NCBI RefSeq assembly: GCF_030165005.1
Contig: NZ_JASNNW010000001.1
Span: 372,001-436,000 of the forward strand
Direction of reading: 5' to 3'
Source: Blastococcus capsensis
GTDB lineage: Bacteria > Actinomycetota > Actinomycetes > Mycobacteriales > Geodermatophilaceae
DNA length: 64,000 nt
Part shown: positions 1 through 64,000 of the stretch, piece after piece
Layout: each line of letters begins with the position of its first letter
Position numbering within the stretch: the first letter of the stretch is position 1
Program-made: the position numbers and the translations under genes
Notes under the pieces: generated by a model
What the model was told of the DNA's origin: nothing
The model's input: only the letters and a program-made list of their open reading frames with translations
The model's database searches: none

Positions 1-2
1 CC

Positions 3-176
3 GACCGACGGGTCGTCGCGGTGAACTTCACCGATGCGCCGGCCCGGTTCCCGCTGGACGAGCCCGCGGCCGTGGAGGTCTCGTCGACCTGTAGCACCGA
101 GGGTGCTGCCTGGGCCGGTGCCCTGGGGCCCGACGCGGCCGTCCTGCTCGCCCCGGCGGGGACGCCCACCGGATGA
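3..176 (+). CDS. C-terminal fragment of a probable glycosidase
   Basis: This is the tail of a gene that begins before the window. The frame is open from base 3 to a TGA at 174-176 and encodes about 57 residues, with VVAVNFTDAPARFPLD near the start and PDAAVLLAPAG near the end. This pattern (a VVxNF strand, then a short beta-sandwich ending in an A-V-L-L strand) is typical of the C-terminal domain of GH13 alpha-amylase or trehalose-forming enzymes. The catalytic domain is off the window, so the exact enzyme cannot be named. Trehalose and glycan genes elsewhere in the window make the family plausible but do not prove it. Confidence 0.55.
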   Translation, partial: DRRVVAVNFTDAPARFPLDEPAAVEVSSTCSTEGAAWAGALGPDAAVLLAPAGTPTG

Positions 177-312
177 CGGCGGCGGTCGTCGAGAGAGAGT
201 CGACCGGACGGCCGGTGATCCTCGTCGGATCCCGCCCCGCCCGGGTGACCGGGACCGGTGTCGAGGCCCGTTCCCGGACGGGTGGCGGGCAGACTGAACC
301 GCATGAGCGACG

Positions 313-999
313 GTGAGCACTGGGGCGCCCCTGCGTCGGGCGGGGAACCGGGGCCGGAGCAGCCGGGCACCCAGGCCATCGGGTACGGCGCCGTACGGCC
401 AGCCGCCCTACGGCCAGTCTCCGTACTCGCAGGCTCCGTACTCGCAAGCTCCGTACTGGCAACCTCCGTACGGCCAGCCGCCCTACGGCCAGGCTCCGTA
501 CTGGCAACCTCCCTACGGCCAGCAGCCCTACGGCCAGCACCCCTACGGCCAGCACCCCTACGGGCAGGCCCCCTATGGCCATCCCGGCTACGGCGGGTGG
601 CAGTCCCCCAGGACTCGCCCGACCGTGGTGACCTCGGCCGGCGTCCTCGGCATCGTGACCGGCGCGCTCACCGCCCTCGGCTCGCTGGTCATGCTCATCG
701 CGGCGTTGAGCGGCGAGCGCGACGCCGTGACCACGCTGCTGATCCTCGGCCTGCCGTGCGCGGTCGGCCTGATCGCCGGCGGGGTCCGCCTGCTGCAGAG
801 GCACGCACCGGGCCTCCTGTTCGGCTCGGCGCTGGCCGCGATCGGCGTCCTCGCCGTCGCGCTGGTCGCCGGAATGCTCACCCTCGGCGACGAGGACCGG
901 GTCGCCGTCGCCGTCTTCGTGCTCTTCGCCTGCGTGCTGCCGGCCATCACCGCGGTCTTCGCCCGGCTGCGCGCGGTCACCCACTGGGTCGGGGGCTGA
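313..999 (+). CDS. PYGQ-repeat, four-helix membrane protein (probable N-terminal frameshift)
   Basis: The N-terminal third is low-complexity with about a dozen tandem PYGQ or PYSQ units. It is followed by roughly 130 residues holding four hydrophobic helices (for example [19 protein letters not shown] and [20 protein letters not shown]). Such a proline/tyrosine/glycine/glutamine cytoplasmic tail on a small membrane protein is common in actinobacteria; no function is known. The open frame starts at GTG 313, but a better start, ATG 303 ([17 protein letters not shown]), lies in another frame. Adding one C near base 391 would join that start to the PYGQ repeats. Either the gene starts at 313 or there is a one-base deletion; I favour the deletion. 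Confidence 0.7.
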
Positions 1000-1038
1000 G
1001 GTCGGAGCCGAACGGCACCGGTCGAGGGCCCGACGGGC

Positions 1039-2556
1039 TCAGCTGACGTCCTCGTCCACCCAGTCCAGCGACTTGGTCACCGCCTTCTGCCAGTTGCGGT
1101 AGTTCCGCTCCCGCTCCTCGGCGGGCATCCGCGGCTCCCAGCGCCGGTCCTCCGACCACTTCGCGGTCAGCTCGTCGAGGCCGGACCAGAAACCGACGGC
1201 CAGGCCCGCGGCGTACGCCGCGCCCAGGGCGGTGGTCTCCGCGATCGTCGGCCGGATCACCGGGACGTCGAGCAGGTCGGCCTGGAACTGCATGAGCAGC
1301 TCGTTGCCCACCATCCCGCCGTCGACCCGCAGCTCGGTCAGGTCCACGCCGGAGTCGGCGTTCATCGCGTCGAGCACCTCGCGGGTCTGGTACGCGGTGG
1401 CCTCGAGCACCGCCCGGGCCAGGTGCCCTTTCGTGACGTAGCGGGTGAGCCCGACGATGGCGCCGCGGGCGTCCGCGCGCCAGTGCGGGGCGAACAGCCC
1501 GGAGAAGGCGGGCACGACGTACGCACCGCCGTTGTCCTCGACGGATCGGGCCAGGTCCTCGATCTCGGGGGCTGCCGATATCAGCCCCAGGTTGTCGCGG
1601 ACCCACTGCACCAGCGACCCGGTGACGGCGATCGAGCCCTCCAGCGCGTACACCGGCTTGGCGTCCCCGAGCTGGTAGCACAGCGTGGTGAGCAGGCCGT
1701 TCTCCGACCGGACCGCCTCCTCTCCCGTGTTGAGCAGCATGAAGTTGCCCGTGCCGTAGGTGTTCTTGGCCATCCCGCGCTCGAAGCAGACCTGCCCGAA
1801 CGTCGCCGCCTGCTGGTCGCCCAGCGAACCGGCGATCGGCACCCCGGCGAGAAAGCCGGACGGGCGTCCGCGGCCGTACTCCTCGGAGTTCGACCGGATC
1901 TCCGGGAGCATCGAGACCGGGATGCCCATCTCCCCGGCGATGGACTCGTCCCAGGCCAGCGTCCGGTAGTCCATGAGCATGGTGCGGGAGGCGTTGGAGA
2001 CGTCGGTGAGGTGCTGCCCGCCGTCCGCTCCGCCGGTCATGTTCCAGATCAGCCAGGAGTCGATGGTCCCCATGAGCAGCTCACCGCGCTCGGCGCGCTC
2101 CCGGGCGCCGTCGACGTTGTCCAGGATCCAGCGGACCTTCGGGCCGGCGAAGTACGTGGCCAGCGGCAGGCCGACCGTGTCCTTGTACCGATCGGCTCCA
2201 CCGCCGAGGGCGCCGAGCTGCTCGACGATCCGGGACGTGCGGGTGTCCTGCCAGACGATCGCGTTGTGGACCGGCCGGCCGGTCGCCCGGTCCCAGACGA
2301 CCGCCGTCTCGCGCTGGTTGGTGATGCCCACGGCGACGATGTCGGCTGGCCCCACGTCGCTGCGCGCGATGGCCTGGCCGACCACCTCCCGGGTGTTGCG
2401 CCAGATCTCCAGCGCGTCGTGCTCCACCCACCCCGCCCGCGGAAAGATCTGCTGGTGCTCCTTCTGGCCGACCGACACGACCGCCCCGTCGTGGTCGAAG
2501 ATCATGCAGCGGGTGCTGGTGGTGCCCTGGTCGATCGCGGCGACGTACTGGCTCAC
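1039..2556 (-). CDS. glpK: Glycerol kinase
   Basis: Cytoplasmic FGGY-family kinase of 505 residues that phosphorylates glycerol with ATP to sn-glycerol-3-phosphate. The N-terminus [18 protein letters not shown] is the FGGY ATPase-fold phosphate-binding strand. [13 protein letters not shown] and the later [20 protein letters not shown] (the FGGY signature region) are also typical, and length matches the family. The start is GTG at 2556, preceded by GAGAGG at good spacing; the longer frame upstream is low-complexity. No glpF or glpD is adjacent, so it appears to be a single-gene unit. The neighbouring PAS-GGDEF gene on the same strand ends 89 bases upstream. Confidence 0.95.
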
Positions 2557-2645
2557 GGGCGTTCCTCTCGGCCGGGTCGGAGGTCGACGTGGGACAGGGC
2601 CGCGCCGGTCGGCGGGCATACGACGAGGACGGCCGATGCCCCGCG

Positions 2646-3548
2646 TCAGCGGCGCCGGTTCGGCCGGCGGCGCGACTTGTCGGTGTACATGTCGTCGTCG
2701 GCCTCGCGCACGACCCGCTCGTAGACCACCTCGGGCTCCTCGCCGCCCCGCACCGTGCCGATGCCGATGCTGATCCCCACGGGCACGCGCGTGCCGTCGA
2801 GGTCGAGCGGCTCGGTGACGGTGGTGCGCAGCCGGTCGGCGAGCGCCGCGGCATCAGCCCGCTCGGTGTTCTCGCAGACGATGCTGAACTCGTCGCCGCC
2901 CAGGCGGGCCGCGGTGTCGCTGGCCCGCAGCACCGAGTGCAGCCGTTCGGCGAAGGAGACCAGCACGCGGTCACCCATCGGATGACCCAGCTCGTCGTTG
3001 ATCGCCTTGAAGCCGTCCAGGTCGATGATCAGCACGCAGGTCGGGGTGTCCTCGCGGTGGCCGCGGTCCAGCGCGTGCCGCAGCCGGTCGTGGAACAGCA
3101 GCCGGTTGGGCAGCCCGGTGAGCGGATCGTGCAGGGAGCGGTGGACCAGCTGCGCCTCCAGCGCCTTCCGCTCGGTGATGTCCTCGATGATCAGCACCAG
3201 GTGCGCGGCCTGCCCCTCGGGGGTCTCGGGCACCCACGAGGCCGTGATCTGCACCGGCACGTCCGAGCCGTCGCTGCAGATCAGGCGGGTTTCCAGCCGC
3301 ATCGGCCGGTCCGGCTCGGCGGTGAGCATGCCGTACGCCTGCTGCGCGGCGGCGACTGCGTCGGGGTGCACGAAGTCCATCATGGAACGGCCGTGCAGCT
3401 CCTCGGCCGAGCGCCCGACCATCTCCGACAGCGCCGGGTTGACGTCGACCAGGAGACCGGCAGGCGTCGTCAGCGCGATCCCCATCGGCGCGTTGGCGAA
3501 AGCACTCCGCCGATCCGCCGGGGGCAGCGCATCCGCCACCTCCACCAC
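2646..3548 (-). CDS. PAS-GGDEF diguanylate cyclase
   Basis: A 300-residue cytoplasmic signalling protein. A PAS domain (about residues 10-130, with [21 protein letters not shown] and the PAC end [12 protein letters not shown]) is followed by a GGDEF domain (about 135-295). The domain has [31 protein letters not shown] and an intact LGGDEFSIV active site, so it should make cyclic di-GMP from two GTP. No clear RxxD inhibitory site stands out. The start is GTG 3548 with GGGAGG seven bases upstream; the upstream extension of the frame runs antisense to the HMG-CoA lyase gene and is not coding. The input signal of the PAS domain is unknown. Confidence 0.9.
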
Positions 3549-3702
3549 TTCCCACCTCCCGTACCTGCACCCATCTTGGTGGACGGGGCGCCGGATGTGC
3601 TCCCTGGGCCGGTCGCATCCGACCCGGAACGCCTGATCGAGGGAACGACCGGGGCGGGGGGATGATGCGGGCGTAGCCGTTCGCCGCACGGAGGAGACGC
3701 AG

Positions 3703-4638
3703 ATGTCCGACTTCGACCTGATCCTGCCCACCTCGGTGGACATCCGCGAAGTGGGCATGCGCGACGGGCTCCAGCTGGAGGCCCCCGTGCCGCTGGAGGC
3801 CAAGCTGGCGATGCTGGAGGCCCTCGTGGCCACCGGCGTCCGCCGGATCGAGGCGACGTCGTTCGTGTCCCCGAAGGCCGTGCCTGCACTCGCCGACGCC
3901 GACCGGGTGGCGGCGGAGCTCACCCGCTGGCCGGAGGTGCACTGGTCGGCGCTGGTCGCCAACCCGCGCGGCGCCGTCCGTGCAGTGGACGCCGGCGTGG
4001 CCGACCTCGAGTACGTCGTCTCCGCCTCCGACGGGCACAGCCGGGCCAACGCCGGGCGCAGCACCGCCGAGGCGGTCGCCGCCGTCGCCGAGATCGCCGC
4101 CCTGGCGCACGGCGCCGGGGGATCCCTCGAGGTCATCATCGCGACGGCGTGGGACTGCCCGTTCGACGGACGCACCCCGGTGACCCGCACGGTCGACGTC
4201 GCCCGGGCGGCGGTCACGGCCGGCGCCGACCAGCTCTGCCTGGGCGACACCATCGGGACGACGACGCCGCTGCGCGTGGTCACCCTCCTCGACGCAGTCC
4301 GGCGCGCGTGCCCGGGAATCGCCGTGGGCGTGCACTTCCACGACACCCGCGGCACCGGACAGGCCAACGCGCTGGCCGCGGTCCAGGCGGGCGTCACGCA
4401 GCTCGACGCCTCGATCGGCGGCCTGGGCGGCTGCCCCTTCGCGCCGGGCGCCAGCGGCAACATCGCCACCGAGGAGCTGGTCTACCTGCTGGAGGAGTCC
4501 GGCGTCCGCACCGGCCTGGACCTGGAGGCGCTGCTGGCCGCCGGGCGGATCACCGAGGACGCCGTGGGCCACGAGCTGCCCAGCTCGCTGTACCGGGCCG
4601 GGGGCCGGTCGGTGCCGCGACCGGCCGAGGATCGCTGA
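3703..4638 (+). CDS. mvaB: Hydroxymethylglutaryl-CoA lyase family protein
   Basis: A 311-residue TIM-barrel enzyme of the DRE-TIM metallolyase family. The metal and substrate motif REVGMRDGLQLE is at residues 15-26, the HFHDTRG metal ligands are near residue 214, and the HMG-CoA lyase active-site cysteine loop GGLGGCPFAPGASGN follows. The expected reaction is cleavage of HMG-CoA to acetoacetate and acetyl-CoA in leucine or branched-acid breakdown. The start ATG 3703 has a clear GGAGGAGA site. It overlaps the flavin reductase gene by one base (TGATG), so the two are translationally coupled. A close relative acting on another 3-hydroxyacyl-CoA cannot be excluded. Confidence 0.88.
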   Translation: MSDFDLILPTSVDIREVGMRDGLQLEAPVPLEAKLAMLEALVATGVRRIEATSFVSPKAVPALADADRVAAELTRWPEVHWSALVANPRGAVRAVDAGVADLEYVVSASDGHSRANAGRSTAEAVAAVAEIAALAHGAGGSLEVIIATAWDCPFDGRTPVTRTVDVARAAVTAGADQLCLGDTIGTTTPLRVVTLLDAVRRACPGIAVGVHFHDTRGTGQANALAAVQAGVTQLDASIGGLGGCPFAPGASGNIATEELVYLLEESGVRTGLDLEALLAAGRITEDAVGHELPSSLYRAGGRSVPRPAEDR

Positions 4639-5153
4639 TGGCCGCCGACGGGCCCTCCGAGCCGCCCCGGATCGTCGACCCCCGGGTGATGCGCGACGTG
4701 CTCGGCCACTTCGCCTCCGGGGTCACCGTGGTCACCGCCGACACCCCCGACGGCCCGATCGGCTTCACCTGCCAGTCGTTCAGCTCGCTGTCGCTGGACC
4801 CGCCCCTCGTGGCGTTGGCGCCGGCCCGCACCTCCCGCACGTGGGTACGGCTGCGGGAGATCGGCCGGTTCTGCGTCAACGTGCTGGCCGAGGGGCAGGA
4901 CGCCGTCTCGCAGAACTTCGCGCGGTCGGGCACCGACAAGTTCGCCGGCGTGCGGTGGACCCCCAGCGCGCACGGCTCACCCGTGCTCGACGACGTCGTG
5001 GCCTGGATCGACGGGGAGCTGTGGGCGGAGTACGACGGCGGGGACCACACCATCGTCGTGGCGCGGGTGCTGGGCCTGGGCGCGGCGCCGGACCGCAGCC
5101 CCCTGCTGTTCCACCGCGGCGCGTACGGGCTGCTGCGCAGCGGCGAGGCATGA
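4638..5153 (+). CDS. Flavin reductase family protein (FMN-binding split barrel)
   Basis: A 171-residue protein of the flavin reductase-like domain family (HpaC/HsaB type). It shows the typical opening VMRDVLGHFASGVTVVTA, the flavin-binding FTCQSFSSLSLDPPLVALA, FCVNVLAEGQ, and the HTIVVARVLGLG strand near the end. Members supply reduced FMN or FAD to a partner monooxygenase using NAD(P)H. No monooxygenase gene is next to it. It starts at ATG 4638, overlapping the stop of the upstream lyase gene by one base, so the pair is probably one operon and the partner oxygenase is encoded elsewhere. Confidence 0.85.
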   Translation: MAADGPSEPPRIVDPRVMRDVLGHFASGVTVVTADTPDGPIGFTCQSFSSLSLDPPLVALAPARTSRTWVRLREIGRFCVNVLAEGQDAVSQNFARSGTDKFAGVRWTPSAHGSPVLDDVVAWIDGELWAEYDGGDHTIVVARVLGLGAAPDRSPLLFHRGAYGLLRSGEA

Positions 5154-5231
5154 TCGGCGGCGGTTCCTCCCGCCGGATCCGGGGCATCTCCGGAACCGGG
5201 TGCGCGTGCCCCCGACGCGAGGAGGGATCCG

Positions 5232-5900
5232 ATGGGACTGCTCGACCGGCTCTTCGGCCGCCGGAAGCACCACGACGACCGGCGCTACGCGGGCTATGAC
5301 GACGGATACGGCCAGGGATACGGTCCGGGTCCCGAGCAGGGCTACGCCCAGCGCCGGCCGCCGTCGGCCGACCAGCAGGCGATCGAGCGGTACCGCTACC
5401 TGCTGCGGACCGCCCCGCCGGACCAGATCGAGCAGGCCCACGCGGAGGCCTTCGAGCAGCTCACCCACGCGCAACGCCAGGAGGTGCTGGCCCAGCTGAG
5501 CGACGCCGTCCCCGCCGGCGAGCGCCCCGTCGGCGACGACCCGCGGACCCTCGCCCGCGCGGCGACCCGCGCCGAGCTGCGGCAGCCGGGGTTCATGGAG
5601 CGCACCTTCGGGCCGGCCCGGGGTGGCTACGGGCCGGCCCGCGGACCCGGGTACGGCGGCGGCTTCGGTGGGCCCGGCATGGGCGGGATCATCGGCGGCA
5701 GCATGCTCGGCACCATCGGCGGGCTCGTCGTCGGCACCGCGGTGGCCGACGCGCTGTTCGACACCGGCCCGGGTGACGGCGGGCTGTTCGGCGGCGGGGA
5801 CGAGGAGGCCTACGCCGCCGGCTACGAGGACGGCGCGGGCGCCGACGGCGACTACGGCGGGGACTTCGGCGGCGGGGACTTCGGGGGCGGGGACTTCTAG
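5232..5900 (+). CDS. Conserved actinobacterial protein, glycine-rich C-terminus
   Basis: A 222-residue protein of unknown function. It opens MGLLDRLFGRRKHHDDRRYA, then has a Tyr/Gly-rich stretch, a helical section around residues 45-100 (AIERYRYLLRTAPPDQIEQ, LTHAQRQEVLAQLSDAVP), a hydrophobic glycine-rich segment near 150-180 (GGIIGGSMLGTIGGLVVGTAV), and an acidic tail ending in GGGDFGGGDF repeats. I recognise the general type from other actinobacterial genomes but know no function. The ATG has a strong GAGGAGGGA site. It ends in TAG, overlapping by four bases the end of the convergent membrane gene. Confidence 0.75.
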   Translation: MGLLDRLFGRRKHHDDRRYAGYDDGYGQGYGPGPEQGYAQRRPPSADQQAIERYRYLLRTAPPDQIEQAHAEAFEQLTHAQRQEVLAQLSDAVPAGERPVGDDPRTLARAATRAELRQPGFMERTFGPARGGYGPARGPGYGGGFGGPGMGGIIGGSMLGTIGGLVVGTAVADALFDTGPGDGGLFGGGDEEAYAAGYEDGAGADGDYGGDFGGGDFGGGDF

Positions 5901-6328
5901 TCCGCCGTGCCGCGCCGCCGCAGCAGCAGCAGGCCCAGCACGGGCAGGACCAGCGGCACGAACCCGTAGCCGCGCCCGTAGCCGGACCACACGGTCTCGT
6001 CCGGGAAGGCCGCCGGGTCGACCAGCGACAGCGTGCCCACCACCAGGACGCCGACGAGTTCGACGGTGATGGCCACCAGCGCCGTCCGCCGCCCACCGCG
6101 GCCGCCCCGCACCAGTGCCACGGTGGCCACCACGTAGACGACCGCGGCGAGGGCGGAGAGCAGGTAGGCCACCGGCGCCTCGGCGAACCGGGTGCTCAGT
6201 TGCACCGCCGCCCGGGCACCGGCGGCCAGGGCGAAGATCCCGTACAGCAGCACCAGCACCCGGGCCGGGCCGGTGGACGCCCCGCCGGAGGCCTCCGCGG
6301 CCGGGCCCAGCGCGGAGCGGTCAGGCAC
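5897..6328 (-). CDS. Small integral membrane protein
   Basis: A 143-residue protein with four predicted helices (VLVLLYGIFALAAGARAAVQ, VAYLLSALAAVVYVVATVAL, TALVAITVELVGVLVVGTLS, VPLVLPVLGLLLL) and a short RRRGTAD tail. The start is GTG 6328. It overlaps the end of the upstream membrane gene by eight bases, so the two form a coupled pair. The fold resembles many actinobacterial orphan membrane proteins; no function can be assigned. Confidence 0.78.
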   Translation of the reverse strand: MPDRSALGPAAEASGGASTGPARVLVLLYGIFALAAGARAAVQLSTRFAEAPVAYLLSALAAVVYVVATVALVRGGRGGRRTALVAITVELVGVLVVGTLSLVDPAAFPDETVWSGYGRGYGFVPLVLPVLGLLLLRRRGTAD

Positions 6329-6686
6329 CGGCGGTCTCCCAGAGCTGCAACAGCCGCCACACCATGACGCCGACCGCCGCCGAGGCGACGGCGAGGACCG
6401 TGCCGGCCCAGCGGGTGTGCTCGGACCGGGCCCACAGCACGCCGGCCACCGGGATCAGCAGCACGCCGAACAGGTAGCCGAGGAACGTGGGGGTGTCCGC
6501 CGGTGCGTCGCCACCGGCCATGGCGACGCCCGCCACCACCGCCTGCACGACCAGCAGCGCCTCCAGCACGCCGGCCCCTACGAGGTGCAGCAGGCCGATG
6601 CGGCGGCCGGCCACCGTCGAGGCCAGCCCGAGGAGGGTGAGCAGCACGGCGACAGCCGTCGCGGGGATCACGAGCACGAGCGTCAC
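6321..6686 (-). CDS. Small integral membrane protein
   Basis: A 121-residue protein with four hydrophobic segments: a start helix (LVLVIPATAVAVLLTLLGLA), a second near residues 32-56, a third near 68-84 (FLGYLFGVLLIPVAGVLWA) and a last near 92-110. The start is GTG 6686. It is the first gene of a two-gene unit with the downstream membrane protein, the reading frames overlapping by eight bases. No motif points to a function. The two may form a hetero-oligomeric membrane complex, but this is only an inference from coupling. Confidence 0.75.
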   Translation of the reverse strand: MTLVLVIPATAVAVLLTLLGLASTVAGRRIGLLHLVGAGVLEALLVVQAVVAGVAMAGGDAPADTPTFLGYLFGVLLIPVAGVLWARSEHTRWAGTVLAVASAAVGVMVWRLLQLWETAGA

Positions 6687-6870
6687 CGCGCCCGCCCGGG
6701 ACGCGAGGAGAGGTGCGGCACGCCCTCATCCTCCCGCCGGGTGCGCCGTCGCCCTGATGCGGGCCCCAGGGCCTGGGGGAGGCGGCGAGCTCGCGGCACG
6801 CAGCATCCCTGGCCGGGGTCGGCCGGGCCGACCATTCCGGCACCCCCGACGGAGACCGCGCGGGGCCGGT

Positions 6871-8461
6871 ATGACAGTCCACGAAAACCTCAGGTCGGCT
6901 CCCTGTTCGAGCCGGACTGCGGTGACGGGCACCTGGTCGCCGGCGCTCTGCTCGCCGCCCCCGCCCAGGCCGCCCCCTCCGACTCCCCGCTCGCGCCGGT
7001 GCAGGACTCCCTGGCCGACCAGCTCTCCTCGCCGGCCGCGGCGACCCCCACCACGGTGCTCGTGCACGGCACCGGCATCACCGCGGCGCGGGCGGCCGTG
7101 AGCGCCACCGGCATGCGCCCGGTGACCGAGTTCGAGCGGATCGGCGTCGTGGTCGCCTCCGGCACCGCCGCGCAGATCGAGGCCGCCCGCAGCCGGCCCG
7201 GCGTCACCTACCTCGAGGGCAACACGCCCATCGAGTTCACCCAGGAGACGTCCCACACCGCCACCCGCGGCGCGGAAGCGGTGGCCACCCTCACCGGCGC
7301 GAACGAGCAGGGCCTGGACGGCAGCGGTGTCTCGGTGGCCGTCATCGACTCCGGCATCGACCCGGACCACCCGTACATCCGCAACCCCGACGGCAGCAGC
7401 GCCGTCGTCGCCAACCTCAAGAGCGTGTGCCTGGTGGAGGCCAGCACCACTCCCGACTGCGTGGTCCCGGTCCCGGTCCCGGGCGCCGTCGACACCGACA
7501 CGCTCGCGGTGGGCGGGCACGGCACGCACGTGAGCGGCATCGTCGCCGGTCGGCCGACGACGCTGACCGACGGCGGGCAGCTCACCGGCGCGACCCCCGG
7601 CGGAGCCTGGCCCCGATCTCCACCGGCGCGGTACTGCTCATCGTGGGCGCCGACTCGGCGCTGAACTGGGTGCTGGAGAACCACGAGGCGCCCTGCGGCG
7701 ACGGCGTGCCGGCGGAGGTCTGCCCGCCGATCAAGGTGACCAACAACAGCTACGGGCCCAGCGGTGGCGGGGAGTTCGACCGAACTCGGCCACGGTGAAG
7801 CTGCAGCGCGCGCTGGCCGCCGACGGCGTCGTCACCGTGTGGGCGGCCGGCAACGACGGCGGCGACGGGTCGGCGTCGCTCACCAACCCGCCCGGACAGG
7901 ACCCGACCGGCGGCATCCTGTCGGTGGCCTCCTACTACGACCAGGACACCGGCACCCGCCTACTACGACCAGGACACCGGCACCCGCGACGGCGTGGTCA
8001 GCGAGTACTCCTCCCGCGGTGCCGCGGCCGCCCCCTCGACCTGGCCGGACCTCTCCGCGCCCGGCGAGAACATCACCTCGGCCTGCCGCCCGTACCTGCC
8101 GGTCTGCTCCACCGGGCTGGACTTCCGCACCGGCCCGGGACTGCTCGACGTCGGCACCTCCAACACCATCAGCGGGACGTCGATGGCCGCTCCGCACGTG
8201 GCCGGCATCGTGGCCCAGCTGTTCCAGGCCGATCCGACGGCGACGCCGGCCGAGATCGAGGCCGCGCTGAAGAGCACCACCCACCGGTACACCGACGGTG
8301 CGGCCTACCAGACGGTGGGCGGCTACAGCACCTCCTACGACAAGGGCGCCGGCCTGGTCGACGTCGTTGCCGCGGTGGAGGCGCTCACCGGGTCCGCCGA
8401 GCCGGCGGCCCAGCAGGAGGGACGGCGACCGGCGCACGCCGGGCCGAAGCCCCGGGGTTGA
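6871..8461 (+). pseudogene. Secreted subtilisin-like (S8) serine protease, multiply frameshifted
   Basis: Pieces of one S8 peptidase lie in successive frames. A signal-peptide core (LVAGALLAAPAQA) is followed by an inhibitor-like propeptide (about 7060-7215). The catalytic Asp is in VAVIDSGIDPDHPYI, the His in GGHGTHVSGIVAG and the Ser in SGTSMAAPHVAGIVAQ, so the triad is intact. Frame breaks occur near 6932, 7602 and 7780, each repaired by adding one base. A perfect 28-base tandem duplication (7931-7958 and 7959-7986) adds another shift. As written the gene cannot make a full protein. The high protein conservation across breaks suggests either very recent inactivation or assembly errors. Confidence 0.85.
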
Positions 8462-8470
8462 CCGCCCCCG

Positions 8471-8530
8471 GGCATAGGAGGCTATGCATACGCTCCTGGG
8501 GTCCCAGGCGTATGCGTAGCTTCCTATGCC
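8471..8530. repeat. 60-base palindromic intergenic element, copy 1
   Basis: Begins GGCATAGGA and ends TCCTATGCC, exactly 60 bases long. The arms pair almost perfectly through CATACGC/GCGTATG to an inner CCTGGG/CCCAGG stem, giving a long hairpin in DNA or RNA. It lies between the protease and the asparagine-synthetase-like gene, just after the protease stop, where it could end transcription. Two further 60-base copies with the same ends occur at 12207-12266 and 54216-54275. Confidence 0.85.
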
Positions 8531-8641
8531 TGGGCCCTCGCGTCGTTCCACGTGGAACCGTGAGTGACCTGTGCCACGGATTCCCCATCGGAGGCACCCC
8601 CGCGTCGCGGCGGCGGGGCGACACGAGTTAGATCGTCCCGT

Positions 8642-10426
8642 ATGTGCGGCCTCAGCGGCGAGATCACGTTCGACGGCTCCATGGCCGACACCGGGGCGGT
8701 CGCCCGCATGGTCCAGGCCCTCGTGCCGCGCGGCCCCGACGGCCAGGGCTCGTGGAGCAACGGGCCGGTCGCCTTCGGCCACCGTCGGCTCTCGGTCATC
8801 GACCTCTCCACCTGCGGCTCGCAGCCCATGGTGGACACCGAGCTGGGGCTGACGGCGGTCTTCAACGGCTGCATCTACGACTACCAGGAACTACGGGCCG
8901 AGCTCGAGGGTCACGGCTACCGCTTCTTCTCGCACAGCGACACCGAGGTGATCCTCAAGGGCTACGCCCACTGGGGTACCGACGTCGTCTCGCACCTGCA
9001 CGGCATGTTCGCCTTCGTCATCGCCGAGCGGGACACCGGCCGGGTCGTCATGGCCCGCGACCGGCTGGGCATCAAGCCGCTGTACCTGTCCGAGACGCCG
9101 GGCAAGCGGCTGCGGTTCGCCTCCACGCTGCCGGCCCTGCTCCGCGGCGGGGACGTCGACACCTCCGTCGACCCGGTCGCGCTGCACCACTACCTGACCT
9201 GGCACGCCGTCGTCCCGGCACCGCGCACCATCCTGAACGGCGTCCGCAAGCTGCCCCCGGCCACCGTGCGGGTGGTCGAGCCCGACGGCACGAGCACCGA
9301 GCACCGGTACTGGGAGGCCCGCTACGAGCGCCGTCCCGAGCACGCGAACTGGACCGCGCGCGACTGGGAGGACGCGATCGAGGAGGCGCTGCGGGTCGCC
9401 GTCCGCCGCCGCCTGGTCGCCGACATCCCGGTCGGCGTGCTGCTCTCCGGCGGCCTGGACTCCAGCCTGATCGTGGGCCTGCTGGCCGCTGAAGGACAGG
9501 GGGGGCTGTCGACGTACTCGATCGGCTTCGAGTCGGTGGGCGGCCGCGAGGGCGACGAGTTCCAGTACTCCGACGTCATCGCCGAGCACTTCGGCACCGA
9601 CCACCACCGCATCCGGGTCGGCTCGGACGAGCTCGCCGGTTCGCTCGGCCACGCCATCAGCGCGATGGCCGAGCCGATGGTCAGCCACGACGTGGTGGCC
9701 TTCGACCTGCTGAGCGAGCGGGTGTCGCAGTCCATCCGCGTCGTCCAGTCCGGGCAGGGCGCCGACGAGGTGTTCGCCGGCTACCACTGGTATCCGCCGC
9801 TGGCCGGCGTCGGCCGCGAGCATGCGGTGCACACCTACGCGAAGGCGTTCTTCGACCGCGACCACGCCCAGATGGCCCGGGTGGTGTCCGACCGGTACGC
9901 GCTGTCTGCGGACCCGAGCCTGGCCTTCGTCCGCGCCCACATGGAGGCACCGGGGGCGCAGACCGCCGTCGACGCCGCGCTGCGCCTGGACAGCGAGATC
10001 ATGCTGGTCGACGACCCGGTCAAGCGGGTGGACAACATGTCCATGGCATGGGGCCTGGAGGCGCGGGTGCCGTTCCTGGACCACGACCTGGTCGAGCTGG
10101 CCGCGATGTGCCCGCCGGAGCTGAAGCTGGCCGACGGCGGCAAGGGCGTGCTCAAGGCGATCGGGCGGCGGATCATCCCGCCGGAGGTGATCGACCGGCC
10201 GAAGGGCTACTTCCCGGTTCCGGCCATCACCCACCTCGAGGGCAAGGTGCTCGGGCTCGTCCGCGACGCCCTCTCCAGCGATGCCGCCCGCGACCGCGGC
10301 CTGTTCCGGCCGGAGTACGTGCGCGAGCTGCTCGGCGACCCCAACGGCGAGCTCACGCCGCTGCGCGGCAACAAGCTGTGGCAGCTGGGCCTGCTGGAGC
10401 TGTGGCTCCAGACCCACGGTGTCTGA
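8642..10426 (+). CDS. asnO: N-acetylglutaminylglutamine amidotransferase (asparagine synthetase family)
   Basis: A 594-residue class II glutamine amidotransferase fused to an asparagine-synthetase ATP-pyrophosphatase domain. Residue 2 is the nucleophile Cys (MCGLSGEITFDGS), followed by the glutaminase domain to about 210 and the PP-loop GVLLSGGLDSSLIVGL near 270. It is directly followed by the ngg-type gene. In bacteria that make the osmoprotectant N-acetylglutaminylglutamine amide (NAGGN), this gene pair amidates and builds the dipeptide. The pairing is the main reason to call asnO rather than asnB. The ATG is chosen because the Cys must follow the start; the upstream frame extension is non-coding. 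Confidence 0.88.
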   Translation: MCGLSGEITFDGSMADTGAVARMVQALVPRGPDGQGSWSNGPVAFGHRRLSVIDLSTCGSQPMVDTELGLTAVFNGCIYDYQELRAELEGHGYRFFSHSDTEVILKGYAHWGTDVVSHLHGMFAFVIAERDTGRVVMARDRLGIKPLYLSETPGKRLRFASTLPALLRGGDVDTSVDPVALHHYLTWHAVVPAPRTILNGVRKLPPATVRVVEPDGTSTEHRYWEARYERRPEHANWTARDWEDAIEEALRVAVRRRLVADIPVGVLLSGGLDSSLIVGLLAAEGQGGLSTYSIGFESVGGREGDEFQYSDVIAEHFGTDHHRIRVGSDELAGSLGHAISAMAEPMVSHDVVAFDLLSERVSQSIRVVQSGQGADEVFAGYHWYPPLAGVGREHAVHTYAKAFFDRDHAQMARVVSDRYALSADPSLAFVRAHMEAPGAQTAVDAALRLDSEIMLVDDPVKRVDNMSMAWGLEARVPFLDHDLVELAAMCPPELKLADGGKGVLKAIGRRIIPPEVIDRPKGYFPVPAITHLEGKVLGLVRDALSSDAARDRGLFRPEYVRELLGDPNGELTPLRGNKLWQLGLLELWLQTHGV

Positions 10427-10436
10427 GGAGCGGACC

Positions 10437-12194
10437 ATGGCACCCCGGTTGGCCGGTCACCGCCGCCGCACGGCGGTCCCGTCCACGCCCGAGCTGACCA
10501 GCCGCTCCTGGCACGAGCCCACCGCCCACGAGATCGAGGGGATGGCCCAGGACGTCGTGCTGGACCTGGGCTGGGGGCAGCTGGCCTTCGGCCAGACCTT
10601 CCGGGACCTGGGCGGCATCGTCGACGTGCTGCGTGCCGAGGAGACCGGACGGCGGGACATCTGCGTCTACCCGCGCGACCCGCAGGTGCTCGTCGGGATG
10701 GCGCCGGACGAGCTGTTCATCGATCCCTCGCTCACCTACCGGCTGGACCTGCACCGCTACCGGCCCCGGGCCGAGGTCATCCGCGGCGTCTTCGTGCGGA
10801 CGGTGACGTCGCAGGCAGAGATGGTGGCGATCAACGAGCTGTACGCGCGCAACGGCATGGTGGCCGCTGATCCCGAGACGATGTGGGCCAACCACCGCAC
10901 GCGCACCTTTACCTACCTGGTGGCGGAGGACACCCGCACCGGCAAGGTCGTCGGCACCGTGACGGGTGTCGACCACACGCTGGCCTTCGACGACCCGGAG
11001 GGTGGCACGAGCCTGTGGTGCCTGGTGGCCGACAAGCAGGACGCCCCGCCGGGGGCCGGTGAGGCGCTGGTGCGGGTGCTGGCCGAGCGGTACGTGGCGC
11101 GCGGCCGGGCCTACCTGGACCTCTCGGTCATGCACGACAACACCGCGGCGATCACGCTGTACCGCAAGCTCGGCTTCGCCCGGGTCGCTGCCGTCTGCGT
11201 GAAGCGCAAGAACCCGATCAACACGCCGCTGTTCGCCGCGCGACCGCCGGGCCTGGAGCAGCTGAACCCGTACGCGCTGATCATCGCCGAGGAGGCGCTC
11301 CGGCGTGGCATCCGGGTGGAGGTCACCGACGCCGACTGGGGTGAGATGCGGCTGACGCTGGGCGGCCGGTCGGTGCTCACCCGGGAGTCGCTGTCGGAGT
11401 TCACCACCGCGGTGGCCCTGAGCCGCTGCGACGACAAGCGGGTCACCCGCCGGATCATGCGGCGGGCCGGGGTGCGGGTCGCGCAGGGCGCCCTGGCCTG
11501 CGAGGGCGACCTCGACGACGCGACGACGCTGCTGCATGCCGTCGGCGACGTCGTGGTCAAGCCCGCCCGCGGGGAGCAGGGGCGCGGGATCACCGTCGGC
11601 GTGCAGGACGACGCCGGCCTCGAGCGGGCGGTCGCGCTGGCGCTGCAGTTCTGCCCCGACGTGCTGGTCGAGGAGCGGGTGGACGGCGAGGACCTGCGGG
11701 TGGTGGTGATCGACCGGGAGGTCGTCGCCGCCGCCGTCCGCCGACCGGCGGAGATCGTGGGCGACGGCCGGCACGCCGTCGCCGACCTCGTGCGGTCCAC
11801 CAGCCGGCGGCGCGAGCGGGCCACCGGCGGTGAATCGCGGATCCCGCTGGACGACACGACCGCCGAGGTGGTCGCCGAGTCGGGCTACGCGATGGACGAC
11901 GTGCCGCGCAACGGGGAGCGGGTGCCCGTCCGGCGGACGGCGAACCTGCACACCGGCGGCACGATCGAGGACGTCACCGACCAGCTGCACCCGGACATCG
12001 CCGAGGCGGCCGTCCGCGCGGCCGAGGCGCTGGGCATCCCGGTCACCGGCATCGACTTCCTGGTGCCGGCGGTGGACGGCCCGGAGTACGTCTTCATCGA
12101 GGCCAACGAGCGCCCCGGCCTGGCCAACCACGAGCCGCAGCCCACGGCGGAGCGGTTCGTCGATCTGCTGTTCCCCGAGACCCGCCGCCGCTGA
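10437..12194 (+). CDS. ngg: N-acetylglutaminylglutamine synthetase (GNAT plus ATP-grasp)
   Basis: A 585-residue bifunctional enzyme. An N-terminal GNAT acetyltransferase region (about 90-260, with YLVAEDTRTGKVVGTVTGV and DLSVMHDNTAAITLYRKLGF) is joined to an ATP-grasp ligase domain (about 290-580, with DVVVKPARGEQGRGITVG, DVLVEERVDGEDLRVVVIDR and the metal site VFIEANERPGLANH). The predicted role is to condense and acetylate glutamine units for the osmolyte NAGGN. The ATG lies ten bases after the asnO stop with a GAGGAG site, so the two are one operon. Window context includes trehalose synthesis, another osmolyte pathway, consistent with desiccation tolerance. Confidence 0.88.
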   Translation: MAPRLAGHRRRTAVPSTPELTSRSWHEPTAHEIEGMAQDVVLDLGWGQLAFGQTFRDLGGIVDVLRAEETGRRDICVYPRDPQVLVGMAPDELFIDPSLTYRLDLHRYRPRAEVIRGVFVRTVTSQAEMVAINELYARNGMVAADPETMWANHRTRTFTYLVAEDTRTGKVVGTVTGVDHTLAFDDPEGGTSLWCLVADKQDAPPGAGEALVRVLAERYVARGRAYLDLSVMHDNTAAITLYRKLGFARVAAVCVKRKNPINTPLFAARPPGLEQLNPYALIIAEEALRRGIRVEVTDADWGEMRLTLGGRSVLTRESLSEFTTAVALSRCDDKRVTRRIMRRAGVRVAQGALACEGDLDDATTLLHAVGDVVVKPARGEQGRGITVGVQDDAGLERAVALALQFCPDVLVEERVDGEDLRVVVIDREVVAAAVRRPAEIVGDGRHAVADLVRSTSRRRERATGGESRIPLDDTTAEVVAESGYAMDDVPRNGERVPVRRTANLHTGGTIEDVTDQLHPDIAEAAVRAAEALGIPVTGIDFLVPAVDGPEYVFIEANERPGLANHEPQPTAERFVDLLFPETRRR

Positions 12195-12206
12195 GGCGCC
12201 GTGCCA

Positions 12207-12266
12207 GGCATAGGAACCTTTACCTACGTCCGCAGCATCCGGAACGTAGGTAAAGCCTCCTATGCC
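12207..12266. repeat. 60-base palindromic intergenic element, copy 2
   Basis: Same length and ends (GGCATAGGA to TCCTATGCC) as copy 1. The interior differs but is again self-complementary: CTTTACCTACGT on the left pairs with ACGTAGGTAAAG on the right. The interior sequence changed on both arms relative to copy 1, so pairing rather than sequence is conserved. It lies just after ngg and before the VapB-type gene. Confidence 0.85.
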
Positions 12267-12291
12267 CGACCCGCCGAGGCGGCTTCGGCAA

Positions 12292-12305
12292 TAGCACTTG
12301 TGCTA
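12292..12305. promoter_or_regulatory. Palindromic operator of the toxin-antitoxin pair
   Basis: The perfect palindrome TAGCAC-TT-GTGCTA ends ten bases before the antitoxin GTG. Antitoxins of the Phd/VapB family usually bind palindromes at their own promoter, and this one sits where the -10 region would be. The short leader and lack of a clear ribosome site suggest a near-leaderless transcript. Autoregulation is inferred from family habit. Confidence 0.6.
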
Positions 12306-12315
12306 CTTTCCGCGG

Positions 12316-12564
12316 GTGGATGTCGTGGGGCTTCGGGAACTCCGTCAGCAGGCATCCGAGTTGGTGCGTCGCGTCCAGGCCGGCGAACAGGTCACGATCA
12401 CCGTCGCCGGCCGAGCCAGCGCGCGGCTGGTCCCGGTGGCTCCACGCGCCTGGCGACGGTGGAGCGAGGTGGCTGAGCTCTTCACCGGCCCCGCCGACCC
12501 CTCGTGGGAGTCCGATCGCGCGCGCGTGGATCAGGAGCTCCGCGATCCCTGGTCCCGCCGGTGA
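12316..12564 (+). CDS. Antitoxin, Phd/YefM-VapB type
   Basis: An 82-residue protein with the Phd-family N-terminus VGLRELRQQASELVRRVQAG, EQVTITVAGRASARLVPV and a polar C-terminal tail that should wrap the toxin. Start is GTG 12316, though GTG 12325 is possible; neither has a clear ribosome site. It neutralises the PIN-domain toxin encoded immediately after, with the two genes overlapping by four bases (GTGA). It is probably a DNA-binding autorepressor acting on the palindrome just upstream. Confidence 0.85.
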   Translation: MDVVGLRELRQQASELVRRVQAGEQVTITVAGRASARLVPVAPRAWRRWSEVAELFTGPADPSWESDRARVDQELRDPWSRR

Positions 12565-12941
12565 GAGCACTCCTGGACACCAGCGTCCTCATCGCCACGG
12601 GCGTGGGTCCACTGGAGGGCGAGCTGGCGATCAGCGCCGTCACGCTGGCGGAGTTGCACTTCGGCGTCCTGGTGGCCGGCGAGCCGGCGGTGCGGGCCGA
12701 GCGTCTCCGCAGGCTCTCCGTGTTGCAGCGGCAGTTCGACGCGTTGCCCGTGGATGATGCGGTCGCGGCCAGCTACGGTCAGCTGGCCGCCGCCGTCGTG
12801 GCTGCCGGCCGACGACCTCGCGCGCCCGCCATGGATCTGCTGATCGCCGCGACGGCCCACGCGCACGGGGCCCGTCTGTACACCCGTAACGCGGGCGACC
12901 TCACCGGGCTCGACGAGCTTCTCGAGGTCGTTCCGGTCTGA
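12561..12941 (+). CDS. vapC: PIN-domain ribonuclease toxin, VapC type
   Basis: A 126-residue PIN domain. The first acidic residue is in LLDTSVLIATG (Asp6), the second in ISAVTLAELHFGV, and the later ones in APAMDLLIAATAHAHGARLYT and TRNAGDLTGL. These give the usual four acidic metal ligands, so it looks catalytically intact. VapC toxins cleave specific tRNA or rRNA sites when the antitoxin is lost. Translation is coupled to the antitoxin by a GTGA overlap. RNA target cannot be told from sequence. Confidence 0.88.
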   Translation: MRALLDTSVLIATGVGPLEGELAISAVTLAELHFGVLVAGEPAVRAERLRRLSVLQRQFDALPVDDAVAASYGQLAAAVVAAGRRPRAPAMDLLIAATAHAHGARLYTRNAGDLTGLDELLEVVPV

Positions 12942-13031
12942 CGGCACCTGCGTCGGTCCACGAGGCCGAGCGCGCCGTCTCTCGCGGTCATCTTCCGGCG
13001 TGTACCGCGCCCATGGCCATGAGTGCGCTGG

Positions 13032-14129
13032 TCACAGGCCGAGTTCGGCGCGGATCTCGGCATCGTGCTGGCCGGGCCGGGGGACGCTGCCGACCGATCC
13101 CGGGGTCCGGGAGAACCGCGGGGCGACGTCGGGCTGCACGACGCCGTCGATCTCGACGAAGACGCCACGCGCCACGTTGTGCTGGTCCGCCGTGGCCTCG
13201 ACCAGCGACCAGACGGGCGCGACGCAGGCGTCGGTGCCCTCGAACACCTGCCACCACTCCGCGCGGGTCCGGGCGGCGAACGCCTCGGTGAACCGCTCGC
13301 GCAGCGCCGGCCACCGGCGCGGGTCGCTGCGGTCGGGCAGCGATTCGTCGCCGGCCAGGCCCAGGCCCTCGAGCAGCGCGGCGTAGAACTGCTCCTCCAG
13401 GGCACCGACGGCGAGGAACTGCCCGTCGGCGCAGCGGTACACGTCGTAGAACGGGGCGCCGGTGTCGAGCAGGTTCCGGCCGCGCTCGTCGGTCCAGACG
13501 CCGGCGCCGACCATGCCGTGGATCATCGTGGTGAGGACGGCGGTGCCGTCGACGATCGCCGCGTCCACCACCTGCCCCTGACCGGTGGCGCGCGCGGAGA
13601 TCAGCGCGGCCAGCGCGCCGAGCGCGAGGAACACTCCCCCACCGCCGAAGTCGCCCAGCAGGTTCAGCGGCGGTGCGGGGCGCTCGTCGGGGCGCCCGCT
13701 CGCCCCCAGGGCCCCGGTCAGCGCGATGTACCCGATGTCGTGCCCGGCGCTGTGCGCCAGCGGACCGGTCTGACCCCACCCGGTCATCCGGCCGTAGACC
13801 AGGGCCGGGTTCTCCCCCAGCAGTGCGTCGGGGCCCAGTCCCAGCCGCTCCATGACCCCGGGGCGGAATCCCTCGAGCAGGACGTCGGAGCGCCGCACGA
13901 GAGCCCGCACCACTTCGACGTCGGCGGCGTCCTTGAGGTCCAGCGCGATCGACCGCTTGCCGCGGTCGAGCAGGGAGGTCGCGCCGAGCGAGCCCAGCAG
14001 CCCGCTCCGCGCTCCGCGGCGGTCGATCCGGACGACGTCGGCACCCAGGTCGGCCAGCAGCATCCCGCAGAACGGCCCCGGTCCCAGCCCGGCGAACTCG
14101 ACGACCCGCACACCCTCCAGCGGTCCCAC
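13032..14129 (-). CDS. CaiB/BaiF family CoA-transferase or alpha-methylacyl-CoA racemase
   Basis: A 365-residue class III CoA-transferase family protein. It begins GPLEGVRVVEFAGLGPGPFCG and has LGADVVRIDRRG, SIALDLKDAADVEVVRALV, DVLLEGFRPGVMERLGLGPD, GRMTGWGQTGPLAHSAGHDI and TDACVAPVWSLVEA. The GHDI sequence and the length match the alpha-methylacyl-CoA racemase branch, which epimerises 2-methylacyl-CoA in branched fatty acid or sterol side-chain breakdown, rather than the longer formyl- or succinyl-CoA transferases. Start is GTG 14129 with an AGGAGG-type site (revcomp of cctcct just upstream). It is transcribed alone, convergent with the toxin gene. Confidence 0.85.
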   Translation of the reverse strand: MGPLEGVRVVEFAGLGPGPFCGMLLADLGADVVRIDRRGARSGLLGSLGATSLLDRGKRSIALDLKDAADVEVVRALVRRSDVLLEGFRPGVMERLGLGPDALLGENPALVYGRMTGWGQTGPLAHSAGHDIGYIALTGALGASGRPDERPAPPLNLLGDFGGGGVFLALGALAALISARATGQGQVVDAAIVDGTAVLTTMIHGMVGAGVWTDERGRNLLDTGAPFYDVYRCADGQFLAVGALEEQFYAALLEGLGLAGDESLPDRSDPRRWPALRERFTEAFAARTRAEWWQVFEGTDACVAPVWSLVEATADQHNVARGVFVEIDGVVQPDVAPRFSRTPGSVGSVPRPGQHDAEIRAELGL

Positions 14130-14218
14130 GGCGTCCTCCTCTGCCCCGGGCCGACGGCGTGCGACCCTCCCGGGGGCACTCTGCCCGACACCGGAGACCG
14201 AAGGGGGCGAGGTCGCAG

Positions 14219-14593
14219 ATGGCCTACCTGCTCGCGTCGCTCGGCGGCGCTCTGGGGGCGCTGGGACGGTGGGGGCTGGCCGAGGCCCTGCCGCCCTCCC
14301 CCACCGGCTGGCCGTGGGCCACGCTGCTGGTCAACCTGACCGGCTGTCTCCTGCTCGGCGCGCTGCTGGCCGCCCTGGCCGCCCGCTCCCCCGAGCCGCC
14401 GTGGGTGCGGCCCTTCCTCGGCATCGGGGTCCTGGGCGGGTACACGACGTACTCGACGTTCGCCGTCGAGGTCGTCCGTCTCGCCGAGGACGGATCGTCC
14501 CTGGCGGCTGCCGGGTACGTGCTGGCCTCCGTCGTCGGCGGGATCGCGGCCGTGGTGCTCGGCGCGTCGGCGATCCGGCGGCCGGCCCGGTGA
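14219..14593 (+). CDS. crcB: Fluoride ion channel, first subunit
   Basis: A 124-residue Fluc/CrcB family membrane protein with four helices. Family marks are ALGRWGLAE near the start, LLVNLTGCLLLGALLAAL (the pore Asn) and GVLGGYTTYSTFAVEVVRL (the TTYSTF phenylalanine-box helix). Fluc channels export toxic fluoride as antiparallel dimers; actinobacteria often have two different genes that form a heterodimer, as here. The ATG at 14219 is used; the longer frame runs into unconserved sequence. No fluoride riboswitch was seen upstream. Confidence 0.92.
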   Translation: MAYLLASLGGALGALGRWGLAEALPPSPTGWPWATLLVNLTGCLLLGALLAALAARSPEPPWVRPFLGIGVLGGYTTYSTFAVEVVRLAEDGSSLAAAGYVLASVVGGIAAVVLGASAIRRPAR

Positions 14594-14946
14594 CCCCGCT
14601 CCTGGTGGTCCTCGGCGCCGCCGTCGGGGCGCCGCTGCGCCTGCTGGCCACCCGGGTCGCCGGCCGGGGCGGGCGGGACCCCGCGCCGGGCACGCTCGTG
14701 GTCAACATCGCCGGCAGCGCCCTGCTCGGTCTGCTGCTCGGCCTGGACGACGTCCCGGCCGGGCTGGCCGCGCTGGTCGGCACCGGGTTCTGCGGGGCGC
14801 TGACGACGTTCTCCACGTTCGGTGCCGACGTCGTCCGGCTGCGCGCCGAGGGCACGCTCGGCCGGTCGCTGGCGTACGTGGCGGGAACGCTCGTCCTGGG
14901 CATCGGTGCCGCCGCCGCCGGCTACCTGGTCGCCGGCGGGCTCTGA
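14590..14946 (+). CDS. crcB: Fluoride ion channel, second subunit
   Basis: A 118-residue CrcB paralogue with four helices: VGAPLRLLATRVAG, GTLVVNIAGSALLGLLLGL (pore Asn) and GTGFCGALTTFSTFGADVV (phenylalanine box). It starts at GTG 14590, overlapping the first crcB stop by four bases, so the two subunits are translated together and probably form a heterodimeric channel. The sequences are clearly diverged from each other, so this is an old duplication. Confidence 0.92.
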   Translation: MTPLLVVLGAAVGAPLRLLATRVAGRGGRDPAPGTLVVNIAGSALLGLLLGLDDVPAGLAALVGTGFCGALTTFSTFGADVVRLRAEGTLGRSLAYVAGTLVLGIGAAAAGYLVAGGL

Positions 14947-15033
14947 CGGGGGCCGGCCCGGGACACCCACCCGGTGGGATCCGCGCCGACCCGGAGGGCG
15001 GAGTCGCGCCGCCCTGGATAGGGTCGGGGCGGT

Positions 15034-16445
<1,412 letters not shown>

Positions 16446-16449
<4 letters not shown>

Positions 16450-17186
16450 CCTTCTCCCCCGCCCTCGACGACGCTGTCGCGGCCATCGCCGGTCGACGAC
16501 CGCTGCTGGTGGCCAGCGACTACGACGGCGTCCTGGCCCGGCTGCGCGACGACCCCGCGGCCGCGGTGCCCGAGCCCGGTGTGGCCGAGGTGCTCGCCCG
16601 GCTGGCCGCCACCGGCGGTGTCACCGTGGCGTTGGTGAGTGGCCGTGGCATGGAGGACCTGCGGAGGACCAGCGGGCTGACCGGGCCGTTCCGGTGGGTC
16701 GGGAGCCACGGTGCCGAGTACGACGGGCCGCTGGCGGCGGAGCTGGCCGGTCGCCGGGACGAGCTGGCCCGGAGGCTGGATCCCCTGGTCACCGCGACCT
16801 CCGGTGCCCGGCTCGAGGTGAAGCCCGCCAGTGTGGCCGTCCACGTCCGGCAGGTCCCCGATCGCGCACGGGCTGCCGCGCTCCTCGCGCAGGCCCGCGA
16901 GCTCGCGGATCCGTCACTGACGATGAAGCCCGGCAAGGACGTGCTCGAGCTGGCCGTCACGGATGCCGACAAGGGCTCGGCGCTGCGCCGGCTGGTTGCC
17001 GACCTCGGTGCGGCCGCGGCGGTCTACCTGGGTGACGACGTGACCGACGAGGACGGATTCCGCGCACTCGGGCCGGACGACGTGACGGTCAAGGTGGGCG
17101 AGGGGAACACGGCGGCTCGGTTCCGGGTCGCCGGACCCGCGGACGCCGTCGCGCTGCTCGACGGGCTGGCCGACCGACTCGGCTGA
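16446..17186 (+). CDS. otsB: Trehalose-6-phosphate phosphatase
   Basis: A 246-residue HAD-family phosphatase that removes phosphate from trehalose-6-phosphate. HAD motif I is at about residues 24-30 but reads SDYDGVLA; the usual nucleophile pattern DxDGTL is thus D-Y-D-G-V-L with both Asp kept. [23 protein letters not shown], the Lys region [13 protein letters not shown] and motif [17 protein letters not shown] are present. It starts inside the otsA stop codon and is clearly co-translated. Confidence 0.94.
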
Positions 17187-17437
17187 CCACGCCGCCGCCC
17201 GACGGGTTCCGACCGGCCGGGAATGACCGATGCCGTCGTGCGCGGTCGGCGCCTTGCTCGTGTCGGCACGGTGTCCACGGCACGCGTGCCATCGAGGTCG
17301 TACCGGAATCGCCCGACGCGATGACCATTCTTCCCGTGTCGACACATCGGCCTCGCACATCGGCTGATGCCGTCCATGCATCACGATGTGGGAATGGCGC
17401 GCGCGAAGTGCGTCATTCCAATGGTGGAGTCACCACA

Positions 17438-19099
17438 ATGAGCGCGAAGCCACTTCACACAACCGCGCTCTCTCCTCTTGGACGGTCTCTCGTGAACTCC
17501 CCTGTCTCCTCCTCCGTCGCCACGCGACGTGCCGGGTGGTTCGCCGACCGCCCACTCGCGGTGAAGTTCGGCATCCTGGTCGGGGTCGTCGTCCTCGCCT
17601 TCGGCGGGCTGCTGACCGCGGTGCTCATCGGCAACGCTCAGGTCCGCTCGGCCAACTCAGACGTGGCGCTCCTGAGTCAGGCGCAGGCGCTCGTCCTGCA
17701 GCTGGACACCCGCGCCAGCGAGCTGAAGGTGGACGGCTTCAAGGCGCTCGTCCGCGACAACCCTTCCGAGCAGCTCGCGGAGCTGGCAGACGACGTCGCC
17801 GCCCCGGTCGAACTGGTGGCCCAGCTGGCCGAACTGCCCCTGACCGGGGAGTCCGCGCAGGTCGTGGCGGACGTCGAGGCGACCTTCGGCGACTACACCG
17901 ACGGCATCACCGCCTTCGTCGACGCGGCCGTGGCCGACCAGGCCGGTACTCGCGGCCAGTGGGAGGAGATCCAGGCCGCCAACGACCTGACCGACGGCTC
18001 CGTGAGCGCGGCCAAGGACGTCCTGGCTGCCGAGACCACCGCCGCCGGACAGCGGATGGACGACGCGATCGCTCGCTCGCAGACCATCAGCATCGTGGCG
18101 GCGGTCGCCGGTGTGCTGGTCATCCTGGTGATCAGCCGGATGACCATGCGGTCGGTCACCCGCCCGGTCCAGCAGGTGAAGGAGTCCCTGGAGGCGCTGG
18201 CCGGCGGTGACCTGACCGTCGCCACGGGCGTCGCCTCCCGGGACGAGGTCGGTCAGATGGCCGCCTCCCTGGACGCCGCCCGCACCAACCTCCGGGACGT
18301 CCTGTCCTCGGTCGCCGATTCGGCCGGGGCGGTGGCGGCCAGCAGCGAGGAGTTGTCGGCCTCGTCCGGCCAGATCTCGGCCTCGGCCGAGGAGACCTCG
18401 GCGCAGTCCGGCGTGGTCGCCGGTGCGGCGGAGGAGGTGTCCCGCAGCGTGCAGACCGTCGCAGCGGGGGCGGAGCAGATGGGTGCCTCCATCCGGGAGA
18501 TCGCCAGCAACGCCGCGGAGGCCAGCGAGGTCGCCGCCCGTGCGGTGGACGCCGCAGCCGCCACCACCGCGACCGTCGCCAAGCTGGGGGACTCCTCGAC
18601 CGAGATCGGCAACGTCGTCAAGGTCATCACCTCGATCGCCGAGCAGACGAACCTGCTGGCGCTCAACGCCACCATCGAGGCCGCCCGGGCCGGTGAGGCC
18701 GGCAAGGGCTTCGCGGTCGTGGCCAACGAGGTCAAGGAGCTCGCCCAGGAGACGGCGAAGGCGACCGAGGACATCGCCAAGCGGGTGCTGGCGATCCAGG
18801 GTGACACCACCGCTGCCGTCGCCGCCATCGAGGAGATCTCCACGATCGTCGCGCAGATCTCCGACCGGCAGACCACGATCGCCTCGGCGGTGGAGGAGCA
18901 GACCGCCACCACCAACGAGATGTCACGGTCGGTGCAGGAGGCCGCCGGTGGCACCACCCAGATCGCCGAGAACATCACCGGCGTGTCGGAGGCTGCCGGC
19001 TCCACCACGCAGGCCCTCACCCAGACCCGCGTGGCGGTGGACGAGCTGTCGCGGATGGCCGCCGGCCTGCGCACCACCGTCGGGCGGTTCACCTACTGA
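17438..19099 (+). CDS. Methyl-accepting chemotaxis protein 1
   Basis: A 553-residue transmembrane chemoreceptor. First helix [20 protein letters not shown], an extracytoplasmic sensor of about 140 residues, second helix [15 protein letters not shown], a HAMP domain ([20 protein letters not shown]), then a cytoplasmic signalling domain with the tip [20 protein letters not shown] that contacts CheA and CheW. The sensor is mostly helical and acidic; ligand unknown. ATG 17438 with GGTGGAG upstream is chosen over the longer frame; GTG 17492 is possible. At protein level the signalling half is nearly the same as in the next two receptors, but codons differ more. A strong terminator follows. Confidence 0.92.
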
Positions 19100-19121
19100 C
19101 CGGCTGAGCGATCCCGCTGGA

Positions 19122-19163
19122 GGGGAGCGCACGACCACCACGGTCGTGCGCTCCCCTTCTTTC
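19122..19163 (+). terminator. Intrinsic terminator after MCP 1
   Basis: GGGGAGCGCACGACC pairs perfectly with GGTCGTGCGCTCCCC across a five-base loop, and is followed by TTCTTTC. A 15-base-pair GC stem with a pyrimidine-rich tail is a good actinobacterial terminator, so MCP 2 should have its own promoter in 19164-19378. Confidence 0.8.
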
Positions 19164-19378
19164 GTGAATGGCGAATCGGAAATGTCGACAAGACGCCAGT
19201 CCGGACTCGGTGATCGACCTTTCCTGCCGCCATTCCGCGACACGCGTGAAGATTCGGCCGGTCATCGTCCGGAATGTCGCATGCTTGGCCCGGCAACCGC
19301 CAGGAACATTCGCGCCGGGGGCAACCCGCTCGTCGGCGCCGCGGAGTGCCCGGCAGCACAAACAAGGAGCAGTACATC

Positions 19379-20977
19379 GTGAGCAGCAGCACCATGCCGG
19401 CCCGCCGCCGCGGCCGCTGGTTTCTCGACCGCCCCCTCGCCGTCAAGCTCGCTGCCGTGGTGGCGACCATGGGTCTCGTCGCACTGGTCATCGCGTGGGT
19501 CGGCGTCAGCGGCGTCCAGGAACTGCGCGACGGCGAGCAGCGCCTCTACGAGCAGAACGTCCAGCCGATGGACACCTTGGGCGCCATCCAGCGCAGCTTT
19601 CAGGGCGACCGTGTCCGCATCGTGTCCTACAACGTCGCTGACGCCGAGACCCGGGCCTTCCTCCGCGAGAATCTGACCGAGCGGCAGACGGAGCTACAGG
19701 ACCTCCTCGCCGAGTACGAGGGCAAGCAGGCCGACGACGCCGCGTGGACGGCGGTCACCGAGGCGCTGACGGCGTACTACGCCAACGCCACGGAGCAGAT
19801 GAACGCGATCGACGCCGGTTCTGCCGCGTTCTACGGGTTCAACGAGGAGAAGCCGCTGGCCAGCGGGGTCATGAATCCCTACGCCGTCGAGAGCGAGGCG
19901 CAGGCCGCACAGGCGGCGGCCGAAGCAGCCGCCGGTGAGGAGCTCGCCCGCGAGGTCGTGCTGCACATCGCCCTCACGCTCCTCGTCGGCCTGGTGCTCG
20001 CCAGCGCACTGGCCGTGCTCGTGGTCCGTCTCCTGACCCGGACGGTTCGGTCGGTCCACGCCGCGATCGATGCCCTGGCCGCCGGGAATCTGACGCGCGC
20101 ACCGGAGGCTCACTCGGCGGACGAGCTCGGCCGCATGGCCGGCGCTCTCGGCGCGGCGCAGGCGACCCTGCGAGAGGTGATGTCCTCGGTCGTCGACTCG
20201 GCGGATGCGGTGGCGGCGTCGTCGGAGGAGCTGAGCGCCTCGTCGGCGCAGATCTCGGCGTCGGCGGAGGAGACCAGCGCGCAGTCCGGTGTGGTGTCGG
20301 GTGCTGCGGAGGAGGTGTCGCGCAGCGTGCAGACGGTGGCTGCGGGTGCCGAGCAGATGGGGGCGAGCATCCGGGAGATCGCCAGCAATGCGGCGGAGGC
20401 CTCGGAGGTGGCGGCGCGTGCGGTGACGGCGGCGGAGACGACGACGGCGACGGTGGCGAAGCTGGGCGAGTCGAGCGCGGAGATCGGCAACGTGGTGAAG
20501 GTGATCACCTCGATCGCGGAGCAGACGAACCTGCTGGCGTTGAACGCCACGATCGAGGCCGCGCGTGCCGGTGAGGCGGGCAAGGGGTTCGCGGTGGTGG
20601 CGAACGAGGTGAAGGAGCTGGCGCAGGAGACGGCGAAGGCGACCGAGGACATCGCCCGCCGGGTGCTGGCCATCCAGGGGGACACGGGTGCGGCGGTGGC
20701 CGCGATCGGGGAGATCTCGCAGATCGTGGCGCAGATCTCGGATCGGCAGACCACCATCGCCTCGGCGGTGGAGGAGCAGACGGCGACGACGAACGAGATG
20801 TCGCGGTCGGTGCAGGAAGCCGCCGGCGGCACCACGCAGATCGCGCAGAACATCACCGGTGTCTCCGAGGCGGCCGGCTCCACCACCCAGGCCCTCACCC
20901 AGACGCGCACCGCCGTCGACGAGCTGTCCCGGATGGCCGCCGAACTGCGCACCAGCGTCGGCCGCTTCACCTACTGA
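19379..20977 (+). CDS. Methyl-accepting chemotaxis protein 2
   Basis: A 532-residue chemoreceptor: first helix [20 protein letters not shown], an extracytoplasmic helical sensor (about residues 45-195), second helix [25 protein letters not shown] ([16 protein letters not shown]), and the cytoplasmic signalling domain. The sensor has the four-helix-bundle look ([31 protein letters not shown]) of ligand domains that bind small amines or acids, but no ligand can be named. Start is GTG 19379 with AAGGAG at good spacing. Its signalling domain is almost base-for-base the same as that of MCP 3, indicating recent duplication or gene conversion. Confidence 0.92.
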
Positions 20978-20988
20978 CGGATCGACTT

Positions 20989-21019
20989 CCCTCGCCGGCC
21001 ATGCATGGTCCGGCGGGGG
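20989..21019. terminator. Hairpin between convergent MCP 2 and GGDEF-EAL genes
   Basis: CCC-CGCCGG on the left pairs with CCGGCG-GGG on the right around a self-complementary CCATGCATGG core. It lies between two converging genes and could stop transcription from both sides. There is no U tract, so the assignment rests on position and stem strength. Confidence 0.5.
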
Positions 21020-21059
21020 ACGTCGGCTCGCCCCCCGGCCAGCCGGCCGCCGTTACTGC

Positions 21060-22850
21060 TCAAACACCCATCAGATCAGCGGCCGGAAGGAATGTGGCCG
21101 CCGGTCCCGGTTCGGCGAAGAGAAATCCCTGGGCGTATCCACAGCCGAGCCGCCGGAGCACGTCGGCCTGCCCGGGTCGCTCGACGCCCTCGACGACCAC
21201 GTCGAGCCCGAGATCGCCGCCCAGGGCCAGCAGCGCGCGCATGAAGCGCTCGGTGACCGGGTTGGTGTCCAGGTCGCCGGTGAATTCGCGATCGATCTTC
21301 AGGTACTGCAGGGGGATCTGGCGCAGGTGCACCAGCGAGGAGTACCCGGTGCCGAAGTCGTCGAGCGCCAGCCCCGCGCCGATGCTCCGGAGGCGCGCCG
21401 TCACCGCCCGGGCGGCGGGCAGGTCGGCCAGCAGGGAGTCCTCCGTGATCTCCAGGACCAGCTGCTCCGGGGCGAGCCCGTACCGGGAGATGACGCCGGC
21501 CACGGCGTCGGGGAAGGTCGGGTCGACGATGACCGCCGGCGGGATGTTGACGCTCATCCTCAGCCGTCGGTGGCCGATCTCCACCGACCAGCGGGCCAGC
21601 TGGGCGCCTGCCACCTCGAGCACGTGGGCCGTGAGCTCCGGCAGCAGATCGGCTCGGGCCGCCATCGGCACGAACACGTCCGGAGGGACGTCCTCGCTGC
21701 CGTGCCGCCACCGGGCGAGCGCCTCGAAGGCGACGGGCGCACCACTGCCCAGCTCGATGATCGGCTGGTAGACGACGTCGATCCCGCCCGCGTCGACGGC
21801 TCGGCGGAGCGGGCCGCGCAGCGCCAGGTCCCGCGCTCCGGGCAACGTCATGGCCGGGTCGTAGAGCGCGATGCGGTGCTTGCCGGCCGCCTTCGCGGAG
21901 TACATGGCGATGTCGGCGTGGCTGAGCAGCACCTCGGCGGCAACGGGTTCGTCGTGGCCGGTCAGGTCCGCCACGCCCATGCTCACCGCGGCGGTGAGCT
22001 GCGCATGGCCCTTGGCGATGACGAACGGCTCGCGCATGCTGTCGAGGATCCGCCGACCGGTGACCAGCGGATCGCCGCCGTCCTCGAGCAGTACGGCGAA
22101 CTCGTCCCCGCTGAGCCGAGCCAGGGTGTCACCCGCGCGGAGGGCGCCCAGGACGCGTTCCCCCACGCGCACGAGCAGGTCGTCGCCCGCGGCGTGGCCC
22201 AGGCGGTCGTTGACCGCCTTGAAGTCGTCCAGGTCGAACAGCAGGACCGCCACCGGCCGGTGGTCCCGGCGGTGCAGCTCCACCGCGTGCTGCAGGCGGT
22301 CGAGGAACATCGCCCGGTTGGGCAGGCCCGTGAGCTGGTCGTGCAGGGCGAGCCAGCGGAGTTCTATCGACCGGTCCTCGGCCTCTTCCCGGAGGGTCTC
22401 GGCCTCCAGCACCCGGCCGAGCAGATCGGCGAGAAGCCGGAGCACGGGTGCGTGATCCAGCAGGCTCGTGGGCTGGATCTCCGGGTCCAGCCCGCAGATG
22501 GTGCCGAAGAGGCTGCCGTCGCCGGCGCGGATGGGGATACCGACGTAGGCCCCGATCCGCAGCTCCCGGGTGACGCCGGCGGCCGCGAACCGTGGGACCG
22601 CCATCGCGTCGGGCGCGATGTGAGGTGCCTCGCCGGTCACCATGAACTGGCAGTAGGAGTCGGACCAGTCGTGCGAGTCGCCGACCGCCTTCCCGTACAC
22701 GTCGTCCTGCACGGAGACGTGGACCTGCCGGCCGTTCTCCTGCCGGCTGACCGACCAGAACCCGAGGGGAACGGCCGCCTTGAGGTAGCGGACCACCTCC
22801 GCGCACGCTTCCTCGAAGCTCATCAGCGGCAGCGACGACTCGAGCCGCAT
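21060..22850 (-). CDS. GAF-GGDEF-EAL cyclic di-GMP signalling protein
   Basis: A 596-residue cytoplasmic protein. A GAF domain (about 10-160, GAYVGIPIRAGDGSLFGTICGL) is followed by GGDEF (about 170-330; DQLTGLPNRAMFLDRL, FDLDDFKAVNDRLGH, and RLSGDEFAVLL with Ser for the first Gly) and EAL (about 340-590; VYQPIIELGSGAPVAFEALA, NIPPAVI, LEITEDSLL, LDDFGTGYSSLVHLRQIPLQ, VVEGVERPGQ). The EAL metal and catalytic residues look complete, so phosphodiesterase activity is likely; cyclase activity is possible because SGDEF variants can be active. The ATG has GGGGAG upstream. It interrupts a run of chemoreceptor genes on the other strand. Confidence 0.92.
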   Translation of the reverse strand: MRLESSLPLMSFEEACAEVVRYLKAAVPLGFWSVSRQENGRQVHVSVQDDVYGKAVGDSHDWSDSYCQFMVTGEAPHIAPDAMAVPRFAAAGVTRELRIGAYVGIPIRAGDGSLFGTICGLDPEIQPTSLLDHAPVLRLLADLLGRVLEAETLREEAEDRSIELRWLALHDQLTGLPNRAMFLDRLQHAVELHRRDHRPVAVLLFDLDDFKAVNDRLGHAAGDDLLVRVGERVLGALRAGDTLARLSGDEFAVLLEDGGDPLVTGRRILDSMREPFVIAKGHAQLTAAVSMGVADLTGHDEPVAAEVLLSHADIAMYSAKAAGKHRIALYDPAMTLPGARDLALRGPLRRAVDAGGIDVVYQPIIELGSGAPVAFEALARWRHGSEDVPPDVFVPMAARADLLPELTAHVLEVAGAQLARWSVEIGHRRLRMSVNIPPAVIVDPTFPDAVAGVISRYGLAPEQLVLEITEDSLLADLPAARAVTARLRSIGAGLALDDFGTGYSSLVHLRQIPLQYLKIDREFTGDLDTNPVTERFMRALLALGGDLGLDVVVEGVERPGQADVLRRLGCGYAQGFLFAEPGPAATFLPAADLMGV

Positions 22851-22953
22851 GGCACTCCCCTGTCTTCCGGTATCCGGGGACATCCCGCATCCGGAACGGA
22901 ATCGTCCCCGGCGGGCGGCTGGTTGAGGGGACCACCCCGGGAGGGTGGGCGGC

Positions 22954-23004
22954 GTGGACAAGCTGTCCCGAATGGTCACCGGTCTGCGCACTCCCGTCGG
23001 CCGT
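22954..23004 (+). pseudogene. Remnant of a chemoreceptor C-terminus
   Basis: The 17 codons [17 protein letters not shown] match the last residues of the three intact receptors (for example [17 protein letters not shown]), followed in those by FTY and stop. There is no matching upstream signalling domain: the flanking minus-strand GGDEF-EAL gene starts about 100 bases before. This is the trace of a receptor copy lost by deletion or by insertion of the GGDEF-EAL gene. Confidence 0.7.
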
Positions 23005-23253
23005 TCTTGCGCATGCACCGCCGCCTGCCGGTCATGCGCAGTGGCGCCATGTCGACAGCTTCGAAGCGGTCACCGACCAATCTTTCGCGGCCCACCCGAC
23101 ACGCCGAAACAGCGGAGGGCCCGGGTTCGCCAGAGCCCTACATTTTCGCCTGCCGCCGCACGACGGAATGGACAGTCCGCCACTGGCAACCATCCGGCTG
23201 TGACGCAGGCCCGACACCCCTCGCACATCCCTCTTCTGTTCCGGAGAACCGAC
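23005..23253. other. Leader of MCP 3 (no gene seen)
   Basis: With the preceding segment this makes a 400-base gap between the divergent GGDEF-EAL start (22850) and MCP 3 (23254). Apart from the receptor remnant it shows no coding sequence. It must hold promoters in both directions; the phrase CCTGCCGCC near 23149 also occurs upstream of MCP 2 and cheB. Confidence 0.5.
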
Positions 23254-24894
23254 ATGACCGCCATTCCTCGCAGTTCGGCCGCCGCGGAGCCCACCCGGTC
23301 GTTGCTCTCCCGATGGGGTGACCGATCGGTGAAGACGAAGGTGCTGACCGCCGTGTCGGTCACCGCGGTGGTCGCCGGCAGCATCGGCGCCCTGGGCATC
23401 TCCGGGATGAGCGCCGCCGCCGACGACGCCGACCGGCTCTACTCGAACAACCTCCAGGGCGCCGTCCAGGCGGCGGCGATGGACCAGCTGCTCAGCGACA
23501 TGCGCGTCGCCGCACGGGACTCGCTCATCGTGGAGACGCCGGAGGAGACCCTCGACAAGCTCGCGGCGGTGGAGGGCTACGCGGCGGAGTTCCACGAGGC
23601 ACTCGTCACGTACGCGGCGGGGACCACCCAGCCGGAGAAGCTCGCCCTGGCCGAGGAGATGACCGTCGACATCGACGAGTACCTCGCCGTGCAGACCGAC
23701 GTACTCGCGCCGCTGGCCATCGCGAGTGACGTGCGGGGCTGGGTGACAGTCAATGCGGAGCAGGGCGCCCCCATCGGCGACGAGCTGGGCGCCGACCTGG
23801 AGCTGCTGCGGGACATGGAGATGGCGGAGGCCGAGGCGGCCAGCGCCGGCATCCGCGACAGCTTCGAGTCCAACCGGACGCTGACCTTCGTCGTCATGGT
23901 CGCGGGCATCGCCCTCGCCCTGGCGCTGGGCTACGGCGTCGCGACCGGCATCGCCCGTTCGACCCGCAAGGTCCAGGACGTCGCCGTCGCCCTTGCTGCG
24001 GGTGACCTGACGAAGACCGCCGGCCTCACCAGCCACGATGAGCTGGGCCGGATGGGTGACGCCCTCGACGAGGCCGTGGTCAACCTGCGGACGGTGCTGG
24101 GCGGGGTGGCCGCGTCGGCGGATGCTGTTGCCGCCAGCTCGGAGGAGTTGTCGGCATCGTCGGCGCAGATCTCGGCGTCGGCGGAGGAGACGTCGGCGCA
24201 GTCCGGTGTGGTGTCGGGTGCTGCGGAGGAGGTGTCGCGCAGCGTGCAGACGGTGGCTGCGGGTGCCGAGCAGATGGGTGCCTCGATCCGGGAGATCGCC
24301 AGCAATGCGGCGGAGGCCTCTGAGGTGGCGGCGCGTGCGGTGACGGCGGCGGAGACGACGACGGCGACGGTGGCGAAGCTGGGCGAGTCGAGCGCGGAGA
24401 TCGGGAACGTGGTGAAGGTGATCACGAGCATTGCGGAGCAGACGAACCTGCTGGCGTTGAACGCCACGATCGAGGCCGCGCGTGCCGGTGAGGCCGGTAA
24501 GGGCTTCGCAGTGGTGGCCAACGAGGTGAAGGAGTTGGCGCAGGAGACGGCGAAGGCGACCGAGGACATCGCCCGCCGGGTGCTGGCCATCCAGGGCGAC
24601 ACCACTGCCGCGGTGGCGGCGATCGGGGAGATCTCGCAGATCGTGGCGCAGATCTCGGATCGGCAGACCACGATCGCCTCGGCGGTGGAGGAGCAGACGG
24701 CGACGACCAACGAGATGTCGCGGTCGGTGCAGGAGGCTGCCGGTGGGACGACGCAGATCGCGGAGAACATCTCCGGGGTGTCCACCGCCGCGGACTCCAC
24801 CACCCAGGCGCTGACCCAGACCCGCACGGCCGTGGACGAGCTGTCCCGGATGGCCGCCGAACTGCGCACCACCGTGGGCCGCTTCACCTACTAG
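23254..24894 (+). CDS. Methyl-accepting chemotaxis protein 3
   Basis: A 546-residue chemoreceptor: first helix [20 protein letters not shown], an acidic helical extracytoplasmic sensor (about 55-205, [20 protein letters not shown]), second helix [24 protein letters not shown], and the standard signalling domain ending [12 protein letters not shown] 23254 follows a GGAGA site. It ends in TAG and is followed after about 200 bases by cheA, so it may be the first gene of the core chemotaxis unit. Its signalling half shares long identical DNA stretches with MCP 2. Confidence 0.92.
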
Positions 24895-24986
24895 AAGGAG
24901 ACCCGCCTGCCCCCCACCGCTCGCAGGCTCGCGGCGGGCCCCTGCAGGTGGGCCGATGCCCGGCGGTCGGTCGCGGACGACCGACT

Positions 24987-24994
24987 GCCGATAA
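24987..24994 (+). promoter_or_regulatory. Possible sigma-28-type -10 element of cheA
   Basis: GCCGATAA is the consensus -10 element for FliA/SigD/WhiG sigma factors, which control motility genes. It lies 110 bases before the cheA start. The expected TAAA-like -35 element at the right spacing is not obvious, so this is tentative; cheB has a better candidate. Confidence 0.35.
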
Positions 24995-25103
24995 CACCAC
25001 CGGCGAGCGCCGCCGGCGGGTTCACCTGGACTCCGCCGGCGGCCTGCCGATGACCACATGGGGGCCGACTGCGCCCCGTGCAACCAGAGAGAAGGCACCA
25101 ACA

Positions 25104-27548
25104 GTGGACGGTCTGGACGACATCGTCGAGGAGTTCCTCGTCGAGAGCCACGAAAACCTCGACCAGCTCGACACCGACCTGGTCGCGCTCGAGCAGGAGC
25201 CGAACTCCCGTGAGCGGCTGTCCAGCATCTTCCGGACCATCCACACCATCAAGGGCACCAGCGGCTTCCTGGCCTTCAACCGGCTGGAGGAGGTCGCCCA
25301 CGTCGGGGAGAACATGCTCTCCCGCCTGCGGGACGGCGAGCTGGCGCTCACCCCGACCCGGACCAGCGTCCTCCTGCAGATGGTGGACACCGTCCGGTCG
25401 CTGCTGACCTCGATCGAGGCGACCGGCGGCGAGGGTGGCGTGGACGTGTCCGCCGTGGTCGCCGCCATCAGCGCCGCGATGGAGAGCGACGCGGCCCCCG
25501 CGGCCGCCGCCGTGGCCGCACCCGCCGCCGCCCCCGCGCAGAAGGCGCCGGCGAAGGCCGCCGCCACGAAGGCACCCGCGAAGGCACCCGCGAAGGCGCC
25601 GGCAGCCGGCGAGCCCACGGCAGCCCCCAAGCGCGCGTCGCGTGCCAAGGCGGCCCCGAAGCCCGCTCCCGTCGTGGCGGAGGGGGTCGAGCAACTGCAC
25701 GACGACCTGACCGTCCCGCCGGCTCCGCCGGCCGCCGTCGCCGAGGAGATCCCGGTGCCCGAGCCCATCGCCGTCGACCACCCCGAAGGTGAGGCCGCCG
25801 CCCCCGACGCCACCGGTGGCCAGACCCGCCGCGCCGTCGCCGACAGCACCATCCGGGTCGACGTCGACCTGCTCGACGAGCTCATGCTGCTCGTCGGTGA
25901 GCTGGTGCTGACCCGCAACCAGATCGTCCAGAACGTCGCGCGGCAGACCGACACCGACCTGATCCGCGCCTCCCAGCGGCTCAACCTGATCGCCAGCGAG
26001 CTGCAGGAGGGCGTCATGAAGACGCGCATGCAGCCCATCGACCACATCTGGTCCAAGCTCCCGCGCGTGGTCCGTGACCTCGGCCTCCAGCTGAAGAAGT
26101 CGATCCGCTTGGAGATGGAGGGCCGGGACACCGAGCTCGACAAGACCCTCCTCGAGGCGGTCAAGGACCCGTTGACCCACCTGGTGCGCAACTCGGTGGA
26201 CCACGGGATCGAGACGCCGGAGGACCGCAGACGAGCCGGCAAGCCGGCCGAGGGCGTGCTGACCCTGCGCGCCCGGCACGAGAGCGGTCAGGTCGTGGTC
26301 GAGGTGGCCGACGACGGCGGGGGCATCGACCCGGTCAAGCTCGGCGCCAAGGCCGTGCAGCGCGGTCTGCTGACCCAGGAAGCGCTGGCCCGGATGAGCC
26401 CGGCCGACATCCTGCAGCTGATCTTCCTGCCCGGCTTCTCGACCGCGGCCGCGGTCACCAACGTCTCCGGCCGCGGCGTCGGCATGGACGTCGTCAAGAC
26501 CAACATCGAGTCCATCGGCGGCACCATCGAGGTCGAGTCCGACGCCGGTGTGGGCACCGTCTGCCGGCTGCGCATCCCGCTGACCCTGGCGATCGTCCCA
26601 GCGCTGACCGTCGAGTGCGCCTCCGACCGGTACGCCATCCCGCAGATCAGCCTGCAGGAACTGGTCAGCCTGGACGCCGAGAAGGCGGTCAGCGCCGTCG
26701 AGGAGGTCGGTGGCGCGCAGGTCTACCGGCTGCGCGGCGAGCTGCTGCCGCTCGTCCGGCTCACCGACGTCCTCGGCCTGACCTCCGAGCGGCACGACGG
26801 CCACGTCGTCATCGCGGTCCTGCGGTCGGAGGGCCGGCGCTTCGGCCTGGTCGTCGACCGGGTGATCAACACCGAGGAGATCGTGGTCAAGGCCGTCGGC
26901 GGCCAGCTGAAGGCGATCGGCCTGTACTCGGGCGCGACCGTCCTCGGTGACGGCACGGTGGCGCTGATCCTCGACGTCCAGGCCCTCGCCCGGCGCGCCC
27001 TGCGCACCGAGACCGTCGATCGCCAGGAGGCCCGCGCGGGTGCTCTGCAGGCGGCGTCCACGGAGACCGACCGGCAGCGGATGCTGCTGGCCGCCATCGG
27101 CGGCGGTCGCCGGGTGGCCATCCCGCTCGACACCGTCACCCGCCTCGAGCAGGTCCGCACCGAGTCGGTGGAGAAGGTCGGCAACCGGGAGGTCGTGCAG
27201 TACCGCGGCGCGATCCTGCCGATGGTCCGGCTCGACCGGCACCTCGGGGCCTACGGCGAGAGCGACCGCGAGGTCCTGGAGGTCATCGTCTACGCCGACC
27301 ACGGGCGCAGCGTGGCCATCGTCGTCGAGGAGATCCTCGACATCGTCGACGGCGAGGCCGCGATCCGCAGCGACATCGACGACATGGGTCTGCTCGGCTC
27401 CGCCGTCCTCGGCGACAAGGTGACCGAACTGCTCGACGTCCGCGCCGCGATCCTGGCGGCCGACCCGCAGTTCTACTCGGCCCACCCCACCGCCCTCCAC
27501 CCCACCTCGGCGCCGTCCGGCGTCTCCCACTCCCTGCTGGAGGTCTGA
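25104..27548 (+). CDS. cheA: Chemotaxis histidine kinase CheA
   Basis: An 814-residue kinase. Hpt domain at 1-105 with the phosphorylated His47 in SIFRTIHTIKGTSGFLAF; a long Ala/Pro/Lys linker (about 130-240) that seems to lack a conserved CheY-binding P2 domain; dimerisation helices; ATPase domain with HLVRNSVDHGIE, VADDGGGIDP and SGRGVGMDVVKTN; then two CheW-like domains (about 495-625 and 650-790) instead of the usual one. It passes phosphate to CheY and CheB proteins under receptor control. GTG 25104 is chosen since VDGLDDIVEEFLVESHENL is the family start; AGAGAAGG lies upstream. Confidence 0.95.
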   Translation: MDGLDDIVEEFLVESHENLDQLDTDLVALEQEPNSRERLSSIFRTIHTIKGTSGFLAFNRLEEVAHVGENMLSRLRDGELALTPTRTSVLLQMVDTVRSLLTSIEATGGEGGVDVSAVVAAISAAMESDAAPAAAAVAAPAAAPAQKAPAKAAATKAPAKAPAKAPAAGEPTAAPKRASRAKAAPKPAPVVAEGVEQLHDDLTVPPAPPAAVAEEIPVPEPIAVDHPEGEAAAPDATGGQTRRAVADSTIRVDVDLLDELMLLVGELVLTRNQIVQNVARQTDTDLIRASQRLNLIASELQEGVMKTRMQPIDHIWSKLPRVVRDLGLQLKKSIRLEMEGRDTELDKTLLEAVKDPLTHLVRNSVDHGIETPEDRRRAGKPAEGVLTLRARHESGQVVVEVADDGGGIDPVKLGAKAVQRGLLTQEALARMSPADILQLIFLPGFSTAAAVTNVSGRGVGMDVVKTNIESIGGTIEVESDAGVGTVCRLRIPLTLAIVPALTVECASDRYAIPQISLQELVSLDAEKAVSAVEEVGGAQVYRLRGELLPLVRLTDVLGLTSERHDGHVVIAVLRSEGRRFGLVVDRVINTEEIVVKAVGGQLKAIGLYSGATVLGDGTVALILDVQALARRALRTETVDRQEARAGALQAASTETDRQRMLLAAIGGGRRVAIPLDTVTRLEQVRTESVEKVGNREVVQYRGAILPMVRLDRHLGAYGESDREVLEVIVYADHGRSVAIVVEEILDIVDGEAAIRSDIDDMGLLGSAVLGDKVTELLDVRAAILAADPQFYSAHPTALHPTSAPSGVSHSLLEV

Positions 27549-27549
27549 C

Positions 27550-28017
27550 GTGACCGCCCCTTCCACGGCCCCCTCCTCCGGGAGCGAGGCCCCCGCCATC
27601 AGCGGGCAGCTGGCCACCTTCCGCCTGGACGGTGACCTCTACGGCATCGAGGTCGAGCACGTGCAGGAGGTGCTGCGCAGCCAGCAGCTGACCCGCGTGC
27701 CGCTCGCCCCGACCGCCGTCGCCGGGCTGATCAACCTCCGTGGCCAGGTGGTGACCGCCATCGAGCTGCGCGAGCGCCTCGGCCGGCCGCCTCGGCCGGA
27801 GGGCACCGACCCCGTCGTCATCGTCGTCCGGCTGCACGGTGAGGCGGTCAGCATGCTGGTCGACTCCATCGCCGACGTGGTCGACGTGGACGCCAGCGAC
27901 TTCGAGGCGCCGCCGGACACCCTCGAGGGCCAGGCGCGCGACCTGATCCGGGGCGCCTACAAGCTCTCCGGCACGCTGCTGCTGGCGCTCGACGTCCAGA
28001 AGGCCGTCAGCGCCTAG
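27550..28017 (+). CDS. cheW: Chemotaxis adaptor CheW
   Basis: A 155-residue SH3-like adaptor linking receptors to CheA: QLATFRLDGDLYGIEVEHVQ, the signature LINLRGQVVTAIELRERLG, and VSMLVDSIADVVDV. A short Ser/Pro-rich tail precedes the domain. It starts one base after the cheA stop, so the two are translated together. The stop is TAG. A 13-base-pair hairpin follows. Confidence 0.95.
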   Translation: MTAPSTAPSSGSEAPAISGQLATFRLDGDLYGIEVEHVQEVLRSQQLTRVPLAPTAVAGLINLRGQVVTAIELRERLGRPPRPEGTDPVVIVVRLHGEAVSMLVDSIADVVDVDASDFEAPPDTLEGQARDLIRGAYKLSGTLLLALDVQKAVSA

Positions 28018-28054
28018 CACTCCGTCGTCCTCCGGACGACAAGAGCGCCTGGAT

Positions 28055-28084
28055 GAGCGGCGGGGAGTCACCTCCCCGCCGCTC
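28055..28084 (+). terminator. Hairpin terminator after cheA-cheW
   Basis: GAGCGGCGGGGAG pairs perfectly with CTCCCCGCCGCTC across a TCAC loop (13 base pairs). No run of T follows, which is usual in high-GC actinobacteria. It separates cheA-cheW from the downstream unit. Confidence 0.7.
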
Positions 28085-28409
28085 GCGCGTTCTCGGCACC
28101 CGCCGTCCTCACCTCGCGGTCGCCGTCCTCGCGCTGCAACGTGAGGACGGCGGTCCGGCGGTGAGGATCGTGGCGCCCGGCAGGCGGACGAGCGGCGGTG
28201 GCAGTGGCCTGGGGGACGACGCCGACGACTGACTCACCACCACGGGGTAACTGCCCGTCACGCCGCGTCATCTATTGCTGACTGTGCCGGGCATGACACG
28301 CGCAGTAGGGGGAGCGGCCTCCGCGAACGGGTGACGGGGGCGTGGCGCGTCCCCGGTGGGGGCAGAGAGCATGGGTCCGTCCTGTTCCCGGAGCCCGTGG
28401 AGGCCTGCC
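28085..28409. other. Intergenic region without a recognised gene
   Basis: About 325 bases between the terminator and the next GTG. No coding frame with plausible composition, RNA gene or long repeat was seen. It presumably contains the promoter of the following unknown gene. Confidence 0.5.
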
Positions 28410-29315
28410 GTGCCCTACTCGCTGGTGAGTGCCGCCACCCTCGGCTTCGACCTCGTGCGGCTGCCGGCGGGGCGGGCCGTGGCCGAGGTCCTGCTCACCG
28501 GTCTCGGGGCTGACGAGTCCGCCCTCGCCCGGCTGGCGGCCACCCATTTTTGTCGCGGGCTGGACCGGGACCAGCGCGGGGTGCGCGCCGTCCGGTCGCG
28601 CCGGGCGCGGGAGATGGCCGCCGCCGTCCCGCACATGCGCTCCGCCGCGGAAGCCGGTCAGGGCGGCGGGGACCGCGTCGCCCTGCTGGTCGCCCAGCTC
28701 GAGCAGGGCACCATCGGGGACGCCCCGACGCTGGAGCGGCTGCTCCGCGAGGACGTCCTCGGCCACGAGCACCCGCTGCGCGGGCGGACGGACGCCGACG
28801 AGTGGGACGAGGCCGCCGACGTCCTCGCCGACGCCGCCGTGGGCTTCTGGGCGGCGGGGGTCCTGCCTCCGCTGGTCCGGCGTGACCTGACCGCGGCGTT
28901 CGACCGCGCCCTCGACGCCGGCCCGCTGGCCGCGCCCGACACCTGGGGCCTGGGGCCCGCCGCCGACGAGCTGACCGCCTTCCTCGCCGCCGTGCGCGAT
29001 CTGGACGAGGCCGGCCGGGCGCGCTGGCGGGTCGCCGTCGACGAGAACCGGGCGGGGCACCGCCCGTGGGCGGCCGCCATGCACGAGGCCTCGTGGGGGG
29101 CGCACGTCTCCGGGCGGATCCGGGCACTGGCCGCCGCGCAGCTGCTCGCCGTCCAGGCCTTCCTCGACGGTGGGTTCGACCTCCACGACGGCGCCGCCGG
29201 GGTGTGGAACGCCGTCGCCGGGTGCGTCCAGGCGATCGTGCTCGACGACCTGCTGGGCACGGACGCGGTCGCCGTGCTGCGCGCCCCCGGACGCCGGGTC
29301 GCCGCGCTCTCCTGA
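28410..29315 (+). CDS. Unknown alanine-rich protein in the chemotaxis locus
   Basis: A 301-residue protein I do not recognise. It is soluble, mostly helical and rich in Ala, Asp, Arg and Leu. Recognisable stretches are VPYSLVSAATLGFDLVRLPA at the start, LLREDVLGHEHPLRGRTDAD in the middle and LHDGAAGVWNAVAGCVQAIV near the end. No transmembrane segment or known catalytic motif stands out. GTG 28410 has GGAGG six bases upstream. It is flanked by cheA-cheW and the cheB-cheR cluster on the same strand but is separated from both by hundreds of bases. Confidence 0.7.
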   Translation: MPYSLVSAATLGFDLVRLPAGRAVAEVLLTGLGADESALARLAATHFCRGLDRDQRGVRAVRSRRAREMAAAVPHMRSAAEAGQGGGDRVALLVAQLEQGTIGDAPTLERLLREDVLGHEHPLRGRTDADEWDEAADVLADAAVGFWAAGVLPPLVRRDLTAAFDRALDAGPLAAPDTWGLGPAADELTAFLAAVRDLDEAGRARWRVAVDENRAGHRPWAAAMHEASWGAHVSGRIRALAAAQLLAVQAFLDGGFDLHDGAAGVWNAVAGCVQAIVLDDLLGTDAVAVLRAPGRRVAALS

Positions 29316-29800
29316 CCGGCCCGCGGCCCGCATGACCGCGCCGCATCCCTGGAGCTCGCTGCACTCTTTCCGGAACCGTGTCGACAATGGCCGCACCGGT
29401 CGCCGACCGTGGCATCGTCGACTTCGATCGACGGCCAGAAGATAGGGCTACGCCTTCTGCGTGTCGGCTGTAATCCGGCCGATCCCCGCCGAGAATCTGG
29501 ATCAGCGCCAGCCCGCCCGAGTCGCGAAGACCGCGTTCGCGTGGCGCTGGGGCGTCTTGGAACACGGCGCTGCCTGCCGTCCGGATCCGTCCTGCCGCCA
29601 TTCCCCGGAATGTAAGTCACGGTCGCCGGCCGGCAGTTCCGTCGCATCCTGCCGCCATGCCGCGGCATCCCTGTCGTCCATCTCCCGGCTCGTCCGCGAG
29701 ATGCCGGATGCCGCACCGCCGAAGGGCTCAAGCCGGGCGCGGAGATGCCGATACAGACAACGAGCCCGCCGGACGACGGGGGCAGGGGCCAGGAGGACGT
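29316..29800. other. Leader region of the cheB cluster
   Basis: About 485 bases without a convincing gene. The phrase CCTGCCGCCAT occurs twice here (near 29591 and 29649), each followed by a small palindrome (CATTCCCCGGAATG, ATGCCGCGGCAT), and once upstream of MCP 2 near 19223. A likely sigma-28-type promoter lies at 29727-29754. Confidence 0.5.
29727..29754 (+). promoter_or_regulatory. Probable sigma-28-type promoter of the cheB cluster
   Basis: CTCA (29727-29730), a 16-base spacer, then GCCGATAC (29747-29754) fits the CTCA/TAAA-N15-16-GCCGATAA pattern of motility sigma factors (FliA, SigD, WhiG). It ends 46 bases before the cheB GTG, a sensible leader length. Confidence 0.5.
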
Positions 29801-30925
29801 GTGAACCCGATCAGGGTGATGGTGGTCGACGACTCGGTCGTCGTCCGCAAGATCGTCACCGATGTGCTCTCCGCGGACCCGGGGATCGAGGTCGTGGGCA
29901 CCGCCGTCAACGGCAAGATCGCCGTCGGCAAGCTCGAGCAGCTCAAGCCCGACCTCGTCACGATGGACATCGAGATGCCGGAGATGAACGGCATCGAGGC
30001 GGTGCGCGCCATCCGGAGCGGAGCGGGCGGGCAGGCGCGCAGCCGCGTGCCGATCGTCATGTTCAGCACGCTCACCGAGCGCGGCGCCACCGCCACCCTG
30101 GACGCCCTCTCCGCCGGGGCCAACGACTACGTCACCAAGCCGGCCAACGTCGGCAGCGTGGGGCAGTCGATGGAGAGCGTGCGCGAGCAGCTGATCCCGA
30201 GGATCAAGGCCCTGACCGGCCGGCCGGTGCTCCCCACCGTCCGTGCCGTGGCGCCGGTCCCCCCGCCGCGGCCCGCCGCGCCCCGCACCGGGCCGGGCAA
30301 GAAGCCGGCGGTCCTGGTGATCGGATCCTCCACCGGGGGGCCCGAGGCGCTGGCCCGCGTGCTCCCGGCGCTGCCGGCGACGCTCCCCGTGCCGGTGCTC
30401 CTCGCCCAGCACATGCCGCCGGTCTTCACCCGCCAGTTCGCCCAGCGCCTCGACCGGCTCTGCGCGCTGCGGGTGGTCGAGGCGGTCGACGGCGTGCCGC
30501 TGGCCCCCGGCACGGTGCACCTGGCACCCGGCGACCACCACCTCATGGTCCGCGCCGACGGCCGGGCCGGCTTCGCCACCTCGATCAACCAGGAGCCGCC
30601 GGAGAACTTCTGCCGTCCCGCGGTCGACCCGCTCTTCCGCTCGGCCGTCGCCGCCTACGACGGGGCGGTGCTCGGCATCGTCCTCACCGGCATGGGCGCC
30701 GACGGCCGCAACGGCTGCGGGGAGATCCGCAACGCCGGCGGCACCGTCGTCGTGCAGGACCAGGCGACGTCCGTCGTCTGGGGCATGCCGGGCGCCGTAG
30801 CGCAGGCCGGCTACGCCGACGAGGTGCTGCCGCTCGACCGGATCGCCGAGGCGATCCAGCGCCACCTCTCCGGTGGCGCACCGCTGAACACCGGAACCGC
30901 TATGGCCGTGGGAGGTCGTCGATGA
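29801..30925 (+). CDS. cheB: Chemotaxis methylesterase CheB
   Basis: A 374-residue two-domain protein. Receiver (1-120): VMVVDDSVVVRKI and the phosphorylation Asp in LVTMDIEMPEMNGIEAV, Lys in YVTKPA. Methylesterase (about 165-355): the nucleophile Ser in VIGSSTGGPEALARV, His in LLAQHMPPVFTRQFAQRL, and the Asp in VLTGMGADGRNG. It removes methyl groups from receptors to adapt the cell. GTG 29801 follows AGGAGGACGT. It overlaps cheR by four bases. Confidence 0.96.
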   Translation: MNPIRVMVVDDSVVVRKIVTDVLSADPGIEVVGTAVNGKIAVGKLEQLKPDLVTMDIEMPEMNGIEAVRAIRSGAGGQARSRVPIVMFSTLTERGATATLDALSAGANDYVTKPANVGSVGQSMESVREQLIPRIKALTGRPVLPTVRAVAPVPPPRPAAPRTGPGKKPAVLVIGSSTGGPEALARVLPALPATLPVPVLLAQHMPPVFTRQFAQRLDRLCALRVVEAVDGVPLAPGTVHLAPGDHHLMVRADGRAGFATSINQEPPENFCRPAVDPLFRSAVAAYDGAVLGIVLTGMGADGRNGCGEIRNAGGTVVVQDQATSVVWGMPGAVAQAGYADEVLPLDRIAEAIQRHLSGGAPLNTGTAMAVGGRR

Positions 30926-31746
30926 GTCTGACCGCGACCAGTTTCGACTGGGTCCGTGACCTCGTCCGGAAGGAGAGCGCGATCGTGCTCCAGCCGGGCA
31001 AGGAGTACCTGGTGGAGGCGCGTCTCCTGCCGATGGCCCGGCAGATGGGCCTGACCGACGTCACCAAGCTGGTGGAGACGGTGCGGGTCCGCCCGGACGC
31101 CGACAACACCCGCAGGATCGTCGAGGCGCTCACCACGAACGAGACGTCGTGGTTCCGTGACGGCGATCCGTTCACCGCGCTGACCTCCACGGTCCTGCCG
31201 TCGCTGCTGTCGGCCCGTGGAGCGAACGAGCGGCTGCAGATCTGGTCGGCGGCCAGCTCCAGCGGGCAGGAGCCGTACACCATCGCGATGCTTCTGGACG
31301 ACGCCCTGCCCAACGCCACCTCCCGGGTCTCGATCACCGCGACCGACCTCTCCCGCGAGATGGTGCAGCGAACCCGTGCCGGTCGGTTCAGCCAGCTGGA
31401 GGTCAACCGTGGCCTCCCGGCGCCCATGCTCGTCCGGCACTTCACCCGCGCCGGCAACGAGTGGGAGGTGTCGGCCAACCTCCGCCGGATGGTCAACGCC
31501 AGCGAGTGCAACCTGGCGGCGCCGCTGCCGCGGATGGGCCCGTTCGACGTGGTCTACCTGCGCAACGTGCTCATCTACTTCGACCTGCCGACCAAGCAGT
31601 CGATCCTCCGCCGGGTGCGCGATCTCATGCGCCCCGACGGGTGGCTGTTCCTCGGTGCCGCCGAGACCACGCTCGGCGTCGACGACTCCTGGGAGCGGGT
31701 CGTCATCGGCCGCAGCTCCGCCTACCGCCCACTGAAGGGGGCCTGA
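30922..31746 (+). CDS. cheR: Chemotaxis methyltransferase CheR
   Basis: A 274-residue SAM-dependent enzyme that methylates receptor glutamates. An N-terminal helical domain (1-80, with TTNETSWFRDGDPFTAL at the joint) precedes the Rossmann domain: LQIWSAASSSGQEPYTIAML is the SAM-binding motif and FDVVYLRNVLIYFDLPTKQS the typical NVxxYF motif. It opposes CheB. Its ATG overlaps the cheB stop, and it abuts the next response regulator gene directly. Confidence 0.95.
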   Translation: MSLTATSFDWVRDLVRKESAIVLQPGKEYLVEARLLPMARQMGLTDVTKLVETVRVRPDADNTRRIVEALTTNETSWFRDGDPFTALTSTVLPSLLSARGANERLQIWSAASSSGQEPYTIAMLLDDALPNATSRVSITATDLSREMVQRTRAGRFSQLEVNRGLPAPMLVRHFTRAGNEWEVSANLRRMVNASECNLAAPLPRMGPFDVVYLRNVLIYFDLPTKQSILRRVRDLMRPDGWLFLGAAETTLGVDDSWERVVIGRSSAYRPLKGA

Positions 31747-32175
31747 ATGCGTGCCTTGGTGATCGACGACTCCCGCGCGATGCGGCGGATCGTCAGCGGA
31801 ATCCTCATCGGCCTCGGCTACGAGGTCCGCGATGCCGGCCACGGGCGGGAGGGGCTCGACGTCCTGGACGAGGGCTGGAAGCCCCACCTGCTCTGCGTCG
31901 ACTGGAACATGCCGGTGATGGACGGGCTGCAGTTCGTCTCCGCCGTCCGTTCCAACCCGGCCTGGCGATCCGTGACGATCATGATGGTCACATCGGAGAG
32001 CGAGCACACCCAGATCGTGCGGGCGCTGGCGGCCGGTGCGCACGAGTACGTCATCAAGCCGTTCACCGCCGACGCGATCCGCGACAAGCTCGCGCTGCTC
32101 GGCCTGCTCCCGGAAGAAGTTCCCGCAGGGGTTCCGGTTCCCCTGCGGAGCAGTGAGCAGGAGGTCGCCCTGTGA
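31747..32175 (+). CDS. CheY-like response regulator with C-terminal tail
   Basis: A 142-residue single receiver domain: ALVIDDSRAMRRIVSGIL (acidic pocket DD), the phosphorylation Asp in LCVDWNMPVMDG, Thr in MVTSESE and Lys in YVIKPF. It has about 20 extra residues after the domain. There are two such regulators in this cluster, so one may act as the motor signal and the other as a phosphate sink. It starts immediately after cheR. Confidence 0.92.
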   Translation: MRALVIDDSRAMRRIVSGILIGLGYEVRDAGHGREGLDVLDEGWKPHLLCVDWNMPVMDGLQFVSAVRSNPAWRSVTIMMVTSESEHTQIVRALAAGAHEYVIKPFTADAIRDKLALLGLLPEEVPAGVPVPLRSSEQEVAL

Positions 32176-32714
32176 CCACGATGGATACCGGGGAGCGTCG
32201 CCGCAGCAGCGACGTCCGCCCGGTCATCACCGACCTGATCGACGGGGCCACGGTCCTGTCGATCGCCGAGGAGGCGTGGATCGCGCTCGTCGGCGAGGAC
32301 GAGATCCTCGTCCCCATCCCCGGCGAGCCCCCGGTGGACATCGTGTCCAGCTGGGTGGACATCGTCGGCCCCTGGACCGGCAGCGTCGTCCTCACCACCG
32401 GCCGCGGCACCGCCGAGGAGCTGTCCCGCGCCCTGCTGCGCGAGGCCGCTCCCGAGGTGCTCGAGCACGAGGACGTCGAGGACGCCTTCGGCGAGATCGC
32501 CAACGTCGTCGGCGGCAACGTCAAGGCCGCGCTGCCCGGCCCGTCCGGCCTGAGCCTGCCCCAGGTCGGGAACGCCCCGGTCGTCCGCAACCCCGTCGAC
32601 GTCTGTCGCGTCGACGTGGTGTGGCGCGGCGAACCGGTCTCCATCTCCGTGCAGGGCGCCCTGCCGCCGCTGCCGGTTCCCTCCCCCACGCGCGAGAACG
32701 AGGTGCCCCTGTGA
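32172..32714 (+). CDS. CheX/CheC-like chemotaxis phosphatase candidate
   Basis: A 180-residue protein. The segment VEDAFGEIANVVGGNVKAAL matches the CheC/CheX/FliY phosphatase helix (E-x2-N, here E-I-A-N), which inserts into the CheY active site to remove phosphate. The fold context (SVVLTTGRGTAEELSRALL) fits CheX. GTG 32172 overlaps the upstream regulator stop by four bases. The likely role is dephosphorylating one of the two flanking response regulators. Confidence 0.8.
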   Translation: MTTMDTGERRRSSDVRPVITDLIDGATVLSIAEEAWIALVGEDEILVPIPGEPPVDIVSSWVDIVGPWTGSVVLTTGRGTAEELSRALLREAAPEVLEHEDVEDAFGEIANVVGGNVKAALPGPSGLSLPQVGNAPVVRNPVDVCRVDVVWRGEPVSISVQGALPPLPVPSPTRENEVPL

Positions 32715-33073
32715 AGATCCTGATCGCCGACGACAGCCGTGTCATGCGGCAGATCGTCATCCGCACCCTGCGCCAGGCCGGGTACGACGACCACGACATC
32801 GTCGAGGCCGAGGACGGCGCCGACGCGCTGGCCAAAGTCGGCTCCGAGAAGCCGGACCTGGTCCTGTCGGACTGGAACATGCCGAACATGACCGGCATCG
32901 AGTGCCTGGAGGCCCTGCGCTCCTCCGGTTCCAGCGTGCCCTTCGGGTTCGTCACGTCGGAGGGCTCCCCGGAGATGCGCGAGAAGGCCGCCAACGCCGG
33001 CGCCCTGTTCCTCATCGCCAAGCCGTTCACCGATGACACCTTCCGGGAGCACCTGGACGGGGTGATCGCATGA
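32711..33073 (+). CDS. cheY: Chemotaxis response regulator CheY
   Basis: A 120-residue receiver with no extension: ILIADDSRVMRQIVIRTL, phosphorylation Asp in LVLSDWNMPNMTGIECLEAL, Thr in FVTSEGS, Lys in IAKPFTDD. Compact size and family signature make it the best candidate for the motor-binding CheY. GTG 32711 overlaps the upstream CheX-like stop by four bases, and its own stop overlaps the next gene by four. Confidence 0.93.
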   Translation: MKILIADDSRVMRQIVIRTLRQAGYDDHDIVEAEDGADALAKVGSEKPDLVLSDWNMPNMTGIECLEALRSSGSSVPFGFVTSEGSPEMREKAANAGALFLIAKPFTDDTFREHLDGVIA

Positions 33074-33564
33074 CCGCCCCCACCGGCGTCGTGCAGTTGC
33101 CCGCCGCCAAGGACGTCCGCGACATGCTGACCGGCCTGGTCGGCAAGCCGGTCAGCGTCTCGCCGGGGGCCCCGGTGACCCCGACGCCGGACAAGCCGGT
33201 GTCCGTGGCGGTCTACGTCGACCCGCACATGAACGTCAACGCCCTGTGCGTGATGGACCTGGGGGCGTCGGCCTACACCGGCTCCGCCTTGGCCCTGCTG
33301 CCGCCCGGCGGCGCCCAGGACGCCGTCGAGGAGGACGGCGAGCTGACCGGCATGCAGGTCGAGGCGCTGCACGAGGTGGTGAACGTGCTCTCCGCGCTGT
33401 TCAACACCGCGGGCGCCCCGCACTCCAAGCTGCACAAGCTGTACGCGGCCGGCGGGGACCTGCCCGGTGACATCGAGGGCATGCTCGCCGCCTTCAACCG
33501 GGTCGACCTCGCCATCGAGGTGCCCACCTACGGCAAGGGAGCGCTCTCCTTCGTCATCCCGTGA
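33070..33564 (+). CDS. Second CheX/CheC-like protein
   Basis: A 164-residue protein ending the cluster. The helix EALHEVVNVLSALFNTAGAP has the E-x2-N pattern (E-V-V-N) of CheC/CheX phosphatases, but the rest is too divergent to be sure. VSVAVYVDPHMNVNALCVMD looks like a beta strand pair of that fold. Position directly after cheY and a coupled ATGA start suggest it acts on CheY phosphate. A 20-base-pair terminator follows. Confidence 0.65.
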   Translation: MTAPTGVVQLPAAKDVRDMLTGLVGKPVSVSPGAPVTPTPDKPVSVAVYVDPHMNVNALCVMDLGASAYTGSALALLPPGGAQDAVEEDGELTGMQVEALHEVVNVLSALFNTAGAPHSKLHKLYAAGGDLPGDIEGMLAAFNRVDLAIEVPTYGKGALSFVIP

Positions 33565-33584
33565 GGCTGACCGCCGACCGGTGA

Positions 33585-33629
33585 ACCACGCCAGGCCCAG
33601 GACCGATCCGGTCCTGGGCCTGGCGTGGT
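33585..33629. terminator. Strong bidirectional terminator after the che cluster
   Basis: ACCACGCCAGGCCCAGGACC pairs over all 20 bases with GGTCCTGGGCCTGGCGTGGT around a five-base loop. It lies between the convergent chemotaxis cluster and the anti-sigma-type ATPase gene, so it can serve both. Confidence 0.85.
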
Positions 33630-33663
33630 CCGAGGTGCACTCCGGGGCCGGGACCGGGGCCCA

Positions 33664-34122
33664 TCAGGCGATCGCCAGGGTCTGCTCGTCGCTGTTGGTG
33701 GGCAGGCACGCCCAGACGTGCTTGCAGTCCTCGTCGACGTACCAGCCGTGCGCCACCGAGAGGCGGGCCACCAGCTGCAGCCCCATCCCGCCCTGGGCGG
33801 GATCCCGGTCGACGACGGGGGCCGGCATGGTTCCCGGAGCGCGGTCGCTCACGTCGAGCAGCCAGCCGCCGCTGCCGGCCACGACGGTGGCCACCACCGG
33901 CGACTCACCGTGGCGCAGGGCGTTGGAGGCGAGTTCGTCGAACGCGAGCACCAGCTGTTCGCTGCACTCGTCGTCCGGGTCGCCCGGGATGCCGAGGCGC
34001 CCCAGATGGCTGCGGAGGGAGGCGCGAGCGGGGGGCAGCTCGGCCAGTGCACCGAGTCGCCACCGCCAGATCTCGCCACGCCCGTCGGGCAGCGGGCGCA
34101 GCGGCCACGCGAGTCGCCCCAT
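33664..34122 (-). CDS. RsbW-type ATP-binding regulator (HATPase_c)
   Basis: A 152-residue single GHKL ATPase domain of the anti-sigma factor/serine kinase type common in actinobacteria. The N box is LVLAFDELASNALRHGESPV, the G1 box LLDVSDRAPG and the G2 box DPAQGGMGLQLVARLSVAHG. Such proteins bind sigma factors or anti-anti-sigma proteins. ATG 34122 is used because GAGGGGGAGAG sits just upstream; the longer frame is unconserved. Partner genes are not adjacent, but a SpoIIE phosphatase at 54-57 kb is of the same regulatory kind. Confidence 0.85.
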   Translation of the reverse strand: MGRLAWPLRPLPDGRGEIWRWRLGALAELPPARASLRSHLGRLGIPGDPDDECSEQLVLAFDELASNALRHGESPVVATVVAGSGGWLLDVSDRAPGTMPAPVVDRDPAQGGMGLQLVARLSVAHGWYVDEDCKHVWACLPTNSDEQTLAIA

Positions 34123-34463
<341 letters not shown>

Positions 34464-35657
34464 CTAGTCGGGGTGGCGCAGCAGGTAGCGGCCGAAGTGC
34501 GGCACGGTGAAGGCGATCTGGCCGCGCTCGGCCGAGTAGACCAGGCCCTTCTTGATCAGCGCGTCGCGGGCAGGGGAGAGCGAAGCCGGCTTGCGCCCCA
34601 GCGAGACGGCGACCTCCGAAGTGAGCACAGCGGACCCGACCGAACCGCCCAGCTCGGCCATCGCGTGCATGTACTCGCGCTCGGCGGGGGTGGCGCGGTC
34701 GTACCGCGAACCGAAGAAGCCCACGGCGAGCTCGGCCTCGGCGACCGGCGCGGCCATCGCGACGTCCGCGGCCGTGATGGGCGAAGCGGCGGCGACGTCC
34801 CAGGTGACCTTGCCGTAGGCCTGGACGAAGTAGGGATAACCGTCGGCGGCGTCGTAGAGCGCGTCCAGGGCGTCGGGCTCGAAGGTGACGTCCTCGCGTT
34901 CGGCCGGGGCCAGGAGGGCCCGGTCGGCGGCCTGCCGGTCGAGCCGGTCGATGCGCAGGTAGCGGAAGAGCCGTTCGGAGTAGCTCTTCGACGCCGACAG
35001 CACGGCCGGCAGGTGGGGGAGTCCCGCGCCGACGACGATCAGCGGCGCGCCCTGCTGGGAGAGCTCGTGGCAGGCGGCGCAGATGGCCGAGACGTCGTCG
35101 GGCTGGATGTCCTGCATCTCGTCGATGAACAACGCGATCCCGCTGCCGATGTCGGCGGCCACCCCGGCGGCGTCGGTGAGCAGCTCGACCAGATCGATCT
35201 CCATGTCGCCGGAGTCGGCCCGACCGCTCGCGGCGGGGACGTCGATGCCGGGCTGCCAGCGGTCACGGACCTTCGCCTCGGCCGCGTTCACCCGCTGCGC
35301 GAACGCCTTGACCACACCGAGCACCTCGGCCACCGACTCCTGGTCCCCGTGCCGGGGCCCCAGCTCGCGCAGGGCCATGTGCAGGGCGGAGGAGACCGGG
35401 CGGCGCAGCGACTGCTCGGGCCGTGCCTCGATCTTGCCGGTGCCCCAGCCGCGCGCGATCGCCGCCGAGCGGAGCTGATTCAGCAGCACGGTCTTGCCGA
35501 CGCCGCGCAGCCCGGTGAGCACCAGCGAGCGCTCGGGGCGGCCGCGCGCGATGCGTTCCAGGACGACGTCGAAGGCCGACAGCTCGGCGTCGCGGCCGGC
35601 CAGCTCGGGCGGGCGCTGCCCGGCGCCGGGGGCGTAGGGATTCCGCACCGGGTCCAT
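34464..35657 (-). CDS. AAA ATPase (ORC1/CDC6-like fold)
   Basis: A 397-residue ATPase. Walker A is VLTGLRGVGKTVLLNQL, Walker B IALFIDEMQDIQ, sensor 1 LIVVGAGLPHLPAVL, then a winged-helix-like C-terminus (about 310-390; EREYMHAMAELGG, LIKKGLVYSAERGQIAFTVP). This layout is that of STAND/Orc-type ATP-binding proteins seen alone or near toxin and mobile genes in actinobacteria. Function unknown; a regulatory or DNA-binding role is plausible. ATG 35657 is taken; GTG 35666 is possible. A dyad (35677-35698) lies just upstream and is probably its operator. Confidence 0.8.
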   Translation of the reverse strand: MDPVRNPYAPGAGQRPPELAGRDAELSAFDVVLERIARGRPERSLVLTGLRGVGKTVLLNQLRSAAIARGWGTGKIEARPEQSLRRPVSSALHMALRELGPRHGDQESVAEVLGVVKAFAQRVNAAEAKVRDRWQPGIDVPAASGRADSGDMEIDLVELLTDAAGVAADIGSGIALFIDEMQDIQPDDVSAICAACHELSQQGAPLIVVGAGLPHLPAVLSASKSYSERLFRYLRIDRLDRQAADRALLAPAEREDVTFEPDALDALYDAADGYPYFVQAYGKVTWDVAAASPITAADVAMAAPVAEAELAVGFFGSRYDRATPAEREYMHAMAELGGSVGSAVLTSEVAVSLGRKPASLSPARDALIKKGLVYSAERGQIAFTVPHFGRYLLRHPD

Positions 35658-35676
35658 GTCGACCACCGTATGAGCA

Positions 35677-35698
35677 TCTCTAGCGCTCCGGATAGAGA
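35677..35698. promoter_or_regulatory. CTAG dyad, copy A (likely operator)
   Basis: TCTCTAGC-N6-GATAGAGA, close to the consensus TCTCTAGC-N6-GCTAGAGA shared with 41924-41945 and 51009-51030. CTAG is rare in high-GC DNA, so three such dyads stand out. This one lies 11-20 bases upstream of the AAA ATPase start, over the expected promoter. Confidence 0.55.
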
Positions 35699-35711
35699 TC
35701 GGTAGAACGAC

Positions 35712-36188
35712 CTAGCGCGTGTCGGGCGGAAGCGCTGCTCCCGGCCGGGCGGCGACCCACGCGCGAACCGCCTCCGCGTCGCGCTCGAGCCACGCGCCGA
35801 AGAACGCGCGGAAGGGCACGCGGGTCACGTCGAGGTGGTGCCGGGAGCCGTCGTGCAGCCGGAGCCACGCGGCCCAGCCTCGGCCGAAGCCGCCGACCCG
35901 ATCCACCACCACCTCGGCGATCTGCTCGCGGGAGAACGTCCGGGTGGTCAGCTGGTTGCGGACGACGAGCCGGCCGTCGGGCGTCCCGGTGGCGCCCATG
36001 ACGAGCATGCGCGCCGCCAGGGCCGCGGACGCGCCCACCACGAGGACCTGCGGCACGACGGCGTCCTCGTCCCCGCGGAGAGGCAGCGGGCTCAGGAACA
36101 GCCCCGCGAGCAGCAGGGGGAACACGACCAGCCACGCCCGTGCCCAAGCCGGCGGGCGCAGCCGCAGGTACGCGTCGGAGCGGTGCAC
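35712..36188 (-). CDS. PH-domain-like membrane protein
   Basis: A 158-residue protein with two transmembrane helices at the start (WARAWLVVFPLLLAGLFL and VPQVLVVGASAALAARMLVM). These are followed by a bacterial PH-like domain: DGRLVVRNQLTTRTFSREQI, VVVDRVGGFGRGWAAWLRLH, HLDVTRVPFRAFFGAWLERD. The family is common in actinobacteria and has no fixed role. GTG 36188 with AGGA upstream is used because the conserved part begins there; ATG 36260 would add 24 low-complexity residues. Confidence 0.75.
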   Translation of the reverse strand: MHRSDAYLRLRPPAWARAWLVVFPLLLAGLFLSPLPLRGDEDAVVPQVLVVGASAALAARMLVMGATGTPDGRLVVRNQLTTRTFSREQIAEVVVDRVGGFGRGWAAWLRLHDGSRHHLDVTRVPFRAFFGAWLERDAEAVRAWVAARPGAALPPDTR

Positions 36189-36374
36189 CGGGCCATCCTG
36201 CGAGGGGAGGGCCCGCCCGGGGGCCCCGATCACCCGTCCGGGGGACGCGTCGACCGCCATCTGGCGCTCTCTGGCCGGGACGCTGGATCGGCCCAGGATG
36301 CCGTCATCCCTTGTCGGGACGACGCCCCGCTGACGACGCTGCAGCACTCCCCCACCCGCGGGTGGTCTTACGCC

Positions 36375-36874
36375 TCAGATTGCGGCGTCCAAGCCCAGGT
36401 CAGCGTGCAGGAACGCGTACACGGTGCCCGCGACAAGGCCGAACCACAGGTGCCCGACGAGGAACGTGACGACGTCCCGGCGGCCGTAGTGCCGGTAGAA
36501 GACGCCGGGGGCAGGGACGTCGTCCGGCATCCTCGGGTGCAGGTCGGCGAATGCGCCGACCACGACGCCGCCGAGCAGGCCGTGCACCGCTCCGGCGAAC
36601 ATCCCCACCACGCCAGGTGCTCGTTGTGCGCGACAGCAGCGGAGAACGTCGCGTACAGCAGGACGATCCCGACCGCGAGCGCCCCGTGTCCGGCCCAGCC
36701 GGCCGCGCGGCGCCACCGACGGGGTGCCCGCAGGATCGATCCGCCCTCGTCGAAGATGTCCTGCCGCACCGGGAACCGGAGTGCCCGCTGCAGACAGGCC
36801 AGCGCCTCCATCAACTGGGCGGCGACCAGCGCGGCGAGAGCTGCGGCGACGGGGTCGATGGTGGAAGAAGGCAC
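36375..36874 (-). pseudogene. Four-helix membrane protein with a one-base frameshift
   Basis: The N-terminal part (VAAALAALVAAQLMEALACL, FDEGGSILRAPRRWRRAAGW, VGIVLLYATFSAAVAHNEHL) and C-terminal part (MFAGAVHGLLGGVVVGAFAD, VTFLVGHLWFGLVAGTVYAF) are in different frames. Adding one base at the CCCC run near 36603 joins them into a protein of 166 residues with four membrane segments; total length is 500 bases, one short of a multiple of three. It is either a sequencing error or a recent mutation. Function unknown. Confidence 0.7.
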
Positions 36875-37067
36875 CAGGATCGAGCCGACCTACCCGTCCA
36901 GGATCGTGCGCGCGGAAGCGTCGAACGCCGAGGGTCCCTTCCCAGGCCGGGTCGAGGCCATGCATGGCGAGCCACGCCGGTGTGATCGAGACTGTGCGGG
37001 TGGCCGGATCCGGCCCGCTGACCGTGCTGCTGCGGACGGGATGCGCCCGTCTCAGAGAGGACCCGAC

Positions 37068-38711
37068 GTGGATCACCAGCCGGAACACCTGGAGCAGGGA
37101 GGCGCCGGGGGAGTAGGGGCGTCCGTCACCGGGGTCCTCAGGCGGCTCCGCCATGCTCCGATGATGGACACGGTCCTCGGGGCGCAGTACGCCCCGTTGT
37201 TGCCGCTGACCCTGCGCACGCACCTCCACAGGTGGCGGCCCCGCCGGTACCGGCCCGACCACGTCCTGGTCCCGGAGGGCTACACCGTCGAGCTCGTCGC
37301 GAAGGGCTTCAACGAGCCCGTCCACTGCTGCTTCGACGACCAGGGCAACTGCTACGTCATCGAGTGCGGGCACAAGATCGAGGCCAAGCCGCGCGTGCTC
37401 AAGGTCGACGTGCGCACCGGGGAGTGGGAGGTGTTCTTCGACCTGCCCGGAGACAGGTGGAACATCACCGGCGCGGTGACCGGCGCCTGCTGGCACGACG
37501 GCCACCTGTACCTGATGAACACCGACACGCTGTCGCGGATCACCCCGGACAAGGGGCTGGAGGACCTGGTCACCGACCTGCCGGGCAAGGGCGACCACCA
37601 GAGCAACTACCCGGTCGTCGGGCCGGACGGGAAGATCTACTTCGGGCAGGGGACGCACACCAACACCGCCGTCGTGGGCGCGGACAACTACGCCTACGAG
37701 TGGCTGCGCCACTTTCCTCAGGAGCACGACGTCCCCGGCCAGGACGTCGTGCTGACCGGGCGGAACTACGAGATGCCCGACGTCATCGGCAATCCGGCGA
37801 CCACGGTCAGGACCGGGGCATACGTGCCCTTCGGCACCGAGACGACACCCGGTCAGGTCATCGAGGGCAACGTCCGTTGCAACGGGTCGGTCCTGCGCTG
37901 CAACCCCGACGGCAGCGACCTCGAACTGGTCGCCTGGGGGCTGCGCAACCCCTACGGCATCGCCTTCACCCCGGACGGACGCCTCTTCGCGACCGAGCAC
38001 GGCATCGACGAGCGCAACAACCGGCACATCATCGGTGACCTCGAGGACTTCTACGAGATCACCGAAGGCGCGTGGTACGGCTGGCCCGATTTCGCCTCCG
38101 GCATCCGGCTGGACGATCCGTACTGGGGCGGGCCCGACCGCGGCCGCGGACGGGAGCCCGTGCTCGCCGAGCACCCGGATCCGAACCCACCGAAACCGTT
38201 CGTCAGCTTCGCACAGCACTCGGGCCCCAACGGTGTGGACTTCAGTCGCGACACATCGTTCGGGTTCGAGGGCGACGCCTTCGTCGCGCTGTTCGGCGAC
38301 CTGACGCCGGTCACCGCCCGGCTGACCACGCCGTCCGGATTCAAGGTCGTCCGGGTGGACATGGCGACCCGGGAGGTCGTGGACTTCGCCGTCAACAAGA
38401 TCAACGGCCCGGCGTCCCGGCTCCCGCACGCGGGCATGGAGCGGCCGTCGCACTGCCAGTTCGGGCCCGACGGCAACCTGTACGTCGTCGACTTCGGCGA
38501 GGTCTCCATCGCGCCCGAGAAGGGCGGCATCCGGGTCTGGGAGAACACCGGTGCGCTCTGGCGCATCCGCCGGACGGACGGACTGGCGGGGCGGCAACCG
38601 CCGCCGGCCACCGTCGTCCCGTCCTACGCGATCAAGGCCGCCCTCGGTGCCGCCGGTGCGGTTGCCGGCGTCGTCGGCGGTGTCACCGCGTGGCGCCGGC
38701 GCCGCCGTTGA
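37068..38711 (+). CDS. Beta-propeller protein with C-terminal membrane anchor
   Basis: A 547-residue protein of the sugar/sorbosone dehydrogenase-like or NHL beta-propeller class. Blade repeats recur: VPEGYTVELVAKGFNEPVHC, LVAWGLRNPYGIAFTPDGRL, EGAWYGWPDFASGIRL, MERPSHCQFGPDGNLYVVDF. There is no signal peptide; instead a C-terminal hydrophobic helix followed by RRRRR (LGAAGAVAGVVGGVTAWRRR) would anchor it in the membrane. PQQ-dependent dehydrogenase activity is possible but unproven. GTG 37068 with AGAGAGGA upstream is chosen. It is convergent with another beta-propeller gene whose sequence is related (LVAWGLRN, WYGWPDF). Confidence 0.82.
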   Translation: MDHQPEHLEQGGAGGVGASVTGVLRRLRHAPMMDTVLGAQYAPLLPLTLRTHLHRWRPRRYRPDHVLVPEGYTVELVAKGFNEPVHCCFDDQGNCYVIECGHKIEAKPRVLKVDVRTGEWEVFFDLPGDRWNITGAVTGACWHDGHLYLMNTDTLSRITPDKGLEDLVTDLPGKGDHQSNYPVVGPDGKIYFGQGTHTNTAVVGADNYAYEWLRHFPQEHDVPGQDVVLTGRNYEMPDVIGNPATTVRTGAYVPFGTETTPGQVIEGNVRCNGSVLRCNPDGSDLELVAWGLRNPYGIAFTPDGRLFATEHGIDERNNRHIIGDLEDFYEITEGAWYGWPDFASGIRLDDPYWGGPDRGRGREPVLAEHPDPNPPKPFVSFAQHSGPNGVDFSRDTSFGFEGDAFVALFGDLTPVTARLTTPSGFKVVRVDMATREVVDFAVNKINGPASRLPHAGMERPSHCQFGPDGNLYVVDFGEVSIAPEKGGIRVWENTGALWRIRRTDGLAGRQPPPATVVPSYAIKAALGAAGAVAGVVGGVTAWRRRRR

Positions 38712-38780
38712 CCTGTTGCGACGCATGGAGCTGATCGCTCGCCGATCGGCGTCGCCGGCCCCCTGCGCGATCGTCGGCGT

Positions 38781-40070
38781 TCAGCTGCGGGTGGTTGTCG
38801 GCAGGGGGAACCGCCACAACGCCCCGCTGCTTGCATCGGCCTCGACGCCGGTGTCGACCATCTCGAACTGGCCGAAGTCGAGCACGTACACCCACCCTTC
38901 GGCGGCGTCGATGCGCACGTCGATGGGCCGGCGGACCGGCCCCGGGGCCAGCGGGTGCAGCGTCCACGCGGACGTGTCGACCCTCGCGATGCTGCGGCCC
39001 ACGCGCGGACCGCTGGGCGCCGTCATGGGGACCTCGTCGCCGAACAGTGCGACGTACAGATCCCCGGCGTGCTCGCCTGCCTCGGGGACGACGTCGAACT
39101 TGACGGCTGCGACGTGCGGCGGGAACTGCAGCAGCGGCTCCTCGGGTGGCGGCAGCTGGTCGTGGTCGATCAGCAGCATCGTCGGCGGCTCGCCGCGCTC
39201 GGGCAGAAATCGCTCATCGGTGACGGGGATGCCGCCGATGAAGTCCGGCCAGCCGTACCAGCGGCCCGGGTGCACGTCGAACAGCAGGTCCGGGGCCTGG
39301 CCGACGGCGCGACTGCCGCGGTCGTCGGCGCCCTGGTCGACCGCGAGCAGCCGGCCGTCGGGCAGGAATCCCAGGCCGTAGGCGTTGCGCAACCCCCAGG
39401 CGACGAGCTCGAGATTGCTGCCGTCCAGGTCGCACCGCATCACTGCTGCAGTCGCGGGCAACCCGGCCGGCACCCGCTGCCGGTGCTGTGACTCCGTCGC
39501 GAAGGGGCTGAACCCACCCGTCGTGGCTCGCGCGTGGGGGTCGCTGCTCGTCGGGTCGGCGGTGGTGACGTTCACCCCGGCGAGGGTGACCGGGTAGCCG
39601 GGGAGGTCGTGGCCGTGCGGCAGCCGGCGCAGCCAGCCGATCGCGTAGGCGTCGAGCCCGACGATGCCCAGGTTGGTCAGCGCCCCCTGGCTGAAGTAGA
39701 GCTTGTCGTCCGGCCCGATCACCGCCATGTTGGTGTGGTAGTTGCCGGGGCCGGGCAGGTCGTCGAGCACGGTCGTGCGCGTGCCGTCCAGGCCTAGTCG
39801 GGTGATCCGGCCGGGGTGCCCACCTTCGGACACGTAGAGCCCGCCGGCGTGCAGCGTCAGGCCGTTGACCGGGGCGCGCAGGTCCTCGGCCAGCAGTGTG
39901 CGGGAACCGGTCGGATCGACGCGCCACACCCGGCCGCCAGGGGGCGCGCCGGCGAACGGCAGACCGGACTCGGCGAGATAGAGCACTCCGCCCTCGCCGA
40001 GAGCGATGCTGGTCGGGAAGTGCCAGCCGTCGCCGACGAGCTCCCAGCCGTCCCGCTCGGTGGTCGTCAC
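38781..40070 (-). CDS. Beta-propeller protein (ScyD/ScyE or SMP-30-like)
   Basis: A 429-residue propeller: FPTSIALGEGGVLYLAESGL, VNGLTLHAGGLYVSEGGHPG, NLELVAWGLRNAYGLGFLPD, GRWYGWPDFIGGIPVTDERF, and a last blade DVRIDAAEGWVYVLDFGQFE. It resembles ScyD/ScyE family and sugar-dehydrogenase-like proteins. Unlike the neighbouring paralogue it lacks a membrane tail. GTG 40070 overlaps the stop of the upstream DedA-type gene by three bases, so it is the last gene of an operon that begins with the deiodinase-like selenoprotein. Substrate unknown. Confidence 0.82.
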   Translation of the reverse strand: MTTTERDGWELVGDGWHFPTSIALGEGGVLYLAESGLPFAGAPPGGRVWRVDPTGSRTLLAEDLRAPVNGLTLHAGGLYVSEGGHPGRITRLGLDGTRTTVLDDLPGPGNYHTNMAVIGPDDKLYFSQGALTNLGIVGLDAYAIGWLRRLPHGHDLPGYPVTLAGVNVTTADPTSSDPHARATTGGFSPFATESQHRQRVPAGLPATAAVMRCDLDGSNLELVAWGLRNAYGLGFLPDGRLLAVDQGADDRGSRAVGQAPDLLFDVHPGRWYGWPDFIGGIPVTDERFLPERGEPPTMLLIDHDQLPPPEEPLLQFPPHVAAVKFDVVPEAGEHAGDLYVALFGDEVPMTAPSGPRVGRSIARVDTSAWTLHPLAPGPVRRPIDVRIDAAEGWVYVLDFGQFEMVDTGVEADASSGALWRFPLPTTTRS

Positions 40071-40715
40071 GCGACTCCTTCGGTATTACGTCGTGTGCCT
40101 CGTCGTTCGATCAGGGTCGCAACCGCCCAGGTCGCTCCGGCCAGGAGCAGCACGAGCGCGAACACGACCACAGGGTCCGCCCACTCGGCCACGACCGAGC
40201 CTGCCAGCGCGTACAGCAGCGCCGCCGGGAGGCTCCCGACCATCGCGGCCAGTGCACTGCGCCCCCAGCCCAGCCGGCTCATCCCGGCGAGGATGACCGT
40301 CGTCTCGGCGAGCAGCGGAACCGGCCGGGTCACCACGATGGCGAGAACGCCCCATCTGTCGAGCAGTGCATCCGCCCGGCGACGCTGTTCGGCCGGGACC
40401 AGCCGATCGAGCCCGGCCCCGCCGCGACGACCGAGAGCGAAACCGACCAGGGCGGCGCCGAGGCTCCCTGCGATCGACAGCACCGTCCCGACGAGCGGGC
40501 CGAACACCGCACCGTGCGCGATCATCACCAGGCTCGAGGGCACCGGGAGCACGACATCGACCACCAGCAGACCGACACCGACCGCCGCCGCCGGAACGGC
40601 CTCCGCGCCACGGACGAGGATCGGTCAACAGCGGGATGCCCAGCGCCTCCACGAGGACGAACAGCACCGTGAACAGCGTCAGCAACCCGGTGACCACCGC
40701 CCAGTATCGACGCAT
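40067..40715 (-). pseudogene. DedA/VTT-type membrane protein with frameshift
   Basis: The N-terminal helix (MRRYWAVVTGLLTLFTVLFV) and the rest are in different frames. The rest has a VTT/SNARE-associated domain: LPVPSSLVMIAHGAVFGPLV, LGAALVGFALGRRGGAGLDR, VLAIVVTRPVPLLAETTVIL, SLPAALLYALAGSVVAEWAD. The break is between about 40600 and 40630; two added bases (or one removed) restore a protein of about 216 residues. VTT proteins move lipids between membrane leaflets. The motif VTRPVPLLAET fits that family. It sits between the selenoprotein and a beta-propeller gene, all minus strand and tightly packed. Confidence 0.75.
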
Positions 40716-40750
40716 CGCCGCCTACGGCAGACCCTCTGGCGACTCCAAGC

Positions 40751-41653
40751 TCAGCGTCGCCGGTCGCTCGACCGCCGAGTGGCGACGGCAAGGAAGGAGA
40801 GGGCCAGGAGGCCGAGCCCGATCTTGGCAGCGGCCGGCAGCGGCTCCGCGCGCAGGGCGAGCGGCCCCAGCACCGGCTTGGCCTTGTTGCCGGCCAGGCT
40901 CAGCGTGGCGGCCCCGAAACCTGCGGTGTCGTATTCGCGCACCGCACGCTTCCCCCCGCGCTGTGGTCCCCGGATGCCGTCGACGAAGGACGCGAACATG
41001 TGGGGCACCCGGTCGATCCCTCCGGCCACCGGGGCTCCGACGCCACCCTGGGACAGCAGCTCGTCGAAGGCGCGCTTCAGTGACGGGGCGTGCGTCCACA
41101 TGTTGTAGAACGCGACCCGGCCCTCGGCATCGATCAGGACCGACGGGTCGGCCATCTCCTGGGTGTACGCGCGATGCACCGTTCCCTCGTAGTCGTCGAC
41201 CAGCACGGGCCAGGTGATGCCCTCGAGCTGCTGGTACTCCTGCGCGGAGGCGACCTTCTCCTCGTAGCTGAGGTACCGGCCGCGCTTCTCGCCGGGGTGA
41301 GCCTGACGGATGATCACGTCGAGGAACTGGATCCGGTCGCCGTACCGGTCGTAGAGCTTCTTGACAGGCGCAACTGCACCCGTGGTGACCGGCTAAGTTC
41401 CGCTGCCGAAGTGGAGGAACACCGGGCGGCCACGCAGCGAGCTCAGCCGCACGGGGTCGCCCTCGGTCGACCGCAGCTCGAAGTCGGGGGCCTCGCTCCC
41501 CGGTCGCACTCCGTCGCCCTTCACCGACCGCCACATGTCGGCGAGCAGGTGCTTGGGCCGGAAGTGCTCGTAGTTGTACTCCGCCAGCTGCGCTGCGCTG
41601 CCGGCTGGGCTCCCTGCACCCAGGGACGTCGAGTCCCGCCTGCTGTCCGTCAT
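40751..41653 (-). CDS. Deiodinase-like redoxin, probable UAG-encoded selenoprotein
   Basis: A 300-residue thioredoxin-fold protein if codon 87, a TAG (41393-41395), is read through. Before it: PGSEAPDFELRSTEGDPVRL and PVFLHFGSGT. After it: PVTTGAVAPVKKLYDRYGDR, FLDVIIRQAHPGEKRG, WPVLVDDYEGTVHRAYTQ, PSVLIDAEGRVAFYNMW, and a C-terminal membrane helix with RRSSDRRR. The pattern FGSxT-[TAG]-P plus xxIxxAHP is that of iodothyronine deiodinases, whose catalytic selenocysteine occupies the TAG position. A SECIS-like hairpin follows at 41364-41383. The ATG at 41653 has GGAGGAGA. It heads an operon with a DedA-type and a beta-propeller gene. Likely a redox or dehalogenating enzyme; substrate unknown. 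A stop in a decayed Cys homologue is the alternative. Confidence 0.85.
41364..41383 (-). promoter_or_regulatory. SECIS-like hairpin for UAG recoding
   Basis: On the coding (minus) strand, nine bases after the TAG, the RNA ACGGGUGC-AGUU-GCGCCUGU forms eight base pairs with an AGUU loop. The loop G and U are at positions 22 and 23 counted from the U of UAG. In the E. coli fdhF SECIS the key apical loop G and U are at 23 and 24, and the upper helix starts 11 bases after the stop codon, as the core GGGUGC stem does here. SelB binds such loops to deliver Sec-tRNA. No experiment supports this copy. Confidence 0.7.
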
Positions 41654-42002
41654 CGCTGTCTCCTCCGTCGGGGGCACTCTGTCGCCGGTGCCTGACCTGC
41701 TCGGTCGCGGGCGCCGCTAAACCCGCACATGGGCGGCTCCGCCGAGGCGTCGATCGTGCCCGCTCCAGCGAGCGGCGTCGCCGATGGCGTCGACGTACTG
41801 CCTGCCGCCCTTGCTCCCGGCCGGAGTTCACGCGGCCGGCGCTCGCTCCACCCATCCGGCCGAGGGGACGCGGATGACCGCCGTCGCGGAGCCGGGCGTG
41901 CGGACTCGAGGGGGATCTGTCGATCTCTAGCTCCGACGCTAGATCGGGATAGACCCGGCGAGATCCCCCAGTCGGCGCCGCCGCGCCGCTAGCGTCGCCG
42001 CC
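41654..42002. other. Divergent promoter region of selenoprotein operon and holin-family gene
   Basis: About 350 bases between the divergent selenoprotein and phage-holin-family starts. No coding sequence was recognised. It contains dyad copy B (41924-41945) close to the rightward gene. Promoters for both directions must lie here. Confidence 0.55.
41924..41945. promoter_or_regulatory. CTAG dyad, copy B
   Basis: TCTCTAGC-N6-GCTAGATC, within a longer inverted repeat CGATCT...AGATCG. It is 57 bases before the phage-holin-family start, a normal place for an operator, and may also serve the divergent selenoprotein operon. Confidence 0.5.
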
Positions 42003-42374
42003 GTGATCAAGTTCCTCCTCAAGGTCGTCGTCTTCGCGGCGGCGTTCTACGTGCTGACCTACTTCGACGTGCTTCCGGGGCTGCAGGTCCTGACCGACCC
42101 GGGTGGCCCGCTGGGGGAGTACGGCAGCTACCTGTGGATCGGGCTGATCTTCGGCGTGGTCAACGCCGTCGTCGGCCCGGTGCTGCGACTGCTGTCGCTG
42201 CCGTTCCTGCTCCTCACCCTGGGCCTGTTCCTGCTGGTCATCAACGCGGCGCTGTTCGCGCTCACCGCGGCCCTCACCGAGCGCCTCAGCATCGACGGGT
42301 TCGGCACCGCCGTGCTCGGTGGCCTCATCTTCGCCGTCGTCGGCTGGGTGGCCGACCAGCTGCTCGACCACTGA
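42003..42374 (+). CDS. Phage holin family 4 membrane protein
   Basis: A 123-residue protein with four helices and the family pattern FGVVNAVVGPVLRLLSLPFL, LLTLGLFLLVINAALFALTA and GFGTAVLGGLIFAVVGWVAD (Pfam Phage_holin_4_2 type). Despite the name these are widespread chromosomal membrane proteins of unknown role. The start is GTG 42003. No lysin or phage genes are nearby, so it is not evidence of a prophage. Confidence 0.88.
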   Translation: MIKFLLKVVVFAAAFYVLTYFDVLPGLQVLTDPGGPLGEYGSYLWIGLIFGVVNAVVGPVLRLLSLPFLLLTLGLFLLVINAALFALTAALTERLSIDGFGTAVLGGLIFAVVGWVADQLLDH

Positions 42375-42434
42375 AGAAGGCCCCGGTCCGCCCCGCCGTG
42401 ACGAGGATCTCGGGGAGCACTAGCGTGGCCTGGC

Positions 42435-45400
42435 ATGGTGAGTGACACCGGTGTTCTCCCCGGCGCCCCCGCAGGCGACCGGGACGGCGGTTCCGCGGGC
42501 GGCTCCCTCACCGGACTCGCCGCCCTCGAGGCCGGCCGGGACGAGAAGGCGCAGCTGCTGCGGAGGGCGGCTCAGGCGGCCGTGGCCGACGCCGAGCGCG
42601 GGCCGGCCGTGCTGCCCCAGGGGTGCAGCGCCGAGGAGCTGCCGGCATTCTTCCGCCGCTACTACTGGAGCGAGCCCGCCGAGGAAGTGCTCGCCACCGA
42701 CCCGGCGGACCTGGCCGCGCTCGCCCTCGGGCACCTCTCCCTCGCGGCGGTGCGCCTGCCCGGTTCGGCGGTCGTCGACGTCCAGGCCGTGCCGCGGGAG
42801 CACGCGGCCGCCCGGACGGTGATCCGGCTGGTCACCGACGACATGCCGTACCTGGTCGACTCGGTCACCGCCGAGGTGGTGCGGCAGGGGTTCCGGCTGG
42901 AGCACGTCGTCCACCCGCTGCTCGTCGTCCGCCGCGACCTGCGCGGGAGGATCACCGCACTGTGCGACAGCCTGGACGCCGCTGCCTGCGGCGACGGTGC
43001 CGCCGCCGAGTCCTGGATGGCCGTCGTGCTCGACGGTCCGCTCGACGCGGAGGCGGCCGGCGACCTGGTGACCGGGCTGCGCACCGTCCTCGACGACGTG
43101 CGCGCGGTCCACGAGGACGGCGACCGGATGCGCGCGCGCATGGTCGACCTGGCCGCCGAGCTCGATGACCTCGCCGCCGGAGACGGGGATCGGTCCGGGC
43201 CGGCCGACGACCCGGCAGACGACCCGGCCGAGGCCGCGGCCCTGCTGCGCTGGCTGGCCGACGGCAACTTCGTCCTCCTCGGCGGCCGCGACGTCGAGAT
43301 CACCGAGGATCCGGATGGGGCCGTCGCCCGGCCGGTACCCGGGACGGGACTCGGGGTGCTCCGCAGCGACACCGACGTGGCCCGCTCGGCGACCGCCCCA
43401 CCCGAGGCGCCCGGGGTCACCGGGCGCCACCGGCTGACCGTCACGAAGGCCGACACCCGCTCGTCGGTGCACCGGCGGGCGTGGCTGGACCTGGTCGCCG
43501 TCACCCTGCCGCACAGCCACGGCGTGACCCGGCGGCGCCGGTTCGTCGGGCTCTTCCCGTCCACCGCGTACGGGACCAGCGTGCTCGACGTGCCGCTCGT
43601 GCGCCGCCGCGTCGGCGAGGTGATCCGCCGCTCCGGTGTCCCCGCCGACAGCCACACCGGCAAGCAGCTGCTCGACGTCCTGGAGACCTATCCCCGCGAC
43701 GAGCTGATGCAGGTCGGGGCGGACCGGTTGCTGCCGGTGGCGATGGCCGTGCTGCACATGCAGGAGCGGCGGCAGACCCGGCTGTTCCTGCGGCAGGACC
43801 CGACCGGTCGCTTCTGGTCGGCGCTGGTCTACCTGCCGCGCGACCGGTACACGACCGTGGTACGGCTGGCGATGCAGCAGCTGCTGCTCGAGCGGCTGGG
43901 CGGCTCCGGCGTCGAGTTCACGGCGCGTTCCACCGAATCGGTGCTGGCCCGGCTGCACTTCGTCGTCCGGCTGCCGGTGCGCCGCACGGGCGCGGGTGAC
44001 ACGCCACCTGCCGACGTCGACGTCGAGGGGTTGCAGGCCGAGCTGGCGGCCGCCGCCCGCAGCTGGACCGACGACCTGTCCGACGCCCTGGCCGCGCGGT
44101 ACGGGCCGGACGCCGAGAAGGTCTTCGCCCGCGTCGCCGACGCCTTCCCGGCCGCGTACCAGGAGGACTTCCCCGCCGCCCGGGCCGTGGAGGACCTGGC
44201 CCGCCTGGAGACGCTGCCCCACGGCGACCTGGGGCTGCGGTTGTGGACGCCGGCCGGTGCCGCCCCCGGGGAGCGGCGGCTGTCGGTGTACCGGGTCGGT
44301 GAGCGGCTGCTGCTGTCGCAGATCCTGCCCGTGCTGCAGCACATGGGCGTCGACGTCGTCGACGAGCGGCCGTACGAGATCGACCGGATCGGTGCGCCGC
44401 CCACCTGGATCTACGACTTCGGCGTCGCCGTGCCCCCGGTCGATCTGCCGTTGCTCCGGTCCCTGCCGGAGCGGTTCACCGAGGCGGTCAGCGCGGTGTG
44501 GCGCGGCCAGGCCGAGGACGACGGCCTCGGCGCGCTGGTTCTGCTGGCCGGGCTCAACTGGCGGCAGGTCAGCGTCCTGCGCGCCTACGTGCAGTGGCTG
44601 CGCCAGGCGGGGCTGCCGTTCAGCCAGGCCTACGTCGAGGCCACGCTGGCCGCGCACCCCGGCGTGGTGACCCGGATGGTGGCGCTGTTCGAGACCCGGT
44701 TCTCCCCCGGCCGCGTGCGGGGGCGGGAGGCCCGGCAGGCCGAGCTGGTCGAGGCCCTGCGTACCTCCATCGGGGAGGTCGCCTCCCTCGATGCCGACCG
44801 GGTGCTCAGCTCGCTGCTGGCCGCGATCACCGCCACCCAGCGGACCACGTACTACGCCGGTGGCCCCCTGGCGCTCAAGCTCGACCCGGCCGAGGTGCCC
44901 GACCTGCCCGAACCCCGGCCGGCGCACGAGGTGTGGGTGAGCTCGCCGCGGGTGATGGGTGTGCACCTGCGCTTCGGCAAGGTGGCCCGCGGCGGACTGC
45001 GCTGGTCCGACCGTCGCGAGGACCTGCGCACCGAGGTGCTGGGCCTGGTCAAGGCGCAGATGGTGAAGAACACCGTCATCGTGCCGACCGGCGCCAAGGG
45101 CGGGTTCGTGGTCAAGAACCCGCCGTCAGGACCTGACGGTGGTGCAGCCTCCCGCGAGGAGGTGCTCGCCGAGGGGCAGGCCTGCTACCAGCTGTTCATC
45201 GGCGCGCTGCTGTCGCTCACCGACAACCTCCTGGACGGCGCGGTCGTCCCGCCGGAGAAGGTCGTCCGGCACGACGGCGACGACAGCTACCTGGTCGTCG
45301 CCGCCGACAAGGGGACGGCGACCTTCTCCGACCTGGCCAACTCGGTGGCGCTCGAGCGCGGGTACTGGCTGGGCGACGCGTTCGCCTCCGGCGGCTCGGT

Positions 45401-47456
45401 GGGCTACGACCACAAGGCGATGGGCATCACCGCCCGCGGCGCCTGGGAGTCGGTGACCCGCCACTTCCGCGAGCTCCACCTCGACGTCCAGCGCGATGAC
45501 TTCACCGTCGTCGGCGTCGGCGACATGTCCGGCGACGTGTTCGGCAACGGCATGCTGCTGTCGGAGCACATCCGGCTCGTGGCCGCCTTCGACCACCGGC
45601 ACGTCTTCGTCGACCCCACGCCCGATGCGGCGACGTCCTTCGCCGAGCGCCGCCGGCTGTTCGACCTGCCGCGCTCCTCCTGGGACGACTACGACCGCGC
45701 GCTGATCAGCCAGGGCGGCGGGATCTGGCCGCGCACCGCCAAGTCGATCCCGGTGTCGGAGCAGATGCGCGTGGCCCTCGGCCTGCCCGGGGACGTGTCC
45801 GCGCTGACCCCGGTCGAGCTGATCCGGGCGGTGCTGCTCGCACCGGTCGACCTGCTGTTCAACGGCGGCATCGGCACCTACGTGAAGGCGGCGACCGAGA
45901 GCCACCTGGAGGTGGGGGACAAGGCCAACGACGCCGTCCGGGTGGACGGCGGCCGGTTGCGGGTCCGGATCGTCGGTGAGGGCGGCAACCTCGGCCTGAC
46001 CCAGCGCGGCCGGGTGGAGTACGCGCTCACCGGCGGCCGGGTGAACAGCGACGCGATCGACAACTCCGCCGGCGTGGACACCTCCGACCACGAGGTCAAC
46101 ATCAAGATCGCGCTCAACCGCGTCGTCGACGAGGGCCGCATCGACGCCGGGGACCGGGCGGCGCTGCTGGGGGAGATGGGCGACGACGTCGCCGCCGCCG
46201 TCCTCACCGACAACCACGCGCAGAACGCCACCCTGGCCGCGGAGACGTCGTCGGCGCGCAGCCTGCTGGACTCCCACGAGCGGTTCATCCGGACGCTGGA
46301 GCGGTCCGGCCGGCTCAACCGCGCGGTCGAGGCGCTTCCCGACGACCGCGGACTGGCCGAGCGGCGCCGCGACGGGCAGGCCCTGACCAGCCCGGAGCTC
46401 TCCGTGCTGCTCGCCTACGCCAAGCTGCAGACCGGGGACGCGGTGCTGGCCTCCCCGCTGCCCGACGACCCGGCGCTCGAGGAACTCCTGGCCGAGTACT
46501 TCCCGGCTCCGCTGCGGGAGCGGTTCCCGGCCGCCGTGGCCGGCCATCCGCTGCGCCGGGAGATCATCGGGACCGCGCTGACCAACCGGGCGGTCAACGT
46601 GGCGGGGGTGACCGGGCTGTTCCGGCTGGTCGAGGAGACCGGGGTGCCGCTCCCCACGGTGGTGCGCGCGCACGCCGTCGCCCGCTCGGTGTTCGGCGTC
46701 GACCGGATGTGGGACGCCGTCCGGCCGCTGGACAACCGGGTGGCGGCCGCGGCGCAGGTCCAGGTGCGCACCGAGGCGACGCGGCTGGCCGAGCGGGCCA
46801 CCCGCTGGCTGCTCCGCCAGCCCGACCTCACCGCCGAGGTCCCGCTCCCGCTGGCGGAGGTGACGAACCGGTTCGCCGCGTCGGTGGGCGAGGTGCAGGC
46901 CGGTCTGCCCGGCTGGCTCCTGGGCAGCGAGGCGGAGGGGTACGCGGCGCGGGCGGCGCGGCTGGAGGAGGCCGGTCTCCCTCCGGAGCTGGCCGCGCAG
47001 GTGGCGGCCGCGCCGCTGCTGCCGGCGGCGCTCGACCTCGCCGTCGTCGCCGAGCGCACCGGGGCGCCCGTGGCGCTGGTCGGGCAGGTCATGCAGCGGC
47101 TGGCCGAGCGGCTGGGGCTGGTGGCCCTGCGCGAGCTGGTGACCGCCCTGCCGCGCGACCGCCGGTGGCCGTCGATGGCGCGGGCCTCGCTGCGCGACGA
47201 CCTGGCCATGGAGCAGTCCTCCCTCACCGAGGACGTGCTGAGCCTGCGCACGCCCGAGCCGGAGGCGCCCGGCGACCTCGTGGCCCGGTGGGAGGTGGGC
47301 TGGGATGCCGCGCAGCGCCGGGCCGCGGCGCAGCTGGCAGACATCACGGCGGGGGACCGGCAGGAGCTCGCCGAGCTGCTCGTCGCCGTCCGCACCCTGC
47401 GCGGGCTGCGCAAGCGCCGCCAGGCCCGCCGGCTGCCCCGGCCCGGGGAGAAGTAG
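42435..47456 (+). CDS. gdhB: Large NAD-specific glutamate dehydrogenase
   Basis: A 1673-residue enzyme of the L-180 class of NAD-GDH (actinobacterial type), which deaminates glutamate to 2-oxoglutarate. A long N-terminal regulatory part (1-790, ACT-like segments such as [20 protein letters not shown]) precedes the catalytic region: [40 protein letters not shown] (with catalytic Lys), the NAD-binding [20 protein letters not shown], and [20 protein letters not shown]. Length is normal for the class. ATG 42435 is the first good start; the stop is TAG. It supports growth on amino acids. A hairpin of repeat family 2 follows its stop. Confidence 0.95.
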   Translation: [1673 protein letters not shown]

Positions 47457-47495
47457 CGCGCGGCTCGCCGGCTCGGCGCGTCTCCCGCACCGATT

Positions 47496-47548
47496 GGGAC
47501 GACGTCGTGGTCATCAGGCCGTGATCGCCACCAGTTCGTCGCGCTCGG
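47496..47548. repeat. Hairpin repeat family 2, copy 1
   Basis: This is the reverse complement of much of 50905-50961: it shares GCGACGAACTGGTGGCGATC (on the minus strand) and the ACGTCGTC end. It can fold on itself through GACGA/TCGTC and GTGG/CCAC. It lies 40 bases after the glutamate dehydrogenase stop and may act as its terminator. Confidence 0.6.
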
Positions 47549-47652
47549 CACGGGACGGCGGGCGCGCCGGACGTCAACGGACGGTCATGGTTCGGCACGG
47601 GCCTGGCGGGCACGTCCGCAGAACGCCCCTGCTCCCTACGCGAGGATCTCCC

Positions 47653-49509
47653 GTGCCGCTGCGCCCGCTCTCCCGAACCGACGGTTACCTGCCGATCGAG
47701 GACCACGGTCTGATCGGCGACGGGGTCACCTGCGCGCTGGTGGCCCGCGACGGCAGCATCCCCTGGCTGTGCCTGCCGAACTTCGACAGCCGGCCCTTCC
47801 TCGCCGGCATCCTCGACGCCGACCGTGGCGGCAGTCTGGACGTCACCCCCGTGGGGCTGCGCGAGTCGGCCCAGCGCTACCTGCCCGACACCGGGATCCT
47901 GGTGACCGAGCTGCAGGGCCCCGACGGCCGGCTCGAGCTGACCGACTGCCTCACCCTGCGCAAGGGCGCCGATCTCTCCGAACCGGTGCCGCCGGGCCGC
48001 GGGGAGCTGCTGCGGCTGGCGCGCGCGGTCGGCGGCGCGGTGGAGGTCGACGTCCGGCTGGTGCCCATGGACGGCGTCCTCGTGCGCCCGGAGCTCGGTG
48101 CCTGGCGGATCCAGTGGGCCGCCGAGCCCGGTCTGGAGATCCTCTTCTCCTGCTCCCACCCGGTGACCGTCGCCGGCGACGGCGCCATCCGCGGCCGGGT
48201 GCGGCTCGAGGACGGCGAGCGGCTGACCGTGGCCCTGCAGTGGTCCGGCCAGACCCACACGCGGATCGGCACCGAGCCCGAGGTGCTCATCGACCAGACC
48301 GCGGCCGCGTGGCGGGAGTGGGCCGGGCGCCTGCAGTACAGCGGCCCGCAGAGCGACCTGGTCCGCCGGTCGGCGCTCACCCTCAAGCTGCTCGACCACG
48401 TCCCGACCGGGGCGATCATGGCGGCGGCGACGTCGTCCCTGCCGGAGGAGATCGGCGGCAGCCGCAACTGGGACTACCGGTTCACCTGGGTGCGGGACGC
48501 CGCCTTCTCCAGCTACGCGCTGCGGCGGATCGGGATGCAGGACGAGTCCAACGCCTTCCTGGCCTGGACGCTGCGCAACGTCGAGCGGGACGACCGCGCG
48601 AGCATCTGCTACACGCTCGACGGGAAGCGCCCTGGGATGGAGTGGACCGATCTGGCGCTGTCCGGGTACCGCGGCTCCGGGCCGGTCCGGTGGGGCAACG
48701 GCGCGGCCCGCCAGATCCAGAACGACGTCTACGGCGAGCTGCTGGACGTCGCCTACCAGTGGGTGCGCAGCGGAGGGGTGCTCGAGCCGCCGCTGTGGCG
48801 GGCGCTGCAGGAGCTCACCGAGGAGGCCATCAGGCAGTGGCGGACCCCGGACAACGGCATCTGGGAGATCCGCGACGCCGGCCGCCCGTTCACCTACTCG
48901 GTCGGGATGTGCCACGTCGCCGTCGACCGGGCGATCCGGATCGGGGAACTCTGCGGGCTGCCGTTCCCGGAGGAGCGGTGGCGACGGGAGGCGGAGCTCA
49001 TCCGCAGCACGCTGCTGGAGCGGTCCTGGGACCCGGAGCGCGGCACGTTCACCGAGCACCTCACGCCGCCGGGCGAGACCGGCCACGGCGGGCTGGACGG
49101 CTCGCTGCTCACCCTGCCGCTGCGCCGGCTGATCGCCGCCGACGACCCGCGGATGGTGGCGACCACCGAGGCGGTGCGCCGGCACCTCGACGCCGGGGAC
49201 GGCCTGCTCTACCGGTACCTGCACACCGAGTCCCCCGACGGGCTGGCCGGCGGGGAGGGCGCCTTCCTGCTCTGCAGCTTCTGGCTGGTCGACAACCTCA
49301 CCGGTCAGGGCCGGCTGGACGAGGCGGTGGAGCTGTACGACTCGCTGTGCGGGCGGGCCACCGAGCTCGGCCTGCTCGCCGAGGAGATCGACCCGTCGAC
49401 CGGGGCGTTCCTGGGCAACTTCCCGCAGGCGTTCAGCCACGTGGGCGTGATCACCAGCGGCTGGAGCCTCGGCCGGGCACTCGCCGGCCGGGAGGGGAAC
49501 GCCCGATGA
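47653..49509 (+). CDS. Glycoside hydrolase family 15 protein
   Basis: A 618-residue cytoplasmic GH15 enzyme of the actinobacterial trehalase/glucoamylase type. An N-terminal beta-sandwich (GYLPIEDHGLIGDGVTCALV, CLPNFDSRPFLAGILD) precedes the alpha-barrel: the substrate loop PEEIGGSRNWDYRFTWVRDA, a catalytic Glu region PGMEWTDLALSGYRG, and FTYSVGMCHVAVDRAI. Several GH15 proteins of this type hydrolyse trehalose, others alpha-1,4-glucans. GTG 47653 follows a GAGGAT site. It overlaps the G6PD-like gene (ATGA), so sugar released here may feed into that enzyme. Confidence 0.9.
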   Translation: MPLRPLSRTDGYLPIEDHGLIGDGVTCALVARDGSIPWLCLPNFDSRPFLAGILDADRGGSLDVTPVGLRESAQRYLPDTGILVTELQGPDGRLELTDCLTLRKGADLSEPVPPGRGELLRLARAVGGAVEVDVRLVPMDGVLVRPELGAWRIQWAAEPGLEILFSCSHPVTVAGDGAIRGRVRLEDGERLTVALQWSGQTHTRIGTEPEVLIDQTAAAWREWAGRLQYSGPQSDLVRRSALTLKLLDHVPTGAIMAAATSSLPEEIGGSRNWDYRFTWVRDAAFSSYALRRIGMQDESNAFLAWTLRNVERDDRASICYTLDGKRPGMEWTDLALSGYRGSGPVRWGNGAARQIQNDVYGELLDVAYQWVRSGGVLEPPLWRALQELTEEAIRQWRTPDNGIWEIRDAGRPFTYSVGMCHVAVDRAIRIGELCGLPFPEERWRREAELIRSTLLERSWDPERGTFTEHLTPPGETGHGGLDGSLLTLPLRRLIAADDPRMVATTEAVRRHLDAGDGLLYRYLHTESPDGLAGGEGAFLLCSFWLVDNLTGQGRLDEAVELYDSLCGRATELGLLAEEIDPSTGAFLGNFPQAFSHVGVITSGWSLGRALAGREGNAR

Positions 49510-50879
49510 ACCGGTCCTTCCTGATCCTCGGCGGCACCGGCGACCTCACCGGCCGGCTGCTCCTGCCCGGCCTGGCCGAGCTCGTCGACGCCGGCGTCCT
49601 GGACGAGCCGGTCGCCGTCCTCGCGGTGAGCCAGGAGGACTGGTCCGACGACCAGTACCGGGAGTGGGCCCGCGCGCGGCTCACCGAGCACGCCGGGCAC
49701 GTGCCGGAGAAGTCGCGGGACCGGCTGGTGGGGTGGCTGGGGTACCGGCACGGCGACGTCACCATCCCCGCCGACCTCCGGGCCGGCCTGGACCGGGCGG
49801 GCGGCGTGCCGGTGGTCTACCTGGCGCTGCCGAACACGGTCTTCCTGCCCACCCTGGAGGCGCTGGCCGAGGTGGGGCTGCCCGAGGGCGCCGTCGTCGC
49901 CGTCGAGAAGCCGTTCGGCCGGAACCTGGCCGACGCCCGGAAGCTCAACGAGGTCCTGCACCGGCTGGTGCCCGAGGAGTCGGTCTTCCGGACCGACCAC
50001 TTCCTGGCGATGCAGACGGTGCTCAACATCCTCGGTCTGCGGTTCGCCAACCGGATGTTCGAGCCGGTGTGGAACGCCCAGCACGTCGAGCGGGTGGACA
50101 TCGTGTTCGACGAGACGCTCGGGCTGGAGGGCCGCGCCGGCTACTACGACACCGCCGGCGCGCTGCGGGACATGCTGCAGAACCACCTGCTGCAGATGCT
50201 GGCCGTGGTGGCGATGGAGCCGCCGGCCGCGCTGGACGCCCGCAGCCTGGCCGCGCGCAAGGCCGACGTCCTGCGCGCCGTCCGCCCGCCGAGCGACATG
50301 CGACGCGACACGGTGCGCGCCCGCTACACGGCGGGGACCGTCGGGGGCCGGGAACTGCCCGACTACACGGCCGAGGCCGGCGTCGAGCCCGACCGCGGCA
50401 CCGAGACCTACGCCGAGTACACCGTGGAGATCGACAACTGGCGGTGGGCGGGGGTGCCCTTCCGGCTGCGCTCGGGCAAGGCGCTGGGTGCCGACCGGCA
50501 CGAGATCGTGCTGCGGTTCAAGCCGGTGCCGCACCTGGCGTTCGACCGGGGCAGCCAGGACGGCGGCGGCCCCGAGCCGGACCTGCTGCGGCTGCGTCTG
50601 CTTCCGGACGGGATCAGCCTGGAGGTCAACCTCAACGGCGCCGGGGACCCGTTCGACCTGGAGCGCCGGTCGCTGGAGGTGGACCTCCCGCCCACCCGGC
50701 TGTCGGCCTACGGCCTGCTGCTGAACGAGCTGCTCGCCGGGGAGGCGGCGCTGTCGATCAGCGACGTCGAGGCGGAGGAGTCCTGGCGCATCGTGGAACC
50801 GATCCTCGCCGCCTGGGCGGCCGACGAGGTGCCGCTGCTGGAGTACCCCGCCGGCTCCGACGGCCCGGCGACCGGCTGA
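49506..50879 (+). CDS. zwf: Glucose-6-phosphate dehydrogenase-like protein
   Basis: A 457-residue member of the G6PD family. Rossmann start FLILGGTGDLTGRLLLPGLA, VVAVEKPFGRNLADARKLNE (the EKPFG motif), the active-site segment FRTDHFLAMQTVLNILGLRF, then LRDMLQNHLLQMLAVVAMEP and VPFRLRSGKAL. The classical DHYLGKE motif reads DHFLAMQ, so the His is kept but the Lys that contacts substrate phosphate is lost. That suggests another sugar substrate, fitting its coupling to the upstream GH15 gene. Another true zwf probably exists elsewhere in the genome. Confidence 0.85.
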   Translation: MNRSFLILGGTGDLTGRLLLPGLAELVDAGVLDEPVAVLAVSQEDWSDDQYREWARARLTEHAGHVPEKSRDRLVGWLGYRHGDVTIPADLRAGLDRAGGVPVVYLALPNTVFLPTLEALAEVGLPEGAVVAVEKPFGRNLADARKLNEVLHRLVPEESVFRTDHFLAMQTVLNILGLRFANRMFEPVWNAQHVERVDIVFDETLGLEGRAGYYDTAGALRDMLQNHLLQMLAVVAMEPPAALDARSLAARKADVLRAVRPPSDMRRDTVRARYTAGTVGGRELPDYTAEAGVEPDRGTETYAEYTVEIDNWRWAGVPFRLRSGKALGADRHEIVLRFKPVPHLAFDRGSQDGGGPEPDLLRLRLLPDGISLEVNLNGAGDPFDLERRSLEVDLPPTRLSAYGLLLNELLAGEAALSISDVEAEESWRIVEPILAAWAADEVPLLEYPAGSDGPATG

Positions 50880-50904
50880 GGGTCTGCTGGGGCGCCCTCG
50901 GCCG

Positions 50905-50961
50905 CGAGTGCGACGAACTGGTGGCGATCAGCCCGCGATGGCCACCACGTCGTCGCACTCG
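50905..50961. repeat. Hairpin repeat family 2, copy 2
   Basis: CGAGTGCGACGA and TCGTCGCACTCG form 12 perfect pairs, with GGTGGC/GCCACC further in. The inner part GCGACGAACTGGTGGCGATC is found inverted at 47496-47548. It lies 25 bases after the G6PD-like stop and probably ends that transcript. Confidence 0.65.
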
Positions 50962-51008
50962 GCTTCTCCCGGCCCACCGGCTACACCGGCAATGACCATG
51001 TCTGCGAC

Positions 51009-51030
51009 CTTCTAGCGTACGAGCTAGAGA
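51009..51030. promoter_or_regulatory. CTAG dyad, copy C
   Basis: CTTCTAGC-N6-GCTAGAGA, with the inner TCTAGC/GCTAGA perfectly palindromic. Unlike copies A and B it lies between the ends of two convergent genes, so it is not at a promoter; it may be a terminator or a chance relative. Confidence 0.4.
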
Positions 51031-51043
51031 GCCCTAGAGCCGG

Positions 51044-52462
51044 TCAGAGGGCAGGGCGACGGCGGCCGAAGCCGGTGGCCTGCTCGAAGGCGTGCCCGAT
51101 CTCGAGCACCCGCCGGTCGGCGCGCGGCGGCCCGATGACCTGCAGGCCCACCGGCAGCCCGCCGGGGGTGAACCCACCGGGCACCGACAGCGCCGGGCAG
51201 CCGGTCGCCGAGACCACGGTGCAGGAGCGCATCCACTCCAGGTAGTTGTCCTGCTGGATGCCGGCGATCTCGGTCGGGTACTCGATCTCCACCGGGAAGG
51301 GCAGCACCTGCGTCGTCGGGGCCAGCAGCACGTCGTAGCGGTCGAAGAAGGCGACGATCCGCTCGTACAGCGCCGTGTGCAGCTGCTCCGCGCGGGCGAG
51401 GTCGGAGCCCCTGAGCTTCGCGCCCAGCTCGGCGTTCCAGCGGATCGACTCCTTGACCTTCTCCGGATGGCGGCGGGCCAGGTCGCTGAACGACGCGTCG
51501 AACAGCCACGCCCGCAGCGTCCCGAACACCTCGTCGGCGCCGGACAGGTCGGGGCAGTCGTCCTCGACGGTGGCGCCGAGGTCCTCGAACACCGGGACCG
51601 AGGCGGCGAGCACGGAGACGATCGCCGGGTCCACGGTGACACGGCCGCCGAGGTCGGGCGCCCACGCGACCCGCAGGCCGTCGAGCCGTTCGGGCAGGGG
51701 GGCGGCGAACCCGGCCGGGTCGTCGTCCAGCGCGATCGGCACCCGGCCGTCCGGGCCGGCGAGGACGGAGAGCTGCAGCGCGACGTCGGCGACCGTCCGC
51801 CCCATCGGACCCTGCACCGACAGCTGCGACCAGCCCATCGGCGCCGGCCAGGTCGGCACCCGGCCCGGCGTCGGCCGCAGCCCCACGACGTTGCAGAAGG
51901 CGGCCGGGTTGCGCAGCGACCCGCCCATGTCGCTGCCGTCGGCCAGCGGCACGAAGCCGGCGGCCAGCGCGGCCGCGCCCCCGCCGGACGAGCCACCCGC
52001 CGACAACCCGTGCCGGTAGGGGTTGTGGGTGGCGCCGAACAGGGTGTTGAACGTGTGCGAGCCGGCCGCGAACTCGGGCACGTTGGTCTTTCCCACCCGG
52101 ATCGCCCCGGCCGCCGCCATGCGTGCCACCACCAGCTCGTCGCGCAGCGGCACCGTGTCGGCGTGCAGCGGCGAGCCCCACGTCGTCCGCATGCCGCCGG
52201 TGGCGTGGGTGTCCTTGTGCGCCACCGGTAGGCCGTGCAGCGGGCGCAGCGGCTCCCCGGCGGCCTGGGCGGCGTCCGCCGCGTCGGCGGCCGCCCGCGC
52301 GCCCTCGGCGTCGAGGGTCACGACGGCGTTCACCTGCGGGTCCAGCCGCTCGATACGGGCCAGGTGCGCGTCGAGCAGCTCCCGCGCCGACACCTGGCGG
52401 TCGCGCACCAGGGCGGCCAGCTCGGTCGCCGGGCGGGTGCAGAGATCGTCGTCGGCGGTCAT
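51044..52462 (-). CDS. Amidase (amidase signature family)
   Basis: A 472-residue amidase-signature hydrolase. The catalytic Lys is in GLPVAHKDTHATGGMRTTWG, the cis-Ser and nucleophile Ser in GLSAGGSSGGGAAALAAGFV and LADGSDMGGSLRNPAAFCNV. Further marks are GLRPTPGRVP and QGPMGRTVADVAL. The family splits amides of many kinds, so the substrate is open. ATG 52462 is used, with the domain beginning about 20 residues in; the longer frame has low-complexity sequence. It is divergent from the DEAD helicase. Confidence 0.92.
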   Translation of the reverse strand: MTADDDLCTRPATELAALVRDRQVSARELLDAHLARIERLDPQVNAVVTLDAEGARAAADAADAAQAAGEPLRPLHGLPVAHKDTHATGGMRTTWGSPLHADTVPLRDELVVARMAAAGAIRVGKTNVPEFAAGSHTFNTLFGATHNPYRHGLSAGGSSGGGAAALAAGFVPLADGSDMGGSLRNPAAFCNVVGLRPTPGRVPTWPAPMGWSQLSVQGPMGRTVADVALQLSVLAGPDGRVPIALDDDPAGFAAPLPERLDGLRVAWAPDLGGRVTVDPAIVSVLAASVPVFEDLGATVEDDCPDLSGADEVFGTLRAWLFDASFSDLARRHPEKVKESIRWNAELGAKLRGSDLARAEQLHTALYERIVAFFDRYDVLLAPTTQVLPFPVEIEYPTEIAGIQQDNYLEWMRSCTVVSATGCPALSVPGGFTPGGLPVGLQVIGPPRADRRVLEIGHAFEQATGFGRRRPAL

Positions 52463-52525
52463 CCCGGCAGCGTGCCAGACGACCGGGTGCGCGCGGCCGC
52501 GGCATCCGGGGAACGATGGGCGGCG

Positions 52526-54205
52526 ATGACCGACGAACGAGCCACCGGACATGCGACCTTCGAGGGCCTCGGACTGCGTCCGGAGCTACTGCAGGCCCTG
52601 ACCACCCTCGGCTACGAGGAGCCCACGCCGATCCAGCAGGAGGCGATCCCGCCGCTGGCCGAGGGGCGCGACCTGCTGGGCCAGGCCGCCACCGGCACCG
52701 GCAAGACGGCGGCCTTCTCGCTGCCGGTGCTGCAGCGGATGACCGCGCACCGCACCGAGCGGCCGCCGGTGGCGCTGGTGCTCGTGCCCACCCGCGAGCT
52801 CGCCGTCCAGGTGTCGGAGGCGCTGCACCGCTACGGCCGCGACCTGGGCGCCCGGGTGCTCCCCGTCTACGGCGGTGCCCCGATCGTGCGGCAGCTGCGC
52901 TCGCTGGAGTCGGGGGTCGACGTCGTCGTCGCCACACCTGGCCGGGCGCTGGACCTGCTCAACCGGGGCGCGCTGCACCTGGGCGAGATCGCCACCGTGG
53001 TGCTGGACGAGGCCGACGAGATGCTCGACATGGGCTTCGCCGAGGACCTCGAGGCGATCCTCGACGAGACCCCCGAGCAGCGGCAGACCGTGCTGTTCTC
53101 CGCCACGATGCCCCGCAGGCTCGACGCCCTGGCCCGCCGGCACCTCGCCGACCCGGTCCGCATCACGATCGCCCGGGAGACCGCGCAGCCGGGGGAGGCC
53201 CCGCGCATCCGGCAGACCGCCTACGTCGTGCCCCGGAGCGCCAAGCCGGCCGCGCTGGGCCGCATCCTCGACGTCGAGGCGCCGACCGCGGCGATCGTCT
53301 TCTGCCGCACCCGCGAGGAGGTCGACTCGCTGACCGAGACGCTCAACGGCCGCGGCTACCGGGCCGAGGCGCTGCACGGCGGGATGAGCCAGGAGCAGCG
53401 CGACCGCGTGATGGGCCGGCTGCGCGGCGGGACGGCGGACCTGCTGGTGGCCACCGACGTCGCCGCGCGCGGGCTGGACATCGAGCAGCTCACCCACGTC
53501 GTGAACTACGACGTCCCGTCCGCTCCGGAGTCCTACGTGCACCGGATCGGCCGGGTCGGCCGCGCCGGGCGGGAGGGCGTGGCGATCACGCTGGCCGAGC
53601 CGCGCGAGCACCGGATGCTCAAAACGATCGAGCGGGTCGCCGGCGCGCCGATCACCGTGGAGAAGGTGCCCACGGTCGCCGACCTGCGGGCCCGCCGGCT
53701 CGACCTCACCCGGGGTGCGCTCCGGGAAAGCCTCCTCACCGACGACCTCGACCGCTTCCGGGTGGTCGTCGAGACGCTCACCGACGAGTTCGACCTCGTG
53801 GAGGTCGCGCTGGCGGCGGTGAAGCTGGCGCACGAGGCGGCGGGGCCGGTCGACGACGACGAGGAGATCCCGCAGGTCTCCTTCCGCCCCGAGCGGGACG
53901 GCGGCCGGGCGCCGGCCGGCCGGGGCGGCGACCGCAGGCCGCCGGCTCGGGCGCGATCCGCGGGCGGCGCCGCCACCCGCCTGTTCGTCGGGGTGGGACG
54001 GGACGCCGGGATCCGGCCGGGGGACCTGGTCGGCGCCATCACCGGCGAGACCGGCCTGACCGGCCGGGACGTCGGGTCGATCGAGATCCACCAGCGGTTC
54101 GCGCTGGTCGAGGTGCCCGAGTCGGCGGCCGACGAGGTCGTGCAGGCGCTGCGCGCCACCATGATCAAGGGCCGCAAGGCCCAGATCCGGCGCGACCGCG
54201 CCTGA
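52526..54205 (+). CDS. deaD: DEAD-box RNA helicase with DbpA-type RNA-binding domain
   Basis: A 559-residue helicase. Q motif and Walker A (PTPIQQEAIPPL, ATGTGKTAAF), Ia PTRELAVQ, DEADEMLDMGF, SATMP, and motif VI HRIGRVGRAGR are all present. A basic linker (about 460-485) and a C-terminal DbpA-like domain (ATRLFVGVGRDAGIRPGDLV) follow. It should remodel structured RNA, for example in ribosome assembly or cold growth. ATG 52526 is the conserved start (MTDERATGHATFEGLGL). A 60-base palindrome follows its stop. Confidence 0.94.
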   Translation: MTDERATGHATFEGLGLRPELLQALTTLGYEEPTPIQQEAIPPLAEGRDLLGQAATGTGKTAAFSLPVLQRMTAHRTERPPVALVLVPTRELAVQVSEALHRYGRDLGARVLPVYGGAPIVRQLRSLESGVDVVVATPGRALDLLNRGALHLGEIATVVLDEADEMLDMGFAEDLEAILDETPEQRQTVLFSATMPRRLDALARRHLADPVRITIARETAQPGEAPRIRQTAYVVPRSAKPAALGRILDVEAPTAAIVFCRTREEVDSLTETLNGRGYRAEALHGGMSQEQRDRVMGRLRGGTADLLVATDVAARGLDIEQLTHVVNYDVPSAPESYVHRIGRVGRAGREGVAITLAEPREHRMLKTIERVAGAPITVEKVPTVADLRARRLDLTRGALRESLLTDDLDRFRVVVETLTDEFDLVEVALAAVKLAHEAAGPVDDDEEIPQVSFRPERDGGRAPAGRGGDRRPPARARSAGGAATRLFVGVGRDAGIRPGDLVGAITGETGLTGRDVGSIEIHQRFALVEVPESAADEVVQALRATMIKGRKAQIRRDRA

Positions 54206-54215
54206 TCGGGCCCCA

Positions 54216-54275
54216 GGCATAGGAAGCTATGCAGATGGATGTGCCGCCGATTCCGTAGGCAAAGCTTCCTATGCC
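54216..54275. repeat. 60-base palindromic intergenic element, copy 3
   Basis: Same length and ends (GGCATAGGA to TCCTATGCC) as copies 1 and 2. The outer stem AGGCATAGGAAGCT pairs with AGCTTCCTATGCCT; the interior is less well paired. It separates the convergent helicase and phosphatase genes, again at a 3-prime end. Confidence 0.85.
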
Positions 54276-54295
54276 TGCGTGGGCCGGTCCCCGAT

Positions 54296-56896
54296 TCAGC
54301 CAGGGAACGGCTCGGGCGGCACGGTGGGCGGCACGCGGCGCGGCCCCGCCTCGGCCGGGCGGGGCCGGTCCTGCGGGTGCAGCCGGACGGCGACCAGCGC
54401 GACGTCGTCCTCGGGCCGGCCGTGCACCAGCCGTTCCAGCAGCTCGTCCAGCAGGTCCTCGAGCGGCAGGCCGGCCAGCTCGACCAGCGCCTCCCGCAGT
54501 CGCAGGATGCCCGCATCGAGGTCGGAGTCGCGGCGCTCGACGAGGCCGTCGGTGTAGAGCAGCACCGTCGAGCCGCGCTGGAGGGTGACCACCCATTCCC
54601 GGCGGACGACCCCGGCATCGACCCCGAGGAGCAGGTCGCCGGTCCGATCGGTCGGCTCCGCCACGGTGCCGCCGGGCTCGATCACCAGCGGCGGCAGGTG
54701 CCCGGCGTTGGCCCAGCGCATGCGGGTGACGCCGCGCCGGTGCTCGTCGGGGGTCTGCTCGAACCGGGCTACGGCCGCGGTCGCCAGCGTCGGGATCTGC
54801 AGCGTGGTCATCGAGGCGTCCAGCCCCCGCAGCACCTCCATCGGCCCGGCGTCGCTGTAGGTGGCGACCCCGCGCAGCAGCCCGCGCAGCTGGCCCATGG
54901 CGGCCGCGGCCTCGGTGTCGTGGCCGACGACGTCGCCGATCACGAGCATGGTCGCCCCGCCGGGCTGCATGAATGCGTCGTACCAGTCGCCGCCCACGCG
55001 GGCCGCCTCGGCAGCCGGCAGGTACCGCACCGCGATCTGGGCATGGTCGGGCTCGGGCGGCTCGGTGAGCAGGCTGCGCTGCAGCCCCTCGGCGAGCTGC
55101 TGCTGCGTGCTGTAGAGCCGGCTGTTGTCCAGCGCCAGGCCTGCCCGGTCGGCCACCTCCTGCGCGGTCGCCACGTTGTCGGCCAGCAGCGGGGTGTCCT
55201 GGCCGTAGTACATGGTCAGCAGACCGAGCGTGCGGTTGCGGCCGCGCATCGGGAGGATGGCCGCCTCCCGCGGCGCCAGTCGGGCGAGCAGGTCGCGTGC
55301 CTCGCCCGGGGCCATCAGGTCGAGCACGGCTGGGCCGGGGGTGCGGTTCTGCTGGCCGGTGCGCAGGGATTTGGCCGCGGGGGAGCCGGCCGGCATGGCA
55401 TCCAGGCGGACCTGGCTGTAGCGCTCCAGCACCGGCCGCATCTCCGGATCGCGGTGCCAGCACCCGACGTCGTGCGGACGGCCCTCGGGGTCGACCACGG
55501 TGACGATGCAGAAGTCGGCCAGCGCGGGGACGACGAGCTCGGGCAGGTGCGCCATCGCGACCTGCTGGTCGAGGCCACCCGCGAGGTCGGCGCTGATGGT
55601 GGCCAGCAGCGCCAGCCGCTGGGCGGACCGTTCCGCCTGCTCCTCCATGCGGCGCCGCTCGGTGACCTCGAGGAAGTAGACCGACAGGCCGTCGGGGCTG
55701 GGCCAGGCGCTCAGCTCGTACCAGCCGTCCAGCGGCGGCGGGTAGTAGGCGTCGAACGAGACCGGCTGGCCGGTGCGCACCGCCTCGCGGTAGCTCTCCT
55801 CGAAGACGCTGTTCACCGCGGCGGGGAAGGCCTCCCAGAGCACGTGGCCCAGCAGTTCGTCGCGGGCCGCCTGCAGCAGCCGCTCGGCCTCGGCGTTGAC
55901 GTGGGTGAACCGCCACTCCCGGTCCAGGCTGTAGAAGCCGGCCGGCATCGCCTCGAGCGTCCGGGTGACGAGCGTGGCGGCCTCGCGCTCACCGGTGATG
56001 TCGAAGGCGGCGCCGAGCACCCGGACCGCCTGCTCCTGGTGGTCGGGCAGCGCCCGGCCGCGGGCGTGCACCCACCGCGTCTCGCCGTCGGGCCGCACGA
56101 CGCGGTAGGTGACGTCGAGGTCGCCGCACGTCTCGATGGCGTGCTGCAGGGCCTCCCCCACCCACGCCCGGTCGTCGGGGTGCAGCCGCTCGTTGAAGGC
56201 CTCGATCGTCTGGTCGAAGCCCTCGACGTCGTAGCCGAACATCGTGATCAGCTGCTCGTCCCAGATCAGCTTCCGGCTGGTCAGGTCCCAGTCGAACGTG
56301 CCGACCCCACCGGCCTCGGTGGCCAGCTCCCAGCGCACCCGGTCGTCCTCGTACCGGCGCAGCAGCGCCGACAGCTCCAGCTCGGTCACCACCGAGGCGG
56401 CGAGCTGCTGCAGCAGCGCCACCTCGGACGGCGCCCAGGGCCGCGGCTCGGGGTCGAACACGCACAGCGCGCCGACCGGCCGCCCCGCCGCATCGGTCAG
56501 CGCGGTGCCCAGGTAGGACCCCACCACCCGGTTCCGCACCGGCGGTAGGTCCTTGACGCGCTCGTCGCAGCGGGCGTCGGTCACGACCAGCGCATCGCCG
56601 GCCGGGAGCGCCGCCGTCACCGTGCAGAGGGACTCCTCGAGCGGCCCGGTGCAGCCGACCGCCGCCTCCCCGGTGCCGGCGGCCACCAGCTGCACGTCAC
56701 TCAGGAGCGAGACCTGGCTGCCCGAGGTGCCCAGCAGGCGGGCGGCCAGCGCGGCGAGCCGGTGCAGCCCGTCCCGGTCGGTCCGGGGGAGCAGCTGCTG
56801 CGCGGCCTCGACCCGCTTCCGGTCAGCGCGCAGCTGGGCCGCCGCGCGGTCGCCGAGGCGACGCCCGACGTCGACCGTGCGGTCCGTTCCGTTCAC
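54296..56896 (-). CDS. GAF-PAS-PAS-GAF-SpoIIE serine phosphatase
   Basis: An 866-residue cytoplasmic regulator. GAF (about 40-170), PAS (190-310, DWDLTSRKLIWDEQLITMFG), PAS (320-430), a second GAF (450-600) and a PP2C/SpoIIE phosphatase (about 630-850: AARVGGDWYDAF, MLVIGDVVGHDTEAAAAMGQ, WANAGHLPPLVI, LLYTDGLVERRDSDLDAGI). These Asp residues bind the catalytic metals. Such proteins remove phosphate from anti-anti-sigma factors and so switch on stress sigma factors, together with RsbW-type kinases like the one at 33664. GTG 56896 is the start. Confidence 0.93.
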   Translation of the reverse strand: MNGTDRTVDVGRRLGDRAAAQLRADRKRVEAAQQLLPRTDRDGLHRLAALAARLLGTSGSQVSLLSDVQLVAAGTGEAAVGCTGPLEESLCTVTAALPAGDALVVTDARCDERVKDLPPVRNRVVGSYLGTALTDAAGRPVGALCVFDPEPRPWAPSEVALLQQLAASVVTELELSALLRRYEDDRVRWELATEAGGVGTFDWDLTSRKLIWDEQLITMFGYDVEGFDQTIEAFNERLHPDDRAWVGEALQHAIETCGDLDVTYRVVRPDGETRWVHARGRALPDHQEQAVRVLGAAFDITGEREAATLVTRTLEAMPAGFYSLDREWRFTHVNAEAERLLQAARDELLGHVLWEAFPAAVNSVFEESYREAVRTGQPVSFDAYYPPPLDGWYELSAWPSPDGLSVYFLEVTERRRMEEQAERSAQRLALLATISADLAGGLDQQVAMAHLPELVVPALADFCIVTVVDPEGRPHDVGCWHRDPEMRPVLERYSQVRLDAMPAGSPAAKSLRTGQQNRTPGPAVLDLMAPGEARDLLARLAPREAAILPMRGRNRTLGLLTMYYGQDTPLLADNVATAQEVADRAGLALDNSRLYSTQQQLAEGLQRSLLTEPPEPDHAQIAVRYLPAAEAARVGGDWYDAFMQPGGATMLVIGDVVGHDTEAAAAMGQLRGLLRGVATYSDAGPMEVLRGLDASMTTLQIPTLATAAVARFEQTPDEHRRGVTRMRWANAGHLPPLVIEPGGTVAEPTDRTGDLLLGVDAGVVRREWVVTLQRGSTVLLYTDGLVERRDSDLDAGILRLREALVELAGLPLEDLLDELLERLVHGRPEDDVALVAVRLHPQDRPRPAEAGPRRVPPTVPPEPFPG

Positions 56897-57037
56897 CGAA
56901 GCCCTTCTGCCCCGGCCGTCACCGGATGCCTGGACCAGCGCAGCTCGTCTGTCGGAGTCGCGTGGTCCCCGCAGTTATGTCACGGCGGGCCGGTTGTGTG
57001 CAACCAACCCGGCGGGTCGGGCGGCGAGATCTCGGGT

Positions 57038-57784
57038 TCAGCCGGCCGGGACGACCAGCACGAGGACGGTGCCGCCGTCATGTTCCACGTGCAACCCCGC
57101 CCGCCTCAGCAGCCTCCTGAGCCGCACGACGTCGTCCGGCTCGGCGGTGGTGGTGGCCAGCAGGCGTGCCAGCCGGCCCTTGTGCGCCTTGTTGTAGTGG
57201 CTGACCACCGACCGGGTGCCGTCGGCCCGTTCGCTCAGCACGGTGACGCCGACCGCTCCCGGCGCGGGAGCCAGGGCGGCGTAGGAGCCGCTGCGCAGGT
57301 CGACGACCAGACCGTCGGTACCGGCCAGGACGGGACCCAGTGCCGGCTTCCACAGTGATCGCAGGGTCGGCAGGCCGGGCAGTGTCGACCCGGCCGAGAG
57401 GCGGTAGGCCGGAATGCGGTCGGCGCCGCCCACCAGCCCGAAGAGTGCCGAGCCGACGGCCAGCCGACGGTCGGCCCGGGCCCTCTGCGCGCGGGTCAGC
57501 GAGCCGATGTCGAGGGCGTCGTAGAGGACGCCGGTGTAGCGCTGCAGGGCCGGCAGGGTGCCCGCGGTGAACAGCGCGGCGTTGCGGGCGATCTCGTCGT
57601 CCTGCTTCGGGGACAGGCCCAGGGCGGCGCGAGAGGCGGGCACGTCGGCGGCGAGTCCCACCAGCGCCTCGGCGAGGCCGGTGCGGACCGGGGTCAGCTC
57701 CGGGGCCGTGAGCGCGGCGAGATCGAGCGGCGGGCCGTCCCCGCCGGTGGCCTTGGTCTCCGACGGCGGCAGCAGGACGAGCAC
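57038..57784 (-). CDS. yaaA: YaaA family peroxide-stress protein
   Basis: A 248-residue UPF0246/YaaA protein: LVLLPPSETKATGGDGPPLD, ALFTAGTLPALQRYTGVLYD, RIPAYRLSAGSTLPGLPTLR, LWKPALGPVL, VVDLRSGSYAALAPAP and SHYNKAHKGRLARLLATTTA. In E. coli YaaA lowers free iron under peroxide stress and has a DNA-binding fold. It lies just before the exonuclease III remnant. Start is GTG 57784. Confidence 0.93.
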   Translation of the reverse strand: MLVLLPPSETKATGGDGPPLDLAALTAPELTPVRTGLAEALVGLAADVPASRAALGLSPKQDDEIARNAALFTAGTLPALQRYTGVLYDALDIGSLTRAQRARADRRLAVGSALFGLVGGADRIPAYRLSAGSTLPGLPTLRSLWKPALGPVLAGTDGLVVDLRSGSYAALAPAPGAVGVTVLSERADGTRSVVSHYNKAHKGRLARLLATTTAEPDDVVRLRRLLRRAGLHVEHDGGTVLVLVVPAG

Positions 57785-57804
57785 GAGGGGCCAGGCTACG
57801 GGCC

Positions 57805-57990
57805 TCAGGTGAGGTCGACGACCACGGGCGCGTGGTCGCTGGCGCCCTTGCCCTTGCGCTCCTCGCGGTCGATGAACGCGCCGGTCACCCGCGCGGCCAG
57901 GGCAGGGGAGCCGAGCACGAAGTCGATCCGCATGCCCTCGCGGCGGGGGAAGCGCAGCTGGGTGTAGTCCCAGTACGTGCGGGAGGGGCG
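57805..57990 (-). pseudogene. xthA: Exonuclease III C-terminal fragment, cut by island
   Basis: The last 55 or so codons read TYWDYTQLRFPRREGMRIDF, VLGSPALAARVTGAFIDREE and GASDHAPVVVDLT, which match the C-terminus of exodeoxyribonuclease III (catalytic Asp and His in SDHAPV). Upstream of TYWDYT, near 57970, homology stops and foreign-looking sequence begins; the open frame runs only to 58050. The N-terminal two thirds are not in the window. An inserted element, which fills the rest of the window, has split the gene. Confidence 0.8.
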
Positions 57991-58050
57991 CGGTGACCAG
58001 CGCGAAATCGTGAACTCTCCCCCTGGCCTGCGCGAATACACGTCAGTCAA

Positions 58051-58578
58051 TCTGGGTCAATCAGGTCCAATCACAAGATCATGTGCCCCAATTGTGCCCC
58101 AGGTGGGTGGGTTGCGCGAGGATGCTGCGGTCGACACCGCAACACCGGAGCTCACGTCCGTCGAGGGAATGCCGCGTCCCGGGCGCCGATGCCATCGCTG
58201 GTCGTCTGACCGCTGATGGGATGACGACCGAGCTTTGCGCAATTCGCCGATGAGCACTACGGCTCGACACTGAACGCGGTTCGCTAGGCGTGAGCTGGGG
58301 CGAGGTGCAGTTGGGCGTTCGCTACCGTTCGCAGACGGTTGACCGCGTATCTCGGACGGAACAGCGACCACCCCCACCCGATAAGCGTGCCGCCTGCGGC
58401 GCGGCGCCGGAAAAAGCGGGTTAGGGGAACAGGTCGAGGTACTAGCAGCTGACGCCCGTGACGAGTCTGCTCGGTGCCGCACGGCCGGCCGAGCGGAACT
58501 TCAGAGACGCATGCCTTCGAAGGAGGCTTCCCGGCCCGGCGGAGCAGTGTCGGCGCGCTGCATCCCAGCCCTGATGGA
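58051..58578. other. Island edge without a recognised gene
   Basis: About 530 bases between the cut exonuclease gene and the DndB-like gene. It holds two copies of TGTGCCCCA (58082-58090 and 58093-58101), a pattern I associate with the ends of actinobacterial integrative elements, so the attachment site may lie here. No integrase or other gene was recognised; frames here look non-coding. Confidence 0.5.
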
Positions 58579-59754
58579 CTAGGGAGCGAGATGGACCTGG
58601 TGGTAGCCACCGCTCTCATCGTCGGTCAGCGCAGAGTAGACGGCGTAGGCGACCTCCTTGGTTCCCTTGACCGAGAAGACGCCGCGTGAGGTGTAGCTGC
58701 CGGCAATGCCGACCCAGTGCTTGTCCTTGGACCAGTCCACTCGGTGGAGGGTGCGCAGCAGCAGGGCTTGGCTATGCCGGCGTTCGTCGGCGTCGAGGTT
58801 GAGCAGGTCGTGGCCCATGGCGCCCACGGCCGCGAGAACCGACGAGTTTCCGGCAAGCGACCTGTCTCGGTCGAGCACCTCAGGCTCAAACTCCTCGAGG
58901 TATGCACCGATCCAATCGATGGCGACCGTCGTGACCTGGCGCAAGTCCACCCCGTCGACGGGGACTGGCCGAGCGCCGTACTGAATACCGCTGATGCCCT
59001 TGATGATGTTGACGACCATCTGGCGCAGGGCCTGCAGGGTGACGATTTTGGAGCTGGTCTTAGACAGTTGGCGGGACATCTTCTCCACCCGCCCGGCCAG
59101 CAGCTCGATGCCGAGTTCCACGTCGCTGACGACCTGCATGACTGGGTCCTGGGTGTCCATGGCCAGGCCCAGGCTGGTGTTGGGCCGAACAGCCAGAATG
59201 TTGAGGTCATGGAAGTACTGGCGGGCCGTGACCACGGGAGTGCCGTGGTGAATAACGGCGCCGAGCGGGAAGTTCTGGTGCTTGTTCCGAGTATCGCCGT
59301 CGATGACACCCGAGCGGCCCAGCGCGTGATGGGCGGCGAGCTGAGTCTCCCCATCGATGGCCAGCAGGTGCTCTCCGTTCGGCACCAGGACGTAGGTGGT
59401 GCTGCCCACGGTGACCACGTCCAGGCAGGGCGCCGACCACAGGTGGATGGGCGGCAGCACCCCGGGTGCCTCGCCGCGGACGAGTCTTTCGATGTACGTG
59501 GTGTAGCGGGGGACGTTGCTCTTCTTGTTGCCCGACATTGCCCGCTGGATGAGTTCGTGGATGGCGCGCTCGCCCTCGATATTGGGGTCGTCGTTGCCGC
59601 GCTTGCTGCCCGGCTGCAGGACGTCGGGGTCGCGGGTGACGGTGCGCAACTGCCGGAAGGTGGTGACCGCCATGAAGGTGGTCGGCGTCAGCTGGACCCC
59701 CTTCACGTAGGAGCCGGCGGACAGGTCCAGGTCGGTGGCATCGGGTCGGGTCAT
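58579..59754 (-). CDS. DndB/DGQHR-like protein
   Basis: A 391-residue protein. GEHLLAIDGETQLAAHHALG resembles the DGQHR motif of DndB-type and related proteins (here D-G-E-T-Q), preceded by YVKGVQLTPTTFMAVTTFRQ and RGNDDPNIEGERAIHELIQR. DndB is the regulator in DNA phosphorothioation gene sets, but no dndCDE genes are present here. ATG 59754 is used since LDLSAGSYVKGVQ is the likely conserved start. It is the second gene of a unit with the unknown protein upstream, the two being separated by a strong hairpin. Confidence 0.65.
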   Translation of the reverse strand: MTRPDATDLDLSAGSYVKGVQLTPTTFMAVTTFRQLRTVTRDPDVLQPGSKRGNDDPNIEGERAIHELIQRAMSGNKKSNVPRYTTYIERLVRGEAPGVLPPIHLWSAPCLDVVTVGSTTYVLVPNGEHLLAIDGETQLAAHHALGRSGVIDGDTRNKHQNFPLGAVIHHGTPVVTARQYFHDLNILAVRPNTSLGLAMDTQDPVMQVVSDVELGIELLAGRVEKMSRQLSKTSSKIVTLQALRQMVVNIIKGISGIQYGARPVPVDGVDLRQVTTVAIDWIGAYLEEFEPEVLDRDRSLAGNSSVLAAVGAMGHDLLNLDADERRHSQALLLRTLHRVDWSKDKHWVGIAGSYTSRGVFSVKGTKEVAYAVYSALTDDESGGYHQVHLAP

Positions 59755-59785
59755 GTCGTTGTCCAGTCTTGATCGTTCTCGAGGT

Positions 59786-59823
59786 GCTGGTGCCGGTGGG
59801 CCTACGGGCCCACCGGCACCAGC
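59786..59823 (-). terminator. 17-base-pair hairpin between the two island genes
   Basis: GCTGGTGCCGGTGGGCC pairs over all 17 bases with GGCCCACCGGCACCAGC around a four-base loop (CGTA on the transcribed strand). It lies between the stop of the unknown gene and the DndB-like start, where it could terminate, attenuate or stabilise transcripts. Confidence 0.65.
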
Positions 59824-59845
59824 GGCAAAGGGTGTTGACGCCTGG

Positions 59846-60745
59846 TCAGGCGAGGCGGCGGGCGATCTCGTCGTCAACGAGGTACGTGAACTCCGCGTCG
59901 ACCCGATCGCGGTACTCCGCGACCAGGTCGCGATGCTCCTCGTGCGCGTACTTCACCGTCTGCCGGATGTTGAGTTCCTTGACGTGAGGGAACTCCTTCT
60001 TCAGCGATTCCTTCGAGGGGGCCACCTTCCGTCCCTGGAGGTTCGTCGTGGTGCGCTCCATCTGGACGGTCCCGGTGCCGAAGTGGTTGTAGAAGGCGGT
60101 CGGGTCCATGATCATCCGCCAGAAGACCCACTCCTTCGGAACCAGCAGGAGCTGGTGCGGGGCGACCCAGGGGAGCTGTACCGGGCGCGTCACCCAGTCG
60201 TTCGAGCCGATGTCCCACAAATCGATGTCGCGGGTGACGACCGAAGCGGCCAAAGCGGGGTGCAGCGCGCACTGCTGAGCGGTGAAATCGGCGAGCACCT
60301 CGAACACAATGCGCGTGGTCAGGTCCGAGACCAGGTCGTCCCCGACGCGGTCCACGAAGAGCGGCAAGTCCTCAAGGCGCCGAGCGATCGGATCGGCAGT
60401 AAAGACGGGCTGGTCCAATACGTCCCAGAGGATGGACCCGAGCTCGTCGCCGAAGGCGTGGCCGGCCGAGCCGGCCTTGCTCATCCCGAGCCGGGTCTCG
60501 TTGGGCTCGTGCAGGCGCTGAAGCAGAGCGAGCCCCTTCTCGCGGTCCGCCCGGTTGGGACTGGTGCGGCAGCGCATGACCTCCCGGAAGAACTCCAGGA
60601 CGAGACCGTGAGCCCGCCTGGCCATCGGGCCACCAGCGTGCCTGATCGCGCTGGGGTCCAGAAAGAGCTTGTTGTCCTGGTGCACGTCGACGTCCAGGAA
60701 CGGCACCGGACCGTTGATCCCGAAGTGGGCGGTGATCCGGGTCAT
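59846..60745 (-). CDS. Unknown protein of the defence-like island
   Basis: A 299-residue protein I do not recognise. It begins MTRITAHFGINGPVPFLDVD and KLFLDPSAIRHAG, has a central acidic, helical part (DELGSILWDVLDQPVFTADP, TRIVFEVLADFTAQQ) and WVFWRMIMDPTAFYNHFGTG, and a charged C-terminus (VKYAHEEHRDLVAEYRDRVD). No nuclease, helicase or membrane motif was seen. It lies upstream of the DndB-like gene on the same strand, in an island with a methyltransferase and nuclease genes, so a defence or regulatory role is possible but unproven. Confidence 0.6.
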   Translation of the reverse strand: MTRITAHFGINGPVPFLDVDVHQDNKLFLDPSAIRHAGGPMARRAHGLVLEFFREVMRCRTSPNRADREKGLALLQRLHEPNETRLGMSKAGSAGHAFGDELGSILWDVLDQPVFTADPIARRLEDLPLFVDRVGDDLVSDLTTRIVFEVLADFTAQQCALHPALAASVVTRDIDLWDIGSNDWVTRPVQLPWVAPHQLLLVPKEWVFWRMIMDPTAFYNHFGTGTVQMERTTTNLQGRKVAPSKESLKKEFPHVKELNIRQTVKYAHEEHRDLVAEYRDRVDAEFTYLVDDEIARRLA

Positions 60746-61099
60746 TGCTGAGCGCCAGACAGGGACTGGCAGTGGATGTGGAACGGCCTGGGAACGGCCT
60801 GGGCGGTGTCGTGGGGCACGACTTTTCCTCTCCGCGCACGTGCGCGGTCGGGGTCCGACGGCCTAGGCTCCGGGTGCTACGCACGGATCCATCGGCTGTC
60901 GAACCGGCGGTTGATGATCTCCAGGCCGGCTCGAGTTGCAGCTCGGGCCGGCCTGCTTCGTTCTGTCCGCAGTCAACACGGGACCAAGGTGAGGTGCAAC
61001 CGATCTGAGGAATTTCCTCAGATTTTCTGCGTCCGCCCCAGTGGCGCAATCCGCGCCTGAGGGGCGCGGCCACCCCCACGCCGTTCGGCAGGCGGTCGT
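60746..61099. other. Gap inside the island with a hairpin
   Basis: About 350 bases between two minus-strand genes. It contains a hairpin near 60930-60962 (GGCCGGC-CGAG paired with CTCG-GCCGGCC) that may end the nuclease transcript, and presumably the promoter of the unknown gene. No coding sequence was recognised. Confidence 0.5.
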
Positions 61100-62005
61100 T
61101 CAGATGTCGGCGAAGGTCTCGTCGTAACTCTGAGCCACCCGCCCAACCATCTGCTTGTACGAATGAGCGTCCTCCGGGTCAGGGGCCGGGGGTCCTGACA
61201 CGACAGAGACTGGACTTCCGTCGTTGCGCATGGAGATGACGGTGACACCGAGGGCGTCGAAACCGTTGACAGCGGGGCCGGTCCGGCCGTCGAGCTCCAG
61301 GACCTTGGTCACGACTCGTCCGGCGGCATGAGCCGGGTGCTGGTTGACCGTCGGGTGGCGCTCGCTGAGGTCGTACTTGTTCATGTCCGCGCTCACGAAG
61401 CTCTCGCTGGCGTTGACCAGGGCATAGCCGACGGCGAGGGCTTGGGGAGCGCCAGCATGGACTGTGGAGTGGCTCGAGGTCAGTTCGTCGAACAGCCGCG
61501 GGAGAGCCCTGACGTGCGCTGTCATGCAGGCCTTGGCCTCCAGTGCGACCAAGACGTCGCCGGCCAGACCCTCCCGCAGGTCTGGAAGGCGGGTGAGGGT
61601 TGCCCTTTGCTGGGGGGTCAGCCGCACCCCCCATCGCAGCGCCAGGTCGGACATCGACGCCGGGATCCGCGCGAGCTGCCCCTCAGCCGGACGGCTGATG
61701 ACCAAATCGAGGTTCTTCGCGCGGTTGGTCCCCAGGTCGCGCATCTGCTGGTTGACCCCGAGGACCACCTTGCAGGCTTCGATGTGGCGGGCCAGCGCAC
61801 GGGAGTGCTGGAGAAGGTCGAACAGGATGGTCCAGCAGGCCACCTTGGAGTGGCGGTCCGACCGGGAGTGGTACTGCCAAAAGTTTCCGAACTTGTCGGG
61901 GATCGTCGGCTGGGACAACGTGCGCACCAGGATGTCGGGGCCGTCCACAGGCGCCTCCCACGTCGTCGCAACCAATGGGAGGATCCCTACGGTCCCGGGT
62001 GACAT
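61100..62005 (-). CDS. Probable PD-(D/E)XK restriction endonuclease
   Basis: A 301-residue protein. NLDLVISRP near residue 98 supplies a candidate Asp, and VLVALEAKACMTAHVRALPR near 150 gives E-x-K of a PD-(D/E)XK nuclease core, followed by LFDELTSSHSTVHAGAPQAL. This arrangement, divergent from a cytosine methyltransferase gene, fits a type II restriction endonuclease. ATG 62005 has GGAGGGG just upstream. The 181-base space to the methyltransferase start should hold both promoters. Recognition sequence unknown. Confidence 0.7.
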   Translation of the reverse strand: MSPGTVGILPLVATTWEAPVDGPDILVRTLSQPTIPDKFGNFWQYHSRSDRHSKVACWTILFDLLQHSRALARHIEACKVVLGVNQQMRDLGTNRAKNLDLVISRPAEGQLARIPASMSDLALRWGVRLTPQQRATLTRLPDLREGLAGDVLVALEAKACMTAHVRALPRLFDELTSSHSTVHAGAPQALAVGYALVNASESFVSADMNKYDLSERHPTVNQHPAHAAGRVVTKVLELDGRTGPAVNGFDALGVTVISMRNDGSPVSVVSGPPAPDPEDAHSYKQMVGRVAQSYDETFADI

Positions 62006-62186
62006 CCCCTCCAGAACCGAACAGTAGCCAGTTCCCGGACCCTTCCGTCTCGGAGTGGTTGGGACCAGCTGCGGCTCACCTACCGGACTCGGGACCCACG
62101 GGTCCGGGTGAGCCTCGTATCCGTAGCGGCTCCCGACCCACGAGCCGCGCAGACACTAGGTTGGGCATCGTGGATCGGGTGGCCAG

Positions 62187-63344
62187 ATGAACGGGAAGAT
62201 GGTCGGCCTTTTCGCCGGCATCGGCGGTCTTGAGCTGGGGTTGCACACCCACGGTTGGAGTACCGAGCTGCTATGCGAGATCGACTCTGGTGGTCAGGCC
62301 GTGCTTGGTGAGCACTTCCCCGACGTCCCCCTAGTCCCGGACGTGACCCGTCTCGACGAGCTGCCCGGCGGCATCGAACTGGTGGCCGCCGGCTTCCCGT
62401 GCCAGGACCTCTCGCAGGCTGGACGCACCGTCGGCATCACAGGGGCCCGCTCTGGCCTGGTGGACGAAGTTTTCCGCCTTGTCGAGCCCCAGAACGGTCC
62501 AACATGGCTCCTGATGGAGAACGTGCCGTTCATGCTGTCGCTCGGCCGTGGCGCGGCCATGCGGCACATCACCGCTTCCCTTGAGCTGCTCGGCTATGCG
62601 TGGGCCTACCGCGTCGTCGACGCACGCGCCTTCGGTCTGCCTCAGCGGCGCCTCCGAGTCATCATGTTGGCCTCGCGGACAGAGGACCCTCGTGCGATCT
62701 TGTTCGCCGACGACGCTGGCCCCACGACCGAGGCGGATCCAGCGTCGGTCGCCTGTGGCTTCTACTGGACTGAAGGCACTCGGGGACTGGGATGGGCCGT
62801 TGATGCCGTGCCGACACTCAAGGGCGGGTCAACGATCGGGATCGCATCCCCGCCAGCGGTACGGCGCCTGGACGGGTCACTCGTCACCCCGGGGCTCTCG
62901 GACGCTGAGCGCCTTCAGGGCTTCCCGGTCGGTTGGACAGCGCCCTCTTCGGACGTTGCAGGCGTTCGTCCTGGTCATCGGTGGAAGCTCATCGGCAATG
63001 CCGTCAGTGTCCGGATGTCGGAATGGGTGGGCAGCCGCTTGTCGGCGCCGGTGACCTACGACGGCCGACTCGACCAGGCGCTGCAGCCAGGCGACACCTG
63101 GCCGATCGCGGCGTGGGGCCGTGATGGGGTGGCTCACCGAGCTTCAGTGAGCAGTTGGCCAGTCCGGGCGCCGTACGAGTCCGTGGCTGGCTTCCTGGAG
63201 GAGTCCAAGCCGCTGTCGGCCAGGGCGACCGCGGGATTTCTCAAGCGTGCGCGCGCGGGCAATCTGCGATTCGTTGACGGTTTCCTCGACGACGTCGCGC
63301 GGCACCTGGTGTCCGTGGGCGGAGATCCGGCTCGAGCCGCATGA
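62187..63344 (+). CDS. dcm: DNA cytosine-5 methyltransferase
   Basis: A 385-residue C5 methyltransferase. Motif I VGLFAGIGGLELGLHTHGW, catalytic motif IV VAAGFPCQDLSQAGRT with the Cys, motif VI LLMENVPFML, motif VIII FGLPQRRLRVIML, and motifs IX-X ERLQGFPVGW and KLIGNAVSV are all present. It should methylate cytosine in a short site and protect DNA from the nearby nuclease. It starts at ATG 62187 and overlaps the next gene by four bases (ATGA). The C-terminal extra 70 residues are unusual in a plain methyltransferase. Confidence 0.93.
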   Translation: MNGKMVGLFAGIGGLELGLHTHGWSTELLCEIDSGGQAVLGEHFPDVPLVPDVTRLDELPGGIELVAAGFPCQDLSQAGRTVGITGARSGLVDEVFRLVEPQNGPTWLLMENVPFMLSLGRGAAMRHITASLELLGYAWAYRVVDARAFGLPQRRLRVIMLASRTEDPRAILFADDAGPTTEADPASVACGFYWTEGTRGLGWAVDAVPTLKGGSTIGIASPPAVRRLDGSLVTPGLSDAERLQGFPVGWTAPSSDVAGVRPGHRWKLIGNAVSVRMSEWVGSRLSAPVTYDGRLDQALQPGDTWPIAAWGRDGVAHRASVSSWPVRAPYESVAGFLEESKPLSARATAGFLKRARAGNLRFVDGFLDDVARHLVSVGGDPARAA

Positions 63345-64000
63345 GCGACTTTCCGCTGCGGGCGGCCCTGGACGCTGCCGAGCCCAAGCCTTCCCCCACT
63401 GGTGCTCAGGGCGAGAAAAAGAACTACGCCCAGCGGTTGTCCAACGCCCTTGCCCAGACGGTCGCCGACGCATTGCGCCCGGAGTTCCCGGCGGTGACGC
63501 CGGCCGCCGATGGCACCGGCCAGGAGTCTGCGGTGGGCGTGGCCCGGGGCACCAAGCGGCTGGACGTAAAGGTCACCGACCAGACCCTGGGTCTTTTGTT
63601 GTCAGTGTCTATCAAGACCTACAGCTTCCAGGACTACAGCCCTTCTAAGAACAGGCTGGGGCGCTGGACGAAGAACATCGTCCGCAACGACCACGAGCTG
63701 CGCGGTGAGGCCATGGTCCTGCACCAGCGCCAGCCCTACAGCGTGCTAATCGCGGTGATGTTCGAGCCCTCAGCCATCGCCGACGACGGCGATCCCGCCA
63801 ACCGTTCGGACAAGGGCAAATCCTCCTTCGCCCATCACGTCACCACTCTCGCCAAGCGGGTTGGACGCGGCAAACGCCCCGTTCTAGGCGGCGCGCCGGG
63901 CGCCTGGGTCGACCTGGGCGCCGAGGATTCGCGGTACGACCTGTTCGAGCGGGTGTTCATCGGTCTCTACGAACCCGATGGGGAGCAGCGGGGCGCGGTG
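63341..64000 (+). CDS. Second restriction-type protein, cut by window end
   Basis: The frame is open from ATG 63341 to base 64000 (220 residues, no stop). RGTKRLDVKVTDQTLGLLLS and VSIKTYSFQDYSPSKN look like a nuclease core with Asp then x-I-K, and LGRWTKNIVRNDHELRGEAM follows. It is translationally coupled to the methyltransferase, so a restriction role or accessory subunit is likely. The remaining part is outside the window, so family assignment is open. Confidence 0.6.
   Translation, partial: MSDFPLRAALDAAEPKPSPTGAQGEKKNYAQRLSNALAQTVADALRPEFPAVTPAADGTGQESAVGVARGTKRLDVKVTDQTLGLLLSVSIKTYSFQDYSPSKNRLGRWTKNIVRNDHELRGEAMVLHQRQPYSVLIAVMFEPSAIADDGDPANRSDKGKSSFAHHVTTLAKRVGRGKRPVLGGAPGAWVDLGAEDSRYDLFERVFIGLYEPDGEQRGAV

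Follow-up and report, generated by a model that had tools for sequence, protein, structure and literature searches.

The gene P0001 of Blastococcus capsensis very probably encodes a selenoprotein in which selenocysteine (Sec) is specified by UAG, as judged from sequence comparison. The gene lies on the minus strand of the window (the whole stretch of 64,000 nucleotides that was analysed) and occupies a coding frame of 300 residues at 40751..41653, which reads through one TAG and ends at a normal stop. The TAG (41393..41395, minus strand) corresponds to residue 87 and, read from 41395 to 41393, is the sole in-frame stop ahead of the terminal stop of the gene. A GGAGGAG motif just 5' of the ATG (41660..41666, minus strand) is a likely ribosome-binding site. 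The minus-strand translation runs MTDSRR...FLHFGSGT-[TAG]-PVTTGAV...IIRQAHPGE..., and the plus strand in the same frame contains an unrelated stop. A sequence-only reading of this DNA had given coordinates that are correct, and had left the strand unstated. It had also placed QAHP 19-22 residues past the TAG, a distance that has to be revised, as the motif occupies residues 117-120, which are 30-33 after the TAG. Its observation that one frame passes through a single TAG with homology on both sides was confirmed by an identity of approximately 65% to relatives, which is alike 5' and 3' of the TAG. Each of four UGA-containing orthologues is identical to P0001 at 40-44 of 60 residues upstream of the TAG and at 99-104 of 157-159 downstream of it; these two parts of P0001 have GC3 values of 0.90 and 0.89, respectively. 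The protein contains no cysteine.

The genome that contains the window (4.39 Mb, 51 contigs) harbors a tRNA-Sec gene with the anticodon CUA, which was the best match to the tRNA-Sec model (65.3 bits, gathering score 47); the second-best match, at 47.5 bits, is a serine tRNA. Directly downstream of the CUA tRNA-Sec are selA (PF03841, E 9.8e-97) and selB (TIGR00475, E 7.5e-85, above the cut-off), and on its other side is a selD-like gene, which was assigned from its AIRS domains and its position beside the tRNA. The search for selA, selB, selD, and a CUA tRNA-Sec that had been proposed with the sequence-only reading returned all of them, selD in the form of this selD-like gene. ARAGORN put the label tRNA-Pyl on every CUA tRNA-Sec scanned (e.g., L001:1501-1596). 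For annotation, this mislabelling of tRNA-Sec (CUA) is joined by the default reading of UAG-Sec genes, which truncates them at the TAG. At least four further genes with TAG at Sec-type sites are present in the same genome, including two formate-dehydrogenase-like genes with NQARI-TAG-HS (their matches to the formate dehydrogenase model are below the cut-off), an AhpC-like gene with DW-TAG-PYC at C14:177496 that has a counterpart in genome G008, and a deiodinase-like paralogue (P0003), which is 38% identical to P0001 and has TAG at the same column. A mechanical filter applied to 100 kb of the genome yielded 33 coding-like ORFs, 29 of which end in TGA and four in TAG. Because TAG also terminates genes, Sec insertion must compete with termination; these counts make UAG the rarer of both stops to borrow, which is a possible reason for its use.

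Relatives of P0001 were obtained in 4 of 112 genomes of its family at 1e-10 and in 12 of 396 genomes of its phylum at 1e-15 (own genome included in both counts), as well as in 4 of 39 genomes of the class of G438 and 6 of 400 genomes of the phylum of G507 (both at 1e-30). The contigs of named genomes gave 27 matched loci, many of which were distant ResA-type proteins. No relative was found in the viral contigs searched, and 12 plasmid records contained distant matches, none of which exceeded 33% identity. In close and middling relatives, the Sec column holds TGA, TAG, or Cys, with Asp in L148; the alignment of homologues that had been suggested as a check placed all of these at exactly the P0001 column. 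Random stops were also sought in the relatives, and none occurred elsewhere in the matched stretches. The orthologues of P0001 (56-67% identical) have TGA in all cases in which the column is covered, namely, G438, G465, and G284 (f19), G342 (f10), the Thermomicrobiales record L044 (G507), G604, G612, and G732; in a further orthologue, L075, the column is absent. A Modestobacter gene has TAG at the Sec column of P0001. In L012 (G004), a paralogue-type gene on the minus strand near 1824 is preserved in its 3' portion, starting with the CTAG at the Sec codon, and the sequence ahead of the Sec codon differs, with the breakpoint exactly at this codon, perhaps as a result of a mobile-element insertion.

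The Sec codon matches the anticodon of tRNA-Sec in all 14 genomes in which both were read. TGA occurs with UCA in 11 genomes (G070, G438, G342, G284, G437, G222, G481, G507, G604, G612, and G684), and TAG occurs with CUA in three (the B. capsensis genome, G085, and G004). The TAG gene of G004 is a fragment only, starting at the TAG, and G085 was taken as Modestobacter caceresii (L049) from an identical tRNA place. The comparison omits the genome of L053 (TGA), and a tRNA-Sec search in G465 and G732, both of which have TGA, found none. Within the family of B. capsensis, tRNA-Sec is present in 108 of 112 genomes, and the 30 loci whose anticodons were read comprise 22 CUA and 8 UCA, indicating that both codes coexist in one family. 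Seven of the eight UCA loci are in the genera g5, g6, and g7; the deiodinase-like gene of G070, a UCA genome of this family, has TGA. The eighth UCA locus is an extra copy in G058, a genome of the Geodermatophilaceae with two tRNA-Sec genes (L139:1169-1263 on contig C17 and L140:9833-9928). The CUA gene of G058 adjoins selA, selB, and selD, and the UCA copy (81.8 bits) stands alone on a 69-kb contig, which has a GC content of 0.62-0.68 near the tRNA and gave no match for selA, selB, selD, or six selenoprotein queries. Sec might be specified by both UGA and UAG in G058, or the UCA copy might be a contaminant. UGA, UAG, and Cys versions of one protein family, with the tRNA read for 14 Sec-bearing genomes, form a matched set that allows the change in codon meaning to be traced gene by gene.

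A putative bacterial SECIS, an 8-bp hairpin with an AGUU loop (41364..41383, minus strand), starts 12 nt after the first base of the TAG. The hairpin was examined in an alignment, gap-free past the codon, that combines nine Sec genes from the clade of P0001 with a more distant one, L149. In these 10 Sec genes, a six-pair stem joins positions 15-20 with 25-30 and encloses a loop with an invariant GU; these inner six pairs are present in 59 of 60 cells (98.3%), and changes on both sides were found in 4 of the 6 pairs. Stem covariation was 0.541 vs. 0.174 after shuffling, none of 500 shuffles reached 0.541, and the maximum was 0.200 when the stem was slid along the alignment. Some of the stem changes also alter amino acids, so that protein and RNA move together. 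The hairpin of P0001 taken alone was not significant, either in folding energy (z -1.97, with 10 of 200 shuffles as good) or in relation to synonymous recodings, 23% of which reached its pairing and 70% its energy. In the paralogue group, the stem is perfect and its register is displaced slightly. The TGA genes L053, L080, and L084 showed no pairing in either register, and L080 and L084 folded a hairpin of their own. Among the Cys relatives, 1 of 11 (L076) pairs at 6/6, in the second register. L148 (G862), a relative that is otherwise well conserved, has GAT (Asp) at the Sec/Cys site (L148:2131-2133, minus strand); its genome contains a tRNA-Sec with UCA, and its hairpin retains 6/6 stem pairs despite the lack of a Sec codon.

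In the mechanism that we propose, tRNA-Sec (CUA) would read UAG and would be charged with serine first, SelA would convert the tRNA-bound serine to selenocysteine, and SelB would deliver the Sec-tRNA to the ribosome. The short hairpin past the UAG would mark for SelB which UAG is to be recoded, and the remaining UAGs would terminate translation. Sec is almost certainly inserted at the UAG of P0001, to judge from the genomic evidence. The UAG-encoded selenoprotein proposed in the sequence-only reading is supported by the CUA tRNA, the selA/selB genes, and the TGA/TAG/Cys column, and it withstood every refutation test that was run, which were all of those suggested except resequencing.

The phylogenetic tree comprised 27 rows, from which the Sec column had been removed. 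It leaves out the duplicates L144, L045, L049, and L052, the fragments L075, L083, and L012, and the short distant L053 and L054, and it includes L148, which is absent from alignment A5. P0001 belongs to a five-row clade together with three f19 genes and one f10 gene, all four with TGA (support 97/98), and the nine-row clade around it adds L044, L145, L146, and L147 (support 100/99). The f19 group is considered Rubrobacter-like because the record L045, which is named Rubrobacter, has the same tRNA place as G284. The other TAG genes are far from P0001 in the tree, and a constraint that held the three TAG rows together was rejected (p-AU 3.07e-5). The most economical interpretation is two separate origins of TAG within the protein family. 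For the second deiodinase-like gene, the TGA form persists in a UCA genome of the family of B. capsensis. The position of P0001 amid UGA selenoproteins of Rubrobacter-like and Thermomicrobiota lineages, together with the separate change in the second gene, suggests transfer across the code boundary. It is fairly probable that P0001 was acquired from a UGA-using Rubrobacter-like lineage and then underwent a change of its Sec codon from UGA to UAG. The fuller history, in which a UGA gene passed from a Rubrobacter-like donor to a UAG host, the SECIS was kept, the codon changed from UGA to UAG, and the second gene was altered likewise and separately, is slightly favored. The change from UGA to UAG would require two base changes, and a stepwise path would lead through UAA or UGG, which would be Sec for neither tRNA. 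If the transfer is true, then a difference in Sec codon between two organisms does not prevent the passage of a recoded gene from one to the other.

The thioredoxin-fold domain of the protein (residues 48-203, approximately; 41045..41512, minus strand) contains an SxT-Sec-P active site and an RQAHP motif. The predicted structure (mean pLDDT 80.7, from a nine-row alignment) shows a thioredoxin fold with a helical, less certain C-terminal part that ends in a long hydrophobic helix, and a similar tail is present in most of the aligned relatives. This helix (residues 274-299, with an Arg-rich tail; 40757..40834, minus strand) is a probable membrane anchor, and none was seen N-terminally on inspection of the sequence and predicted structure; tethering to the membrane is likely. 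P0001 reached the cut-off of PF00578 (AhpC-TSA; 41.4 vs. 26 bits) and, marginally, that of PF00837 (T4_deiodinase; 27.5 vs. 27 bits), and it also matched Redoxin. The match to NF038285 (deiodinase family protein) was partial (175-324 of 347) and did not reach the cut-off (68.7 vs. 250 bits). Ser84, Thr86, Sec87, and His119 correspond to Ser127, Thr129, Sec130, and His162 of Dio2 with the same spacing, including 32 residues from Sec to His (87 to 119 in P0001 and 130 to 162 in Dio2). The proton relay of Dio2 is not kept, as Tyr157, Glu160, and His182 correspond to Ile114, Gln117, and Tyr127 (the last by alignment); the paralogue P0003 has kept the Tyr and Glu of the relay. For the second His of the relay, the numbering between Dio2 and Dio3 is one that we assume.

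Because P0001 has no Cys, resolution of its oxidised Sec would have to come from a thiol outside the protein. The product is most likely a membrane-tethered one-Sec peroxidase-like reductase, as far as its sequence can tell. In such a cycle, the thioredoxin-fold deiodinase-like product, which is probably tethered at its C terminus, would attack the substrate with its single Sec, and the outside thiol would regenerate it. A one-Sec peroxidase-like activity that uses mycothiol or thioredoxin as reductant is suggested tentatively, and reductive dehalogenation with either of these reductants is unlikely. The window neighbours of P0001, an NAD-glutamate dehydrogenase gene and a frameshifted VTT-domain gene, provide no functional hint, and no neighbour was shared between the window and nine ORFs around four orthologues. 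The VTT-domain membrane gene (window 40067-40715, minus strand) is split over two frames.

Insertion of pyrrolysine, or of another residue by a general amber suppressor, at the UAG of P0001 is highly improbable, even though ARAGORN labels the CUA tRNA as tRNA-Pyl. This tRNA scores above the gathering score as tRNA-Sec, the selA-selB pair adjoins it, and the P0001 column is occupied by UGA or Cys in relatives. The pyrrolysyl-tRNA synthetase model TIGR02367 gave a single weak match (22.7 vs. 178 bits), which is far under the cut-off, and a pyrrolysine system in the genome was therefore rejected. There is an equally slight chance that P0001 is a pseudogene or a product of sequencing error, with a Cys or TGA codon that was mutated or misread. 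The split in the neighbouring VTT-domain gene indicates that damage or error occurs nearby, but the 300 codons of P0001 contain no other stop or frameshift, and a matching CUA tRNA is present in the genome. The near equality of identity and GC3 on both sides of the TAG and the occurrence of TAG at the same column in the paralogue of this genome and in Modestobacter make a sequencing error or a decaying gene very unlikely.

With P0001 taken as a UAG-encoded selenoprotein gene, its origin and the nature of its product can each be read in another way. The gene might have descended vertically, with losses in almost all sister species and without any transfer. The sampling of one genome per species and the weakly resolved exact sister of P0001 within the five-row clade (75/67) leave room for this, and the GC content of the gene (0.70 vs. 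0.724 for the window) is not foreign-looking. However, the P0001 subtype occurs in 1 of 112 genomes of its own family (E 1e-10), which makes transfer from a UGA lineage with codon rewriting the simplest history, and P0001 is nested among f19, f10, and Thermomicrobiota genes in the tree; vertical descent is thus rather unlikely. The product, for its part, might be an ordinary thiol oxidoreductase of the ResA/TlpA or AhpC type that contains Sec and is not specially deiodinase-like. By itself, P0001 scores higher with AhpC-TSA than with T4_deiodinase, Foldseek with the predicted structure places ResA-type chains first (Dio3 at rank 14, Dio2 at rank 19), and the fold comparison indicates a thioredoxin fold without separating ResA from the deiodinases. 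On the other hand, T4_deiodinase and the NCBIfam deiodinase-related model each match all 19 members of the alignment at E 0.01 (all 19 match AhpC-TSA too), and P0001 retains SxT-Sec-P and the His at +32 and lacks a CxxC. The term deiodinase-like, as used in the sequence-only reading, holds insofar as the family profile, when compared with solved structures, finds Dio3 (2.3e-14) and Dio2 (3.6e-12) ahead of ResA (3e-9), and falls short in the Tyr, Glu, and second His of the relay, which are absent. An ordinary oxidoreductase remains a doubtful alternative to a deiodinase-like protein.

UAG-coded selenocysteine in the Geodermatophilaceae was reportedly described by Mukai in 2016. The sequence-only reading had cited a UAG-decoding tRNA-Sec from Geodermatophilus and Blastococcus, and UAG-coded Sec in the Geodermatophilaceae is indeed published, as extracts of PMC5330540 and PMC5133445 report the 2016 result, the latter with UAG as the Sec codon of Blastococcus. 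The published system, as far as these extracts describe it, resembles the one found here in its CUA tRNA-Sec, TAG Sec sites, formate dehydrogenase selenoproteins, and hairpin past the codon. The UAG-Sec genes named in the extracts of PMC5330540 are those for formate dehydrogenase, UGSC-motif proteins, and one AhpC of Blastococcus saxobsidens DD2; unlike P0001, none of those named there is deiodinase-like. The DD2 protein is AhpC/TSA-related and has a UAG-coded Sec, as does P0001. P0001 is nevertheless unlikely to be this published case, given that an AhpC-like TAG gene (DW-U-PYC) with a counterpart in G008 exists separately in the genome; the published case is probably this other gene, which is also present in the B. 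capsensis genome. That G008 is DD2, and that its AhpC-type TAG gene is the published one, is a guess.

Bacterial deiodinase-like selenoproteins of PF00837 are known with UGA (PMC2398784; PMC13188914, in the parts of both texts consulted). They are of the same kind as P0001, but are UGA-coded, and their motif is given as UxxC in the consulted part of a 2026 review (PMC13188914), whereas P0001 has UxxT and no Cys in the protein. Dio2 (9h48) and Dio3 (4tr3) share FGSxT-Sec-P, the His 32 residues after Sec, and the thioredoxin fold with P0001; the relay residues of Dio2 differ, and the hydrophobic anchor, which is a probable one in P0001, is C-terminal there and N-terminal in vertebrate deiodinases. 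A literature search, with supplements and the 2016 study outside its scope and sources represented by partial texts, returned no UAG-coded deiodinase-like gene. What looks new is the P0001 gene and its codon history, the UAG-Sec code variant itself being already known, and the small set of genes that are known to use UAG for Sec appears to gain, with P0001, one for a deiodinase-like protein.
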